The notes under the pieces are model-generated. The model was not told the DNA's origin. It did no database searches and saw only the letters and a list, made by a program, of their open reading frames with translations. A DNA stretch of 36,463 nucleotides from a virus. Shown in pieces: positions 1 to 36,463 of this stretch; the stretch's first letter is position 1, and each line of letters starts with the position of its first letter. The DNA is taken from IMG/VR virus record IMGVR_UViG_3300021363_000015, positions 1-36,463 of that record; one strand, 5' to 3'. Both the position numbers and the translations under genes were made by a program.

Positions 1-132
1 AACCAAAAAATTCACCTGAGAATGGTATGAACCCTTATACATCGCAACAAGAAGACGGTTCGATGGATGATACGGTTTATAAAGCGGTAGCTAGGGCTAT
101 GGAAATGCAGAAAATGCAGGAACAAAAAGCCA
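1..132. repeat. Terminal direct repeat, left copy
   Basis: Bases 1-132 match bases 36332-36463 except at one position: base 6 is A here and 36337 is C. The last 126 bases are identical. The repeat lies inside one reading frame (scaffold), so it marks where a circular or circularly permuted molecule was opened, not a gene duplication. The mismatch changes a Gln codon (right copy) to Lys (left copy). An assembler overlap is the simplest cause; a true terminal redundancy is less likely at this length. Confidence 0.93.
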
Positions 133-560
133 AAGATCAAGAAAAGATGCAGCATGTATATAAAGCTCATGAGGATTTGAAAGACACTCTTGAAAAAGCA
201 TCAGATAAATATGAGGACTTTGACGATGTTGTTATGTCAAAAGATGCTCCTTATACAGATGCTATGCACAATGCAGCTTTGATGGTTCAAAATCCCGATG
301 ACACTCTATACCACCTTGGCAAAGATAAAGAAAAACTGAAGCGATTATCTGAACTCCACCCACTAGATCAAATGAAAGAAGTTATCAAGTTGTCTCAAGC
401 GTTGTCTATAGGGGATAACGGCAAACAAAGCAATTCAAGCAATGCCAAACCTCTAGGACAAGTTAAAAACAATCCGGTAACTCCTAACAATGTTAACGAA
501 GGAACATCTGTTGGCGAACTACGCAAACGGATGCGGGATGGCGGTAAGAGATGGGGTTAA
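1..560 (+). CDS. Scaffolding protein, C-terminal part (N-terminus at 36112)
   Basis: This is the continuation of the frame that opens at 36112; joined across the junction it gives a 259-residue protein. It is charged, low in hydrophobics and rich in Met, Gln, Lys and Glu, as expected of an internal scaffold that is lost from the procapsid. It ends in a basic segment (RKRMRDGGKRWG). P22 scaffold binds coat protein through a basic C-terminal helix-turn-helix, and this tail fits that role. Position between portal and coat protein is the P22 order. No sequence motif proves the function, so the call rests on gene order, size and composition. Confidence 0.75.
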   Translation, partial: PKNSPENGMNPYTSQQEDGSMDDTVYKAVARAMEMQKMQEQKAKDQEKMQHVYKAHEDLKDTLEKASDKYEDFDDVVMSKDAPYTDAMHNAALMVQNPDDTLYHLGKDKEKLKRLSELHPLDQMKEVIKLSQALSIGDNGKQSNSSNAKPLGQVKNNPVTPNNVNEGTSVGELRKRMRDGGKRWG

Positions 561-601
561 TCATTTCTTGCTAAAACATAAAATTATTGGAGTTTTTTAC
601 A

Positions 602-1767
602 ATGGCTAATCAATTTATTACTACGCAGTTAGTATCAAACACGGCATTGGCGATGTTCGCTAACAATGCTCCGTTTGTTATGACTGCTTCGCGCATCTAC
701 CAAGATGATTTCACCTCTTCTGGTTACAAAATAGGTGATACATTGCAGGTTCGTAGACAGAATAACTTTATTGTCGGTGATGGTGCTACAGCTACCCCGC
801 AAGACATTATCGAAACTGTTGAGAACGTTACTGTTGCGCATCAATATCACGCTTTGATCGTTTATTCATTCAACCAGCAATTCAAAATATTATTTCCCAA
901 ATGGAACGTGATATTAGTGCATCTGCTGAACAAGAGCTTTATTTCTTCACTGGCACAGCAGGAACTCCTATTAACAGCTATACAACTGTTGATTTGGCTG
1001 GCGCTAAGCTGATGGAACAATCTGTTAATATAAGCTCTGATGCTTACGTTGCCATGACTGTTCGCGATGGTTCTAGCTTAAAAGGCGCTCTATTGAACCA
1101 ATTCACGCCATTGCTTAACGAAGAAATCGTTCGCCAATCAGCTATTGGTCACTTGTCCTACTTTGACGTGTTCCAATCCCAAAACCTTGTACGACATATC
1201 GCGGGTGCTGGTCCAACCTTACATCCTGGTGATGCTCTGTTAGTCAATAATGCCGTGGGTTCTGGTAACATCATCGTTATGGATGGCGCAACGGCTTCTG
1301 TTGTTGGTTACTTCTTACCTGGTGATTTGATCTCTATTGCTGGAGTTCAAAGCGTTAACCCAATCTCAAGAGCGGGCACAGGTCAAGATATGCAGTTTGT
1401 TGTTACTGCTCCTGCTAACTCTGACGTCGGTGGTAACATCGTTGTTCAAGTCGCTCCAAGTATTATCAGCTCAACATCTTCACCTTTACAAAACGTTTCT
1501 AACCCTATTCCTAACAACGCAGTTGTGACCATGATCCCAAGCTATAACGTGAACGTTGCTTATCCTTCGAGAGCATTGGATATTGTGTGCCCACCATTGT
1601 ACAAGTTGCAAGTTCCTTACGCTTCTGTTGCGATTGACCCAGAAACTGGTTTGTCACTAGCTGTGACTCAAACCGGCGATATCTTGGGATATCAAAACTT
1701 TATGCGTTTAGATATATTGTGCGGCTTTAAATGGCATCCACAATATGCAACTAAACTTTTATCTTAA
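602..1767 (+). CDS. Major capsid (coat) protein, P22 gp5-like, with a frameshift near 880
   Basis: ATG at 602 follows a TTGGAG ribosome site. The first about 93 residues (MANQFITTQLV to YSFNQQ) are in one frame. The rest continues one base back (-1), as QNIISQMERDIS and on to the stop at 1767. Neither piece alone is a plausible coat protein; joined they give about 388 residues, a sensible size for this family (P22 gp5 is 430). The joint lies somewhere between about 841 and 900, most naturally near 881-883, where one missing base would restore the frame. No in-frame X XXY YYZ slippery heptamer is visible, so a sequence error or real mutation is likelier than programmed frameshifting. Scaffold lies upstream and small head genes downstream. 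Confidence 0.8.
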
Positions 1768-1783
1768 TAATTGAGGGCTTCTA

Positions 1784-1981
1784 ATGCTGACATGCATATA
1801 TCATCCAACCGACAACATGAGAGTTGTTGAAGATGTCGAAAGGGATAGATTAGTTGCATCAGGAGCCTGGTTTGATACACCAACCGAAGCTAAACAAATG
1901 AGGGCTGAATATGAGAGACGGATACGAGAAGGTGAAACCCCGAGAAAGCGTACGCGCCAACGAAAGGCAGAAGATGTTTGA
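1784..1981 (+). CDS. Small virion-operon protein, unknown function
   Basis: This 65-residue protein starts after a GAGGGC ribosome site, 16 bases after the coat gene. It opens with MLTCIYHPTDNMRVV and ends in a basic stretch (RKRTRQRKAED). Short genes with a similar opening often follow coat genes in P22-like phages, but I know of no assigned role. The stop overlaps the next start at 1974 by 8 bases, indicating translational coupling. Confidence 0.75.
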   Translation: MLTCIYHPTDNMRVVEDVERDRLVASGAWFDTPTEAKQMRAEYERRIREGETPRKRTRQRKAEDV

Positions 1982-2177
1982 AAATCATCATGGTAGCAAT
2001 AATGCTTTTGTAAGAGAACATGAAGCTATGACGGCTACAATGGGTGGTAAAGCTCCTAATCTGGAAGGTAGATTGATGAATTTCAATGCTGAGATGATGA
2101 ATACTGGAGAGCATGCTCAAGAGTTTGGTCGAAACCTTACTGCTGGGCTTGATAAGAAAGCTTTCCCAGTTAAATAG
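1974..2177 (+). CDS. Small virion-operon protein, unknown function
   Basis: The ATG at 1974 is preferred over an upstream start at 1911 because AAAGG lies just upstream and the overlap with the previous gene is then only 8 bases. The 67-residue product (MFENHHGSNNAFV...) has no cysteines, no membrane segment and no recognisable domain. Its place between coat and gp4-like genes suggests a head-completion or assembly role. That is inference only. Confidence 0.65.
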   Translation: MFENHHGSNNAFVREHEAMTATMGGKAPNLEGRLMNFNAEMMNTGEHAQEFGRNLTAGLDKKAFPVK

Positions 2178-2201
2178 TTGGTTATTGCGTAAGGGGATGT
2201 C

Positions 2202-2939
2202 ATGCCTCAGATCACACGGACGACAAACGATGCTATTATTGGCGCATTGTACCTGATTGGAGAGCTTGGAGTCGGTGAAACACCCGACAATTTCATGCTC
2301 TCAACAGGACTTGAAATCATCAATGAAATATTGGATGGTTTTGCAGCCGATAGTATTTACGTTCCATTTCTGACAACCATCAATTTTGTGATGACGGTTG
2401 GAAAGGATAAGTATAGCGTGTCGGATATCGTCCCCGCTGATATTAACGCAGATAGAATAGTTGATCTTTCATTTGCTAATTATACTGTTCAACCACAGGC
2501 ATCAGAGCCTATTGTTTATCCTATGAGGATTATCAATAAGGCTACCTACTATAATGTGGTTCGTTTACAGAACTTGTTAGCTAGACCTGGTTTTATATTT
2601 TTAGATAAGCAGGCTACAGAGAGCTTCCTAACAGTATATCCAGCTCCAGATCAGCCTTATCCTTGCAGCGTTCAATGTAAGGTTATGATTAATTCCCTTA
2701 CCGCAAACCAAGATTTAACAGATTTACCACCCTTTTATTATGGATTTTTCAAATATGCAATAGGTCGTGAATTTCGGTCTTATTATCCTTCTGCTAATTG
2801 GAATGAGACAGCCGAAGAGAAGTATCAGGACTATATAAGCACATTGAAGAACGCTAATGAAACTGATGTAACAATCAGACCATCGGTTACTATGACGGCT
2901 CCCGAACCGTTCTACTGGCCAAACATATTGGATTACTAA
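2202..2939 (+). CDS. Head completion / tail accessory factor, P22 gp4-like
   Basis: The 245-residue protein begins after AAGGGG. Its helical N-terminus (residues 1-60: NDAIIGALYLIGELGVGETP...LEIINEILDGFAAD) is the form seen in phage adaptor proteins of the gp4 type, which dock under the portal ring and seal packaged DNA. A later segment with FKYAIGREFRSYY and a conserved Tyr/Trp-rich end fits. The next gene is gp10-like, as in P22, where gp4 and gp10 act in succession. Family-level identity is inferred from sequence style and order. Confidence 0.7.
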   Translation: MPQITRTTNDAIIGALYLIGELGVGETPDNFMLSTGLEIINEILDGFAADSIYVPFLTTINFVMTVGKDKYSVSDIVPADINADRIVDLSFANYTVQPQASEPIVYPMRIINKATYYNVVRLQNLLARPGFIFLDKQATESFLTVYPAPDQPYPCSVQCKVMINSLTANQDLTDLPPFYYGFFKYAIGREFRSYYPSANWNETAEEKYQDYISTLKNANETDVTIRPSVTMTAPEPFYWPNILDY

Positions 2940-2949
2940 GGAATATAAT

Positions 2950-4969
2950 GTGGCTGTTGCTGATTACGACATTGTTGGCTCTTATAATAATCAGCGCTAT
3001 ACCCCTATAGATGCTGAAAGAACTATTAATATGTTCGAATATCTCGATGGTAGAGATAAGAAGCCCAAGACACTTATTCCAACCTCTGGATTAATCAACC
3101 AACATAAAGTATTTTTCAATTCATTTCTTGGTTTGCCTGCGTCAGGAGCATTCAGAGCTGAATTTACATTCAAAGATAGCACTTACTGTGTAATAGGAAC
3201 TGGAGTTTACAAACTAACTGGACCAACTCTTGTGGTTAGTTTTTTGGGTGATATAGGCGGTACTGGCGTTGGTTTTGTAGGTGTATCAGGTTATATTCGT
3301 GGATGGGACAAAGGGATGGATATATGACACTTTGGCATCGACTTTTGTTCAAATTACTGATCCTAACTTTCCTACTCGTCCTCTTGATGTTACTTACCTA
3401 GACGGATTTTTTGTCGTAGTTAATGGTTTAACCAACAATTTTCAGCTATCTGAGTTCAACCAAGGTTTGATCTGGGGTCCTGGATCAGATGTTGTAGCAT
3501 GGGCTAATGGATCTGCTAATTTAACTATCACAGGTATTCACACGGAATATCCTGTTAATACACGAGTTACTTTCAATACTCCAGGTGTTGTTCCAACTCC
3601 TTTGGTAGCTGGAACAACTTACTTTGTTGTGTCAGTCGTTATTGGCGTTAATACTGTTATTCAAGTTTCTGCTACGCTTGGCGGAACAGCTATTGTGATA
3701 ACCCAAGCTGGAGCTGGTACAACCACCATGAGCAATAATGGTGAATTACAACTAGGATCTATGACTAGTCACCCTGGAACGGTGGTAGGATGCAGGACGT
3801 TACATAGACGATTATTTTTGTTTAGTCAAAATTACATTGAAGTGTGGGAGAATGCTGGATTAGGGTCAACTCTACCCTTTAGGCGCACTAATTCATTGCT
3901 TATTGAGTATGGAACTCCATCAGTTGCTAGCATTCGTGTCGGATTTGATATGATGTTTTTCCTTTCTCAAGACAAGGACGGTCAAGGTTCTGTGATGATG
4001 ATCATGGGTGCTCAAGCTATTCCTGTGAGCATTAGATCATTAGATTTTGAATTATCACAGTTTGCATCTAATGACGCTGTAAGTGATGCAACTGGCATAT
4101 TAATTAAAGAGAATGGATTAATATTCTATCGATTGAATTTTACCAAAGCGAATAGAACCTTTGTGTATAATGTGAACATGTCTGACCCAGAGAAAGAATC
4201 TGAAAGAAGATGGCATGAAGAACAAAACATTCATGGTTCACGTCATCCAGCTCAAACTCATGCTTATATTAATGGAAATAATTACTACGGTGATTATTTA
4301 AACCCCATTTTGTACAAGGTTGATTCTAATGAAACAACCAATGCAGGGGAGGCAATTCCTAGGATTAGAATAGGAAAAGGAGTCGTTCCTGATGGTTACA
4401 ATCGCATAAGAGTAGACAGATTTCAGCTTGATCTACTTCAAGGTCAAGCATTAACTACATCGGTTGTAATACCGTTTGTAGCTACTGACGTGAACATAGG
4501 ATTTAATTATATAGAAATACCTGACACAAGCGAATTTGTATTAGGTTCCACAGCTATATTCTCAACATTGAATACCTTACCATCTCCTTTGATTGCTGGA
4601 ACTGTTTATTATATAATCATTATATCTCCAACAAAAATACAATTAGCTGATACTTATACACACGCTGCTCAAGGGGTATTTATAAACTTGACTACCACTG
4701 GAACAGCGCCTAATTCGGTTAATATAATAACTCCAGTTCCTTATAGCCCTACCGTATTTGTGTCCATATCAAAAGATGGTGGTCAAACTTATGGTAATAA
4801 ACTTCTAGCTCCAATGGGAAAGATAGGAGAAAGATCATTTAGGACAGTATTGAGAAAGTTAGGCACAATACCAAGAGGTCAGGCATTCGTGCCTAAAATA
4901 GAATTTTACAACCAAGTTCCATTCGTTCTAATGGGTGGAGCTTGGTATGCAGAAATAATGCCGGAGTAA
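2950..4969 (+). CDS. Packaged-DNA stabilisation protein, P22 gp10-like, with a frameshift near 3281-3327
   Basis: Translation probably starts at GTG 2950 after AAGGAA. One frame runs to a stop at 3325-3327. The continuation (YQVIFVDGTKGWIYD...) is one base forward (+1) and runs to 4969; that frame has a stop at 3278-3280, so the shift must lie after it. Together about 672 residues result, larger than P22 gp10 (472). Two inserted segments of about 60-80 residues share the pattern PTPLVAGTTYFVV / PSPLIAGTVYYIII followed by a beta-rich stretch, which accounts for much of the extra length. The N-terminus (ERTINMFEY, then LIPTSGL) and the end (GGAWYAEIMPE) fit the family. It would extend the tail below the gp4-like adaptor. 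The break is either a sequence error or a real mutation. Confidence 0.75.
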
Positions 4970-4971
4970 AT

Positions 4972-5277
4972 ATGGCTACAGACTTTGATATTTTTCCAGT
5001 ATATGACCCATTAACACTTGATGGTGATTACATGAGTGATAGCTGGATATTATCTATGTCTACGTTCATTCAGACATTGCAGGATTATTTGAGTCAATAT
5101 GGTGACTTTATTCCAAGGCTAACAACTGACCAGAGAAATGAAATAAATACTCCACAGGAAGGTCAATTGATATACAATACAAATATTATTAGTACTCCTA
5201 CGCGTACAGGTGGCTTGCAAGTTTGGCAAGTTAAAGCAGATGTCGGTGCTTGGCGAACTATTACGACCACACCATAA
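4972..5277 (+). CDS. Small virion-operon protein, unknown function
   Basis: ATG 4972 follows CCGGAG and lies directly behind the gp10-like stop (4967-4969). The 101-residue product is acidic and aromatic at its start (MATDFDIFPVYDPL) and contains SQYGDFIPRLTTDQRNEI and GQLIYNT, a pattern common in small tail-associated phage proteins that precede fibres. No catalytic motif is seen. Probable virion or assembly protein by position. Confidence 0.65.
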   Translation: MATDFDIFPVYDPLTLDGDYMSDSWILSMSTFIQTLQDYLSQYGDFIPRLTTDQRNEINTPQEGQLIYNTNIISTPTRTGGLQVWQVKADVGAWRTITTTP

Positions 5278-5290
5278 AGAGGATATGAAG

Positions 5291-5917
5291 ATGGCTTTTG
5301 ATTTTAGTAAATTCATGAGTGGTGGTGGAGCAGGCGGTCTAGGTAGTATTTTTGGCGGTCTTTTTGGTAAAGATCCATATAAAAATGCTGGAAAGGAATA
5401 TGAAAGAGGCGCTGATCGAGCAGCCAGTTATCAAAATCCTTTTTATCAAGCGGGTACTGGAGCAATGGGAGACTTTCAAAATTACCTAAAAGGTATGAAA
5501 GATCCATCTGAGTTCCTAAATAATCTGATGAAAAACTACAAAGAATCGGATTACACAAAAAATCTTCAAAATGAATCTGAGAGATCAGGTATCAATGCTG
5601 CCAGTGCATCAGGATTAATGGGAAGTACCCCATTCCTTAAGCAACAACAAAAGAATGCTGGAGAAATAGCGTCAGGAGGAATGAATGATTGGCTTAAGCA
5701 AGCATTAGGCATTAACTCAGAGTATGGTGGTGGATTAGAAAAACTTATGGGCATGGGTCAGCAATCTGGAAATAAACTAAGTGATATATTTAGTCAACTT
5801 GGTGAAAACAAGGCTGGAATGTCATATGGATCTGATATGAATAAGAACAAACAGATGCAAGACTTTTTCAGTGGATTGATGAGCTTGTTTGGATCGTTTG
5901 CAGGAATGGGAGGTTAA
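5291..5917 (+). CDS. Probable DNA ejection (internal virion) protein 1
   Basis: ATG 5291 is chosen because AAGAGG lies 8 bases upstream; ATG 5285 would be too close. The 209-residue protein is very rich in Gly and Ala (SGGGAGGLGSIFGGLFG near the start, SGLMSLFGSFAGMGG at the end) with glycine-spaced helices that could insert in membranes. It is first of three consecutive genes in the place of the P22 ejection genes 7, 20 and 16. The assignment is by composition and order. Confidence 0.6.
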   Translation: MAFDFSKFMSGGGAGGLGSIFGGLFGKDPYKNAGKEYERGADRAASYQNPFYQAGTGAMGDFQNYLKGMKDPSEFLNNLMKNYKESDYTKNLQNESERSGINAASASGLMGSTPFLKQQQKNAGEIASGGMNDWLKQALGINSEYGGGLEKLMGMGQQSGNKLSDIFSQLGENKAGMSYGSDMNKNKQMQDFFSGLMSLFGSFAGMGG

Positions 5918-5918
5918 T

Positions 5919-7070
5919 ATGGCAATCCCATTACCTAATTATGAATCTCTAGGAGAGATGATACAAAATAGCTTGGCTAAACACCAAGAAGGTAGGTTGC
6001 GTGAAGAGCAGATTAAGAATGCTTTGATCAAAAATAGATATGCTGAACCAGAAGCTAAAGCTGCTTTAGAAAAATCTCAATTGGCTAATAAATTATATGA
6101 GACATCTACTAACGCAGATATTGCCAGCAAAACAGCTAATGCTAATAGAATGAATTTTAACTTACAGAATCCTTTATATGGTCAGCCAGGAATGGCAGGT
6201 CAAATAGGAGCTGCTGAGTTATTACGTCAAAATCCAAGCTTGGCTAAAGACCCAAACGCATTGAAGATGTTGGAAAGATCCATGCAAGCTGGATTAGGTG
6301 GAAGAGAATCTCAGAGTGCATTGCAGACCAAACAAGCTGCTGGATATGACTTCAATAGCTTACCTGTGAGCACAAAAGAATATGTGTTAGCTCAAGCAGC
6401 AGGCATGGGAATCTACCCTGATGACGCTAGGAAAATGCTTACTTCGGGTAAGTCTTTGTCTGATATAGCCTTGGAAAAAGGATTTGATCCTAATGAATTA
6501 CCAGAGCCAATTTATCCTTTGACTAAAGCCGGTCAAACCCAGTTGAAACAACGTAAAGCTGCTATATCAGAATTAAATAAACTTGGGACAACAATATCAA
6601 GCTGGGCTGGTCCTTACAGTCAACAGATAGCCGGGTACTCTCCTTTACAGGTTAAAGATGCTTTGACTGGTAAAAACAAAGATCAGCAAGCTAAGTTTTT
6701 AGCAGCTAGAATGTTAGCTCCTGAACAAGCAGCAATAAGAATTAAGGCTATGGGTGGAAACGTAGGTATTGAAGCTATTCGAGAAATGACTGATAAATCT
6801 ATGATGAACGGTCATGCATTGCAAGCTTTAGTTAAGCCAGATGTTTTTATCAAAGCGAATGAACTTGTTGAAGAAGCAATTAAAGATGCGGTTAACGCAG
6901 CTAATAAAGAAGCTACAAAATCCATTGGAAGCGCTAAGAAAACAGGTGGTAATTTGATAGCTGAAGCTGCTTCTGTCACTCCTTCACCTAAAGAAGACTT
7001 GGTTCAGCCAAGATTTCCTAAAAATGCAAAAGTAATGACTTACAATTCCAAAACAGGGAGATTGGAATAA
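5919..7070 (+). CDS. Probable DNA ejection protein 2
   Basis: ATG 5919 follows GGGAGG at the end of the previous gene, one base after its stop. The 383-residue product is mostly predicted helix. The first 90 residues are rich in Ala, Lys, Glu and Asn (EEQIKNALIKNRYAEPEAKA) with a coiled-coil look; a Gln/Ala-rich middle follows, and the end is basic. There is no enzyme motif. In P22-like phages the middle ejection protein is of this style and enters the cell with the DNA. The stop overlaps the next start by one base (TAATG). Confidence 0.6.
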   Translation: MAIPLPNYESLGEMIQNSLAKHQEGRLREEQIKNALIKNRYAEPEAKAALEKSQLANKLYETSTNADIASKTANANRMNFNLQNPLYGQPGMAGQIGAAELLRQNPSLAKDPNALKMLERSMQAGLGGRESQSALQTKQAAGYDFNSLPVSTKEYVLAQAAGMGIYPDDARKMLTSGKSLSDIALEKGFDPNELPEPIYPLTKAGQTQLKQRKAAISELNKLGTTISSWAGPYSQQIAGYSPLQVKDALTGKNKDQQAKFLAARMLAPEQAAIRIKAMGGNVGIEAIREMTDKSMMNGHALQALVKPDVFIKANELVEEAIKDAVNAANKEATKSIGSAKKTGGNLIAEAASVTPSPKEDLVQPRFPKNAKVMTYNSKTGRLE

Positions 7071-8827
7071 TGGCTAAATTAGTCAATTTGCCAAATGGAA
7101 GTCAGGGTAGTTTCCCAGATGATATGGATTGGGAACAGATAGAAGCTGTCGTTCAAAAACAGTTTCCTATGGAAAAATCTATTCCTAAACAAAGAAAAGA
7201 TGAAAATTTATTACAAAAAGCAGGTTCATTTGCTAGGAAAAATATAAATGAACCTTTAGAAAATTTATTAAATTTACCTGAGAATTCTCAACAAGCTTTA
7301 AATATTGGAGCTGGAGCAGCGCAAGGAATAGCAAATACTGGAGCAGCAGTCAGGAATTTAACTGCTAAAGCTGCTAATTTATTGCCTGGTGTTAATATTC
7401 CAATGGTTAAATCTGTTGACATTGCTCCTAACAATGTAAACTCGTTAATTGGTCAGTTTGGTGGATCAATGCTTAGTGGTGGAGCTGTTGCAAAAGGTGC
7501 AGAGCGTGCAATGGAGATTCCTAAGCATATTCAAAGCATCCCCACTATTGCCAATGCTATAAATAAGATTAAGGGAAGCTTAGGAAAATCTTCAAATTCC
7601 ATTAATAAGATAATGAAGTTCACCAAAGATATTGGAAAGAACGCTATTGCCGGTGCTGCTGTTAATCCTGAAGATCAAGGGTTAGGGGCATTATTTGGTG
7701 GTGGTGGTGCTGCTGCTGGTAAAGCTATTGGTGCTTCTGCTCCTGCTATTGGTAAGAAATTAGGTATTGGAGAGAAGCCAGGACGTGAGACACTTGAGCA
7801 TCTTCAATATAATGATGTTGGTCCATCCGTTGAAGCAGCTAAGAGACTTCAAACACCATTGAGACCTTCTGAAGCATCTAAAAATCCTTATATTGGCGGT
7901 CAAGAAGGTAGATATACGCGCACCAGTGAAGCTGCTTATGAGAACGTAAATCAAGGCATGGAGCGTCAAAAGTCAGAGAAGAAGGCCATTAACAAGCTTT
8001 TAACCACTATTTATGATAAATCAACCGCTTCCAAAAATAAGATAAGCAATCTTTATCAACAAGCTTATAAGTGGAACCTTAAACCTAAAGTTATTGATAA
8101 ACTCAAGTCCGATCCATTGATTGCTGAAGCATTTGATACTGTAGCCACTGATAAAGCTTGGCTAAGAAAAATGAAGGGTGCTCCAGAAAACAATTATGCT
8201 TATTTGGATAAAGTCAGAAAAGCTATGGGAGACCAAGAAAATAAATTGATGAGAGCTGGTGAAAAATCTAAGGCTGCTGAATATACAGACGCTAGAAATT
8301 CATTAGTTAAGATCATGGATAAATCAGCTCCTGTTTATGCTAAAGCAAGAGCTGAAGCTCAAAGAAGTATTGTTAGGTCTACCATTGAGAAGAAGCTCAA
8401 GAAAGAAGAGATTCGTGGTTCTGAGTTCTTCAAAAAGATTATTGAAAATGACCAAGAATATAACAAAACATTATCCTCATTGAAGAATGTTCCAGAAGCT
8501 CAATCTCAATTGAGAGACATGAAAGATGCTTGGCATAGCCTGATTAACGTTGAGAAACCTTCAACATCCTCTTATCAATCAGAGAAAGGATTGAATCAAG
8601 CTAGAGGATCATTACAGAAGATAATGGAAGTTTATAATTCCATGTTTGGCAAGAAAAAGAATATTGAATCAGTAAAATTTGTCAGAAACATGGATCAATG
8701 GACAAAAGAATTACAGCAAGCTAGGGCTTCCGGAAGCAAAACTAGAACAGAATCTGTACTGTCTGATATACTAGGAAAAGCATTTTCCAGTGGATTAAAC
8801 GTCACTAAAGAAGGTTTAAAAGAATGA
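7070..8827 (+). CDS. Probable DNA ejection protein 3
   Basis: The 585-residue product begins MAKLVNLPNGSQGSFPDDMDWEQIEAVV, an opening seen in large ejection proteins. Residues about 90-245 are Gly/Ala-rich (IGAGAAQGIANTGAAV, LFGGGGAAAGKAIGASAPAIGKKLG) and could cross the inner membrane. The C-terminal half is basic, helical and repetitive in Lys and Glu. No peptidoglycan-hydrolase motif is evident. It shares ATGA with the next gene. Role: forming the channel for DNA entry, by analogy with P22 gp16/gp20. Confidence 0.6.
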   Translation: MAKLVNLPNGSQGSFPDDMDWEQIEAVVQKQFPMEKSIPKQRKDENLLQKAGSFARKNINEPLENLLNLPENSQQALNIGAGAAQGIANTGAAVRNLTAKAANLLPGVNIPMVKSVDIAPNNVNSLIGQFGGSMLSGGAVAKGAERAMEIPKHIQSIPTIANAINKIKGSLGKSSNSINKIMKFTKDIGKNAIAGAAVNPEDQGLGALFGGGGAAAGKAIGASAPAIGKKLGIGEKPGRETLEHLQYNDVGPSVEAAKRLQTPLRPSEASKNPYIGGQEGRYTRTSEAAYENVNQGMERQKSEKKAINKLLTTIYDKSTASKNKISNLYQQAYKWNLKPKVIDKLKSDPLIAEAFDTVATDKAWLRKMKGAPENNYAYLDKVRKAMGDQENKLMRAGEKSKAAEYTDARNSLVKIMDKSAPVYAKARAEAQRSIVRSTIEKKLKKEEIRGSEFFKKIIENDQEYNKTLSSLKNVPEAQSQLRDMKDAWHSLINVEKPSTSSYQSEKGLNQARGSLQKIMEVYNSMFGKKKNIESVKFVRNMDQWTKELQQARASGSKTRTESVLSDILGKAFSSGLNVTKEGLKE

Positions 8828-10401
8828 CAATTTCATACGTACTAGCTCCAATACCCAAATGGTACTTCCCCGACAATTCGGGTAAACCCTTAGGTAATGG
8901 ATATATGGAAGTGAAAAGCAGCTTGAATCCTTCTTTGGATAAAAAGGTATTTCAAGACCCTTCCGATGCAAACCCTTATCCAGAACCTGTTCGTTTTGCA
9001 TTAAATGGAACAGCTGGACCATTCTATTGGAGAATAGATAGCACTCAACCTGATGATTTATACTTTTTGAATATATTCGATTTCGAAGGAAATCCAGTAT
9101 TTAATATTCAAAATTATCCTATTGCGGGCGGTGGAGGTGGTGGAGGTGGTGGAACTACCGTACTTCCTATTAAAAATATTATAGTGAATAATTCATTCAT
9201 TAATAATATTGGATCAACATTAACATCTCCAATAGCTGATAATTTATTTTTATCACCTAGCGCTCATAGCAATCTTGAATTTCCTGATATGGCATATTTC
9301 CATACGGGAACATTGGGAGCTGTTGACGTAATAACTTTTAATCAGTTTAATCCGCCAGGTACTAATCCTTTCTCTTCTGATTATGTTACAGCATTTTATG
9401 TGAACTATACTTGTTCAAATAATCCTTCTGGAGAAACAAGCAAAGGTTATAGAATACCTTTGTGTCCATTTGTCAATACGATGTCTGGGAAAACCTTTTC
9501 GGTTAAGCTTATAGCTAGATGCTTAGCTGGTGCTAACGTTATAAATGTTAGAGCTTTGCAATATTTTGGTAGTGGAGGAACTCCATCACCATCAGTAAGG
9601 ACATTAGATGTCCCTTTTAGTCTTACTAACGTTTGGACTGAATACTCTTTATTTGTTACGCTTCCATCAATAGGTGGTAAAACTCTTGGTGATTCTCAAG
9701 ATGATGGAACATATTTAGAAATTTCATTGCCTCTTAATCAATCCACTCAAATTGATATTGGAAAGATTTCTTGTTATCAAGGTACTATTGTTCCAAGTAC
9801 AGACTTTGAAACTATTCAAGAAATAGAAGCTGAAGCAGAAACGCCAAGAACAGGTGATATTAAAATATCAGCTAATGCATTTTCTAATACTGGAAGATCG
9901 GCTGGTTGGATTCCTTTAAATGATGGAACGATTGGAAATTCTTTATCTGGATCAACTACACGAGCAAAACCAGATGCATGGCTTCTATATCAATTGCTAT
10001 TCGATAATACCTTGGCCGCTGATTGTCCTTTATTTAGTAGTGTTGGAGTTCCGATTGCTAAAAGTGGTACTGCATTATCTAATTGGAACGCTAGTAATAG
10101 ATTGAAATTACCTTCTACCTTAGGAAGAGTATTAGCTGATAGAGGAACTGGATCAAATGCATTAGGTCATGCTTTTGGTTCTGATACAGCAACTTTATCA
10201 GCAGCAAATTTACCTCCTCATCCTCATACAGTGACGTTTACAGCAGGACAAAACGTAGGGGCATCACCAGTAAATTTTGCTAGAGGAAACGTAGCTGGAG
10301 CTGGAAGTAATACAGTAAATAGCGGAAATGGACCAGGAACAAGTACACCGTTTAGCATTGCTCAGCCATCGGTTTATTACAATATGATTATTAAGCTTTA
10401 G
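8824..10401 (+). CDS. Tail fibre with collar-type C-terminus
   Basis: This 525-residue protein has three parts. Residues 1-100 are a conserved-looking N-terminal domain (VLAPIPKWYFPDNSGKPLGNGYM), likely the tail-attachment end. A run of about ten glycines near residues 101-110 is a flexible linker. The C-terminal third resembles phage tail-collar / short-fibre proteins: GDIKISANAF, then GWIPLNDGTIG, LPSTLGRVLADRG, and the ending NLPPHPHTVTF ... QPSVYYNMIIKL. It should contact the host surface. The start overlaps the previous stop (ATGA). Confidence 0.75.
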   Translation: MTISYVLAPIPKWYFPDNSGKPLGNGYMEVKSSLNPSLDKKVFQDPSDANPYPEPVRFALNGTAGPFYWRIDSTQPDDLYFLNIFDFEGNPVFNIQNYPIAGGGGGGGGGTTVLPIKNIIVNNSFINNIGSTLTSPIADNLFLSPSAHSNLEFPDMAYFHTGTLGAVDVITFNQFNPPGTNPFSSDYVTAFYVNYTCSNNPSGETSKGYRIPLCPFVNTMSGKTFSVKLIARCLAGANVINVRALQYFGSGGTPSPSVRTLDVPFSLTNVWTEYSLFVTLPSIGGKTLGDSQDDGTYLEISLPLNQSTQIDIGKISCYQGTIVPSTDFETIQEIEAEAETPRTGDIKISANAFSNTGRSAGWIPLNDGTIGNSLSGSTTRAKPDAWLLYQLLFDNTLAADCPLFSSVGVPIAKSGTALSNWNASNRLKLPSTLGRVLADRGTGSNALGHAFGSDTATLSAANLPPHPHTVTFTAGQNVGASPVNFARGNVAGAGSNTVNSGNGPGTSTPFSIAQPSVYYNMIIKL

Positions 10402-10409
10402 GAGTTTAT

Positions 10410-10712
10410 ATGGCACAACAATTATTTTTAGCTCCACCACTAGATCCTAATTTATATACTGGGCCTACTAGACTTATGTCAGGACCTGTAAGATCAGGTA
10501 ATGTAGTGTTAGATACATTTTATGGTGCGGGAAACCATGTTGAGTTTGCTTCATGGTTATGGGTAGGAACAACAGGAAACATTTCATATGTGAAATGGGA
10601 TGGTACTACTCAGGTATTGAATGCTGCTCAAGCTGGAAGATGGCATAACATCTACTCTATCAAAATTAATACTTCTGGAACATCAGCCACAGGATTAGTT
10701 TGGGGTAGTTAA
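10410..10712 (+). CDS. Small tail-associated protein
   Basis: TAGGAG precedes ATG 10410. The 100-residue product (MAQQLFLAPPLDPNLYTGPTRLM...) is Gly, Thr and aromatic-rich and probably all beta, with no cysteine or membrane segment. Its place between fibre genes points to a fibre accessory or virion decoration protein. No family recognised. Confidence 0.65.
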   Translation: MAQQLFLAPPLDPNLYTGPTRLMSGPVRSGNVVLDTFYGAGNHVEFASWLWVGTTGNISYVKWDGTTQVLNAAQAGRWHNIYSIKINTSGTSATGLVWGS

Positions 10713-10743
10713 CTTTTATTAATTTCATATAAGGAATATTGAA

Positions 10744-11466
10744 ATGACAGTACAAAATTCACAATATAATCTTTTCCAACAACTTACATCTGCTAGAGTG
10801 GTAAGCACATCAGATCTTGCAGGAACATATTTAAATGGTCCTTTGAACAATGGTGTTGGCGCTACTTTAACTCCTTCTTCTCCTGCTGCATTAGTTATTG
10901 ATAGTGTAACATTAGAATTAAATGATCGAGTTCTTTTAGTTGGTCAAACCAATGATAATGAAAATGGAATTTATGTGGTTACCAATGCTGGATGGGTTTT
11001 AACACGTTCTGCCGATTTCCAAAACATTGAACAAATGAAAGCGGGTCAGTTCTTAAGTGTTAATACTGGTACAACTAATGCTGGCGCAATGTATGTTCTT
11101 GTTGAGCCTTTACCTGCTCATTTAGGCATAGATGATCTTAATTTCAGCCCAACATCTGTCCCTTCGGGAAGCACATTTTTAGTTGCTTCTAATAATTTAT
11201 CAGATGTTTCAAGTAAGTTAACTTCTTTAACTAACTTAGGAATTAAAAGAGGCACAACAGCGGCTTATGCTGGTGGTGGAACATCTAATGCATTTACAGC
11301 AACTGGATTAGCTGCAACTGATATTGTTGTTGCAACAATACTTGCATCAACAAATTCTGTTTCTATTACTAAAGCTGTTCCTACTGCTAATACATTGACT
11401 GTAACTTTTAGTGCTGACCCAGGTGCAGCAACTACAGTTCAATGGCATGCAATAGCTACAGTCTAA
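10744..11466 (+). CDS. Fibre-module protein with shared N- and C-terminal domains
   Basis: The 240-residue protein starts after AAGGAA. Residues 1-140 closely resemble the first 140 of the 11489 gene (NGVGATLT, LNDRVLLVGQT, NENGIYVV, ADFQNIEQMKAGQF, MYVLVEPLP). The last 60 residues resemble the end of the 15186 gene (SITKAVPTANTLTVTFSADPG against VYKAVAGSNIIQILFSADPG). It therefore combines two modules found separately in its neighbours. The N-terminal domain probably docks on the tail. Confidence 0.72.
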   Translation: MTVQNSQYNLFQQLTSARVVSTSDLAGTYLNGPLNNGVGATLTPSSPAALVIDSVTLELNDRVLLVGQTNDNENGIYVVTNAGWVLTRSADFQNIEQMKAGQFLSVNTGTTNAGAMYVLVEPLPAHLGIDDLNFSPTSVPSGSTFLVASNNLSDVSSKLTSLTNLGIKRGTTAAYAGGGTSNAFTATGLAATDIVVATILASTNSVSITKAVPTANTLTVTFSADPGAATTVQWHAIATV

Positions 11467-11488
11467 TAATTGATAAGGAGCTTCACAC

Positions 11489-14400
11489 ATGACAACTACG
11501 TCATATAATATTTATCAACAAATTACTTCTGTTAGATTGTCTTCTACGGCCAATCTTTCGGGTAATTATTTCAATGGTGCTTTAAATAATGGTGTAGGTG
11601 CTACATTAACAGCTTTAAGTGTTGGAGCTCTTTCAGTTGATGGTATTTTAGTTGAAGTTGGAGATAGACTCTTACTAAAAGATCAAACATCAAGCAATCA
11701 AAACGGTCTTTACGTGGTTCAAAGCTCAGGATCTTCAAGTGGACTATGGATGATAGAAAGAGCACCTGATTTCCAATCATTAGAGCAATTAAAAGTTGGT
11801 CAGTATTTTAGTGTGGGTGCTGGCGCTACATTAGCAGGATCTATGTTTGTTCTTGTCGAGCCATTGCCTACCACGATAGGATTGGGAACGTTTAATTTCG
11901 TAGATGTTGCTGATGTTGACACTCCTTCTGGTCCTTTTCTTTTGAAATCTGCTAATTTTACAGATGTTGCAAATCCTGAAACTGCATTTAAGAATTTAGG
12001 AACAGGCACAGGATTAAGCATCACCATTACTGATAGTGATTTTTCAGGAGGTGTATATCAAATTCCAGTTCCATTTCCTGTTCAAGTGGTATGCGACAAT
12101 CTTTCTGTAGGCGGACAACAAATACGATTGCCCGTAGCTAATATAGACATTGCATTATCTGATGGAACGTTGATAGACAACTTAGAAGGTTTTGATCAAT
12201 CAAGATACTTATGTAATGATAAATCAACTTCTGCTGGTGCATATACGATTCTTCCAGAATTATATTTATTAAATTCTTTAAGCGGTCGCGTTGATCTAAT
12301 AAGCAATGATTCTTCAGTGACCATTACGCCTAATACTTCTAACAATACAATTGATTTATCTGTAGCGGTAGCCGGAGGGGTAACTCCTTCTCAGATGATT
12401 TTTGTTGATGCTATTAACGGTAATGATTCTAATACTGGTTCTATTAGTTCACCATTACAAAGTTATGAAGCAGCCAGATTGTTGGCTGTTAGTCGTAATC
12501 CACAATATGGAACTGGTCAAACTATTGTCGCTATGACAGCATTATCAATTACCGGAGATATGACCATAAGTCCTTATGTTAGCGTAGTAGGATTTGGTAA
12601 ATATTGTAGTATAATTGGAGTTACTGGAGATATTGTACTTGACGCATCATGGGGAACAACTGCATTTCCTGAAACAAACATTAGTAACATTGCTTTTGTC
12701 GCTAATAGTATAAATTTTGTATATCCATCATTTCAAACTTTTTCAATTATAAGATTTGAAAATTGTTCTTTACAGCTTTTAAATGTTGGACCAACAGCAA
12801 CGATTACAGGTTCAGACAATAGTGGAACAACAGAGTGTGAAACTGTTATATTCTTAAATTGTACTTTAGATCTAGTAATAGGAGAGCTAGAGCCACAATT
12901 TATATCAAATAATATTAATATGTTTTTATTTAATAGCAGTGTGTCAAATGCAATTGTATCTTCCGTAACTTCTTCTACTGTTGGAGCTATTTTGTTAGTT
13001 CAAGATGCAATAGCTAACGTGGGAAACATTACGTTGACCGCTACATCTACGGGAACACTGGCAACTCAAATATCTGGTTGTAATACGCAAAGTTCAGCTT
13101 TGACGATCAATGGCACATCTAACACTGTAACCATTGATGCAGATTCATATAAATTCAATGGATTCATCTTCAGCGGTGGCGCAAACTTCTCGAATATTAA
13201 CGGAGGTATACCTTTAATAATTTACATTGATCAATTGAATGGTAATGACAATAATAGCGGTACTATAAATTATCCAATGAAAAACTATGAGCAAGCAAGA
13301 CTTGCTGCAATAGCTCGATTAGGATCAGATTTGCAAACGCAAGGATGCTTAATTGTTGTAGTAGGAACTCACAATATCACGGGTGATATGACTCTTACTC
13401 CAGGTATTTCCATAGATTCTCAATCTAGCCCGTATAAATCAGGATTTATAGTTACAGGAAATGTGATTCTTGATTCTAGTTGGGGAACAACATTCTCTCT
13501 TGTACAAGTAAGAAATATTTATATTTTCTTAAGTGGAGGAGGAATTTATAGTTTTGTTTTTCCAGCTATGGACGCAACAGGAAATAGTTTCTTGAAGTTT
13601 GCAAATTGCGAATTTAATACCCTTACGACTATGATTATTACAGGAGCAGGGTCATCCAATGGTATAGAAGAAGTAACATTTGAAAACTGTACAAATGACT
13701 TACAAAACTATTCTCCTGGATTTACAGCAGAAAATGTTAACTTATATCTCATAAATAACGATTTAAGCGCAAGTAATATAAGCATGACGGTTTCTACTGC
13801 GCTTGGTTTTAATTATGTATTAGCTATTAATAATGCTAGATTTTATACAGGTAATATTAGCGTAATAACAAACAATACAAGTACTTTGACTACTTATATC
13901 ACTGCATCAAATACCGCAGGTAAAACTCTATCAGTAACAGGAACTAATAACACAATAAATATTGATGCAAGCTCGTATCAGTTTGCAAGTCTCGTATTTA
14001 GCGGTGGCGCTAGTTACTCTAATATCAAAGGTTCATCTCCTCAAGTTATTTATATTAGCCAACTTACAGGAAACGATAGTAATAGCGGTACTATTAATTA
14101 TCCTTTGCAAAACTACGAAGCGGCTAGACTTTTAGCCTTAGCGCGTGGAGCATCAGACGTTTTTGAATTTACTATTATTGTCGTCGGAAACCAAAATATA
14201 AGTGGAGATGTGATACTTAGCCCTAACGTAAGCATTCAATCTTTTGGCTCAAATTATAACGGAGGTTTCAATGTAAACGGAAATGTAGTTATTGACCCGA
14301 ATTGGGGGGCAACAATAGATGCTTACTGTCTAGTAAAAGACCTTTATATATATATATCGGGAGGGAATTATAATTTTATATTTCCTAATGCTAGACCTTT

Positions 14401-15184
14401 TAGCTTCTTAAAGTTTGTCAATTGCGCATTTAACACAGGTGGGTTTATTACCATCATGGGAACGGGAACCGTCGGCGGCACAGAGAACGTAACGTTCGAA
14501 AATTGCACTGCTGAACTTTTGAATTACACCCCAGGATTTATTGCAGAAAATGTTAACTTATATCTCATAAATACTGACTTGACCGTAAGTGATATAACGT
14601 TTACAGCTTCAAGTGCAACAGGTCTTGAGTATACTTTAGTCGTTAATAACGCTAGGTTCTACACGGACAATATAGACGTAATAAGCAATAACACTAGCAC
14701 AGCTAAGGCTTATATTAATGCGTCTAACACGATGGGTAAAACATTGACCCTTAATGGCGTTGGTAGTTTTGCAATAGTAGATTCCACATCGTACATGTTT
14801 ACGTTAGCATTAGCTAACAGTGCTACTTTAGCGAACTTGACATTGCCAACTAAAACAGACGGCATGACAAACGCAAGTTATACCCCTCTCCATTATACCC
14901 CTGCGGGCGATACGCTTTACGGTGCAAATACCTTAACAGGTAACATTAAGGGTATTGATAATGCATTACCTAAAGCATCTGGAAGCACTACATTAGTTGG
15001 TGGAACTGTTACGGTATCATCTTCAAGTGTAGCAAATGGAGACTCTATAGAACTTACCAGGACGGTATCAGGCGGTGTTCCTGGATTTCCAGTAGTTACT
15101 TATAGTGCTGGCGTATCATTTACGATTACATCTACAAATGCATTGGATACATCAACATTCAAATGGAAAAACTTAGGAGCTTAA
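11489..15184 (+). CDS. Large beta-helix tail fibre / tailspike with three internal repeats
   Basis: This 1231-residue protein starts after AAGGAG. Residues 1-150 are the docking domain shared with the 10744 gene. From residue 304 there are three repeats of about 275 residues, beginning IFVDAINGNDSNTG (304), IYIDQLNGNDNNSG (578) and IYISQLTGNDSNSG (854). Each is followed by a YEAARLLA-type helix and then Asn, Thr, Ser and Val-rich rungs typical of pectate-lyase-like beta-helices. A separate C-terminal part (about 1126-1231) follows. A tailspike enzyme that trims surface glycans is possible, but catalytic residues cannot be picked out. Repeats 2 and 3 still share a 31-base identical DNA stretch. 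Confidence 0.78.
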   Translation: MTTTSYNIYQQITSVRLSSTANLSGNYFNGALNNGVGATLTALSVGALSVDGILVEVGDRLLLKDQTSSNQNGLYVVQSSGSSSGLWMIERAPDFQSLEQLKVGQYFSVGAGATLAGSMFVLVEPLPTTIGLGTFNFVDVADVDTPSGPFLLKSANFTDVANPETAFKNLGTGTGLSITITDSDFSGGVYQIPVPFPVQVVCDNLSVGGQQIRLPVANIDIALSDGTLIDNLEGFDQSRYLCNDKSTSAGAYTILPELYLLNSLSGRVDLISNDSSVTITPNTSNNTIDLSVAVAGGVTPSQMIFVDAINGNDSNTGSISSPLQSYEAARLLAVSRNPQYGTGQTIVAMTALSITGDMTISPYVSVVGFGKYCSIIGVTGDIVLDASWGTTAFPETNISNIAFVANSINFVYPSFQTFSIIRFENCSLQLLNVGPTATITGSDNSGTTECETVIFLNCTLDLVIGELEPQFISNNINMFLFNSSVSNAIVSSVTSSTVGAILLVQDAIANVGNITLTATSTGTLATQISGCNTQSSALTINGTSNTVTIDADSYKFNGFIFSGGANFSNINGGIPLIIYIDQLNGNDNNSGTINYPMKNYEQARLAAIARLGSDLQTQGCLIVVVGTHNITGDMTLTPGISIDSQSSPYKSGFIVTGNVILDSSWGTTFSLVQVRNIYIFLSGGGIYSFVFPAMDATGNSFLKFANCEFNTLTTMIITGAGSSNGIEEVTFENCTNDLQNYSPGFTAENVNLYLINNDLSASNISMTVSTALGFNYVLAINNARFYTGNISVITNNTSTLTTYITASNTAGKTLSVTGTNNTINIDASSYQFASLVFSGGASYSNIKGSSPQVIYISQLTGNDSNSGTINYPLQNYEAARLLALARGASDVFEFTIIVVGNQNISGDVILSPNVSIQSFGSNYNGGFNVNGNVVIDPNWGATIDAYCLVKDLYIYISGGNYNFIFPNARPFSFLKFVNCAFNTGGFITIMGTGTVGGTENVTFENCTAELLNYTPGFIAENVNLYLINTDLTVSDITFTASSATGLEYTLVVNNARFYTDNIDVISNNTSTAKAYINASNTMGKTLTLNGVGSFAIVDSTSYMFTLALANSATLANLTLPTKTDGMTNASYTPLHYTPAGDTLYGANTLTGNIKGIDNALPKASGSTTLVGGTVTVSSSSVANGDSIELTRTVSGGVPGFPVVTYSAGVSFTITSTNALDTSTFKWKNLGA
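13727..13757 (+). repeat. Identical 31-base stretch, copy 1, inside fibre repeat 2
   Basis: The same 31 bases recur at 14543-14573, exactly 816 bases (272 codons) downstream and in the same frame. Flanking sequence has diverged much more, which points to local gene conversion or recent duplication between repeats 2 and 3. Confidence 0.9.
14543..14573 (+). repeat. Identical 31-base stretch, copy 2, inside fibre repeat 3
   Basis: Partner of 13727-13757. It encodes the same residues (AENVNLYLIN) at the equivalent rung of the third beta-helix repeat. Confidence 0.9.
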
Positions 15185-15185
15185 T

Positions 15186-15920
15186 ATGTCAATATTACAA
15201 TTTTCACCCGTAAAAATAGGTCAAGCAGGTGTTCAACCATCTTCTTATAAGATGATATCGAAGGATAGTTTAGCCACTATTATAGCAGCAGGATATTTAA
15301 AACAAGGAACAGGAGGTCAGTTTTTAAATAAAAATGACTTAATAGACGTTATTTACAATTACGGAACTTCAAGTTCTACAAATGCTGAATTGTATGTAAG
15401 CATTGATACAGCAGGAGTTATCACATTAAGTGAAGTTATTCCTCCTGGTGGTGTTACAGTAACAGGTTCAGTTACAGCAGGACATGTTGCTACATTTTCA
15501 GGTGCGACTTCTATACAAGATGGTGGTTCTTTAGGTACTGCTGCATTCAAAGCAGCTTCAGATAATACAAAAAGTTCATTATCATCTGTATCTGGTTCAA
15601 CAGTAGTGGGAAATGTATTACAAGCAGCAGATACATCAGGAACCGTTGAAGATAGCGGATTTGCATCAGCTAATATTCAAAATAAAACTAATATAGTAGC
15701 AGGAACTGCACCCGTAGGTGGAACTGGTGCTGGTCCATATACCATAAGCATTCCTGGTGCTGTTATTGGAAGCCCTGTGGTTGCAAATATACAGAATTCT
15801 CCAACAAGTGTAGCAGTTTACAAAGCTGTGGCAGGATCTAATATCATTCAGATATTATTTAGTGCAGATCCAGGAGGTGGTTCTGAAGTAAATTATATTG
15901 TATTTTTAACCGCTCAGTAA
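15186..15920 (+). CDS. Fibre-module protein, last gene of the virion operon
   Basis: Starts at ATG 15186 after TAGGAG, one base after the previous stop. The 244-residue product is Gly, Ser, Thr and Val-rich. Its C-terminal 75 residues are paralogous to the end of the 10744 protein (FSADPGGGSEVNYIVF). The middle (SVTAGHVATFSGATSIQDGGSLGTAAF) is typical of repetitive phage fibre shafts. A terminator follows at 15930. Confidence 0.7.
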   Translation: MSILQFSPVKIGQAGVQPSSYKMISKDSLATIIAAGYLKQGTGGQFLNKNDLIDVIYNYGTSSSTNAELYVSIDTAGVITLSEVIPPGGVTVTGSVTAGHVATFSGATSIQDGGSLGTAAFKAASDNTKSSLSSVSGSTVVGNVLQAADTSGTVEDSGFASANIQNKTNIVAGTAPVGGTGAGPYTISIPGAVIGSPVVANIQNSPTSVAVYKAVAGSNIIQILFSADPGGGSEVNYIVFLTAQ

Positions 15921-15929
15921 TATTAAATT

Positions 15930-15953
15930 AACCCGACATATCATTGTCGGGTT
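15930..15953. terminator. Bidirectional terminator between virion and early-left operons
   Basis: Perfect 9-base arms AACCCGACA (15930-15938) and TGTCGGGTT (15945-15953) enclose a 6-base loop. AT-rich flanks lie on both sides, and the genes on the two strands converge here (stops at 15920 and 15959). Confidence 0.8.
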
Positions 15954-15958
15954 ATAAT

Positions 15959-16201
15959 TCATTTTCTCTCTATCTTGGTCTTTTGAGATACATACTTAAA
16001 TCCAATGTATGGTCTCGCATCAATATTATATTCCGACCTTTCTCGAGTTTCAGTTTCTGGTGTAGATGTTTGTACACTGTTATGTTCGTAGTCCATTTCT
16101 TCTTCATCCATAAATTCGCTATCAAGGTTAGACTGAGCATAAGAAATACCTATACACAGGCAAAACATGACAATTATAGACAATCTGATAAAGTTTTTCA
16201 T
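15959..16201 (-). CDS. Small secreted protein with signal peptide
   Basis: The start is placed at 16201 because the product then begins with a signal peptide (MKNFIRLSIIVMFCLCIGISYA, cleavage after SYA); a longer reading frame upstream would bury it. The mature part is about 58 residues, acidic first (DSEFMDEEEMDYE), then Thr/Glu-rich. No family recognised. It is the last gene of the leftward block and shares the export theme with the two lipoproteins upstream. Confidence 0.6.
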   Translation of the reverse strand: MKNFIRLSIIVMFCLCIGISYAQSNLDSEFMDEEEMDYEHNSVQTSTPETETRERSEYNIDARPYIGFKYVSQKTKIERK

Positions 16202-16316
16202 AAATAGTCCATCATGTTGTTTAATAACAGACCTATTGTATAACTTTAATTTGAAGACATCTATGAAGGGTAGGCGAGACACCTAATTTTAAGTGCCCCG
16301 TCTATATTAGTGCAGA

Positions 16317-16571
16317 TTAATTTAAGTTAGTAGAGTTTTCTTTTAACTTTTCTACGTCATCAACCGTCTTACCTAATGTTGCGCCAAGCGCAGCACCAGC
16401 TAAAGCACCTGCTGAACCTGATACGGCTTGAGCTGATCCACCACCAAATTGAGCGCCTAACAATCCACCTAATGAAGCCAACGCTGAACCATATAGAACT
16501 TGATTCTGTGTTGTTGAACAAGCTGTGACTCCGATCATTAATGATAAAACACACACATTTATAAACTTCAT
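16317..16571 (-). CDS. Glycine-zipper lipoprotein
   Basis: The 84-residue product has a lipoprotein signal with Cys18 in MIGVTAC. It is followed by a 45-residue Gly/Ala stretch with regular GxxxG spacing (LASLGGLLGAQFGG, AGALAGAALGATLGK), the pattern of glycine-zipper outer-membrane lipoproteins. The end is charged (VEKLKENSTN). A good ribosome site (GGAG) lies upstream. It may alter the envelope during infection, for example superinfection exclusion or lysis; this is inference. Confidence 0.72.
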   Translation of the reverse strand: MKFINVCVLSLMIGVTACSTTQNQVLYGSALASLGGLLGAQFGGGSAQAVSGSAGALAGAALGATLGKTVDDVEKLKENSTNLN

Positions 16572-16586
16572 GCTACATCTCCTTTA

Positions 16587-16985
16587 TTAAAAACCAATAT
16601 CATCATTAAACGGTAAACTTTCTTGCTTCGAAGCTTTGAAATCAAATACAACGTTCTTTGGTCTTGGATATTTTTCGTTACCTTCTTTAACATTTACTCG
16701 AATAGTTAATTTTTTACCTGGGAAATCTGATAACTTAAGAGTTTTATTTTGATAATTTTCTCCTAATCCAATAGACTCTGCTGCGTGCTTTAACATGAAT
16801 GGGAATGTGCACCATGTAGTTAACTCAACACCTCTAGCTTCTAATGTGAAAACAACGTACTTCTTCCCTTCTTTGCTATGTTTATTTTCTGCTGCGGTAA
16901 TAGTTGCTTCGTAATCACCTTTAGGTAATAACCCTAACGCTTCTTCTTCGCTCATTGGTTCATAATCAATATCTGAAATGCTCAT
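16587..16985 (-). CDS. Single-stranded DNA-binding protein, DUF669-like
   Basis: Start 16985 is chosen because AAGGA lies 8 bases upstream and the ATG overlaps the previous stop (TAATG). The 132-residue protein has the LPKGDYEATI opening and beta-rich layout of DUF669-type phage proteins (VVFTLEARGVELTTWCTF, KKLTIRVNV). It ends in an acidic, aromatic tail (FNDDIGF), as SSB proteins do for partner binding. Pairing with the Sak4-like ATPase at 18040 makes a recombination module. Confidence 0.7.
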   Translation of the reverse strand: MSISDIDYEPMSEEEALGLLPKGDYEATITAAENKHSKEGKKYVVFTLEARGVELTTWCTFPFMLKHAAESIGLGENYQNKTLKLSDFPGKKLTIRVNVKEGNEKYPRPKNVVFDFKASKQESLPFNDDIGF

Positions 16986-17200
16986 TATTTCCATCCTTTC
17001 ATTAAGTTATTAAAGTAATCTTTCAAGTATCTTTTAAAAACAAAGTTTCCGATAAAAAGGTAAAACAGACCATGACCTATGATTAAAGCTATTTGAATGA
17101 AGATAGGCATATCAGTAGTACCAACAACCCAAGGCAATATAGTGCCAAAATCAAAAAATATCACTCCTAAAAATATGCTGTTTATAATGGTTTGTTTCAT
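16985..17200 (-). CDS. Small two-span membrane protein
   Basis: The 71-residue product has two hydrophobic segments (about residues 5-25 and 32-53) and a basic C-terminus (KRYLKDYFNNLMKGWK). AAGGAC precedes the start, which lies in the last codons of the SPFH gene with a 4-base overlap (ATGA). It is likely co-made with and possibly a partner of that SPFH protein. Family unknown. Confidence 0.7.
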   Translation of the reverse strand: MKQTIINSIFLGVIFFDFGTILPWVVGTTDMPIFIQIALIIGHGLFYLFIGNFVFKRYLKDYFNNLMKGWK

Positions 17201-18030
17201 GCTAAGTCCTTAATGTTCATAATGGACGCCATTTTATCAGATGTTACCTTTGGAAGTTCACCATTCCATTTAAGAACAAAGTTATACTGGATCAAGTCTT
17301 TGGATATGCTATTGGATATAAGATTATTTGCTTTAGCTTTTGCCTCTGCTTCAATCAATGTTTTCTTAGCCATTGACTCAGCTTCAACAATACGTTTTTG
17401 CGCTTCTGCTCTAGTCGTTGCGACTTCATTCTCTACCTTAATTGCATTTTGGCTGGCTTGAATTTTGCTGTTGATGGAGTCAACAACAGAAGAAGGTAAA
17501 TCAAAAGAACCTACTAGATAAATCTTATCAACGGTAATACCTGAATTAATAGCTGAACCCTTAACCAATTCATTAACTTTATCGAGAAATTCACCTTTCT
17601 TTAAACCATATACTTCTTCAATGGTCATAGTGCTAGATACATTGTTCATTGCGTCTCTAACCATGTTATGAAGAAACGTATGGGTAATCTCATCAATGCC
17701 TGATCTGTATTTCTGGAAAACCTTGGACACATCATCAGGTTTAATTTCATAAGTGATACCCACATCTGTTTTGACTGACAAACCTTCAGATGTCTGCATG
17801 GTAATGGACTCATCACCAACCCATGTGAAGTTCTGTAAAAACGTAGGGAATATGTAAAGCTCTTTGTTCCAACCTAAATAATATTTACCAACACTAACTG
17901 TTTGCTCACTAACTCCTTTGTCTGATCCATAAAGGTTAACAATAACCCCTTTGTGTCCAGCCGGAACCTTGGAACATCCGGCTAAAACCATGGTTGATAA
18001 TATCGCGCTAACTAATAAAATTTTCTTCAT
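17197..18030 (-). CDS. SPFH / prohibitin-family lipoprotein
   Basis: The 277-residue product has a lipobox (VLAGCSKVP, Cys19). An SPFH/prohibitin-like domain follows (GHKGVIVNLYG near residue 25; a KTDVGITYEI strand; the helical segment VRDAMNNVSSTMTIEEVYG). A long Ala/Glu/Lys coiled coil follows (residues about 190-245: VATTRAEAQKRIVEAESMAKKTLIEAEAKAKA). Bacterial members form membrane-bound rings around proteases and lysis or division factors. A lipid anchor instead of a transmembrane start is notable. The phage copy could modulate host FtsH/HflKC-type complexes; lambda is known to target HflKC/FtsH, so the idea is reasonable but unproven. Confidence 0.82.
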   Translation of the reverse strand: MKKILLVSAILSTMVLAGCSKVPAGHKGVIVNLYGSDKGVSEQTVSVGKYYLGWNKELYIFPTFLQNFTWVGDESITMQTSEGLSVKTDVGITYEIKPDDVSKVFQKYRSGIDEITHTFLHNMVRDAMNNVSSTMTIEEVYGLKKGEFLDKVNELVKGSAINSGITVDKIYLVGSFDLPSSVVDSINSKIQASQNAIKVENEVATTRAEAQKRIVEAESMAKKTLIEAEAKAKANNLISNSISKDLIQYNFVLKWNGELPKVTSDKMASIMNIKDLA

Positions 18031-18039
18031 AAATATCCT

Positions 18040-18711
18040 TTATTGTTCAATGTCATCATTAAAATAATCGTTAATAGCCTTGTTTATTTCTAGCAAATCA
18101 TTATCTATGTATTTTTCTTTAAACATACCTAAAGGTGATTTAGCTAGGTGCGTGCCGTCATTCTGGGTTAAGAATTTATATTTGTTATCGGATGTTAAAG
18201 CATGTAGAACAATCGTAAACATGCCCTCAACACAAATCTTGTCATCTAACATCTTTCCTATCGTTTTACACTTAATCTTACCGGATTGATCTGTATCTGA
18301 ATGAGACAATATAAAGCAATTAATATCCTCCCTACCTTGTGAAATGTGTTTGATTAAATCCCATGTTTTCTGTCCAATCTCAGAAAACTTGTCGAAACCT
18401 CTTTCCAATGCTCTACGCATAAACTCATTAGCCATGATGTATTGAAAGTCATCAATGATAATGTTTTTAACTTCTGGTCTTGCAGTGTTTATCTTGTCAA
18501 TTGCTGCTTTTATCTTTGCAGCCTCATCGGTTGCAAAGTAATTTACTTTTTTATCTTCAGTAGCCGTTTTTATGTAGTTCTTTTTAAATCCCTTAAAAGG
18601 CAATGGCTTATCCAAAACATTAATAATGACTGTTTCTAAAGGATTTAAATTTCTTATTGACGTACTCTTACCACTCCCGGACTCACCGATAATTAAAATT
18701 GTATTACTCAT
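18040..18711 (-). CDS. Sak4-like RecA-fold ATPase
   Basis: The 223-residue protein has Walker A GESGSGKST at residues 9-17 and Walker B IIIDDF at 84-89, followed by a sensor-like region (INCFILSHSD, about 149-158). Length, motifs and a nearby DUF669-like SSB match phage single-strand annealing / recombinase ATPases of the Sak4 type. It probably acts in recombination-dependent replication. It overlaps the upstream gene by 8 bases. Confidence 0.75.
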   Translation of the reverse strand: MSNTILIIGESGSGKSTSIRNLNPLETVIINVLDKPLPFKGFKKNYIKTATEDKKVNYFATDEAAKIKAAIDKINTARPEVKNIIIDDFQYIMANEFMRRALERGFDKFSEIGQKTWDLIKHISQGREDINCFILSHSDTDQSGKIKCKTIGKMLDDKICVEGMFTIVLHALTSDNKYKFLTQNDGTHLAKSPLGMFKEKYIDNDLLEINKAINDYFNDDIEQ

Positions 18712-19054
18712 GATTAATTTTATCCTTTAAGTCTAATTTATATTCTTCTTCTTGTTCTTCTAATAAACTTACACATTCTTTTGAAGCGTATCTAATAGCG
18801 TTATGTCTCAATGTATCTAGTATGTGTAACCCTAAGCTGTCATTTCCTGATATCAACCATTCAGAAAGCATTCCAGGTAATTCGTTTTTAAAATCAGCTT
18901 CTGTTATATATTCCCAAATATGAATCTTGTCTGTTGAGTTAATGATTAATCCAGTTAACACACTAGATTCATGCTCATCTAACATGTGGTACTGAGACTT
19001 ACCATCTGAAACTAAATCATAAGCGTATATTCTTGCTTCCTTTCGAGTTTGCAT
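18704..19054 (-). CDS. Early protein of unknown function
   Basis: GGAG precedes ATG 19054. The 116-residue product is acidic at its end (LLEEQEEEYKLDLKDKINHE) with no cysteine motif or membrane span. It is second in the leftward operon, just before the Sak4-like gene, so a role in recombination or early takeover is likely. No family recognised. Confidence 0.7.
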   Translation of the reverse strand: MQTRKEARIYAYDLVSDGKSQYHMLDEHESSVLTGLIINSTDKIHIWEYITEADFKNELPGMLSEWLISGNDSLGLHILDTLRHNAIRYASKECVSLLEEQEEEYKLDLKDKINHE

Positions 19055-19063
19055 ATCAATCTC

Positions 19064-19240
19064 CTATAGATAATATTCAACAAATTCCCTTAACTCTTTA
19101 TCTTTGGTATTTCTGTATTTTATGTAATTAACGAAAGTATCAATATTGGTATCTTCTTTTCTTACATGCTTAGCAATTTGATAAAATCCTAATCTTTCAA
19201 AAACCCAAGCAGCTACTTCTCTTGTTGTAATGTTGTTCAT
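19064..19240 (-). CDS. First gene of leftward early operon, unknown function
   Basis: A 58-residue protein (MNNITTREVAAWVFERLGFY...VEYYL) read from ATG 19240 with AAGGA upstream. It begins about 24 bases behind the expected start site of the leftward promoter at 19271-19299. It is small and helical, with no cysteine. The position just behind the operator region is typical of an early regulator or host-takeover peptide. Confidence 0.62.
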   Translation of the reverse strand: MNNITTREVAAWVFERLGFYQIAKHVRKEDTNIDTFVNYIKYRNTKDKELREFVEYYL

Positions 19241-19270
19241 TTCTCATTTCCTTATCTTTAACACAAGAGC

Positions 19271-19299
19271 ATTATGGCATATTGAAATATTCAATGCAA
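19271..19299 (-). promoter_or_regulatory. Leftward early promoter with operator
   Basis: On the minus strand: -35 TTGCAT (19299-19294), an exact 17-base spacer, and -10 CATAAT (19276-19271). The spacer contains the dyad TTGAATATTTCAA. The -10 is embedded in TATGCCATAATGC, a relative of the motif in four other promoters here. It would drive 19240 down to 15959. Confidence 0.6.
19281..19295. promoter_or_regulatory. Palindromic operator in the early promoter spacer
   Basis: ATTGAAATATTCAAT is a 15-base palindrome (arms ATTGAA/TTCAAT). It lies between the -35 and -10 of the leftward promoter and 75 bases from the XRE gene start, so it is the best candidate site for that repressor-like protein. 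Confidence 0.5.
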
Positions 19300-19368
19300 C
19301 ACTATTTAACTATTAATTTATGATATATTCGTATATTATAATCCAAATAGCCATATCGAGGAGACAAA

Positions 19369-19581
19369 ATGAGCTCAGCCATCGCATTTAAACAATTGAG
19401 ATCCAAGCTAGAATTAAGTCAGGAAGATTTAGCACATTTGTTGAATATGAAGCAATCAACATTGTCCAACTATGAGACAGGAAAGAGAAAACCATCATTA
19501 TCAGTATGCTATAAGATAATCAGGTTAATGAAATTAAAGAATATTATAGTTGCACTTGAAGATTTGAGACCAGAGGAATAA
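19369..19581 (+). CDS. XRE/Cro-family DNA-binding regulator
   Basis: The 70-residue protein has a helix-turn-helix at about residues 17-38 (SQEDLAHLLNMKQSTLSNYETG) and little else, so it is Cro-sized with no protease-sensitive effector domain. GAGGAG precedes the start, and a TATAAT at 19337-19342 is a likely -10. It diverges from the leftward early operon. It could control the TGGCAT-type promoters as well as its own region. A 6-bp hairpin follows its stop. Confidence 0.85.
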   Translation: MSSAIAFKQLRSKLELSQEDLAHLLNMKQSTLSNYETGKRKPSLSVCYKIIRLMKLKNIIVALEDLRPEE

Positions 19582-19584
19582 AAA

Positions 19585-19604
19585 ACCCCGCTTGGTATCG
19601 GGGT
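19585..19604. terminator. Terminator between XRE and rtcB operons
   Basis: ACCCCG (19585-19590) and CGGGGT (19599-19604) form a stem with an 8-base loop. Read leftward it is followed by TTTTTTATT, a strong intrinsic terminator for the rtcB transcript. Rightward the tract is weaker. Confidence 0.75.
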
Positions 19605-19656
19605 GTATAATTTAATGAGAAAAAATTTCATGGTTGTTTGAATAATATATCACAAG

Positions 19657-19827
19657 TTAATAACGTCCGCCATGCTCCACTTTGCCATTTCTATTACATA
19701 CTATGTTTGGATCATTGCTGGTATGTCCAGATTCATGATTTAAGCAATCATTGTCTAATGGTGGCTTAACATATGGAATACGCGGGATAGATGGCATCTT
19801 AGGTTTTACATAATTATGTTCGTTCAT
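19657..19827 (-). CDS. Small proline-rich protein
   Basis: ATG 19827 follows GGAG; a start 12 bases upstream is less well placed. The 56-residue product (MNEHNYVKPKMPSIPRIPYVKPP...) is Pro, Asn and His-rich and probably disordered, with two cysteines 17 residues apart. It follows rtcB on the same transcript. Function unknown. Confidence 0.5.
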   Translation of the reverse strand: MNEHNYVKPKMPSIPRIPYVKPPLDNDCLNHESGHTSNDPNIVCNRNGKVEHGGRY

Positions 19828-19865
19828 AATGTTCTCCATTGATTAAATGTTTATTTTATACTTAA

Positions 19866-21035
19866 TCATCCTTTGACGCATAAAATTTGTTTAAGTGTAT
19901 ATAAAATGTCAACTAAGTCTTCTTGAGATTTCATAACTAAATCAATATCCTTGTAAGCCATGGGAGTCTCGTCAATCACATCTTCATCTTTTCTGCATTC
20001 AACCCCTTCAGTAGCTTTGATATGATCTTCAATAGTAAATAGTTTTTTGGCTTTGTTTCTGCTCATTGATCGACCAGCCCCATGAGAACAAGAACAAAAT
20101 GATTCAAGGTTTCCTTTTCCTTTAACAATATAACTTCTAGTACCCATTGATCCAGGAATGATTCCTAACTGTCCTTCCCTTGCAGAAACAGCGCCTTTTC
20201 GGGTTACCCATATGTTTTTATCAAAATGATTTTCTATTTGTGTAAAGTTATGATGACAATCAACTCTCATTTCGACTAAATGATCATATCGCTTATCTTT
20301 ACCATATACATGGTGTGAAACATCTTTTAAAACACGAAGCATCATTTCATTTCTATTTTCTTTTGCATAATCCTGACACCACAATAAATCTGCAATATAA
20401 GACTTAAATTCTTTTGTATTTTGAACTAAATAAGCTAAATCAGGGTCTGGCAAAGATATAAAATATTCTTTCATTAATCCTTTAGCTGTACCAATATGTT
20501 TTTCAGCACTTGTTTTACCTATATTCCTACTTCCACTATGCAAAACAATCCATGCATCATTATTTTGATCAGAGCATATTTCAATAAAATGATTTCCTCC
20601 TCCTAACGTTCCTAATTGAAGATAAGTCTTTTCATTAACTGGCGTTCCATCTGCATAAGTTGATTTAATAGATGACCACATACGTTTAGTTAATTCTTCA
20701 TTTGAATTGAATCCCACAGGAACAGATCGCTCTATAGATGATCTAAGTTTGACTAATGAATCACCAAGTTCATCAACCTTAAATTTAAATTTTACTGCGC
20801 ACATACCACAACCAATATCTACACCAACAGCAGCAGGAATAATAGCACCTTGGGTCGCAATAACGCTTCCTACTGTCGCTCCCATTCCCCAATGTACGTC
20901 AGGCATAACAGCTATGTGTTTAAACATAAATGGCATTTCAGATAGATTCATTAATTGCTTTACTGCTTCATCTTCAATTGATACATGATCAACCCATGCT
21001 TTAATAGGTACATTTTTACCTTCATAAATTTTCAT
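19866..21035 (-). CDS. rtcB: RtcB RNA 3'-phosphate / tRNA ligase
   Basis: The 389-residue protein carries the full RtcB signature: DVHWG (46-50), GVDIGCGM with metal Cys76 (71-78), GGGNHF with His149, HSGSRNIG with His166, HHNF with His261/262, GSMGTRSY (295-302) and SHGAGR with the catalytic His318. These match the Mn-binding and guanylylated histidine residues of E. coli RtcB. It uses GTP to join 2',3'-cyclic phosphate ends to 5'-OH ends, the ends left by many anticodon nucleases. In a phage the likely job is repair of tRNAs cut by host defence. It is transcribed alone with a small gene, away from the structural operon, from a divergent region with a 26-base inverted repeat. Confidence 0.95.
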   Translation of the reverse strand: MKIYEGKNVPIKAWVDHVSIEDEAVKQLMNLSEMPFMFKHIAVMPDVHWGMGATVGSVIATQGAIIPAAVGVDIGCGMCAVKFKFKVDELGDSLVKLRSSIERSVPVGFNSNEELTKRMWSSIKSTYADGTPVNEKTYLQLGTLGGGNHFIEICSDQNNDAWIVLHSGSRNIGKTSAEKHIGTAKGLMKEYFISLPDPDLAYLVQNTKEFKSYIADLLWCQDYAKENRNEMMLRVLKDVSHHVYGKDKRYDHLVEMRVDCHHNFTQIENHFDKNIWVTRKGAVSAREGQLGIIPGSMGTRSYIVKGKGNLESFCSCSHGAGRSMSRNKAKKLFTIEDHIKATEGVECRKDEDVIDETPMAYKDIDLVMKSQEDLVDILYTLKQILCVKG

Positions 21036-21060
21036 TTATCTATTCCATATTTAGTTTATT

Positions 21061-21086
21061 TAATGTAATATAATGATATTACATTA
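21061..21086. promoter_or_regulatory. Perfect inverted repeat between rtcB and the replication operon
   Basis: Arms TAATGTAATAT and ATATTACATTA (11 bases each) flank AATG. A TATAAT lies inside (21069-21074). For rtcB, a minus-strand -35 TTTACT with a 17-base spacer and -10 TATCAT overlaps the repeat. This is a good candidate operator controlling both divergent transcripts. Confidence 0.6.
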
Positions 21087-21111
21087 ATCTATATTAGTAA
21101 AGAGGATATAT

Positions 21112-21279
21112 ATGGAAAATTCAAAGAGTCTTAAATGCAAAGTAAGGGGTTGTAAGAAGCCTTTCTGTTCTCAAAAACATAAATTATGTACAGCTCATAG
21201 ATTAAGGCTTCACCGCACCGGAAAGATAGGAAGTGGTAAGATAAGGGATTACGGTTTTAAAAAAAAGGATAAACCATGA
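21112..21279 (+). CDS. Small cysteine/histidine zinc-binding protein
   Basis: This 55-residue protein starts after AGAGGA. It has the spacing C-x4-C-x4-C-x5-C-x2-H (CKVRGCKKPFCSQKHKLCTAH) followed by a basic tail. The pattern recalls the treble-clef start of HNH-associated phage proteins, but there is no HNH core. It is a likely nucleic-acid-binding peptide and first in the replication operon. It shares ATGA with the next gene. Confidence 0.65.
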   Translation: MENSKSLKCKVRGCKKPFCSQKHKLCTAHRLRLHRTGKIGSGKIRDYGFKKKDKP

Positions 21280-21548
21280 AGCATGCTGTTAATGTTTTAC
21301 TAGCCGTTGAATATGGTACGGAAATGTCTGCTGTCTTGACAAATACTTTTCATTTATTTAAAGAAAAGGGAATTTTAAATTTTAAAGAAATCGAGTACAT
21401 ATTTCCTTATATTCCTACTTTGAAATTAAAAAAAATATTAAATGAACTTATTGCTTTAGGTATTTTACAGTTATCAAATTTTCCAGAAGGAAATTATAAA
21501 TCTTATTTCCTAACAAAGAAAGGTCATATAATAACCAAGGATATTTAA
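21276..21548 (+). CDS. Winged-helix-like protein
   Basis: The 90-residue protein has a helical middle and a C-terminal pattern typical of winged-helix domains (LKKILNELIALGILQLSNFPEGNYKSYFLTKKGHII: recognition helix, then a beta wing). It immediately precedes the O-like initiator, whose own N-terminus is also winged-helix. A replication or transcription accessory role is plausible. Confidence 0.6.
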   Translation: MKHAVNVLLAVEYGTEMSAVLTNTFHLFKEKGILNFKEIEYIFPYIPTLKLKKILNELIALGILQLSNFPEGNYKSYFLTKKGHIITKDI

Positions 21549-21549
21549 T

Positions 21550-22398
21550 ATGAGCATTGAAAAATTAAACATCAAATTAGTAAGGCAAGAGAACAAATCT
21601 TTCACCACTCTTTATAATTCAGTGATTCAAAATTTAACAGATGCTTTCGCTCTTGGGGTTTATTGTTATTTGTCAAGTCTTCCTCATGACTGGACAGTAA
21701 GCAAAAAACAGCTCATGAATCACTTCAAAGTTGGTAAGGATAAAATATCATCAACTATGTCATGGCTAAACAAAAATAATCTAATTGAATATATTCAAGA
21801 ACGAAATGAAGATGGAAAAATGGGCAATCACGTAATTATTGTAAAAGATGGAAGCTTGTTTGATGGCGGAAAAACCGGTCACCGGAAAAGCCGGTCACCG
21901 GAAAAACCGGTAACCGGCAAATCCGCACCTACAAATACAATACATAATACAAATGAAATAAAAGATAAAAAAGAAACACTAGCGCAACCCGAAAAGAAGG
22001 TTGCTGTCGTGAGTGAACCGATTGTTTTACCTGATTGGTTGCCAAGCGAAACATGGGAGGAATTTAAACAGCACCGTAAACAGCTTAAGAAACCAATGTC
22101 TGAGTTGGCTCAAAAGAAGTCAATCAAGCAATTGGAGAAAATGAGAAGTGATGGGCAAGATGTCGTGCAAGTGATCGAAGCAAGTATAGCTAATGGATGG
22201 CAAGGTCTTTTTGAAATCAAATCACAAGGAGTAACACATGGAAAAGGTAATTCAGATTTTGGAACAGGCAGAAAAGAGAAGTTTGACAGCACGCAGTGGC
22301 TTATCGACAGGGCTAAAGCTAGAGCGCGCGGAGAAGATCCTGACTCTATTGAAAGTCACGTACCCGTCCAAAACATCGAATATTTATGGAACGCCTGA
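21550..22398 (+). CDS. Replication initiator, lambda O-like
   Basis: The 282-residue product has an N-terminal helix-turn-helix (YCYLSSLPHDWTVSKKQLMNHFKVGKDKISSTMSWLNKNNLIEYIQE, about residues 35-80) as in phage O / DnaD-like initiators. A low-complexity linker follows, whose DNA holds three CCGGTNACCGG iterons (21875-21917). The C-terminal part (LPDWLPSETWEEFKQHRKQ ... SIANGWQGLFEI, about 160-220) is the usual partner-binding end. As in lambda, the origin sits inside the initiator gene. The last 161 bases overlap the next gene out of frame. Confidence 0.8.
   Translation: MSIEKLNIKLVRQENKSFTTLYNSVIQNLTDAFALGVYCYLSSLPHDWTVSKKQLMNHFKVGKDKISSTMSWLNKNNLIEYIQERNEDGKMGNHVIIVKDGSLFDGGKTGHRKSRSPEKPVTGKSAPTNTIHNTNEIKDKKETLAQPEKKVAVVSEPIVLPDWLPSETWEEFKQHRKQLKKPMSELAQKKSIKQLEKMRSDGQDVVQVIEASIANGWQGLFEIKSQGVTHGKGNSDFGTGRKEKFDSTQWLIDRAKARARGEDPDSIESHVPVQNIEYLWNA
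21875..21917. other. Replication origin iterons inside the O-like gene
   Basis: Three near-identical 11-base palindromes, CCGGTCACCGG (21875-21885), CCGGTCACCGG (21891-21901) and CCGGTAACCGG (21907-21917), are spaced exactly 16 bases apart by A-rich linkers. Because 16 is not a multiple of 3, the three copies are read in three different frames (TGHRK, SRSPE, KPVTGK). The DNA, not the protein, is therefore what is kept. An AT-rich stretch follows, suitable for strand opening. Confidence 0.75.
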
Positions 22399-22828
22399 GC
22401 AAATGAAAGTAGCTATTAACCTTTGGGCAACGCATTTACAAGGTATTGAAGATGAATATGTGAATAGGGCAATGGAAGAGGTGGTTGATAAGTTTGTTTG
22501 GTCGCCTGATGTTGCTGAGTTTAAAAAGTTGTGCATGTCTTATAAGGGAAGTTCCAAGACTCCTTGGGTGGAAGAAGTCTTGAAGTTTGAAAAACCAAAG
22601 GTAGAGCCTTACAACAACCAACAGGTTAACACATTGATCGTTGAAGGTGCTGAAATTTGCAAGAGGCTGAAAAACATTTACCCTGAAAAGACTTGGATGG
22701 CTGTTGCTGGTTTGTTCACACAGCTTAAAAATAAAGCAAGACCATACTATCCAGGCATGACAGACATTAACTTGATTCGCGAACTTATGAAATACGGCGA
22801 CCAGGACATGATTGACGCATTAGGGTAG
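22238..22828 (+). CDS. Replication protein, lambda P-like helicase loader
   Basis: The start at 22238 is supported by a strong AAGGAG six bases upstream. The 196-residue product has the P-family layout: an N-terminal helix ending in a YPSK turn (residues about 30-45), then MKVAINLWATHLQGI and VNRAMEEVVDKFVWSPDVAEFKKLC (lambda P has a matching QWVLAFRENGI ... FLPSPGQFVAWC). It should recruit host DnaB helicase to the O-bound origin. Its first 53 codons overlap the O-like gene in another frame. Confidence 0.72.
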   Translation: MEKVIQILEQAEKRSLTARSGLSTGLKLERAEKILTLLKVTYPSKTSNIYGTPEQMKVAINLWATHLQGIEDEYVNRAMEEVVDKFVWSPDVAEFKKLCMSYKGSSKTPWVEEVLKFEKPKVEPYNNQQVNTLIVEGAEICKRLKNIYPEKTWMAVAGLFTQLKNKARPYYPGMTDINLIRELMKYGDQDMIDALG

Positions 22829-22895
22829 GTATGGGTAGGGGGTGCTAGTAGATCGTTTAACGTACCCCCATAGGATTTTGTTAAGTGAGGTTTTA

Positions 22896-23123
22896 ATGAA
22901 GAGTGGTGACTTAGTTGAAGATGGTTCAGCAAGATATTGTATTGGATGTGTCGGAACTCATGGAGTTTTATATGTGTGTCCATCTTACGATGAAGAATTG
23001 CAGAAGTTAATAAAATCACAAGGTGATGAGTTTAAGAATTTATGTATTTCTGGTGAAATAAAGATCACAAGAAACGGTGAGACAAAAACATACAATCATT
23101 GGCTTAAGGATCATATGTCATGA
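22896..23123 (+). CDS. Small replication-operon protein
   Basis: ATG 22896 follows GTGAGG and is preferred over an upstream in-frame start at 22842 that lacks a ribosome site. The 75-residue product has two cysteines in CIGCVGTHGVLYVC, which could bind metal only if further ligands exist. It overlaps the nuclease gene by 4 bases (ATGA). Function unknown. Confidence 0.62.
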   Translation: MKSGDLVEDGSARYCIGCVGTHGVLYVCPSYDEELQKLIKSQGDEFKNLCISGEIKITRNGETKTYNHWLKDHMS

Positions 23124-23443
23124 GAAGGTTTGGACACAAATTTAAATCTAAGCCAGTTACTGATGATGATCATAGGTTCGCAAGCACTCTGGAATGGTCA
23201 TATAACAAACACTTGGAGTTTCTACAAAGGTCTGGGATTGTTTTGTTCTTCCTGTCTCAAGTACCTTTCAGGCTTCCAGGTGGCGTGAAATACATAGTTG
23301 ATTATCAAATATTCTTTACTGATGGATCTGTTAAATTTGTAGACGTAAAGGGAATGATTACAGATATGTTTACGCTTAAAAAGAAAATGGTGGAAGATTT
23401 ATATCCAGTTGAGATTGAAATTGTTAAGAAAGGGGATTTTTAA
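23120..23443 (+). CDS. DUF1064-like PD-(D/E)XK nuclease
   Basis: The 107-residue protein opens with a basic segment and ASTLEWSYNKHLEFL. It then has the strand-turn-strand VKYIVDYQIFFTDGSVKFVDVKG (about residues 54-77), in which Asp62 and D75-V-K77 fit the PD-(D/E)XK core, with a preceding Glu near residue 26. DUF1064 proteins of this length are common in phage replication operons and resemble Holliday-junction-resolving or branch-cleaving nucleases. Activity is inferred. Confidence 0.75.
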   Translation: MRRFGHKFKSKPVTDDDHRFASTLEWSYNKHLEFLQRSGIVLFFLSQVPFRLPGGVKYIVDYQIFFTDGSVKFVDVKGMITDMFTLKKKMVEDLYPVEIEIVKKGDF

Positions 23444-23698
23444 ATGAGTTCGCAAATGTTTTTTAATCTCGTAAAACCAACTTGTGCATTATGCGGGAAA
23501 GAAGTTGATGAATTGCAGTTAAATAATGATTTTCGATTAAATCAGATAATTATTACTGCTTTATGTCATGGAGATAAGGATTCAATGAGCATAGATAGTC
23601 CTGATGTTCCATTTATAGATTTTAAGGCCTTTGAGAAAGGTTATGCTTTTGATAAGAAATTACTTGGCGAAACTAAATTATTGGATGAAATTAAATGA
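23444..23698 (+). CDS. Small protein with one CxxC pair
   Basis: AGGGG precedes the start. The 84-residue product has CALCGKEV near residue 14 and a later Cys-His (ALCHGD), which together could bind one zinc. The rest is acidic and aromatic. Translationally linked to the next gene by ATGA. Function unknown. Confidence 0.65.
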   Translation: MSSQMFFNLVKPTCALCGKEVDELQLNNDFRLNQIIITALCHGDKDSMSIDSPDVPFIDFKAFEKGYAFDKKLLGETKLLDEIK

Positions 23699-23841
23699 GT
23701 GATGAAGAATTATTAGAACTCTATGAAGACAAAAAAGATTATGGAATTACATTAAGTTTTTATGAATGTGAGAAATGGATTACTTTTGAAGATTTTATTA
23801 GATTAATGAAATTGAAAATTAATGAGAAAAAGGAAAATTAA
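23695..23841 (+). CDS. Small acidic protein, unknown
   Basis: A 48-residue reading frame (MSDEELLELYEDKKDYG...) overlaps the previous stop by ATGA and ends one base before the next ATG. Composition (Glu, Lys, Leu) and tight spacing argue that it is real. No family recognised. Confidence 0.55.
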   Translation: MSDEELLELYEDKKDYGITLSFYECEKWITFEDFIRLMKLKINEKKEN

Positions 23842-24009
23842 ATGAAAGAGAAAATTTTTAGAGATCAGGAATTGGAGGCATTTAAAAAGATAGCTGAAGT
23901 TGCTACTAGTCTTTTGTTAGAAATCTTATATAAAACAAAAGAAGCCGGATTGTTAGAGCAATATCCAGAAAGATTTCAAATATGGTATGAGGCGCATAAG
24001 AATGGTTGA
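23842..24009 (+). CDS. Small helical protein, unknown
   Basis: A 55-residue frame (MKEKIFRDQELEAFKKIAEVATSLLLEILYKT...) directly follows the previous stop, with AAGGA in its coding end as ribosome site. One amphipathic helix dominates. It overlaps the next gene by 8 bases. Confidence 0.55.
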   Translation: MKEKIFRDQELEAFKKIAEVATSLLLEILYKTKEAGLLEQYPERFQIWYEAHKNG

Positions 24010-24175
24010 ATGCGAATTTATCATTAAAGACTTAGCATCTACTCGATACTATAAAATATACAAACCACATAACAACAATACATGGTTACTATTCAATGAA
24101 GAAGGTGAAGGTATGGAAATAAGTCCAGATTCTTTGTATAGCATGATTGATCAGCATTTTAAGGAAAACTTTTGA
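24002..24175 (+). CDS. Small protein, unknown
   Basis: A 57-residue frame from ATG 24002 (MVECEFIIKDLASTRYYKIYKP...). An upstream in-frame start at 23987 would lengthen the overlap without a better ribosome site. Probably a small beta-rich fold (NNTWLLFNEEGEGMEI). Its stop overlaps the next ATG by one base (TGATG). Confidence 0.55.
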   Translation: MVECEFIIKDLASTRYYKIYKPHNNNTWLLFNEEGEGMEISPDSLYSMIDQHFKENF

Positions 24176-24447
24176 TGTCTTATACATGTAAACATAATAT
24201 TGCATGTCTTCCATTTGTAGAATGTGTAATATGTTGGTCGGAAGAGGAAAATAAAATGGCAAATTGTATAGAAGCGGATAATGAAATAAAGAATGAATCT
24301 GATAGATTGAATGTTATGTTTCTGATTCGTCTGTTGGAAAAAAAGATAGAAGAAATTCATGATCGTATTTTCAACATGGAACAAGATATAAATAATATAT
24401 ACTGCGAAAAATGCCATCCAAAGTTTGATGATAATGGCATTTTGTGA
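24175..24447 (+). CDS. Cysteine-rich coiled-coil protein
   Basis: The 90-residue product has an N-terminal Cys/His cluster (CKHNIACLPFVECVIC). A heptad-like helix follows (VMFLIRLLEKKIEEIHDRIFNMEQDI), and a second CxxCH near the end (CEKCHP). The two Cys clusters could pair in zinc binding. The last codons contain the TGGCATTTTG element and the -35 and spacer of the promoter at 24425. Confidence 0.65.
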   Translation: MSYTCKHNIACLPFVECVICWSEEENKMANCIEADNEIKNESDRLNVMFLIRLLEKKIEEIHDRIFNMEQDINNIYCEKCHPKFDDNGIL

Positions 24448-24453
24448 TATATT
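24425..24453 (+). promoter_or_regulatory. Promoter of the RNA island, with TGGCAT-type element
   Basis: -35 TTGATG (24425-24430), 17-base spacer, -10 TATATT (24448-24453). The spacer holds AATGGCATTTTG, shared with the lysis promoter at 25007. Transcription would begin near 24460, exactly at the 5' arm of the first structured element. Confidence 0.6.
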
Positions 24454-24458
24454 GTTAT

Positions 24459-24563
24459 TGCCCTATTGTACTGATACCTGTCGGCTATATTATATCCATG
24501 CCGTAAGTGCTCGCGAGGTAACCGGAGGAGTGAGGCCGATCTCGAGTTGAGGGAACTAGGGCA
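24459..24563 (+). ncRNA. Structured RNA element at a transcript 5' end
   Basis: TGCCCTA (24459-24465) and TAGGGCA (24557-24563) can pair as a 7-bp closing helix. Inside, TCGGC (24481-24485) pairs with GCCGA (24535-24539), and CTCGCGAG is self-complementary. The segment is far richer in G and C than its surroundings. It begins at the predicted start site of the promoter at 24425. It is not a recognised tRNA, riboswitch or hammerhead. A promoter-proximal antitermination RNA (as in HK022 put) or a stable small RNA is possible. Confidence 0.5.
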
Positions 24564-24579
24564 CTAATTAGGAGTTTGT

Positions 24580-24732
24580 ATGACGCCAGAACAATTTGTA
24601 TTTTGGATAAGCGGTTATTTCGCACATAATAACATGGAAAATTATACTCATGTTGTTGATCAAGTTAGAGATGTTTTAAAACAAGTTAAATTAGATAGGA
24701 ATCAATTTGTTGTTTTTGAGACAACAGAATAG
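24580..24732 (+). CDS. Small phage protein (MTPEQF type)
   Basis: TAGGAG lies 7 bases upstream of ATG 24580. The 50-residue product starts MTPEQFVFWISGYF, an opening I recognise from many small phage proteins of unknown function (usually MTPEQFxxWLxGFxE). It sits inside the RNA island. Its TAG stop is followed in the same frame, one codon later, by the ATG of the next short frame. Confidence 0.65.
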   Translation: MTPEQFVFWISGYFAHNNMENYTHVVDQVRDVLKQVKLDRNQFVVFETTE

Positions 24733-24739
24733 TTTATGG
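24731..24739 (+). repeat. AGTTTATGG leader, copy 1
   Basis: AGTTTATGG occurs at 24731, 24808 and 24926, each time at the 5' edge of a foldable element; a variant (CTTATGGC) sits at 25013. Spacing is 77 and 118 bases. Confidence 0.7.
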
Positions 24740-24864
24740 ACACAGACAACGTGCAAGACGATCGCTTGCTATGGTTCCATACCCTAGATGCCGGTTCTGT
24801 GTCCGCCAGTTTATGGCCTTACGTGATGTTGATCCTAGGAGCGTGTGCGCGTCTTTTAGGTTAA
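24736..24864 (+). CDS. Possible 42-residue peptide overlapping RNA elements
   Basis: ATG 24736 opens MDTDNVQDDRLLWFHTLDAG... and ends in a hydrophobic stretch (LWPYVMLILGACARLLG) at TAA 24862-24864. It is in frame with the preceding gene across a single TAG. There is no good ribosome site, and the DNA also folds well as RNA, so coding is uncertain. A second short frame (24813-24905, 30 residues) overlaps it out of phase. Confidence 0.3.
   Translation: MDTDNVQDDRLLWFHTLDAGSVSASLWPYVMLILGACARLLG
24738..24808 (+). ncRNA. Foldable element A (closing helix GGACACAGA/TCTGTGTCC)
   Basis: Arms GGACACAGA (24738-24746) and TCTGTGTCC (24796-24804) give a 9-bp helix. Inside, GCAAG-7 bases-CTTGC forms an anticodon-arm-sized hairpin and TATGGTTCCATA another. 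G then CCA follow the closing helix, as in tRNAs, but no T-arm is present. Described as tRNA-like in outline only. Confidence 0.4.
24808..24816 (+). repeat. AGTTTATGG leader, copy 2
   Basis: Second copy of the nine-base leader; it directly follows the CCA of element A and opens element B. Confidence 0.7.
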
Positions 24865-24926
24865 TCAGTGATAACGCGCCCAATATGGTAGTAGGAGCCA
24901 AATAGACCTACATTCACAGGCCACCA
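24815..24926 (+). ncRNA. Foldable element B (closing helix GGCCT/AGGCC)
   Basis: GGCCT (24815-24819) pairs with AGGCC (24918-24922), with GTGA/TCAC continuing inward after a small internal loop. Hairpins GCGCGT/ACGCGC (6 bp) and GTAGG/CCTAC (5 bp) lie inside. A then CCA follow the closing arm. GC-rich for this genome. No tRNA T-arm. Could instead be partly coding. Confidence 0.4.
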
Positions 24927-24934
24927 GTTTATGG
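24926..24934 (+). repeat. AGTTTATGG leader, copy 3
   Basis: Third copy of the nine-base leader, at the 5' end of the tRNA-like gene and directly after the CCA of element B. Confidence 0.7.
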
Positions 24935-25011
24935 CAATCTTGGTCAAGTGGAAAGATAGTAGCTCTAAATGCATTTAACTACAGACACAGGTTCGATTCC
25001 TGTAGATTGCC
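24934..25011 (+). tRNA. tRNA-like gene with an enlarged anticodon loop
   Basis: Acceptor GCAATCT (24934-24940) pairs perfectly with AGATTGC (25004-25010). The T-arm is canonical: ACAGG TTCGATT CCTGT (24987-25003). A short D-arm GTC/GAT encloses a loop with GG (AAGTGGAAA). The anticodon stem is GTAG/CTAC (24959-24962, 24979-24982), but 16 bases lie between them instead of about 9. A canonical loop (C, U33, CUA, A37 ... A38) appears if about 9 bases (24969-24977) form an intron at the usual 37/38 position. That would make it an amber (CUA) suppressor. No CCA is encoded. It may instead be a degenerate tRNA or decoy. Confidence 0.6.
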
Positions 25012-25035
25012 TCTTATGGCATTTTGTTATATAAT
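25007..25035 (+). promoter_or_regulatory. Lysis promoter with TGGCAT-type element
   Basis: -35 TTGCCT (25007-25012, formed by the 3' end of the tRNA-like gene), 17-base spacer containing TATGGCATTTTG, and perfect -10 TATAAT (25030-25035). The expected start is about 24 bases ahead of the lysozyme ATG. Confidence 0.68.
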
Positions 25036-25065
25036 GAAGTAATTCAATATAACAAAAGGTGATTG

Positions 25066-25497
25066 ATGTATTTATCCAATGATTTACTAAACAAAATAAC
25101 TGTTCGTTTAATGCATGACGAATCTTTTAGCGGTAAAATTTACACTGACTCTAAAGGTTTTATTACAATAGGGTTTGGATTTAATTTAACTACTCAAGAA
25201 CTACCCATAAGTATCGCGCTAGAATGGCTTCACATCTTAATAAATAAAATTCAATTTGAATTAGAAAAACACATATCATTTTGGAATGAATTAAATGATG
25301 CTCGTAAGTATGTATTGATCAATATGGCGTATCAGATGGGTATTGGAGGATTACTTCAATTCCATGCTATGCTTAAATCGCTCGGGTCCAAAGACTATGA
25401 TGGTGCAGCCATTGAGATGAAGGATTCGGTCTGGTACAGGGATTTCACGACCCGAGCCTCACGATTGGTTAAGATCATGCAATCAGGAGAATTCTAA
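25066..25497 (+). CDS. Endolysin, T4-type lysozyme (GH24)
   Basis: ATG 25066 follows AAAGGTG. The 143-residue protein has the catalytic triad in HDESFSGKIYTDSKGFITIGFG: Glu19, Asp28 and Thr34, the exact spacing of T4 lysozyme Glu11, Asp20 and Thr26. The C-terminus (WYRDFTTRASRLVKIM) matches the family (RWNxxxxRANRxIxxF). There is no signal or anchor sequence, so release depends on the holin next door. It cleaves peptidoglycan between MurNAc and GlcNAc. Confidence 0.92.
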   Translation: MYLSNDLLNKITVRLMHDESFSGKIYTDSKGFITIGFGFNLTTQELPISIALEWLHILINKIQFELEKHISFWNELNDARKYVLINMAYQMGIGGLLQFHAMLKSLGSKDYDGAAIEMKDSVWYRDFTTRASRLVKIMQSGEF

Positions 25498-25498
25498 T

Positions 25499-25960
25499 AT
25501 GTCCATTTATTCTGCTTTAGTTCCAATAATCTCGAAAGTTTCACCATTGTTAGGTTCTGCGTTAGGCGGTCCTGCCGGTGCTTTGGTGGGTTCTTTGATT
25601 TCTAGTACGCTAGGAGTTGATATGTCCAAACCTGAAGATTTATTGAACAAACTAAGTGATCCCTCTGCATTAGATAAGCTTAAAGAGCTTGAGCTTCAAT
25701 TAAAAGACCTACAGGACGCTAGAATCGAAGCATCGAAAGATACAGGAGCATTGAGATTTGTACGTCCTGCGCTTGCGTTGTTCGCTATGCTGGCTATATT
25801 CGCAGATGTTCTGTTGATTAACTATGTGGAAGACTACGTGGTTAACCAGATATTGATAGTCATGCTTGTAAGTCTTGTATGGGATGTAAGGCAGATATAT
25901 AAGTTTTACTTTGGAAGTGGGGAGGAAGTTCCTAGCTTCCTCCTGAAAGACAAACGTTAG
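25499..25960 (+). CDS. Holin, 3TM family
   Basis: Starts one base after the lysozyme stop with AGGAG upstream. The 153-residue protein has a Gly/Ala/Ser hydrophobic N-terminal segment (residues 3-40), a charged amphipathic middle (LNKLSDPSALDKLKELELQLKDLQDARIEASKDTGALRF is its Lys/Glu-rich core in part), and two membrane spans (RPALALFAMLAIFADVLLI; NQILIVMLVSLVWDV). This is the layout of the 3TM phage holins (DUF3154). It would permeabilise the inner membrane for the lysozyme. No spanin pair was found nearby. Confidence 0.8.
   Translation: MSIYSALVPIISKVSPLLGSALGGPAGALVGSLISSTLGVDMSKPEDLLNKLSDPSALDKLKELELQLKDLQDARIEASKDTGALRFVRPALALFAMLAIFADVLLINYVEDYVVNQILIVMLVSLVWDVRQIYKFYFGSGEEVPSFLLKDKR
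25921..25943. terminator. Hairpin at the 3' end of the holin gene
   Basis: GGAGGAAG (25921-25928) and CTTCCTCC (25936-25943) form a perfect 8-bp stem with a 7-base loop, inside the last codons of holin and near the 3' end of the converging leftward operon. No U-tract follows on either strand, so it may pause or protect transcript ends rather than terminate by itself. Confidence 0.45.
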
Positions 25961-26058
25961 TCAGCTAAAGCGATTAATATTCCCAAGAACCCCATGATGG
26001 CTGTAACCCACATGGGTGCTCCACAAAACAAGCAAATTAAGAACATGATAATAAACAT
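25957..26058 (-). CDS. Tiny membrane peptide
   Basis: A 33-residue hydrophobic peptide (MFIIMFLICLFCGAPMWVTA...) with a strong GGAGG ribosome site and a TAATG coupling to the gene upstream. Its stop overlaps the holin stop on the other strand by 3 bases. A single membrane span could modulate lysis or the envelope; unproven. Confidence 0.55.
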   Translation of the reverse strand: MFIIMFLICLFCGAPMWVTAIMGFLGILIALAD

Positions 26059-26216
26059 TATTTTTCCTCCAGTATGTCTTTTAATAGAATTTGATAGGTA
26101 AAAATTGAGGTTTTTATCTCACTTAATTTTTCAGAATCATTAGAATTTTCAGTTAATATGTCTATTATTACTTCTATTAATAACTGATTTATATTGTTTA
26201 TTCGCCTAGTTTTCAT
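26058..26216 (-). CDS. Small accessory protein, unknown
   Basis: A 52-residue helical, charged product (MKTRRINNINQLLIEVIIDIL...ILLKDILEEK) coupled by TAATG to the next gene and by ATGA to the previous one. No family recognised. Confidence 0.58.
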   Translation of the reverse strand: MKTRRINNINQLLIEVIIDILTENSNDSEKLSEIKTSIFTYQILLKDILEEK

Positions 26217-26368
26217 TCTATTATCTCAAAAGTTTCTATTTTTACGTTAATGTCTGAATGTCTATTCAATATGTCATTTGCAATTCGTAATGCTTGCAAT
26301 TCATATTTGAAAACAATCTTTTCTTCCCCACATGGGCTTGATGGGTTAGTAACAATGTAAATTCTCAT
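26213..26368 (-). CDS. Small accessory protein, unknown
   Basis: A 51-residue frame (MRIYIVTNPSSPCGEEKIVF...) with GGAGG upstream, overlapping its neighbours by ATGA downstream and TAATG upstream. Small mixed alpha/beta composition. No family recognised. Confidence 0.58.
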   Translation of the reverse strand: MRIYIVTNPSSPCGEEKIVFKYELQALRIANDILNRHSDINVKIETFEIIE

Positions 26369-26589
26369 TATCTGTCCTCCTTTGGTGGTTCAGGAATTTC
26401 TAACCAATATCCACCTGAAACTTTTAGCATATCTTCAGTAGCTCCAAGTCCAAATCCACGTTCTTTATCTTCTTCATGCGACAAGGTATAAAGAAGAGTT
26501 GATATGCCAAGACTTTTCGATCCTGGTCTAGTGACAACTAGTCTTTTTCCTATGGGTGGCATTTTATCTCTAAATTTAATCCAATTCAT
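26368..26589 (-). CDS. DUF551-like phage protein
   Basis: The 73-residue product has the DUF551 pattern: an opening MNWIKFRDKMPPIGKRLVVTR and a closing YWLEIPEPPKED (family form: W..vsdrmP..g..VLv ... HWmPLPePP). Such proteins are frequent in phage accessory blocks; function unknown. Confidence 0.72.
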   Translation of the reverse strand: MNWIKFRDKMPPIGKRLVVTRPGSKSLGISTLLYTLSHEEDKERGFGLGATEDMLKVSGGYWLEIPEPPKEDR

Positions 26590-26726
26590 TTGATGTCTCC
26601 TAAGTATTTTTTATCCATGTCTACACATTCATTGTAAAACTTAATAACTTTCTCTTCGGTATCAGAACATAGTAATAAGTTACCGTAATATATGCATTTC
26701 TTGTTAAATAGATTGAGTATTTCCAT
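26586..26726 (-). CDS. Small accessory protein, unknown
   Basis: A 46-residue frame (MEILNLFNKKCIYYGN...) started by the junction motif GGAGCCTAAATAATG and overlapping the next gene by ATGA. Three cysteines, spaced too far for a clear zinc site. Confidence 0.55.
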   Translation of the reverse strand: MEILNLFNKKCIYYGNLLLCSDTEEKVIKFYNECVDMDKKYLGDIK

Positions 26727-26739
26727 TATTTAGGCTCCA

Positions 26740-26964
26740 TTAACATTCTTTATAAATTTCTATTTCATTATGTTTATTGATGGCTTCTATAAGATCTTCA
26801 TCTCCTTCAACACCAGCATCTTGTAAAGCTTCTAGATAGGTTAAATCTGAATGATCTAGTGTATTTGGATATCCATATTTTTTTTCTAATATGTCTCTTA
26901 ATTGATAACTTCCACATCCATAGTCTTTCTTTGATTTTGGTTTCCAACGTAAAGAACATCCCAT
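26740..26964 (-). CDS. Small accessory protein, unknown
   Basis: The 74-residue product starts at the repeated junction TGGAGACTAAATAATG. A basic N-terminus (RWKPKSKKDYGCG) is followed by an acidic, helical C-terminus (DAGVEGDEDLIEAINKHNEIEI). No family recognised. Confidence 0.62.
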   Translation of the reverse strand: MGCSLRWKPKSKKDYGCGSYQLRDILEKKYGYPNTLDHSDLTYLEALQDAGVEGDEDLIEAINKHNEIEIYKEC

Positions 26965-27185
26965 TATTTAGTCTCCATTTGTTTAATAGCATCGTCTAAA
27001 TACCATCTTGCTTTCTTTAGGTCTTCAATACCGTTCTTTAATTGATAACGCCAAAGATATTTAATAGCATTACCAATACCGAATGACATATGGCGTGTAA
27101 CATCAATGCATTCAATTCTACGACCGCATTCACATTGAGCAGGAGAATTATTGTAATGTGGTGGATGGTTTATGTTGTCAGTCAT
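26964..27185 (-). CDS. DUF3310-family protein
   Basis: The 73-residue product has the diagnostic NHPPHY (6-11), IECIDV, GNAIKYLWRY and EDLKKARWYLDDAI segments of DUF3310, a family widespread in phages near nucleotide-metabolism genes but without a proven activity. It ends in the repeated METK and shares TAATG with the next gene. Confidence 0.88.
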   Translation of the reverse strand: MTDNINHPPHYNNSPAQCECGRRIECIDVTRHMSFGIGNAIKYLWRYQLKNGIEDLKKARWYLDDAIKQMETK

Positions 27186-27412
27186 TATTTAGTCTCCATA
27201 TCTTTTAGTGTGTTAACTATTTCTTGATTAAGCTGTTCAATCTCAAGTGAATAACTCTCTATTTTTTTAATTCTGTTTGAATTATCTGTATCGTGATAAG
27301 CAAATCCTGTAATTAGGCTTCTTTCCAGTTCTGAATGAGTTTGCATCATCTTTTTGTTTATTTCTTGTATTTCATTTAATAAGGATTTTACGTAAAGGTG
27401 AGGATGATTCAT
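27185..27412 (-). CDS. Small coiled-coil accessory protein
   Basis: A 75-residue helical product (LLNEIQEINKKMMQTHSELERSLI ... LEIEQLNQEIVNTLKDMETK) with heptad-like Leu/Ile spacing, probably a short coiled coil. It both starts and ends at copies of the GGAGACTAAATAATG junction. Confidence 0.62.
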   Translation of the reverse strand: MNHPHLYVKSLLNEIQEINKKMMQTHSELERSLITGFAYHDTDNSNRIKKIESYSLEIEQLNQEIVNTLKDMETK

Positions 27413-27822
27413 TATTTAGTCTCCAAAAGTTCAAGGTTAGAATGAATGTTTCCTATTACTTCTAATGATTTACTAAAATAATCTGCTAATACTATAGATT
27501 TAATTCTATTATCAATTTTAAACAATGCTTTATAGGATGGAATATCAAAAACAGTTATTCCTATACTAGCCATCATGTTTATATCAAAATCATAATTCTG
27601 ATGTCCGTGTATCCATTTTAATATATCTCCTTCATAAATTTCTTTTCCTGTTGAATCATGTAGGCCGGTGAATTGCATGATTTCAACTTTGTCAGTTATC
27701 CATACTCCATTCCATGCCACAGATCCATTCATATATATCTGTATGTTGTTTGATAAATCAGAATCACTGTATATCATTCTTTTTCTGCCTGGTTGCCATA
27801 ATCGATATTTTATTGGGCGCAT
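27412..27822 (-). CDS. YopX-family protein
   Basis: The 136-residue protein has the YopX hallmarks: an RLW opening, MQFTGLHDSTGKEIYEGDIL (residues 49-68), and the later IGNIHSNLELL end. YopX proteins are common small phage proteins with an SH3-like barrel and no settled function. It ends LETK at the junction motif and overlaps the upstream gene by 13 bases. Confidence 0.88.
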   Translation of the reverse strand: MRPIKYRLWQPGRKRMIYSDSDLSNNIQIYMNGSVAWNGVWITDKVEIMQFTGLHDSTGKEIYEGDILKWIHGHQNYDFDINMMASIGITVFDIPSYKALFKIDNRIKSIVLADYFSKSLEVIGNIHSNLELLETK

Positions 27823-27986
27823 GGGGGTTCCTTATATTCATGATATTTATGAAAAGAAATGTACATTCTTGAAAATAAATTTAATCCTATTGATGAAATC
27901 TTTGCATATCTAGAGGCGTTCATACGTTCAAATTCTTTTTCTGTTTCTGATAAGCATGATTTACATGAAAATACTATTTCAGACAT
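27810..27986 (-). CDS. Small CxxC protein, unknown
   Basis: A 58-residue frame from ATG 27986 with GGGAG six bases upstream (MSEIVFSCKSCLSETEKEFER...). The CKSC pair has no obvious partner pair. It overlaps both neighbours by 13 bases. Confidence 0.55.
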   Translation of the reverse strand: MSEIVFSCKSCLSETEKEFERMNASRYAKISSIGLNLFSRMYISFHKYHEYKEPPCAQ

Positions 27987-28114
27987 CGTGAACTCCCAAA
28001 GGTTACTGATTCTAGGTGTGCCATTCTCTTATCTATGAGATCAATTTTATAGTCTATTACCCATGAAGATAAAAAAATTGCAATTAATATAAAAATAAAA
28101 TCATATACCGTCAT
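27974..28114 (-). CDS. Small single-span membrane protein
   Basis: A 46-residue frame (MTVYDFIFILIAIFLSSWVIDYKIDLIDKR...) with one N-terminal membrane span and a cytoplasmic-type charged tail. GAGGAAAACTTAA upstream provides the ribosome site. Overlaps of 13-14 bases with neighbours. Confidence 0.52.
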   Translation of the reverse strand: MTVYDFIFILIAIFLSSWVIDYKIDLIDKRMAHLESVTFGSSRCLK

Positions 28115-28196
28115 TTAAGTTTTCCTCACATATCTCACATATAACTTCCTCCCCTTCGAAAAGGGGAAGATCACAAATTTCACAGTTAACGTCCAT
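28101..28196 (-). CDS. Tiny zinc-ribbon-like peptide
   Basis: A 31-residue frame (MDVNCEICDLPLFEGEEVICEICEENL) with two CxxC pairs (Cys5/Cys8 and Cys20/Cys23), enough for one zinc knuckle. It overlaps both neighbours. Very short but the motif supports it. Confidence 0.5.
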   Translation of the reverse strand: MDVNCEICDLPLFEGEEVICEICEENLNDGI

Positions 28197-28416
28197 ATCG
28201 TTGTCTACCTTGCATATTTCCAATAAACTCAAGTATTTTTTGATACATATCGTCTCTTTCTTCTTCAGTTTTCCATATCAAAATTAAATCATTACCTCTT
28301 TCATCAGCAAATATGATTGTAGGCTCATCTAAACAATCTTTACCTTTTCTAATGAACTGATAAGCATCAGCATTAACAAGATAAGTTGAATCTTTGTCAT
28401 TAATTTCCATCCACAT
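28186..28416 (-). CDS. Small accessory protein, unknown
   Basis: A 76-residue product (MWMEINDKDSTYLVNADAYQF...). Two strands and a helix are suggested (TIIFADERGNDLILIWKTEEERDDMYQKILEFI). A start two codons later is also possible. No family recognised. Confidence 0.62.
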   Translation of the reverse strand: MWMEINDKDSTYLVNADAYQFIRKGKDCLDEPTIIFADERGNDLILIWKTEEERDDMYQKILEFIGNMQGRQRYGR

Positions 28417-28417
28417 A

Positions 28418-28525
28418 TTAATTACCTCTGTAGTAGTTATCGTAAAGTTCGTTAATTTCTTGCTCTTGAGCTTCTATTAATTTCTCAATGTATGTGTCTA
28501 TGTCGCTAAATTCGATAATGTCCAT
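28418..28525 (-). CDS. Tiny acidic helical peptide
   Basis: A 35-residue frame (MDIIEFSDIDTYIEKLIEAQEQ...), GAGG upstream in the preceding gene's end, one base from the next gene. Highly acidic; could mimic nucleic acid or be a short helical binder. Low information. Confidence 0.42.
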   Translation of the reverse strand: MDIIEFSDIDTYIEKLIEAQEQEINELYDNYYRGN

Positions 28526-28526
28526 G

Positions 28527-28784
28527 TTAATTTAACCTCTCATTCCAAGTTGATATGAATTTATCCCAATCCTTTTTGAAATTCTCAGGATTATGTTCTG
28601 TTTCTGTTTTTCCATAATATTCTTGTTCAAATGCGCAAGATTGACACTTTATTCTAAACACGTAACGAAAATAGTCTGATGATTGTGAATAAAATGTAAC
28701 TTCTTTTGATTCGCAAAATGGACATGGTTTTAACTTAACTCCATCTTTTACAGGTTCTCTTGTTTTATTATTAAATGGCCACAT
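28527..28784 (-). CDS. Lar-like restriction-alleviation zinc ribbon
   Basis: The 85-residue protein has LKPCPFCES (Cys21/Cys24), IKCQSC (Cys47/Cys50) and a C-terminal FISTWNERLN. This is the Lar-family layout (LKPCPFCG ... V.C..C ... A...WN.R). Lar of the Rac prophage relieves type I restriction by boosting host modification. Many phage relatives are untested, so anti-restriction here is a family-based guess. Confidence 0.75.
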   Translation of the reverse strand: MWPFNNKTREPVKDGVKLKPCPFCESKEVTFYSQSSDYFRYVFRIKCQSCAFEQEYYGKTETEHNPENFKKDWDKFISTWNERLN

Positions 28785-28798
28785 GAAATTCTCCTTAT

Positions 28799-28984
28799 TT
28801 AAATAACACTGTTAATCCTATTGAAATCACCGTCTTTGTCTTCTATCCAAGTTCCAAACTTATAACCTAGTGAATATGCTATGTGATTAATAAGGCTCTT
28901 AGCATATCTTTGTTTCTTGGATGAACCTTGAGCTCTAAATGTTGCACCTGTGTAATACCACCAAACTAAACTGTACTTTTTCAT
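28799..28984 (-). CDS. Small basic protein, unknown
   Basis: A 61-residue product rich in Tyr, Trp, Lys and Arg (MKKYSLVWWYYTGATFRAQGSSKKQRYAKSL is its first half in outline), likely a small beta-alpha fold. AAGGAA upstream. No family recognised. Confidence 0.62.
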   Translation of the reverse strand: MKKYSLVWWYYTGATFRAQGSSKKQRYAKSLINHIAYSLGYKFGTWIEDKDGDFNRINSVI

Positions 28985-28993
28985 GTTATTTCC

Positions 28994-29131
28994 TTAACTT
29001 TTAACAAACATCATTTGAACTTGCTTATTCATTGCATTCATTGAATTAATGGCATCTTGATTGACCTTTAATGAAAATGAAGATATGAATATTAAACCTA
29101 CTACTAACAACATTTGAATGAACCATTCCAT
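28994..29131 (-). CDS. Small single-span membrane protein
   Basis: A 45-residue frame with GGGAG upstream (MEWFIQMLLVVGLIFISSFSL, then a polar Met/Asn-rich tail). One N-terminal membrane span. Function unknown. Confidence 0.58.
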   Translation of the reverse strand: MEWFIQMLLVVGLIFISSFSLKVNQDAINSMNAMNKQVQMMFVKS

Positions 29132-29153
29132 GGTGAATCTCCCTTAGTTAATG

Positions 29154-29285
29154 TTATCTATCTTTTTCAAGTTCTTTCCTAAAAATTTCAATGCACTCTT
29201 CTTTTGTTAAACCATGTAAAATAACCCAATATCTTATCCATCTTTCTACAGTCTCTATGCATAATTCAAGATCCTCTTTGGTCAT
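29154..29285 (-). CDS. Small helical protein, unknown
   Basis: A 43-residue frame (MTKEDLELCIETVERWIRYW...) with AAGGAG upstream. Entirely helical and charged. No family recognised. Confidence 0.58.
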   Translation of the reverse strand: MTKEDLELCIETVERWIRYWVILHGLTKEECIEIFRKELEKDR

Positions 29286-29320
29286 GGTAATTACTCCTTA
29301 ACTAGGTTATTAATCGTTTG

Positions 29321-29497
29321 TTAATTATTTTCTAACGTTATTGTTCCTTTTCTTTCTTCTTTATTAAGCTCAATGATAACTCTATGATGCAAATCTAATA
29401 GTTTTTCAATAGATACGTCTTTTAAAGCTTCCTCTACATCTAAGTCATTGCAAATATTTAATTGTCTTGATAGATAAAAAGAATTTGACTCTGACAT
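29321..29497 (-). CDS. Small acidic protein, unknown
   Basis: A 58-residue frame (MSESNSFYLSRQLNICNDLDVEEAL...) with AAGGAG upstream. Helical, acidic. No family recognised. Confidence 0.58.
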   Translation of the reverse strand: MSESNSFYLSRQLNICNDLDVEEALKDVSIEKLLDLHHRVIIELNKEERKGTITLENN

Positions 29498-29530
29498 GGT
29501 GAATCTCCTTAAGTTGTGTTTGTAAATTAA

Positions 29531-29704
29531 TTAAATTATTTCCCAATCATCAGCAAACAGATCTTCCACATTAAATTGACTAAACAAAGATTCCGATAAT
29601 TTATTAGATAATCCCTTCTCATATAAAAAAACATTTTTATCCCATGATTTTCTTCTTACTGAATTTCCTTTGCTTAATTGTATAAGAGCGTCTTCTATTT
29701 TCAT
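29531..29704 (-). CDS. Minimal Tad2-like / DUF2829 protein
   Basis: The 57-residue protein has the DUF2829 start (IEDALIQLSKGNSVRRKSWDKN; family form F.eAL..Lk.G..v.R..W) and the family end (VEDLFADDWEII; family form .DllAdDWeiv). DUF2829 members include Tad2, a sponge for the Thoeris defence signal. Most Tad2 proteins are longer, and this one lacks most of the middle segment. It is the first gene behind the leftward promoter at 29744-29772, as expected for an early anti-defence gene. Binding activity is not shown by the sequence. Confidence 0.75.
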   Translation of the reverse strand: MKIEDALIQLSKGNSVRRKSWDKNVFLYEKGLSNKLSESLFSQFNVEDLFADDWEII

Positions 29705-29743
29705 TTGTAACTTCCTTTAAGTTGTGTTGTCCTGATGAAATGA

Positions 29744-29772
29744 AGTATATGGCATTATGCCATACTAGTCAA
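29744..29772 (-). promoter_or_regulatory. Leftward accessory promoter with palindromic operator
   Basis: On the minus strand: -35 TTGACT (29772-29767), exact 17-base spacer, -10 TATACT (29749-29744). The spacer is nearly filled by the palindrome at 29748-29764. It should drive the Tad2-like gene and the block down to 25957. Confidence 0.75.
29748..29764. promoter_or_regulatory. Palindromic operator TATGGCATTATGCCATA
   Basis: A perfect 17-base dyad centred between the -10 and -35 of the leftward promoter. Half-sites TATGGCAT also occur in the spacers of the promoters at 24425, 25007 and 29801. Confidence 0.7.
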
Positions 29773-29800
29773 CAGGTATTTCACACCTTATTAACAAATA

Positions 29801-29829
29801 TTTACTTTGTGCAAAATGCCATATATAAT
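29801..29829 (+). promoter_or_regulatory. Rightward packaging/virion promoter with TGGCAT-type element
   Basis: -35 TTTACT (29801-29806), exact 17-base spacer, -10 TATAAT (29824-29829). The spacer contains GCAAAATGCCATA, the reverse complement of the TATGGCATTTTGC element. It is divergent from the accessory promoter 29 bases away. Confidence 0.7.
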
Positions 29830-29854
29830 GAGTAAAATTTGTATAGAGATGATT

Positions 29855-30298
29855 ATGAAATTTGATTTCCCTACGACAGAAGCCATATTGCAAGACTTGA
29901 GGGATGAAGTTCCTTATAAGTTTGCTGCTGAGAGTAATGGCGTAGCTATGAGCACTTTGCAGCTATGGTTAGATAATGGTATGAGAGATCTCAGAGAAGG
30001 TAAATCTGAGTCAAACTATGCCCAATTCCTGTTGGCTGTAAGAAAAATAGAAAAAGAACGGGTAAAGCGCCATTTATCGAACATATCTGCTGATGGTAAA
30101 AGCCATAGAGGATCAGAGTGGATATTGGAAAGATCATTCTGGAAGCATTTTGGTAAAGCTGCTGAAATTGAGCTTAATGAAAGGGTTGAGAAACTAGAAA
30201 ACAAAAAGGCGGATAGCGATGTGGGCGAGACCAAAGCAGATGAGAGAGAAGTCGCAGAGATCAGTAAAAAGAGTCCCACCGATGAAGCGGGGAAGTAA
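29855..30298 (+). CDS. terS: Terminase small subunit
   Basis: ATG 29855 (MKFDFPTTEAIL) is chosen because AGAG lies 6 bases upstream and the -10 at 29824 puts the transcript start near 29836; longer in-frame starts at 29807 and 29828 would precede it. The 147-residue product has an N-terminal helix-turn-helix-like part (FAAESNGVAMSTLQLWLDNGM, about 20-40) for recognising the packaging site, a central helical region, and a charged C-terminus. Immediately upstream of the large-subunit gene, as usual. Confidence 0.78.
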   Translation: MKFDFPTTEAILQDLRDEVPYKFAAESNGVAMSTLQLWLDNGMRDLREGKSESNYAQFLLAVRKIEKERVKRHLSNISADGKSHRGSEWILERSFWKHFGKAAEIELNERVEKLENKKADSDVGETKADEREVAEISKKSPTDEAGK

Positions 30299-30392
30299 GG
30301 CTAAATCAATCATGGTAGATTGTGAGGATATCAATCCTCGAGCCCCTAAAAGGACAACGTTAATTAGAACATTAAGAGGTGTTCGAAAGTGA
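30282..30392 (+). CDS. Small basic peptide between terminase genes
   Basis: A 36-residue frame (MKRGSKAKSIMVDCEDINPR...) rich in Arg and Lys. It overlaps the small terminase by 17 bases and the next gene by 4 (GTGA), so translation would be coupled. Possibly a nucleic-acid-binding peptide; low information. Confidence 0.45.
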   Translation: MKRGSKAKSIMVDCEDINPRAPKRTTLIRTLRGVRK

Positions 30393-30568
30393 AATGTCCG
30401 TACTGCAAACATACTGAATCAAAGGTTTTATACACTATCTATGTGTCATCTCGTAAAGACACAGTTAGAAGAAGAACTTGTTTGGGGTGTGATAGACGTT
30501 TTACCACTCAAGAAATCGTAAGAGCATTAGATAAAAAGGCTAAAGATGCAACGAAGCAGCTTGCTTAA
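30389..30568 (+). CDS. Stand-alone NrdR-type zinc ribbon
   Basis: GTG 30389 is preceded by AAGAGGTG. The 59-residue protein is the N-terminal zinc-ribbon half of NrdR and nothing more: KCPYCKHTESKV (Cys3/Cys6), then VRRRTCLGCDRRFTTQE (second pair near 31/34). The match to NrdR includes the RRR..CL.C..RFTT.E signature. NrdR represses ribonucleotide reductase genes through this DNA-binding ribbon, while its ATP-cone (absent here) senses nucleotides. A phage ribbon alone could compete for host NrdR sites or act on phage DNA. It overlaps terL by 23 bases. Confidence 0.8.
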   Translation: MKCPYCKHTESKVLYTIYVSSRKDTVRRRTCLGCDRRFTTQEIVRALDKKAKDATKQLA

Positions 30569-32102
30569 CAGGATCAAAGAGCTAGAACAAGGCTTTGATA
30601 GACGTGAGCATCAGCATATAGCTTTTCAAGGCGATCAAGTCCTCATTCATTGTCCAGATAAGAACAAAATCTATATACCATCCGAAACAGGCATTATCTT
30701 TGGTCAATCAAATGCATTTGTTAATACTGTCATTGGTCCTTACGGATCAGGCAAGACAACAATGTGTTTGCAGAAGATCGTTAGGGCTGCATGTAACATG
30801 CCTTATTGGTCTAATGGGAGACGTAGAGCAAGATGCTTAATCATTCGTAATACATCCGGTGAACTATATTCAACAACACTTCAATCATGGTTATCATGGT
30901 TCAGTGATTTGGGCGACATATACAAGCGCCAGAAGCCTATCTTAACTTATGAGCACCACTTCAATGATGGCAAAGGAATCGTTGAGCTAGAGTTGTTATT
31001 CTTAGCCCTAGACCGTGAAGATGACATTCGCAAGATGAAGTCATTGGAAGTCACATTTGCTTACATCAATGAGTTATCCGAAGTTCCACAAGGCGTACTA
31101 TCACATTTAAAAGGCAGATTGAATGGACGATATCCTAGCAAGCAGTTTTGTAGTGAACCTTATTGGAGTGGTATTATTGCTGACACAAACCCTCCCGATA
31201 CCGATCATTGGTTGTATAATACTTTTGAACTTAAGTGCCCTGATAATTATCGTATTTTTCACCAACCACCTGGATTAATCAAAGATTCTGATGACAATTG
31301 GGTTCAGAACCCACATTGTGACAACTATTCGAATCTATCGGGTAATTACTACACCATGTTGGCTGAAGGTCAATCAAAGGACTTCGTTAAGGTCTATTGC
31401 TTAGGTGATTACGGCACAGTTGGCTTTGGTAAGGTTGTTTACCCTGAATTTAGATCAGATACTCATGCTCGAGATAGATTGGAAGCAATGCAAGGTGAGC
31501 CATTGTATTTAGGATGGGATGGTGGATTAACACCAGCTTGCGTGGTATTGCAGTTCACACCACGTGGCCAGCTTAGATGCTTGAAAGAGTACACAGCTGA
31601 AGATATGGGGGTGAGGACATTTGCAGAGAATATAGTCATTCCATCATTAGAGCGTGACTTCCCATACTGCCCTAAGATTGGGTTCTCAAGAGCTGACCCA
31701 TCAGGCACTAAACGTGATGAAATCATGGCTGAGTTTAGCTTTATTGGTGAGCTTAATGCATTAGGTATTGAGACATTACCAGCTAGCACCAATGACCCTG
31801 AGATGCGCATTAACTCTGTCAGGTTCTTCTTGAACAAGATGGTTGATGGTGAGCCAGCGTTCTTGATAGACAAGACATCATGTCCTATGTTGTATAAGGG
31901 TTTTGTTAAAGGATATGTTTACAAGAGATTAGCTGTGTCAGGTGCTGAAAGATACCGTAATGTGCCAGACAAGAATATGTTTTCACATCCTCATGATGCA
32001 TTGCAGTACGGAGCATTAGAGTTCGCATCAGATAGGATTGCAACTGATAAGAGCAAGAAACAAACCGTTAATATGTATAACCCGACATTCAGATATTTAT
32101 GA
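30546..32102 (+). CDS. terL: Terminase large subunit
   Basis: The 518-residue protein has Walker A GPYGSGKTT (64-72) and a Walker B-like FAYINEL (171-177) in the packaging ATPase. The C-terminal nuclease domain includes YLGWDGGLTPACVVLQ (first Asp), RADPSGTKRDE, and HPHDALQYGALEFASD near the end (last acidic residue). It cuts concatemers and pumps DNA into the procapsid through the portal. The start overlaps the zinc-ribbon gene. Confidence 0.93.
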   Translation: MQRSSLLNRIKELEQGFDRREHQHIAFQGDQVLIHCPDKNKIYIPSETGIIFGQSNAFVNTVIGPYGSGKTTMCLQKIVRAACNMPYWSNGRRRARCLIIRNTSGELYSTTLQSWLSWFSDLGDIYKRQKPILTYEHHFNDGKGIVELELLFLALDREDDIRKMKSLEVTFAYINELSEVPQGVLSHLKGRLNGRYPSKQFCSEPYWSGIIADTNPPDTDHWLYNTFELKCPDNYRIFHQPPGLIKDSDDNWVQNPHCDNYSNLSGNYYTMLAEGQSKDFVKVYCLGDYGTVGFGKVVYPEFRSDTHARDRLEAMQGEPLYLGWDGGLTPACVVLQFTPRGQLRCLKEYTAEDMGVRTFAENIVIPSLERDFPYCPKIGFSRADPSGTKRDEIMAEFSFIGELNALGIETLPASTNDPEMRINSVRFFLNKMVDGEPAFLIDKTSCPMLYKGFVKGYVYKRLAVSGAERYRNVPDKNMFSHPHDALQYGALEFASDRIATDKSKKQTVNMYNPTFRYL

Positions 32103-32112
32103 GGATATTTTT

Positions 32113-32511
32113 ATGGTTAAAGAAATTATTGAGCGCCCTAAATGTAAAGGATGCGGCAAGATTGAAAAAACACGAAGATCTAAAATGGTTTTTTCTGATG
32201 ATCCATCTAAAAAATGGTGCGCTTATTGTAAATCATTTCTTGAAATAGATAAATTCTTTAATAGATCAGGTTATTGTAAGAAATGTCAAACTATTACAAG
32301 TAGAGAGAGAATTAAAAATTTAAAATATATTATTGAATGCATAGTTTGCAAAAAATCATTTAATTCATATAGAAAAGACGCGAAAGTATGTGGACAAACA
32401 TGTCGTTGTTCAAGATCTAATCATCGTAGAATAAATAAATCTTATAATTCACTTTCTAATGAACTTGCAGAAAAATTAAAAAATGAAAACGATAGACCAT
32501 GGGAATACTAG
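32113..32511 (+). CDS. Multi-CxxC zinc protein
   Basis: ATG 32113 follows GAGGAT, 10 bases after terL. The 132-residue protein has CxxC pairs at about 11/14, 36/39, 55/58 and 76/79 and a further Cys cluster at 93-99, enough for two or more zinc sites, in a basic background. The CAYCKSFLEIDKFF and YCKKCQ segments resemble recombination endonuclease VII-like / HNH-adjacent phage proteins, but no HNH core is visible. It lies in the cargo stretch between terL and portal. Confidence 0.68.
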   Translation: MVKEIIERPKCKGCGKIEKTRRSKMVFSDDPSKKWCAYCKSFLEIDKFFNRSGYCKKCQTITSRERIKNLKYIIECIVCKKSFNSYRKDAKVCGQTCRCSRSNHRRINKSYNSLSNELAEKLKNENDRPWEY

Positions 32512-32528
32512 GAAAAACGTAAGACCTA

Positions 32529-32819
32529 ATGTTTGGAAACCTAAATAATATGCCATTATGCAAAGTTGAATCTGTAGAAGTTATAGGTAATGTTGTTGAA
32601 GAACATGAAAGAATAAGGCGTGAAAGAATTCTCTACATAAAAGAAAGACCTTATTCGGTAAATGGTCAAATGACATGTCCTAAATGTAATGAACCAATGG
32701 AATCACCATTAGGAATATACAATGGGATTAGCGATGGCGATGATGAGGGTAGAAATTATAGGACTTACTCATATGAATGTAAGAATTTTCACTATAGTGG
32801 ATGGACTGACCTGGTATGA
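32529..32819 (+). CDS. Small protein with CxxC, unknown
   Basis: The 96-residue frame (MFGNLNNMPLCKVESVEVIG...) has a weak ribosome site; ATG 32550 is an alternative. It contains MTCPKCNEPMESPLG and a later Tyr-rich part with one Cys-x3-His (ECKNFH), a possible single zinc site. It overlaps the DUF2384-like gene by ATGA. No family recognised. Confidence 0.6.
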   Translation: MFGNLNNMPLCKVESVEVIGNVVEEHERIRRERILYIKERPYSVNGQMTCPKCNEPMESPLGIYNGISDGDDEGRNYRTYSYECKNFHYSGWTDLV

Positions 32820-33013
32820 GTAAAAACAAAGCTCAAGAGTGTTTTGATTTGGTGAAGGAGTTCTTTAAGGACGATTCACGCAAAGCTATTGACTGGTTTC
32901 ATGAACCCAATACTGGAGTGGGCGGAATTAGACCAATTGAGATGATTCATAATGGAAGATCTGATAAGCTATTGAAGTTTATTCGATCAAGATTAGATGG
33001 TAACTGGCCATAG
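32816..33013 (+). CDS. DUF2384 (MbcA/ParS)-like small protein
   Basis: The 65-residue product has the DUF2384 antitoxin-type core: SRKAIDWFHEPNTGVGGIRPIEMIHNG, then KLLKFIRSRLDGNWP (family: A..WL..PN..LGG..P.eML..G). In MbcA/ParS/Xre antitoxins this domain binds RES-type toxins. The DNA-binding Xre half and any toxin gene are missing here, so it may be a lone antitoxin (toxin blocker) or a repurposed fold. Confidence 0.7.
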   Translation: MSKNKAQECFDLVKEFFKDDSRKAIDWFHEPNTGVGGIRPIEMIHNGRSDKLLKFIRSRLDGNWP

Positions 33014-33022
33014 GAGAGATTT

Positions 33023-33166
33023 ATGCCATTAAACAAACTTCCAAGTAAGAAAGCATTCAAAGATAACATCAAGGCTGAAATAAAAGCTGGTAAGCCACAA
33101 AAGCAAAGCGTAGCAATAGCGTACGCTGTTAAAAGAAAGGCAGAAAAGAGTAAAAAGAAAAAATAA
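33023..33166 (+). CDS. Small basic lysine-rich protein
   Basis: TAGGAG lies 8-13 bases ahead of ATG 33023. The 47-residue product (MPLNKLPSKKAFKDNIKAEI... GKPQKQSVAIAYAVKRKAEKSKKKK in its second half) resembles DUF6496-like small basic phage proteins. It is probably nucleic-acid-binding. It is in the same frame as the DUF2384-like gene, separated by one TAG. Confidence 0.62.
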   Translation: MPLNKLPSKKAFKDNIKAEIKAGKPQKQSVAIAYAVKRKAEKSKKKK

Positions 33167-33187
33167 GCATAATATAGTATAATGCTT
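33165..33187 (+). promoter_or_regulatory. Imperfect palindrome around a TATAAT
   Basis: AAGCATAATA (33165-33174) and TATAATGCTT (33178-33187) are inverted with one mismatch. The second arm contains a -10-like TATAAT ahead of the HNH gene; no convincing -35 is present. It may be a private promoter or border of the inserted HNH gene. Confidence 0.35.
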
Positions 33188-33204
33188 GGATTTGAGGAAG
33201 GTTA

Positions 33205-33699
33205 ATGAATCCAAGAACAGCAAGAAAGATTAAGAAAGTTGAAAAGTTTAAGAATGGCCTAGATATTGAATGCAAAAGGCATGGAAGTCATAAAAGATGG
33301 CGACTTCATAGCGAAAATAACGTTCAATGTTTGCTTTGTGCATCTGAATGGCAAATGAATCAAAGAAGGAGAAATCCTTTGAAGTTTATATTTAAAGATG
33401 CACAAAAGCATTCAATTAGTCATAAAAGATCATTTTCAATAAGTTTAAATGATTTGGAAGAATTGATAAGTACGCAAGATTATAAATGCGCTTTAACAGG
33501 AATTAAATTTGATAATGATAATCCGCCATCATTAGATAGAATAGACTCAAATATAGGATATGAATTAAACAATATTCAGTTAATATTGATTGAGGTGAAC
33601 AAAATGAAGTCTAATTTTAATCAGGAATCATTTATTAATATTTGCAAAAAAATAGTGAATTATTCAGTTAAGAGCAAGGCAAAGAAAAAGGGGAAATAA
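33205..33699 (+). CDS. HNH endonuclease, probably homing
   Basis: The 164-residue protein has an N-terminal Cys/His pair set (Cys23, His26, Cys42, Cys45). A classical HNH-type region follows: CALTG (95-99), SLDRID (109-114), then GYELNNIQLI and VNKMK (118-135), with Asp111, Asn122/123 and Asn132 at metal and catalytic positions. Free-standing HNH genes often invade phage packaging operons. It lies between the basic gene and portal. A lysine-rich end (SKAKKKGK) may bind DNA. Confidence 0.85.
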   Translation: MNPRTARKIKKVEKFKNGLDIECKRHGSHKRWRLHSENNVQCLLCASEWQMNQRRRNPLKFIFKDAQKHSISHKRSFSISLNDLEELISTQDYKCALTGIKFDNDNPPSLDRIDSNIGYELNNIQLILIEVNKMKSNFNQESFINICKKIVNYSVKSKAKKKGK

Positions 33700-33700
33700 C

Positions 33701-35896
33701 ATGGACACCATTCAAGAGCCAAGAGATTTACCAGTTGAAGATATACACGAAATGGAAGAACAGCGCATAAAGCGATTGAATGATGCAAATATCAATGAAA
33801 TGGATGTCTTGGCTCAAGCGCGGGATAACTTGAACATATGGCAGAACTATTTCAATGAGAACATGACACGTGGCAAAGATGACATGAACTTTGCATTACG
33901 TGATCAGTGGACAGCCATTGAGAGATCAGAGTTTACTCGATTGTTTAAGGTTTGCTTTACATTTAATAAGATGATTGACCCAATCAATAAGATTGTGGGA
34001 GAGCAAAGAAAGAATAAGCCAGACCTGATGGTTAGGTCATTAAAAGGTCACGCTAGCCAAGATGATATTAACTTGCGCGCTGATTTGGTTAGAACAATTG
34101 CTTATCAATCACAGAACGATTTGGTTTACCAAACAGCATTTAGGTCAGCATTATTGCTTGGTTGGGGTGCGTTTCAGGTAGATGTTGATTACGAATCACC
34201 CAAGTCATTCAATAAAGTTATGAAGTACTTGCTTATTCCTGATGCAACTCGTTGCTCTTGGGACCCTGCTGCTGTTAAGCCACACAAAGGGGATGGTGAC
34301 TACTGTTCAAGACAATATGTGTACAGCCGTGAAGAGTTTGGAGCAACCTACCCGTATATTTATAATCCAGTTTCGTATAGTGATCCACGAATGCTCTTGG
34401 ATTTCCAATGGGAAACCAGAGATACAATTATTGTTTGTGATTACTTCGTGAAAGAATGGTTTTCTGTTAATTTACTCAAGCTTTCTGATGGTCGAACGGT
34501 TACTGAAGATGAATGGGAAAAGATACAGAAAGATGAGATCAAGCCTAAGAAAGAACTGGCTGAAAGTAGCCAATCTGAAGTTAGAAACATCATTTTAGAG
34601 ATGATTCCAACGGTTAAGGGTGAGCGTCAAACCCAAGATTATAGAATTATGCGTTATCGATTGTTGAAAGACCGTATTATTGAGTTCAGTGAATGGCCAT
34701 CTAAGTTCCTTCCAATCATATTTGTAGACGGTAATTCACACTTTGTTGAAGGTCGTCAGTACACCAAGTCATTTATCCATGAAGGTCGAGATTCTCAGAA
34801 GTTCATTAACTACGTTGGTTCTGAAATCGCTACTGAAATCAAGAATCGTAGACGTGAACAATGGATGGGAACTCCAGATAACATCATTGGTCAAGAGCAA
34901 CAATGGCGTAATCCTGAATTACAAGCAGGTATATTGATTGCTAAACCTGATGCAGTTACTAAACAAATGCCTATCAAAATGCCTCCATGGGATGTATCTC
35001 CACAACTTATGCAGGAAATGCAGCGTGGTGGTCAAGATCTACGAGAGATATTAGGTTATTCAGAGAACCAAGAGCTTCAAGGTCGTGATATGTCTGGCAA
35101 GGCTCGACGTGAACGCAAGATGGAAGGTTCAATGGCCACTTACGTTTGGATGGATAACTTAAACCAAGCTATTGAGCAAGGTGGACGTTGCGTGCTGGAT
35201 CTATTGCCTTATGTTGTGGGTGATGAACAGCGTCACATGGTTATCACTAAGAAAGACGGCAAAACTAAATCTATCATTCTGAATAAACCATCTAATGATG
35301 GATCAGTTGAAAACGAAATAACTTACGGAGACTATGACATTGAATTATCAACCGGACCAAGCTTCGCAGTCCAAAAAGAAATTGCACTCGAGTTTTTTCA
35401 GCAGACTATTGCTGCTAATCCTGAAACTTTCCCTCTTATTGCTGATCTATGGGCCAAAAATCTTGATGTTCAGTTTATGGAGCAAATTGCAGAGCGCTTC
35501 AAGATCATGGTTCCCCCTGAGGTCTTGGCTAAAGAAGAAGGTAAAGAACCTCCTCCTAAGCAGCCTTCTCCTCAAGAACAGGCTATGCAGATGGAAATGG
35601 AATTTAAAAAGGCAGAGTTAGAAGAGAAGAAAAAGAAACTTGAGCTTGAAGAAGCTAAACTAGAGCTTGAGAAAGAAGAAATGGAACTCAAGAAAGCTAA
35701 GCTGATGCTTGACGCACAAAAGATTCAGATGGAAAGTGAACTAAATGTTTATGACCATCAAGCTAATATACAGAAATCCCAAATAGCTCATGGTTTGGAA
35801 AACCAGAAAGCTGAAATGGATTACACAGCTAAGATTGCAAAGGTTGTAGCTGACATGCATAACAATCACCAGAAAAACAAAAAAGACAAAAAGTAA
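33701..35896 (+). CDS. Portal protein, P22 gp1-like
   Basis: The 731-residue size matches P22 gp1 (725). The N-terminal half (ENMTRGKDDMNFALRDQW, FNKMIDPINKIVGEQRKNKPDLMVR) is typical of this family. The C-terminal about 90 residues (about 640-720) form a long Glu/Lys/Leu/Met coiled coil (ELEEKKKKLELEEAKLEL), consistent with the P22 portal barrel. It forms the dodecameric DNA gate. It follows the HNH gene by one base. Confidence 0.9.
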   Translation: MDTIQEPRDLPVEDIHEMEEQRIKRLNDANINEMDVLAQARDNLNIWQNYFNENMTRGKDDMNFALRDQWTAIERSEFTRLFKVCFTFNKMIDPINKIVGEQRKNKPDLMVRSLKGHASQDDINLRADLVRTIAYQSQNDLVYQTAFRSALLLGWGAFQVDVDYESPKSFNKVMKYLLIPDATRCSWDPAAVKPHKGDGDYCSRQYVYSREEFGATYPYIYNPVSYSDPRMLLDFQWETRDTIIVCDYFVKEWFSVNLLKLSDGRTVTEDEWEKIQKDEIKPKKELAESSQSEVRNIILEMIPTVKGERQTQDYRIMRYRLLKDRIIEFSEWPSKFLPIIFVDGNSHFVEGRQYTKSFIHEGRDSQKFINYVGSEIATEIKNRRREQWMGTPDNIIGQEQQWRNPELQAGILIAKPDAVTKQMPIKMPPWDVSPQLMQEMQRGGQDLREILGYSENQELQGRDMSGKARRERKMEGSMATYVWMDNLNQAIEQGGRCVLDLLPYVVGDEQRHMVITKKDGKTKSIILNKPSNDGSVENEITYGDYDIELSTGPSFAVQKEIALEFFQQTIAANPETFPLIADLWAKNLDVQFMEQIAERFKIMVPPEVLAKEEGKEPPPKQPSPQEQAMQMEMEFKKAELEEKKKKLELEEAKLELEKEEMELKKAKLMLDAQKIQMESELNVYDHQANIQKSQIAHGLENQKAEMDYTAKIAKVVADMHNNHQKNKKDKK

Positions 35897-35905
35897 TACG
35901 GCATT

Positions 35906-35947
35906 CCCCTCTGCATTTTGTATGTACGGGGGTGTTTTCCTACACCC
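35906..35947 (+). promoter_or_regulatory. Alternative hairpins after portal
   Basis: CCCC (35906-35909) can pair with GGGG (35928-35931), or GGGTGT (35930-35935) can pair with ACACCC (35942-35947) across a TTTCCT loop. The two use the same Gs and exclude each other. Either may tune transcription from portal into scaffold/coat or protect the coat mRNA. No long U-tract follows. Confidence 0.4.
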
Positions 35948-36027
35948 ACCTATACATATATAGACTCTATTTTACTCACCCATATTAGTACCGATGTTTT
36001 TTATTTATACCAGCATAAAATATATCT

Positions 36028-36098
36028 AACGGAGTTCTGGCCAATTCCGTTCCTTTGGCTTACGAAGCGCCGTAGCTTCGGGGCAATCAATAATTGCC
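36028..36098 (+). promoter_or_regulatory. Three tandem hairpins in the scaffold gene leader
   Basis: AACGGA/TCCGTT (36028-36051), CGAAGC/GCTTCG (36063-36080, 6-base loop) and GGCAAT/ATTGCC (36082-36098, 5-base loop) follow one another just ahead of the scaffold ribosome site (GGAG at 36103). Such leaders can stabilise highly expressed capsid mRNA or regulate scaffold translation. Confidence 0.5.
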
Positions 36099-36111
36099 AT
36101 TTGGAGAAGAT

Positions 36112-36463
36112 ATGCAATCAGATGAAATGCAAGGTGAAATGAAAGAAGAGTTAGGTGAAGCGGTTAATGCGTCATTAGGTATGGGTGAAAAAGCGTCAGA
36201 ACCTGAACATGATGATCTTCCTGAAGGTGCTAAGAAACGTTTAGGCATGCAGGAAAAAAGGCATAAAAAGGAAATGAAACGAATGCAGCAACAGCTTGAT
36301 GAAGTTAGACAGCATTTAGGATCACGTCCTGAACCACAAAATTCACCTGAGAATGGTATGAACCCTTATACATCGCAACAAGAAGACGGTTCGATGGATG
36401 ATACGGTTTATAAAGCGGTAGCTAGGGCTATGGAAATGCAGAAAATGCAGGAACAAAAAGCCA
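36112..36463 (+). CDS. Scaffolding protein, N-terminal part (continues at 1-560)
   Basis: ATG 36112 follows GGAG. The first 82 residues (MQSDEMQGEMKEELGEAVNAS...) are acidic, then basic and coiled-coil-like (KKRLGMQEKRHKKEMKRMQQQ), leading in frame into MNPYTSQQEDG, the start of the left-end frame. The window ends inside the gene because of the terminal repeat. See the 1-560 entry for function. Confidence 0.75.
   Translation, partial: MQSDEMQGEMKEELGEAVNASLGMGEKASEPEHDDLPEGAKKRLGMQEKRHKKEMKRMQQQLDEVRQHLGSRPEPQNSPENGMNPYTSQQEDGSMDDTVYKAVARAMEMQKMQEQKA
36332..36463. repeat. Terminal direct repeat, right copy
   Basis: Copy of bases 1-132 with a single difference (C at 36337, A at base 6). This copy gives codon CAA (Gln), and the left copy gives AAA (Lys). 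Confidence 0.93.

Follow-up and report, generated by a model that had tools for sequence, protein, structure and literature searches.

A candidate structured phage RNA leading an array of mostly CCA-ended RNA units

The DNA analysed here (the window) comprises the 36,463 nucleotides of the IMG/VR virus record IMGVR_UViG_3300021363_000015, from an uncultured phage. As judged by covariation with a homologue at another phage locus, its positions 24459-24563 (RNA A) are a genuine, evolutionarily conserved folded RNA. Quite probably, RNA A is the first unit of a processed multi-RNA transcript, a divergent relative of an RNA family defined below (family E), and active in trans; the most likely reading of it is a small RNA that is released by processing and acts in trans.

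Pairing and covariation in RNA A

The G+C fraction of RNA A is 0.52, against 0.36 for the whole window, and a scan of the latter shows that 0.14% of its 105-base segments are as G+C-rich. Direct reading finds TGCCCTA at 24459-24465 opposite TAGGGCA at 24557-24563, closing the element, and TCGGC at 24481-24485 opposite GCCGA at 24535-24539 inside it; both pairings on which the initial annotation had based the structure are thus present. In 20,000 mononucleotide shuffles, a closing helix of 7 perfect base pairs never appeared. On the + strand of the window there are just 21 inverted repeats that span 60-140 and form a perfect 7-bp helix containing four or more G/C; among them are those closing RNA A and two downstream units, RNA B and tRNA-Leu. 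The minimum free energy of RNA A shows no gain over dinucleotide shuffles (z = -0.08 and -0.14 in two runs), unlike that of its neighbours RNA B, RNA C and tRNA-Leu (z = -1.9 to -2.8; with members of the other array families included, -1.8 to -3.0). Because the folding energy is no better than composition would give, the single sequence leaves the case for RNA A open.

A covariance model built from RNA A alone (R1) yielded one credible match in a search space of 559 kb, at L074:1934-2037 (E 0.023), a modest score in a structure-aware search, which favours paired hits. Run over three whole records, R1 passed nothing through the first filter of the tool used there, but cmsearch applied to the locus itself recovers the match. 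The match coincides with a single CCA-tailed array unit, L074:1935-2040, preceded immediately by three more E-like units and followed by a tRNA-like one. It is the one independent homologue of RNA A (n = 1; L073 has a near-copy). The two RNAs share TACTGAT, TATATTAT-TCC and GAGGGAA (alignment A3), and their helices differ by paired substitutions, with seven compensatory double changes and 97% of cells paired. This number of double changes was reached by 2 of 500 shuffles, and slid registers give 0-2. The initial annotation had itself named a lack of compensatory changes in homologues as the outcome that would count against the structure, a test which RNA A has passed.

Comparison with homologues refines the bounds of the unit to 24460-24562, from G24460 to C24562, followed by the discriminator A24563 and by CTA where others have CCA (24460-24566 in all, + strand). 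The outer helix, P1, pairs 24460-24465 with 24557-24562 (GCCCTA/TAGGGC) and has one double change in L074, from C-G to G-C; the pair 24459-24563 adds a seventh, in the window copy only. P2 pairs 24480-24486 with 24534-24540, contains the TCGGC/GCCGA helix and shows five consecutive double changes with respect to L074; its prediction from RNA A predates knowledge of the homologue. The distal helices, with their 5' side at 24495-24503, pair 24495-24497 with 24527-24529 and 24501-24503 with 24523-24525 (alignment A3), again with one double change. All these strands are read on the + strand, and the fold is a single long irregular hairpin rather than two stem-loops.

Neither ARAGORN nor Rfam detects in RNA A a tRNA cloverleaf with anticodon and T arm. 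A covariance search of Rfam 15 returned no family at or above its gathering score for RNA A, which bears out the earlier impression that it belongs to no known family. Blastn found no homologue of RNA A across all fetched loci, nor was one found in INPHARED, and an exact 16-mer of RNA A had two matches in IMG/VR, both coding coincidences.

The predicted promoter and the array in the window

A predicted sigma-70-type promoter at 24425-24453 (+; TTGATG-17-TATATT, with TG before the -10 element) would place the start of transcription at about 24460, within a base of the first nucleotide of RNA A; the scanner thereby recovers the site and start that had been proposed from inspection. Sigma-70-like sites are not locally enriched (9 found, 20 expected). 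Conservation of the promoter is partly coding, since it overlaps the 3' end of the ORF at 24172-24447. A similar promoter-like site precedes the first RNA unit of a related phage, L001. Matches of the promoter 17-mer in IMG/VR, beyond the relatives already known, are coincidences.

The spacer of this promoter holds ATGGCATTTTGTGAT, which is similar to the palindrome ATGGCATtaTGCCAT at 29749. The same motif recurs in the spacer of a second promoter-like site at 25007-25035 (+), ahead of the lysozyme gene (25063-25497), and L001 repeats the layout, with a second promoter-like site and spacer motif before its lysozyme gene. The palindrome-like motif ATGGCATtttTGCCAT lies in or near promoters at 24434, 25016, 29749 (+) and 19274, and has 10 matches with at most 3 mismatches in the window, against 2.3 expected. 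The Cro-like HTH protein encoded at 19369-19581 may use it as an operator.

The initial annotation described a single RNA; the structured RNA stands, and what was missed is that three further RNA units follow it in succession, the four together spanning 24460-25013. The order is RNA A, a 50-aa ORF, RNA B, RNA C and tRNA-Leu. RNA A is followed not by a linker but by the ORF (24580-24732, +), which has AGGAG before its ATG, a stop codon overlapping the next linker and a match to phrog_35763 (function unassigned; E 3e-4). RNA B (24738-24808, +; fold z -1.95) has a 9-bp closing helix, the hairpin GCAAG-ACGATCG-CTTGC, the sequence GCCGGTT and a GCCA end. RNA C (24815-24926, +; fold z -1.9) is closed by GGCC/GGCC and ends in ACCA, so that both units have encoded NCCA ends. 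The last unit is a tRNA-Leu(TAA) at 24933-25013 (+), recognised by ARAGORN and as RF00005 by Rfam. Before each of RNA B, RNA C and tRNA-Leu stands AGTTTATGG. Since the scanner found no terminator between RNA A and tRNA-Leu, one transcript probably covers all the units.

In L001, whose lysozyme gene is orthologous, the promoter-flanked interval holds RNA B, a tRNA-like element, tRNA-Gln and two copies of RNA D (see below). Because the window and L001 have similar flanking promoters with different RNAs between them, the frame of the locus is kept while its cargo changes.

Arrays in other phages and the place of RNA A

In IMG/VR, whose contigs are possibly incomplete, array units were sought through pairs of linkers separated by 46-115 bases and through the 5' end of RNA D. 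There were many chance or coding matches, yet dozens of contigs have array units, and GTTTAT-type linkers with CCA-tailed units closed by 7 bp are seen in many. The recurrent kinds of unit are B, C, D, E, F, G and H. Over the loci searched, Rfam matched none of the families B-H, recognising only tRNAs and, elsewhere in L016, a group I intron and an abiF RNA. A P22-like portal protein is encoded in 20 of the 26 records searched and in the window. Because similar rows, absent from Rfam, are present in dozens of related phage sequences, the array RNAs seem to form a class of phage RNAs that has gone unrecognised.

RNA B represents a separate CCA-tailed family, with hairpin loop ANGATCG and then GCCGGTT. 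Homologues are found in L001 (4466-4541), L016 (8079-8152), L017 (3322-3390) and L046 (near 2780), and also in G010, where the hairpin stem has undergone a paired change from GCAAG/CTTGC to CCCGT/ACGGG. The closing helix occurs as GGACACA/TGTGTCC, GGACATA/TATGTCC and GGTCATA/TATGACC. Pair counts are omitted for this family; MAFFT misaligns the longer G010 copy. RNA C belongs to a family of ~110 nt with the core GCGCCCAATATGGTAG, a conserved hairpin loop AGCCWAATAGA on a stem with paired changes; its homologues in L109 (near 12100-12215, - strand, 78%) and L082 (7335-7450, 76%) have different closing helices.

RNA D is a widespread tRNA-like element of ~110-240 nt (L001, L017, L046, L072, L082, L109, L131-L152 and L163). 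Its acceptor is often GGCAATC/GATTGCC and adjoins a T-arm-like hairpin with loop TGCAATT; another arm has the loop GACAGTGA, and a variable insert occupies the position of the anticodon arm. No RNA D was found in the isolate phages of INPHARED, and neither RNA D nor family E in the plasmids of PLSDB. Families F (L064, L072), G (L140, L120) and H (L111, L099, L115) are structured RNAs, about 88-118 nt long and CCA-tailed, that recur in similar arrays and have no Rfam match. The single-cell genome BBSC-SA01, which is classified as Legionellales (PMC7453286), has one copy of RNA D on a contig of 36 kb, hence a hint at Legionellales as the host group.

Family E, defined here by the pattern GGCC-GACGATA-C...G-GAAAATA-GGCC-NCCA, has at least 20 members. 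They combine a 4-bp closing helix (GGCC/GGCC, GCCC/GGGC, GGAC/GTCC or GGGC/GCCC) with the symmetric internal loop GACGATA/GAAAATA; the distal stem varies, and most members end in NCCA. The pairs, the four outer ones among them, covary to a level reached in 0 of 500 shuffles. The pattern was found in none of 369 gammaproteobacterial genomes. Hammerhead and kink-turn readings of the loop were judged by eye and dropped.

A model of 16 other E units, with the L074 unit left out of the training (R3), detects L074:1935-2040 at E 1.4e-4; the loop strands of that unit are GATGATA and GAAAGTA. Run on the window, R3 gives no match at RNA A, which has TATTGTA/GAACTA in place of the family E loop. RNA A is, like E units, part of an RNA/tRNA array, and has a short G+C closing helix of the E type with covariation (GCCC/GGGC, as in L074 unit b). 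Its 3' end is A-CTA rather than N-CCA; an E unit of L133 also ends in ACTA. A model combining RNA A with the L074 unit (R2) gave 12 further matches, to E about 2, in arrays, most of these matches being family E units. With a two-end profile of 20 E units, RNA A excluded, 24460-24562 ranks first over both strands of the window. The L074 unit, the further hits of R2 and the two-end profile tie RNA A to family E; since RNA A is without the signature loop and goes unrecognised by R3, these comparisons suggest a divergent relative of the family and not a core member.

A putative mode of action and its alternatives

It is proposed that the promoter at 24425-24453 starts transcription at or within one base of the first nucleotide of RNA A, and that a single precursor would span RNA A, the 50-aa ORF, RNA B, RNA C and tRNA-Leu. 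tRNA operons are commonly processed by cutting short A/U-rich spacers just after CCA, as by RNase E and RNase P of E. coli. In the same style, the precursor would be cut between units at the A/U-rich linkers (CCA-GTTTAT-GG), and cutting would release stable RNAs, each closed by a short stem and most of them ending in CCA. RNA A would then act in trans during infection. Independent trans-acting RNAs fit better than a cis element because the unrelated folds share only their ends and linkers. A stable small RNA was already one option of the initial annotation and is the best reading of the putative RNA A product. The guess favoured here is that RNA A engages or decoys a host protein dealing with tRNA-like ends; the CCA ends and the accompanying tRNAs prompt this idea of a decoy or inhibitor directed at tRNA-handling proteins.

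Two other genes of this ~36-kb phage may be mentioned, one for a Lar-like restriction alleviation protein at 28527-28784 (-; Pfam PF14354, E 4e-10), the other for an RtcB RNA ligase at 19866-21035 (-). RtcB was considered as a partner of the arrays and rejected, being encoded in 0 of 31 array-bearing or related records; the window copy thus seems incidental and lends no support to a tRNA-handling decoy.

RNA A might instead serve as a cis-acting leader controlling translation or mRNA stability of the 50-aa ORF at 24580, whose ATG follows its end by 17 nt with AGGAG in between. This is unlikely, as the L074 homologue is followed by a tRNA-like unit and not by the ORF, and what comes after other family E units is mostly another RNA.

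The put RNAs of HK022 act in cis and consist of two stem-loops. Like them, RNA A is an RNA structure directly after a phage promoter, beginning at the predicted +1, and the L074 homologue, which has an AT-rich gap of some 150 nt before it, likewise heads a block. This accords with the other option of the initial annotation, a promoter-proximal antiterminator in which nascent RNA A would bind RNA polymerase in cis so that downstream terminators are read through. However, the scan from RNA A to tRNA-Leu found no terminator to be read through, no sigma-70 site was found just before the L074 unit, and the single long hairpin departs from the put fold. Moreover, family E units occupy any position in an array (first, middle or last), number up to four in one array and mostly encode N-CCA, and the promoter-proximal unit in L001 and G010, two related phages, is RNA B. 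An antiterminator is therefore judged improbable.

Self-cleavage, with the internal loop of family E as the catalytic core that releases array units, is very improbable: the core is compact, with short helices around the invariant strands GACGATA and GAAAATA, and occurs in arrays that need processing, but units without it have the same linkers and ends, RNA A itself is without the conserved loop strands, and no Rfam ribozyme matches. Chance pairing in a GC-rich patch, for which the near-zero fold z-score and the single close homologue could be invoked, is just as hard to credit in view of the seven double changes, the unit-exact homologue boundaries and the array context.

The proposed trans-acting RNA can be set beside several known systems. 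Stable RNAs without assigned function have been known for decades in the tRNA cluster of T4. T4 species 1 and species 2 RNAs (rnaC and rnaD) are small stable phage RNAs at the end of that cluster (NC_000866 annotation), and the sequence of rnaC has a tRNA-like T arm at its end. Blastn showed no similarity to rnaC and rnaD that would be worth noting; T4 is a large myovirus, and its stretch has no visible GTTTAT linkers. GOLLD and ROOL are phage or prophage RNAs without an assigned function, often near tRNA islands (PMC12286853). Both are in Rfam, where nothing at the array loci matches them, and many GOLLD members exceed 800 nt, compared with ~105 nt for RNA A. Some phage tRNAs rescue phages from tRNA-cutting defences, as T5 tRNA-Tyr does against retron-Eco7 (PMC11555353). 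The likeness lies in phage RNAs with tRNA ends, and in the tRNA of the window array; RNA A itself is not a tRNA.

A wider proposal, possible though doubtful, is that many phages with P22-like portals carry modular cassettes for CCA-ended non-coding RNAs, which have seven or more unrelated folds, are exchanged at shared GTTTAT linkers and together make up a trans-acting arsenal directed at tRNA-handling enzymes or defences of the host. RNA A would be one such cassette, and the hosts would apparently be uncultured Legionellales-like Gammaproteobacteria.

As these arrays show, phages can carry a long row of RNAs that differ in structure and have tRNA-like ends; covariation was counted for RNA A and family E. 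A locus that changes its cargo among relatives offers comparative material on what such RNAs do, and its contents suggest that a sizeable class of RNAs escapes both phage annotation and Rfam.

Follow-up and report, generated by a model that had tools for sequence, protein, structure and literature searches.

The window, a 36,463-base virus contig from IMG/VR, contains a tRNA-like RNA, element D, in which a conserved hairpin occupies the position of the anticodon arm. We propose that D is probably a small structured RNA that is released from a polycistronic array transcript, matured in the manner of a tRNA, and does not decode. Comparative sequence analysis establishes its predicted fold, the conservation of that fold in three phages, and its place in an array of units with tRNA-like ends. 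The contig also encodes a P22-type portal, a terminase, RtcB, and an endolysin, and its source is an uncultured virus of bacteria. A megablast search with 24 kb of the window against 50,697 phage records returned no close cultured relative, and the best terminase relatives are less than 40% identical to the window's terminase; uncultured viral contigs include closer relatives.

Element D and its relatives

At positions 24934-25011 of the plus strand, the Rfam tRNA model RF00005 scores 46.4 bits, above its gathering score of 29. The initial annotation had placed a tRNA-like gene at these coordinates, with a canonical acceptor and T arm and 16 bases between the two halves of the anticodon stem. 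Both arms are indeed perfect, and GTAG (24959-24962) and CTAC (24979-24982) are separated by 16 bases. The end at 25011 also holds. The acceptor is 8 bp long, however, and because G24933 pairs with C25011, we define element D as 24933-25011. Its parts are as follows.

24933-25011, plus strand: tRNA-like RNA D, with 8-bp acceptor, 3-bp D stem, extended anticodon arm, and canonical T arm; RF00005 match of 46.4 bits, three-member family
24933-24940, plus strand: acceptor 5' strand GGCAATCT, pairing with 25004-25011
24943-24957, plus strand: D arm, stem GUC/GAU, loop with A14 G15 and G18 G19; stem present in 3/3 members, one compensatory pair
24959-24982, plus strand: extended arm at the anticodon position, found by unaided RNAalifold on two sequences; five compensatory pairs in its two helices across three sequences
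24987-25003, plus strand: T arm ACAGG-TTCGATT-CCTGT, from the RF00005 match; four compensatory pairs
25004-25011, plus strand: acceptor 3' strand AGATTGCC, from sequence; CCA not encoded in the window copy

The 16 bases do not form a free anticodon loop. Within the extended arm, the 4-bp outer stem GUAG/CUAC (24959-24962 with 24979-24982) leads through a CUC/A internal loop to a 4-bp inner stem, UAAA/UUUA (24966-24969 with 24974-24977), which closes on the palindromic tetraloop UGCA at 24970-24973, and this pairing is kept in two relatives. D shares with RF00005 the acceptor, D arm, T arm, variable loop, and canonical core, and it retains the D/T elbow, G15-C48, and G18G19 with the T loop. It differs in the anticodon arm, where a hairpin of 4+4 bp with an internal loop and tetraloop replaces the 5-bp stem and 7-nt loop with U33, and where the RF00005 match includes only four outer stem pairs. 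Ordinary tRNAs of the same arrays have normal anticodon arms.

We scanned 2.9 million viral contigs for the D acceptor pattern combined with a canonical T arm, which yielded one further contig, L061. Its 81-nt RNA (776-856, minus strand) aligns with D from end to end and encodes ACCA. Given the two sequences and no supplied structure, RNAalifold returned a cloverleaf with the extended arm and a UGCA tetraloop. Eight of the 24 pairs are changed on both sides, one is changed on one side, and none is broken. A model built from D and L061 (R2) identified a third member, L054:4532-4609 (minus strand), at 47.8 bits (E = 5e-11). This score is close to the 44.7 bits of an ordinary tRNA-Trp under the same model, and the putative membership rests on anatomy rather than score: the L054 arm has an outer stem UUGG/CCAA, keeps CUC, and continues with an inner stem UAGU/ACUA and a CAUG tetraloop. 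Its T loop is non-canonical, with 6 nt.

Across the three known members, two of which lie on 6-kb fragments, all 72 pair cells are standard, and 11 of 24 pairs are compensatory, five of them in the extended arm. Compensatory change occurs in all five helices without a broken pair, and none of 500 shuffles was as good as the three-member pairing. Since the three members keep the fold by compensatory change, the oversized loop of the initial annotation is, on this comparative evidence, a conserved hairpin. Apart from the acceptor, no part of D is better kept than the extended arm with its CUC internal loop; the inner-stem sequence varies among members, and the tetraloops (UGCA, UGCA, and CAUG) are all palindromic. 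Taken alone, the window copy has a different minimum-energy fold, a single long hairpin; although best by energy in the window, it was rejected, as six of its pairs are lost in L061.

The queries tried against cultured phages and plasmids produced no homologues, only T-arm or chance matches. We judged a match in a bacterial genome (L045) to be chance, as it lacks the acceptor and a D-like arm, and likewise those at L063-L067, which lack the acceptor and T arm. No earlier description of a D-type RNA was found in the open-access papers covered.

The array and other RNAs with tRNA-like ends

D closes a row of structured RNAs (24460-25011) that have tRNA-like ends and form an array, its units separated by the spacer CCAGTTTATGG.

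24436-24451, plus strand: promoter-like repeat GGCATTTTGTGATATA, preceding the array; exact pattern only twice in the window
24460-24562, plus strand: possible element A, GCCCTA...TAGGGC followed by ACTA, from end complementarity and position
24580-24732, plus strand: small ORF located between A and B and preceded by AGGAG, 50 aa in translation
24738-24808, plus strand: element B, GGACACAG...CTGTGTCC-G-CCA; syntenic copy at L020:9466-9540, 81% identical
24806-24816, plus strand: spacer CCAGTTTATGG between B and C, an over-represented motif
24815-24926, plus strand: element C, GGCCT...AGGCC-A-CCA; four homologues in other phages, 12/27 predicted pairs compensatory
24924-24934, plus strand: spacer CCAGTTTATGG between C and D, an over-represented motif
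25018-25033, plus strand: second repeat copy GGCATTTTGTTATATA, following the array and preceding the endolysin gene

In 13 of the loci examined, the spacer motif CCAGTTTAYGG appears 20 times in total, compared with 0.0 expected occurrences in simulated sequence. The fold of element B is weakly supported, with one compensatory pair. Element A is only a suggestion as an array unit; it has no homologue, and the fold energy of 24463-24570 is no better than that of shuffles. The repeat GGCATTTTGTKATATA, a possible phage promoter, precedes both the array and the endolysin gene. Similar copies lie at the syntenic positions in L020, whose endolysin is 69% identical to that of the window, and in L004. 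Many elements begin with ATG, and we considered short protein-coding genes but rejected them, because several elements start with ACG or CTG (L031, L032, L033, L034, and L041), their length differences are not multiples of three, and their stems covary.

Arrays of this kind are present in dozens of uncultured phage contigs. They hold further covariation-supported RNA types that Rfam 15 does not match where scanned; for the window, L020, L010, and others, Rfam returned only tRNA and one int-alpA. Two of these types, E and F, were collected, and neither was found in cultured phages.

L012, L020, L026, L027, L030-L044, and L059, for example L042:154-269 (minus strand): type-E RNAs, no Rfam match in the loci scanned
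L027, L028, L034, L038, L040, and L046-L060, for example L048:9984-10029 (minus strand): type-F RNAs, GGCYGACGATAC...GGGAAAATAGGCCRCC

In L020, the site of D is occupied by a different tRNA-like RNA, of type E, whose acceptor is GGCAATCG/CGATTGCC. RNAs of this type combine an acceptor of 8 bp with a D-like arm (loop GACAGTGA) and a T arm (loop TGCAATT); the middle between these arms is hypervariable and ranges from 29 to 138 nt, with both ends kept. Twenty viral contig stretches matched the pattern of its 3' part. With the middle omitted, 14 of 18 pairs are compensatory among 21 sequences, a set partly collected by requiring pairing, which biases the percentage paired and leaves the pair types informative. 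L012, whose terminase is 74% identical to the window's, carries a type-E RNA with exactly the window acceptor GGCAATCT/AGATTGCC, and this acceptor agrees with the type-E consensus at seven of eight pairs. The type-E model R1 matched the window copy of D in the default pipeline with 25.8 bits (for 600 kb, E = 1e-4); it matched the D of L061 at 23.2 bits and no complete T4 tRNA. With filters off, the window copy reached only 9.8 bits, probably through a search width limited to the model's own length. Kinship of D with type E is thus suggested by these sequence matches.

Sixteen contig stretches carry type F. Its ends covary (GGCC/GGCC, GCCC/GGGC, and GGGC/GCCC), a symmetric internal loop GACGAUA/GAAAAUA adjoins the end helix, and the units occur in tandem with up to four copies (L053).

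Several other features accompany these RNAs. An HNH homing endonuclease-like ORF lies within a type-F-like unit at L061:~120-600 (minus strand), which starts with ATGGCCGACGAG and ends before AAAATAGGCCGCC, and a gene with long GGTTACGGTTCCGGT repeats directly precedes a type-F unit at L052:1530-1790 (plus strand). Another repeated unit with a tRNA-like end, GGGATGGAGGTGCAG...TTCCAGTGARAGGCTGGAWCATCCCRCC, is found in L028, L039, and L041. The type-E middle at L043:3056-3249 (plus strand) includes a partial tRNA-like sequence with a CATGC/GCATG stem around about 55 nt. On the plus strand, L020:9548-9635 and L059 (about 3060-3150) hold Gln(TTG)-like tRNAs that have about 25 additional nt separating the D arm from the anticodon arm and T loops TGTAAGC/TGAAAGC. 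More tRNA-like genes, with an intact acceptor, a mostly canonical T arm, and a reduced or abnormal middle, are located at L030 (minus strand, reverse complement 1164-1230), L049:3724-3798 (plus strand), L051:6167-6277 (minus strand), and L053:5921-6028 (minus strand).

Decoding, splicing, decay, and RtcB

The initial annotation had read the loop as carrying a 9-base insertion at the intron site. In a normal tRNA, the outer four anticodon-stem pairs enclose 9 bases, namely, pair 31-39 plus 7 loop bases, so the excess in D is 7 nt; the 9-nt figure presumes a 4-bp stem. On such a stem, removal of 24969-24977 would leave C-U-CUA-A-A, as suited to an intron-bearing CUA suppressor tRNA that is spliced and then sealed by RtcB. 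We find this the least credible reading of D. The stretch to be removed is half of the conserved inner helix, CUA occurs in the window copy only and is absent from L061 and L054, and none of the 10 possible 7-nt deletions produces a 5+7+5 anticodon arm with U33. TAG is not avoided either, terminating 3 of the 31 window ORFs checked, including ORF 25499-25960 just downstream of the array. Known bacterial tRNA introns are self-splicing and far longer.

It is also very improbable that D is a degenerate tRNA gene in the process of being lost. The arm is non-standard, and the RF00005 score of 46.4 is weaker than the 61.8 of an ordinary tRNA-Gln of L020, as decay would predict. The reading fails because the relatives keep the same arm by compensatory substitution, with every helix so altered in three phages and no pair broken; L061 and L054 carry the extended arm and not the seven-base loop expected had the window copy simply mutated. 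Hardly more probable is a working tRNA with an unusually long anticodon arm. The D/T core is tRNA-like, and ARAGORN predicts a tRNA-Leu(taa) gene at D, a call that we rejected, with three of five anticodon-stem pairs formed. ARAGORN finds nothing at L061, U33 is absent, and the tetraloop holds no conserved triplet. Because the defining anticodon arm was looked for and is absent, we class D as not a tRNA.

The RtcB gene reported in the initial annotation is present.

19866-21035, minus strand: predicted RtcB ligase gene, PF01139 at 410.9 bits; 3.9 kb from element D, on the opposite strand

RtcB had been put forward as the enzyme that reseals a cut decoy, and it would also seal the spliced suppressor. 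Of 38 records, only the window and that of L032 contain it, and so it is not a conserved partner; most of the 38 bear such RNAs, and a few are terminase-related. Fragments weaken the count, but about half of the records exceed 33 kb. We accordingly treat its proximity to the array as a probable coincidence. The bacterial Y RNA YrlA is a tRNA mimic encoded in rsr/rtcB operons. YrlA resembles D as a tRNA-like module in a non-coding RNA with RtcB nearby, whereas RtcB is not conserved with D-type arrays, and the Rfam model of YrlA gave no match in our Rfam scans.

Possible roles and known precedents

In the mechanism that we propose, the array would be transcribed from the repeat at 24436 with its units on one transcript, and D would be released by RNase P and 3' trimming. 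D keeps the features by which enzymes that handle tRNA recognize it, namely, the acceptor, the D/T elbow, G15-C48, and G18G19 together with the T loop, and the arm read by the ribosome is exchanged for the lengthened hairpin of outer stem, CUC internal loop, inner stem, and palindromic tetraloop. Its likeliest role, which we infer tentatively, is that of a bait or competitor that occupies host tRNA-acting enzymes while escaping use by the ribosome. Targets might be a tRNA-cutting or tRNA-modifying defense, or a processing or modification enzyme. The decoy for anticodon nucleases in the initial annotation is plausible in this wider form, which fits the anatomy of D; the part assigned to RtcB is not supported.

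Several points weigh against our explanation, among them the lack of CCA in the window copy, the lack of a canonical T loop in L054, and a family of just three members. Since the L054 T loop is non-canonical, tRNA-enzyme recognition may not be the conserved purpose of D, and this loss leans towards the main rival, a regulatory RNA for which tRNA ends would serve processing and stability and whose extended arm would work by loop-loop pairing or protein binding. Such an RNA is possible but somewhat less likely. It would account for the conservation of the arm and CUC loop and for type-E RNAs, which keep both ends around middles of very different length; against it, the inner-stem sequence is not conserved, and no target or regulated gene has been identified.

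The traditional interpretation of phage tRNA clusters is that they supplement codons or substitute for cut host tRNAs. Many phages, as described here, carry covariation-supported RNAs that seem to be processed like tRNAs and probably do not decode, beside ordinary tRNAs. A more speculative and rather doubtful extension of the bait reading is that uncultured phages carry arrays of unrelated, CCA-ended families of tRNA mimics (B, C, D, E, F, and more) as a dedicated arsenal against host tRNA-acting enzymes, with D as the member that swapped its anticodon arm for a fixed hairpin module. D-type RNAs are small enough for direct expression and testing.

Precedents for phage tRNAs in counter-defense appear in two papers (PMC10264068 and PMC11555353), where the tRNAs decode. 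One of them (van den Berg et al. 2023, PMC10264068) concerns phage tRNAs whose altered anticodon loops make them resistant to anticodon nucleases. Like D, these are phage tRNA genes altered in the anticodon arm, possibly against a tRNA-cutting defense; as presented there, they are proposed to decode in place of cut host tRNAs, whereas D has no decodable loop.

The closest known precedent of D is the pair of T4 stable RNAs C and D (species 1 and 2; NC_000866, 70908-71171), and we provisionally file D as a new variant of this kind and not as a tRNA. The T4 RNAs measure 119-139 nt, compared with 79 nt for D, and T4 is a cultured myovirus, whereas the carriers of D are uncultured phages. Record NC_000866 annotates no function for rnaC or rnaD, and D-type RNAs offer a comparative handle on why phages make such stable tRNA-like RNAs. 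In searches for homology to D or type E, model R1 matched neither T4 RNA, and R2 gave a weak tRNA-like match to rnaC (E = 0.017). The T4 RNAs are small, lie among phage tRNA genes, and partly resemble tRNAs: CCGGG-TTCGAAT-CCCGG forms a T arm close to the 3' end of rnaC, and the last bases of rnaD are GCACC(A). The position and predicted ends of D would fit a structured RNA inside a tRNA-type transcript.
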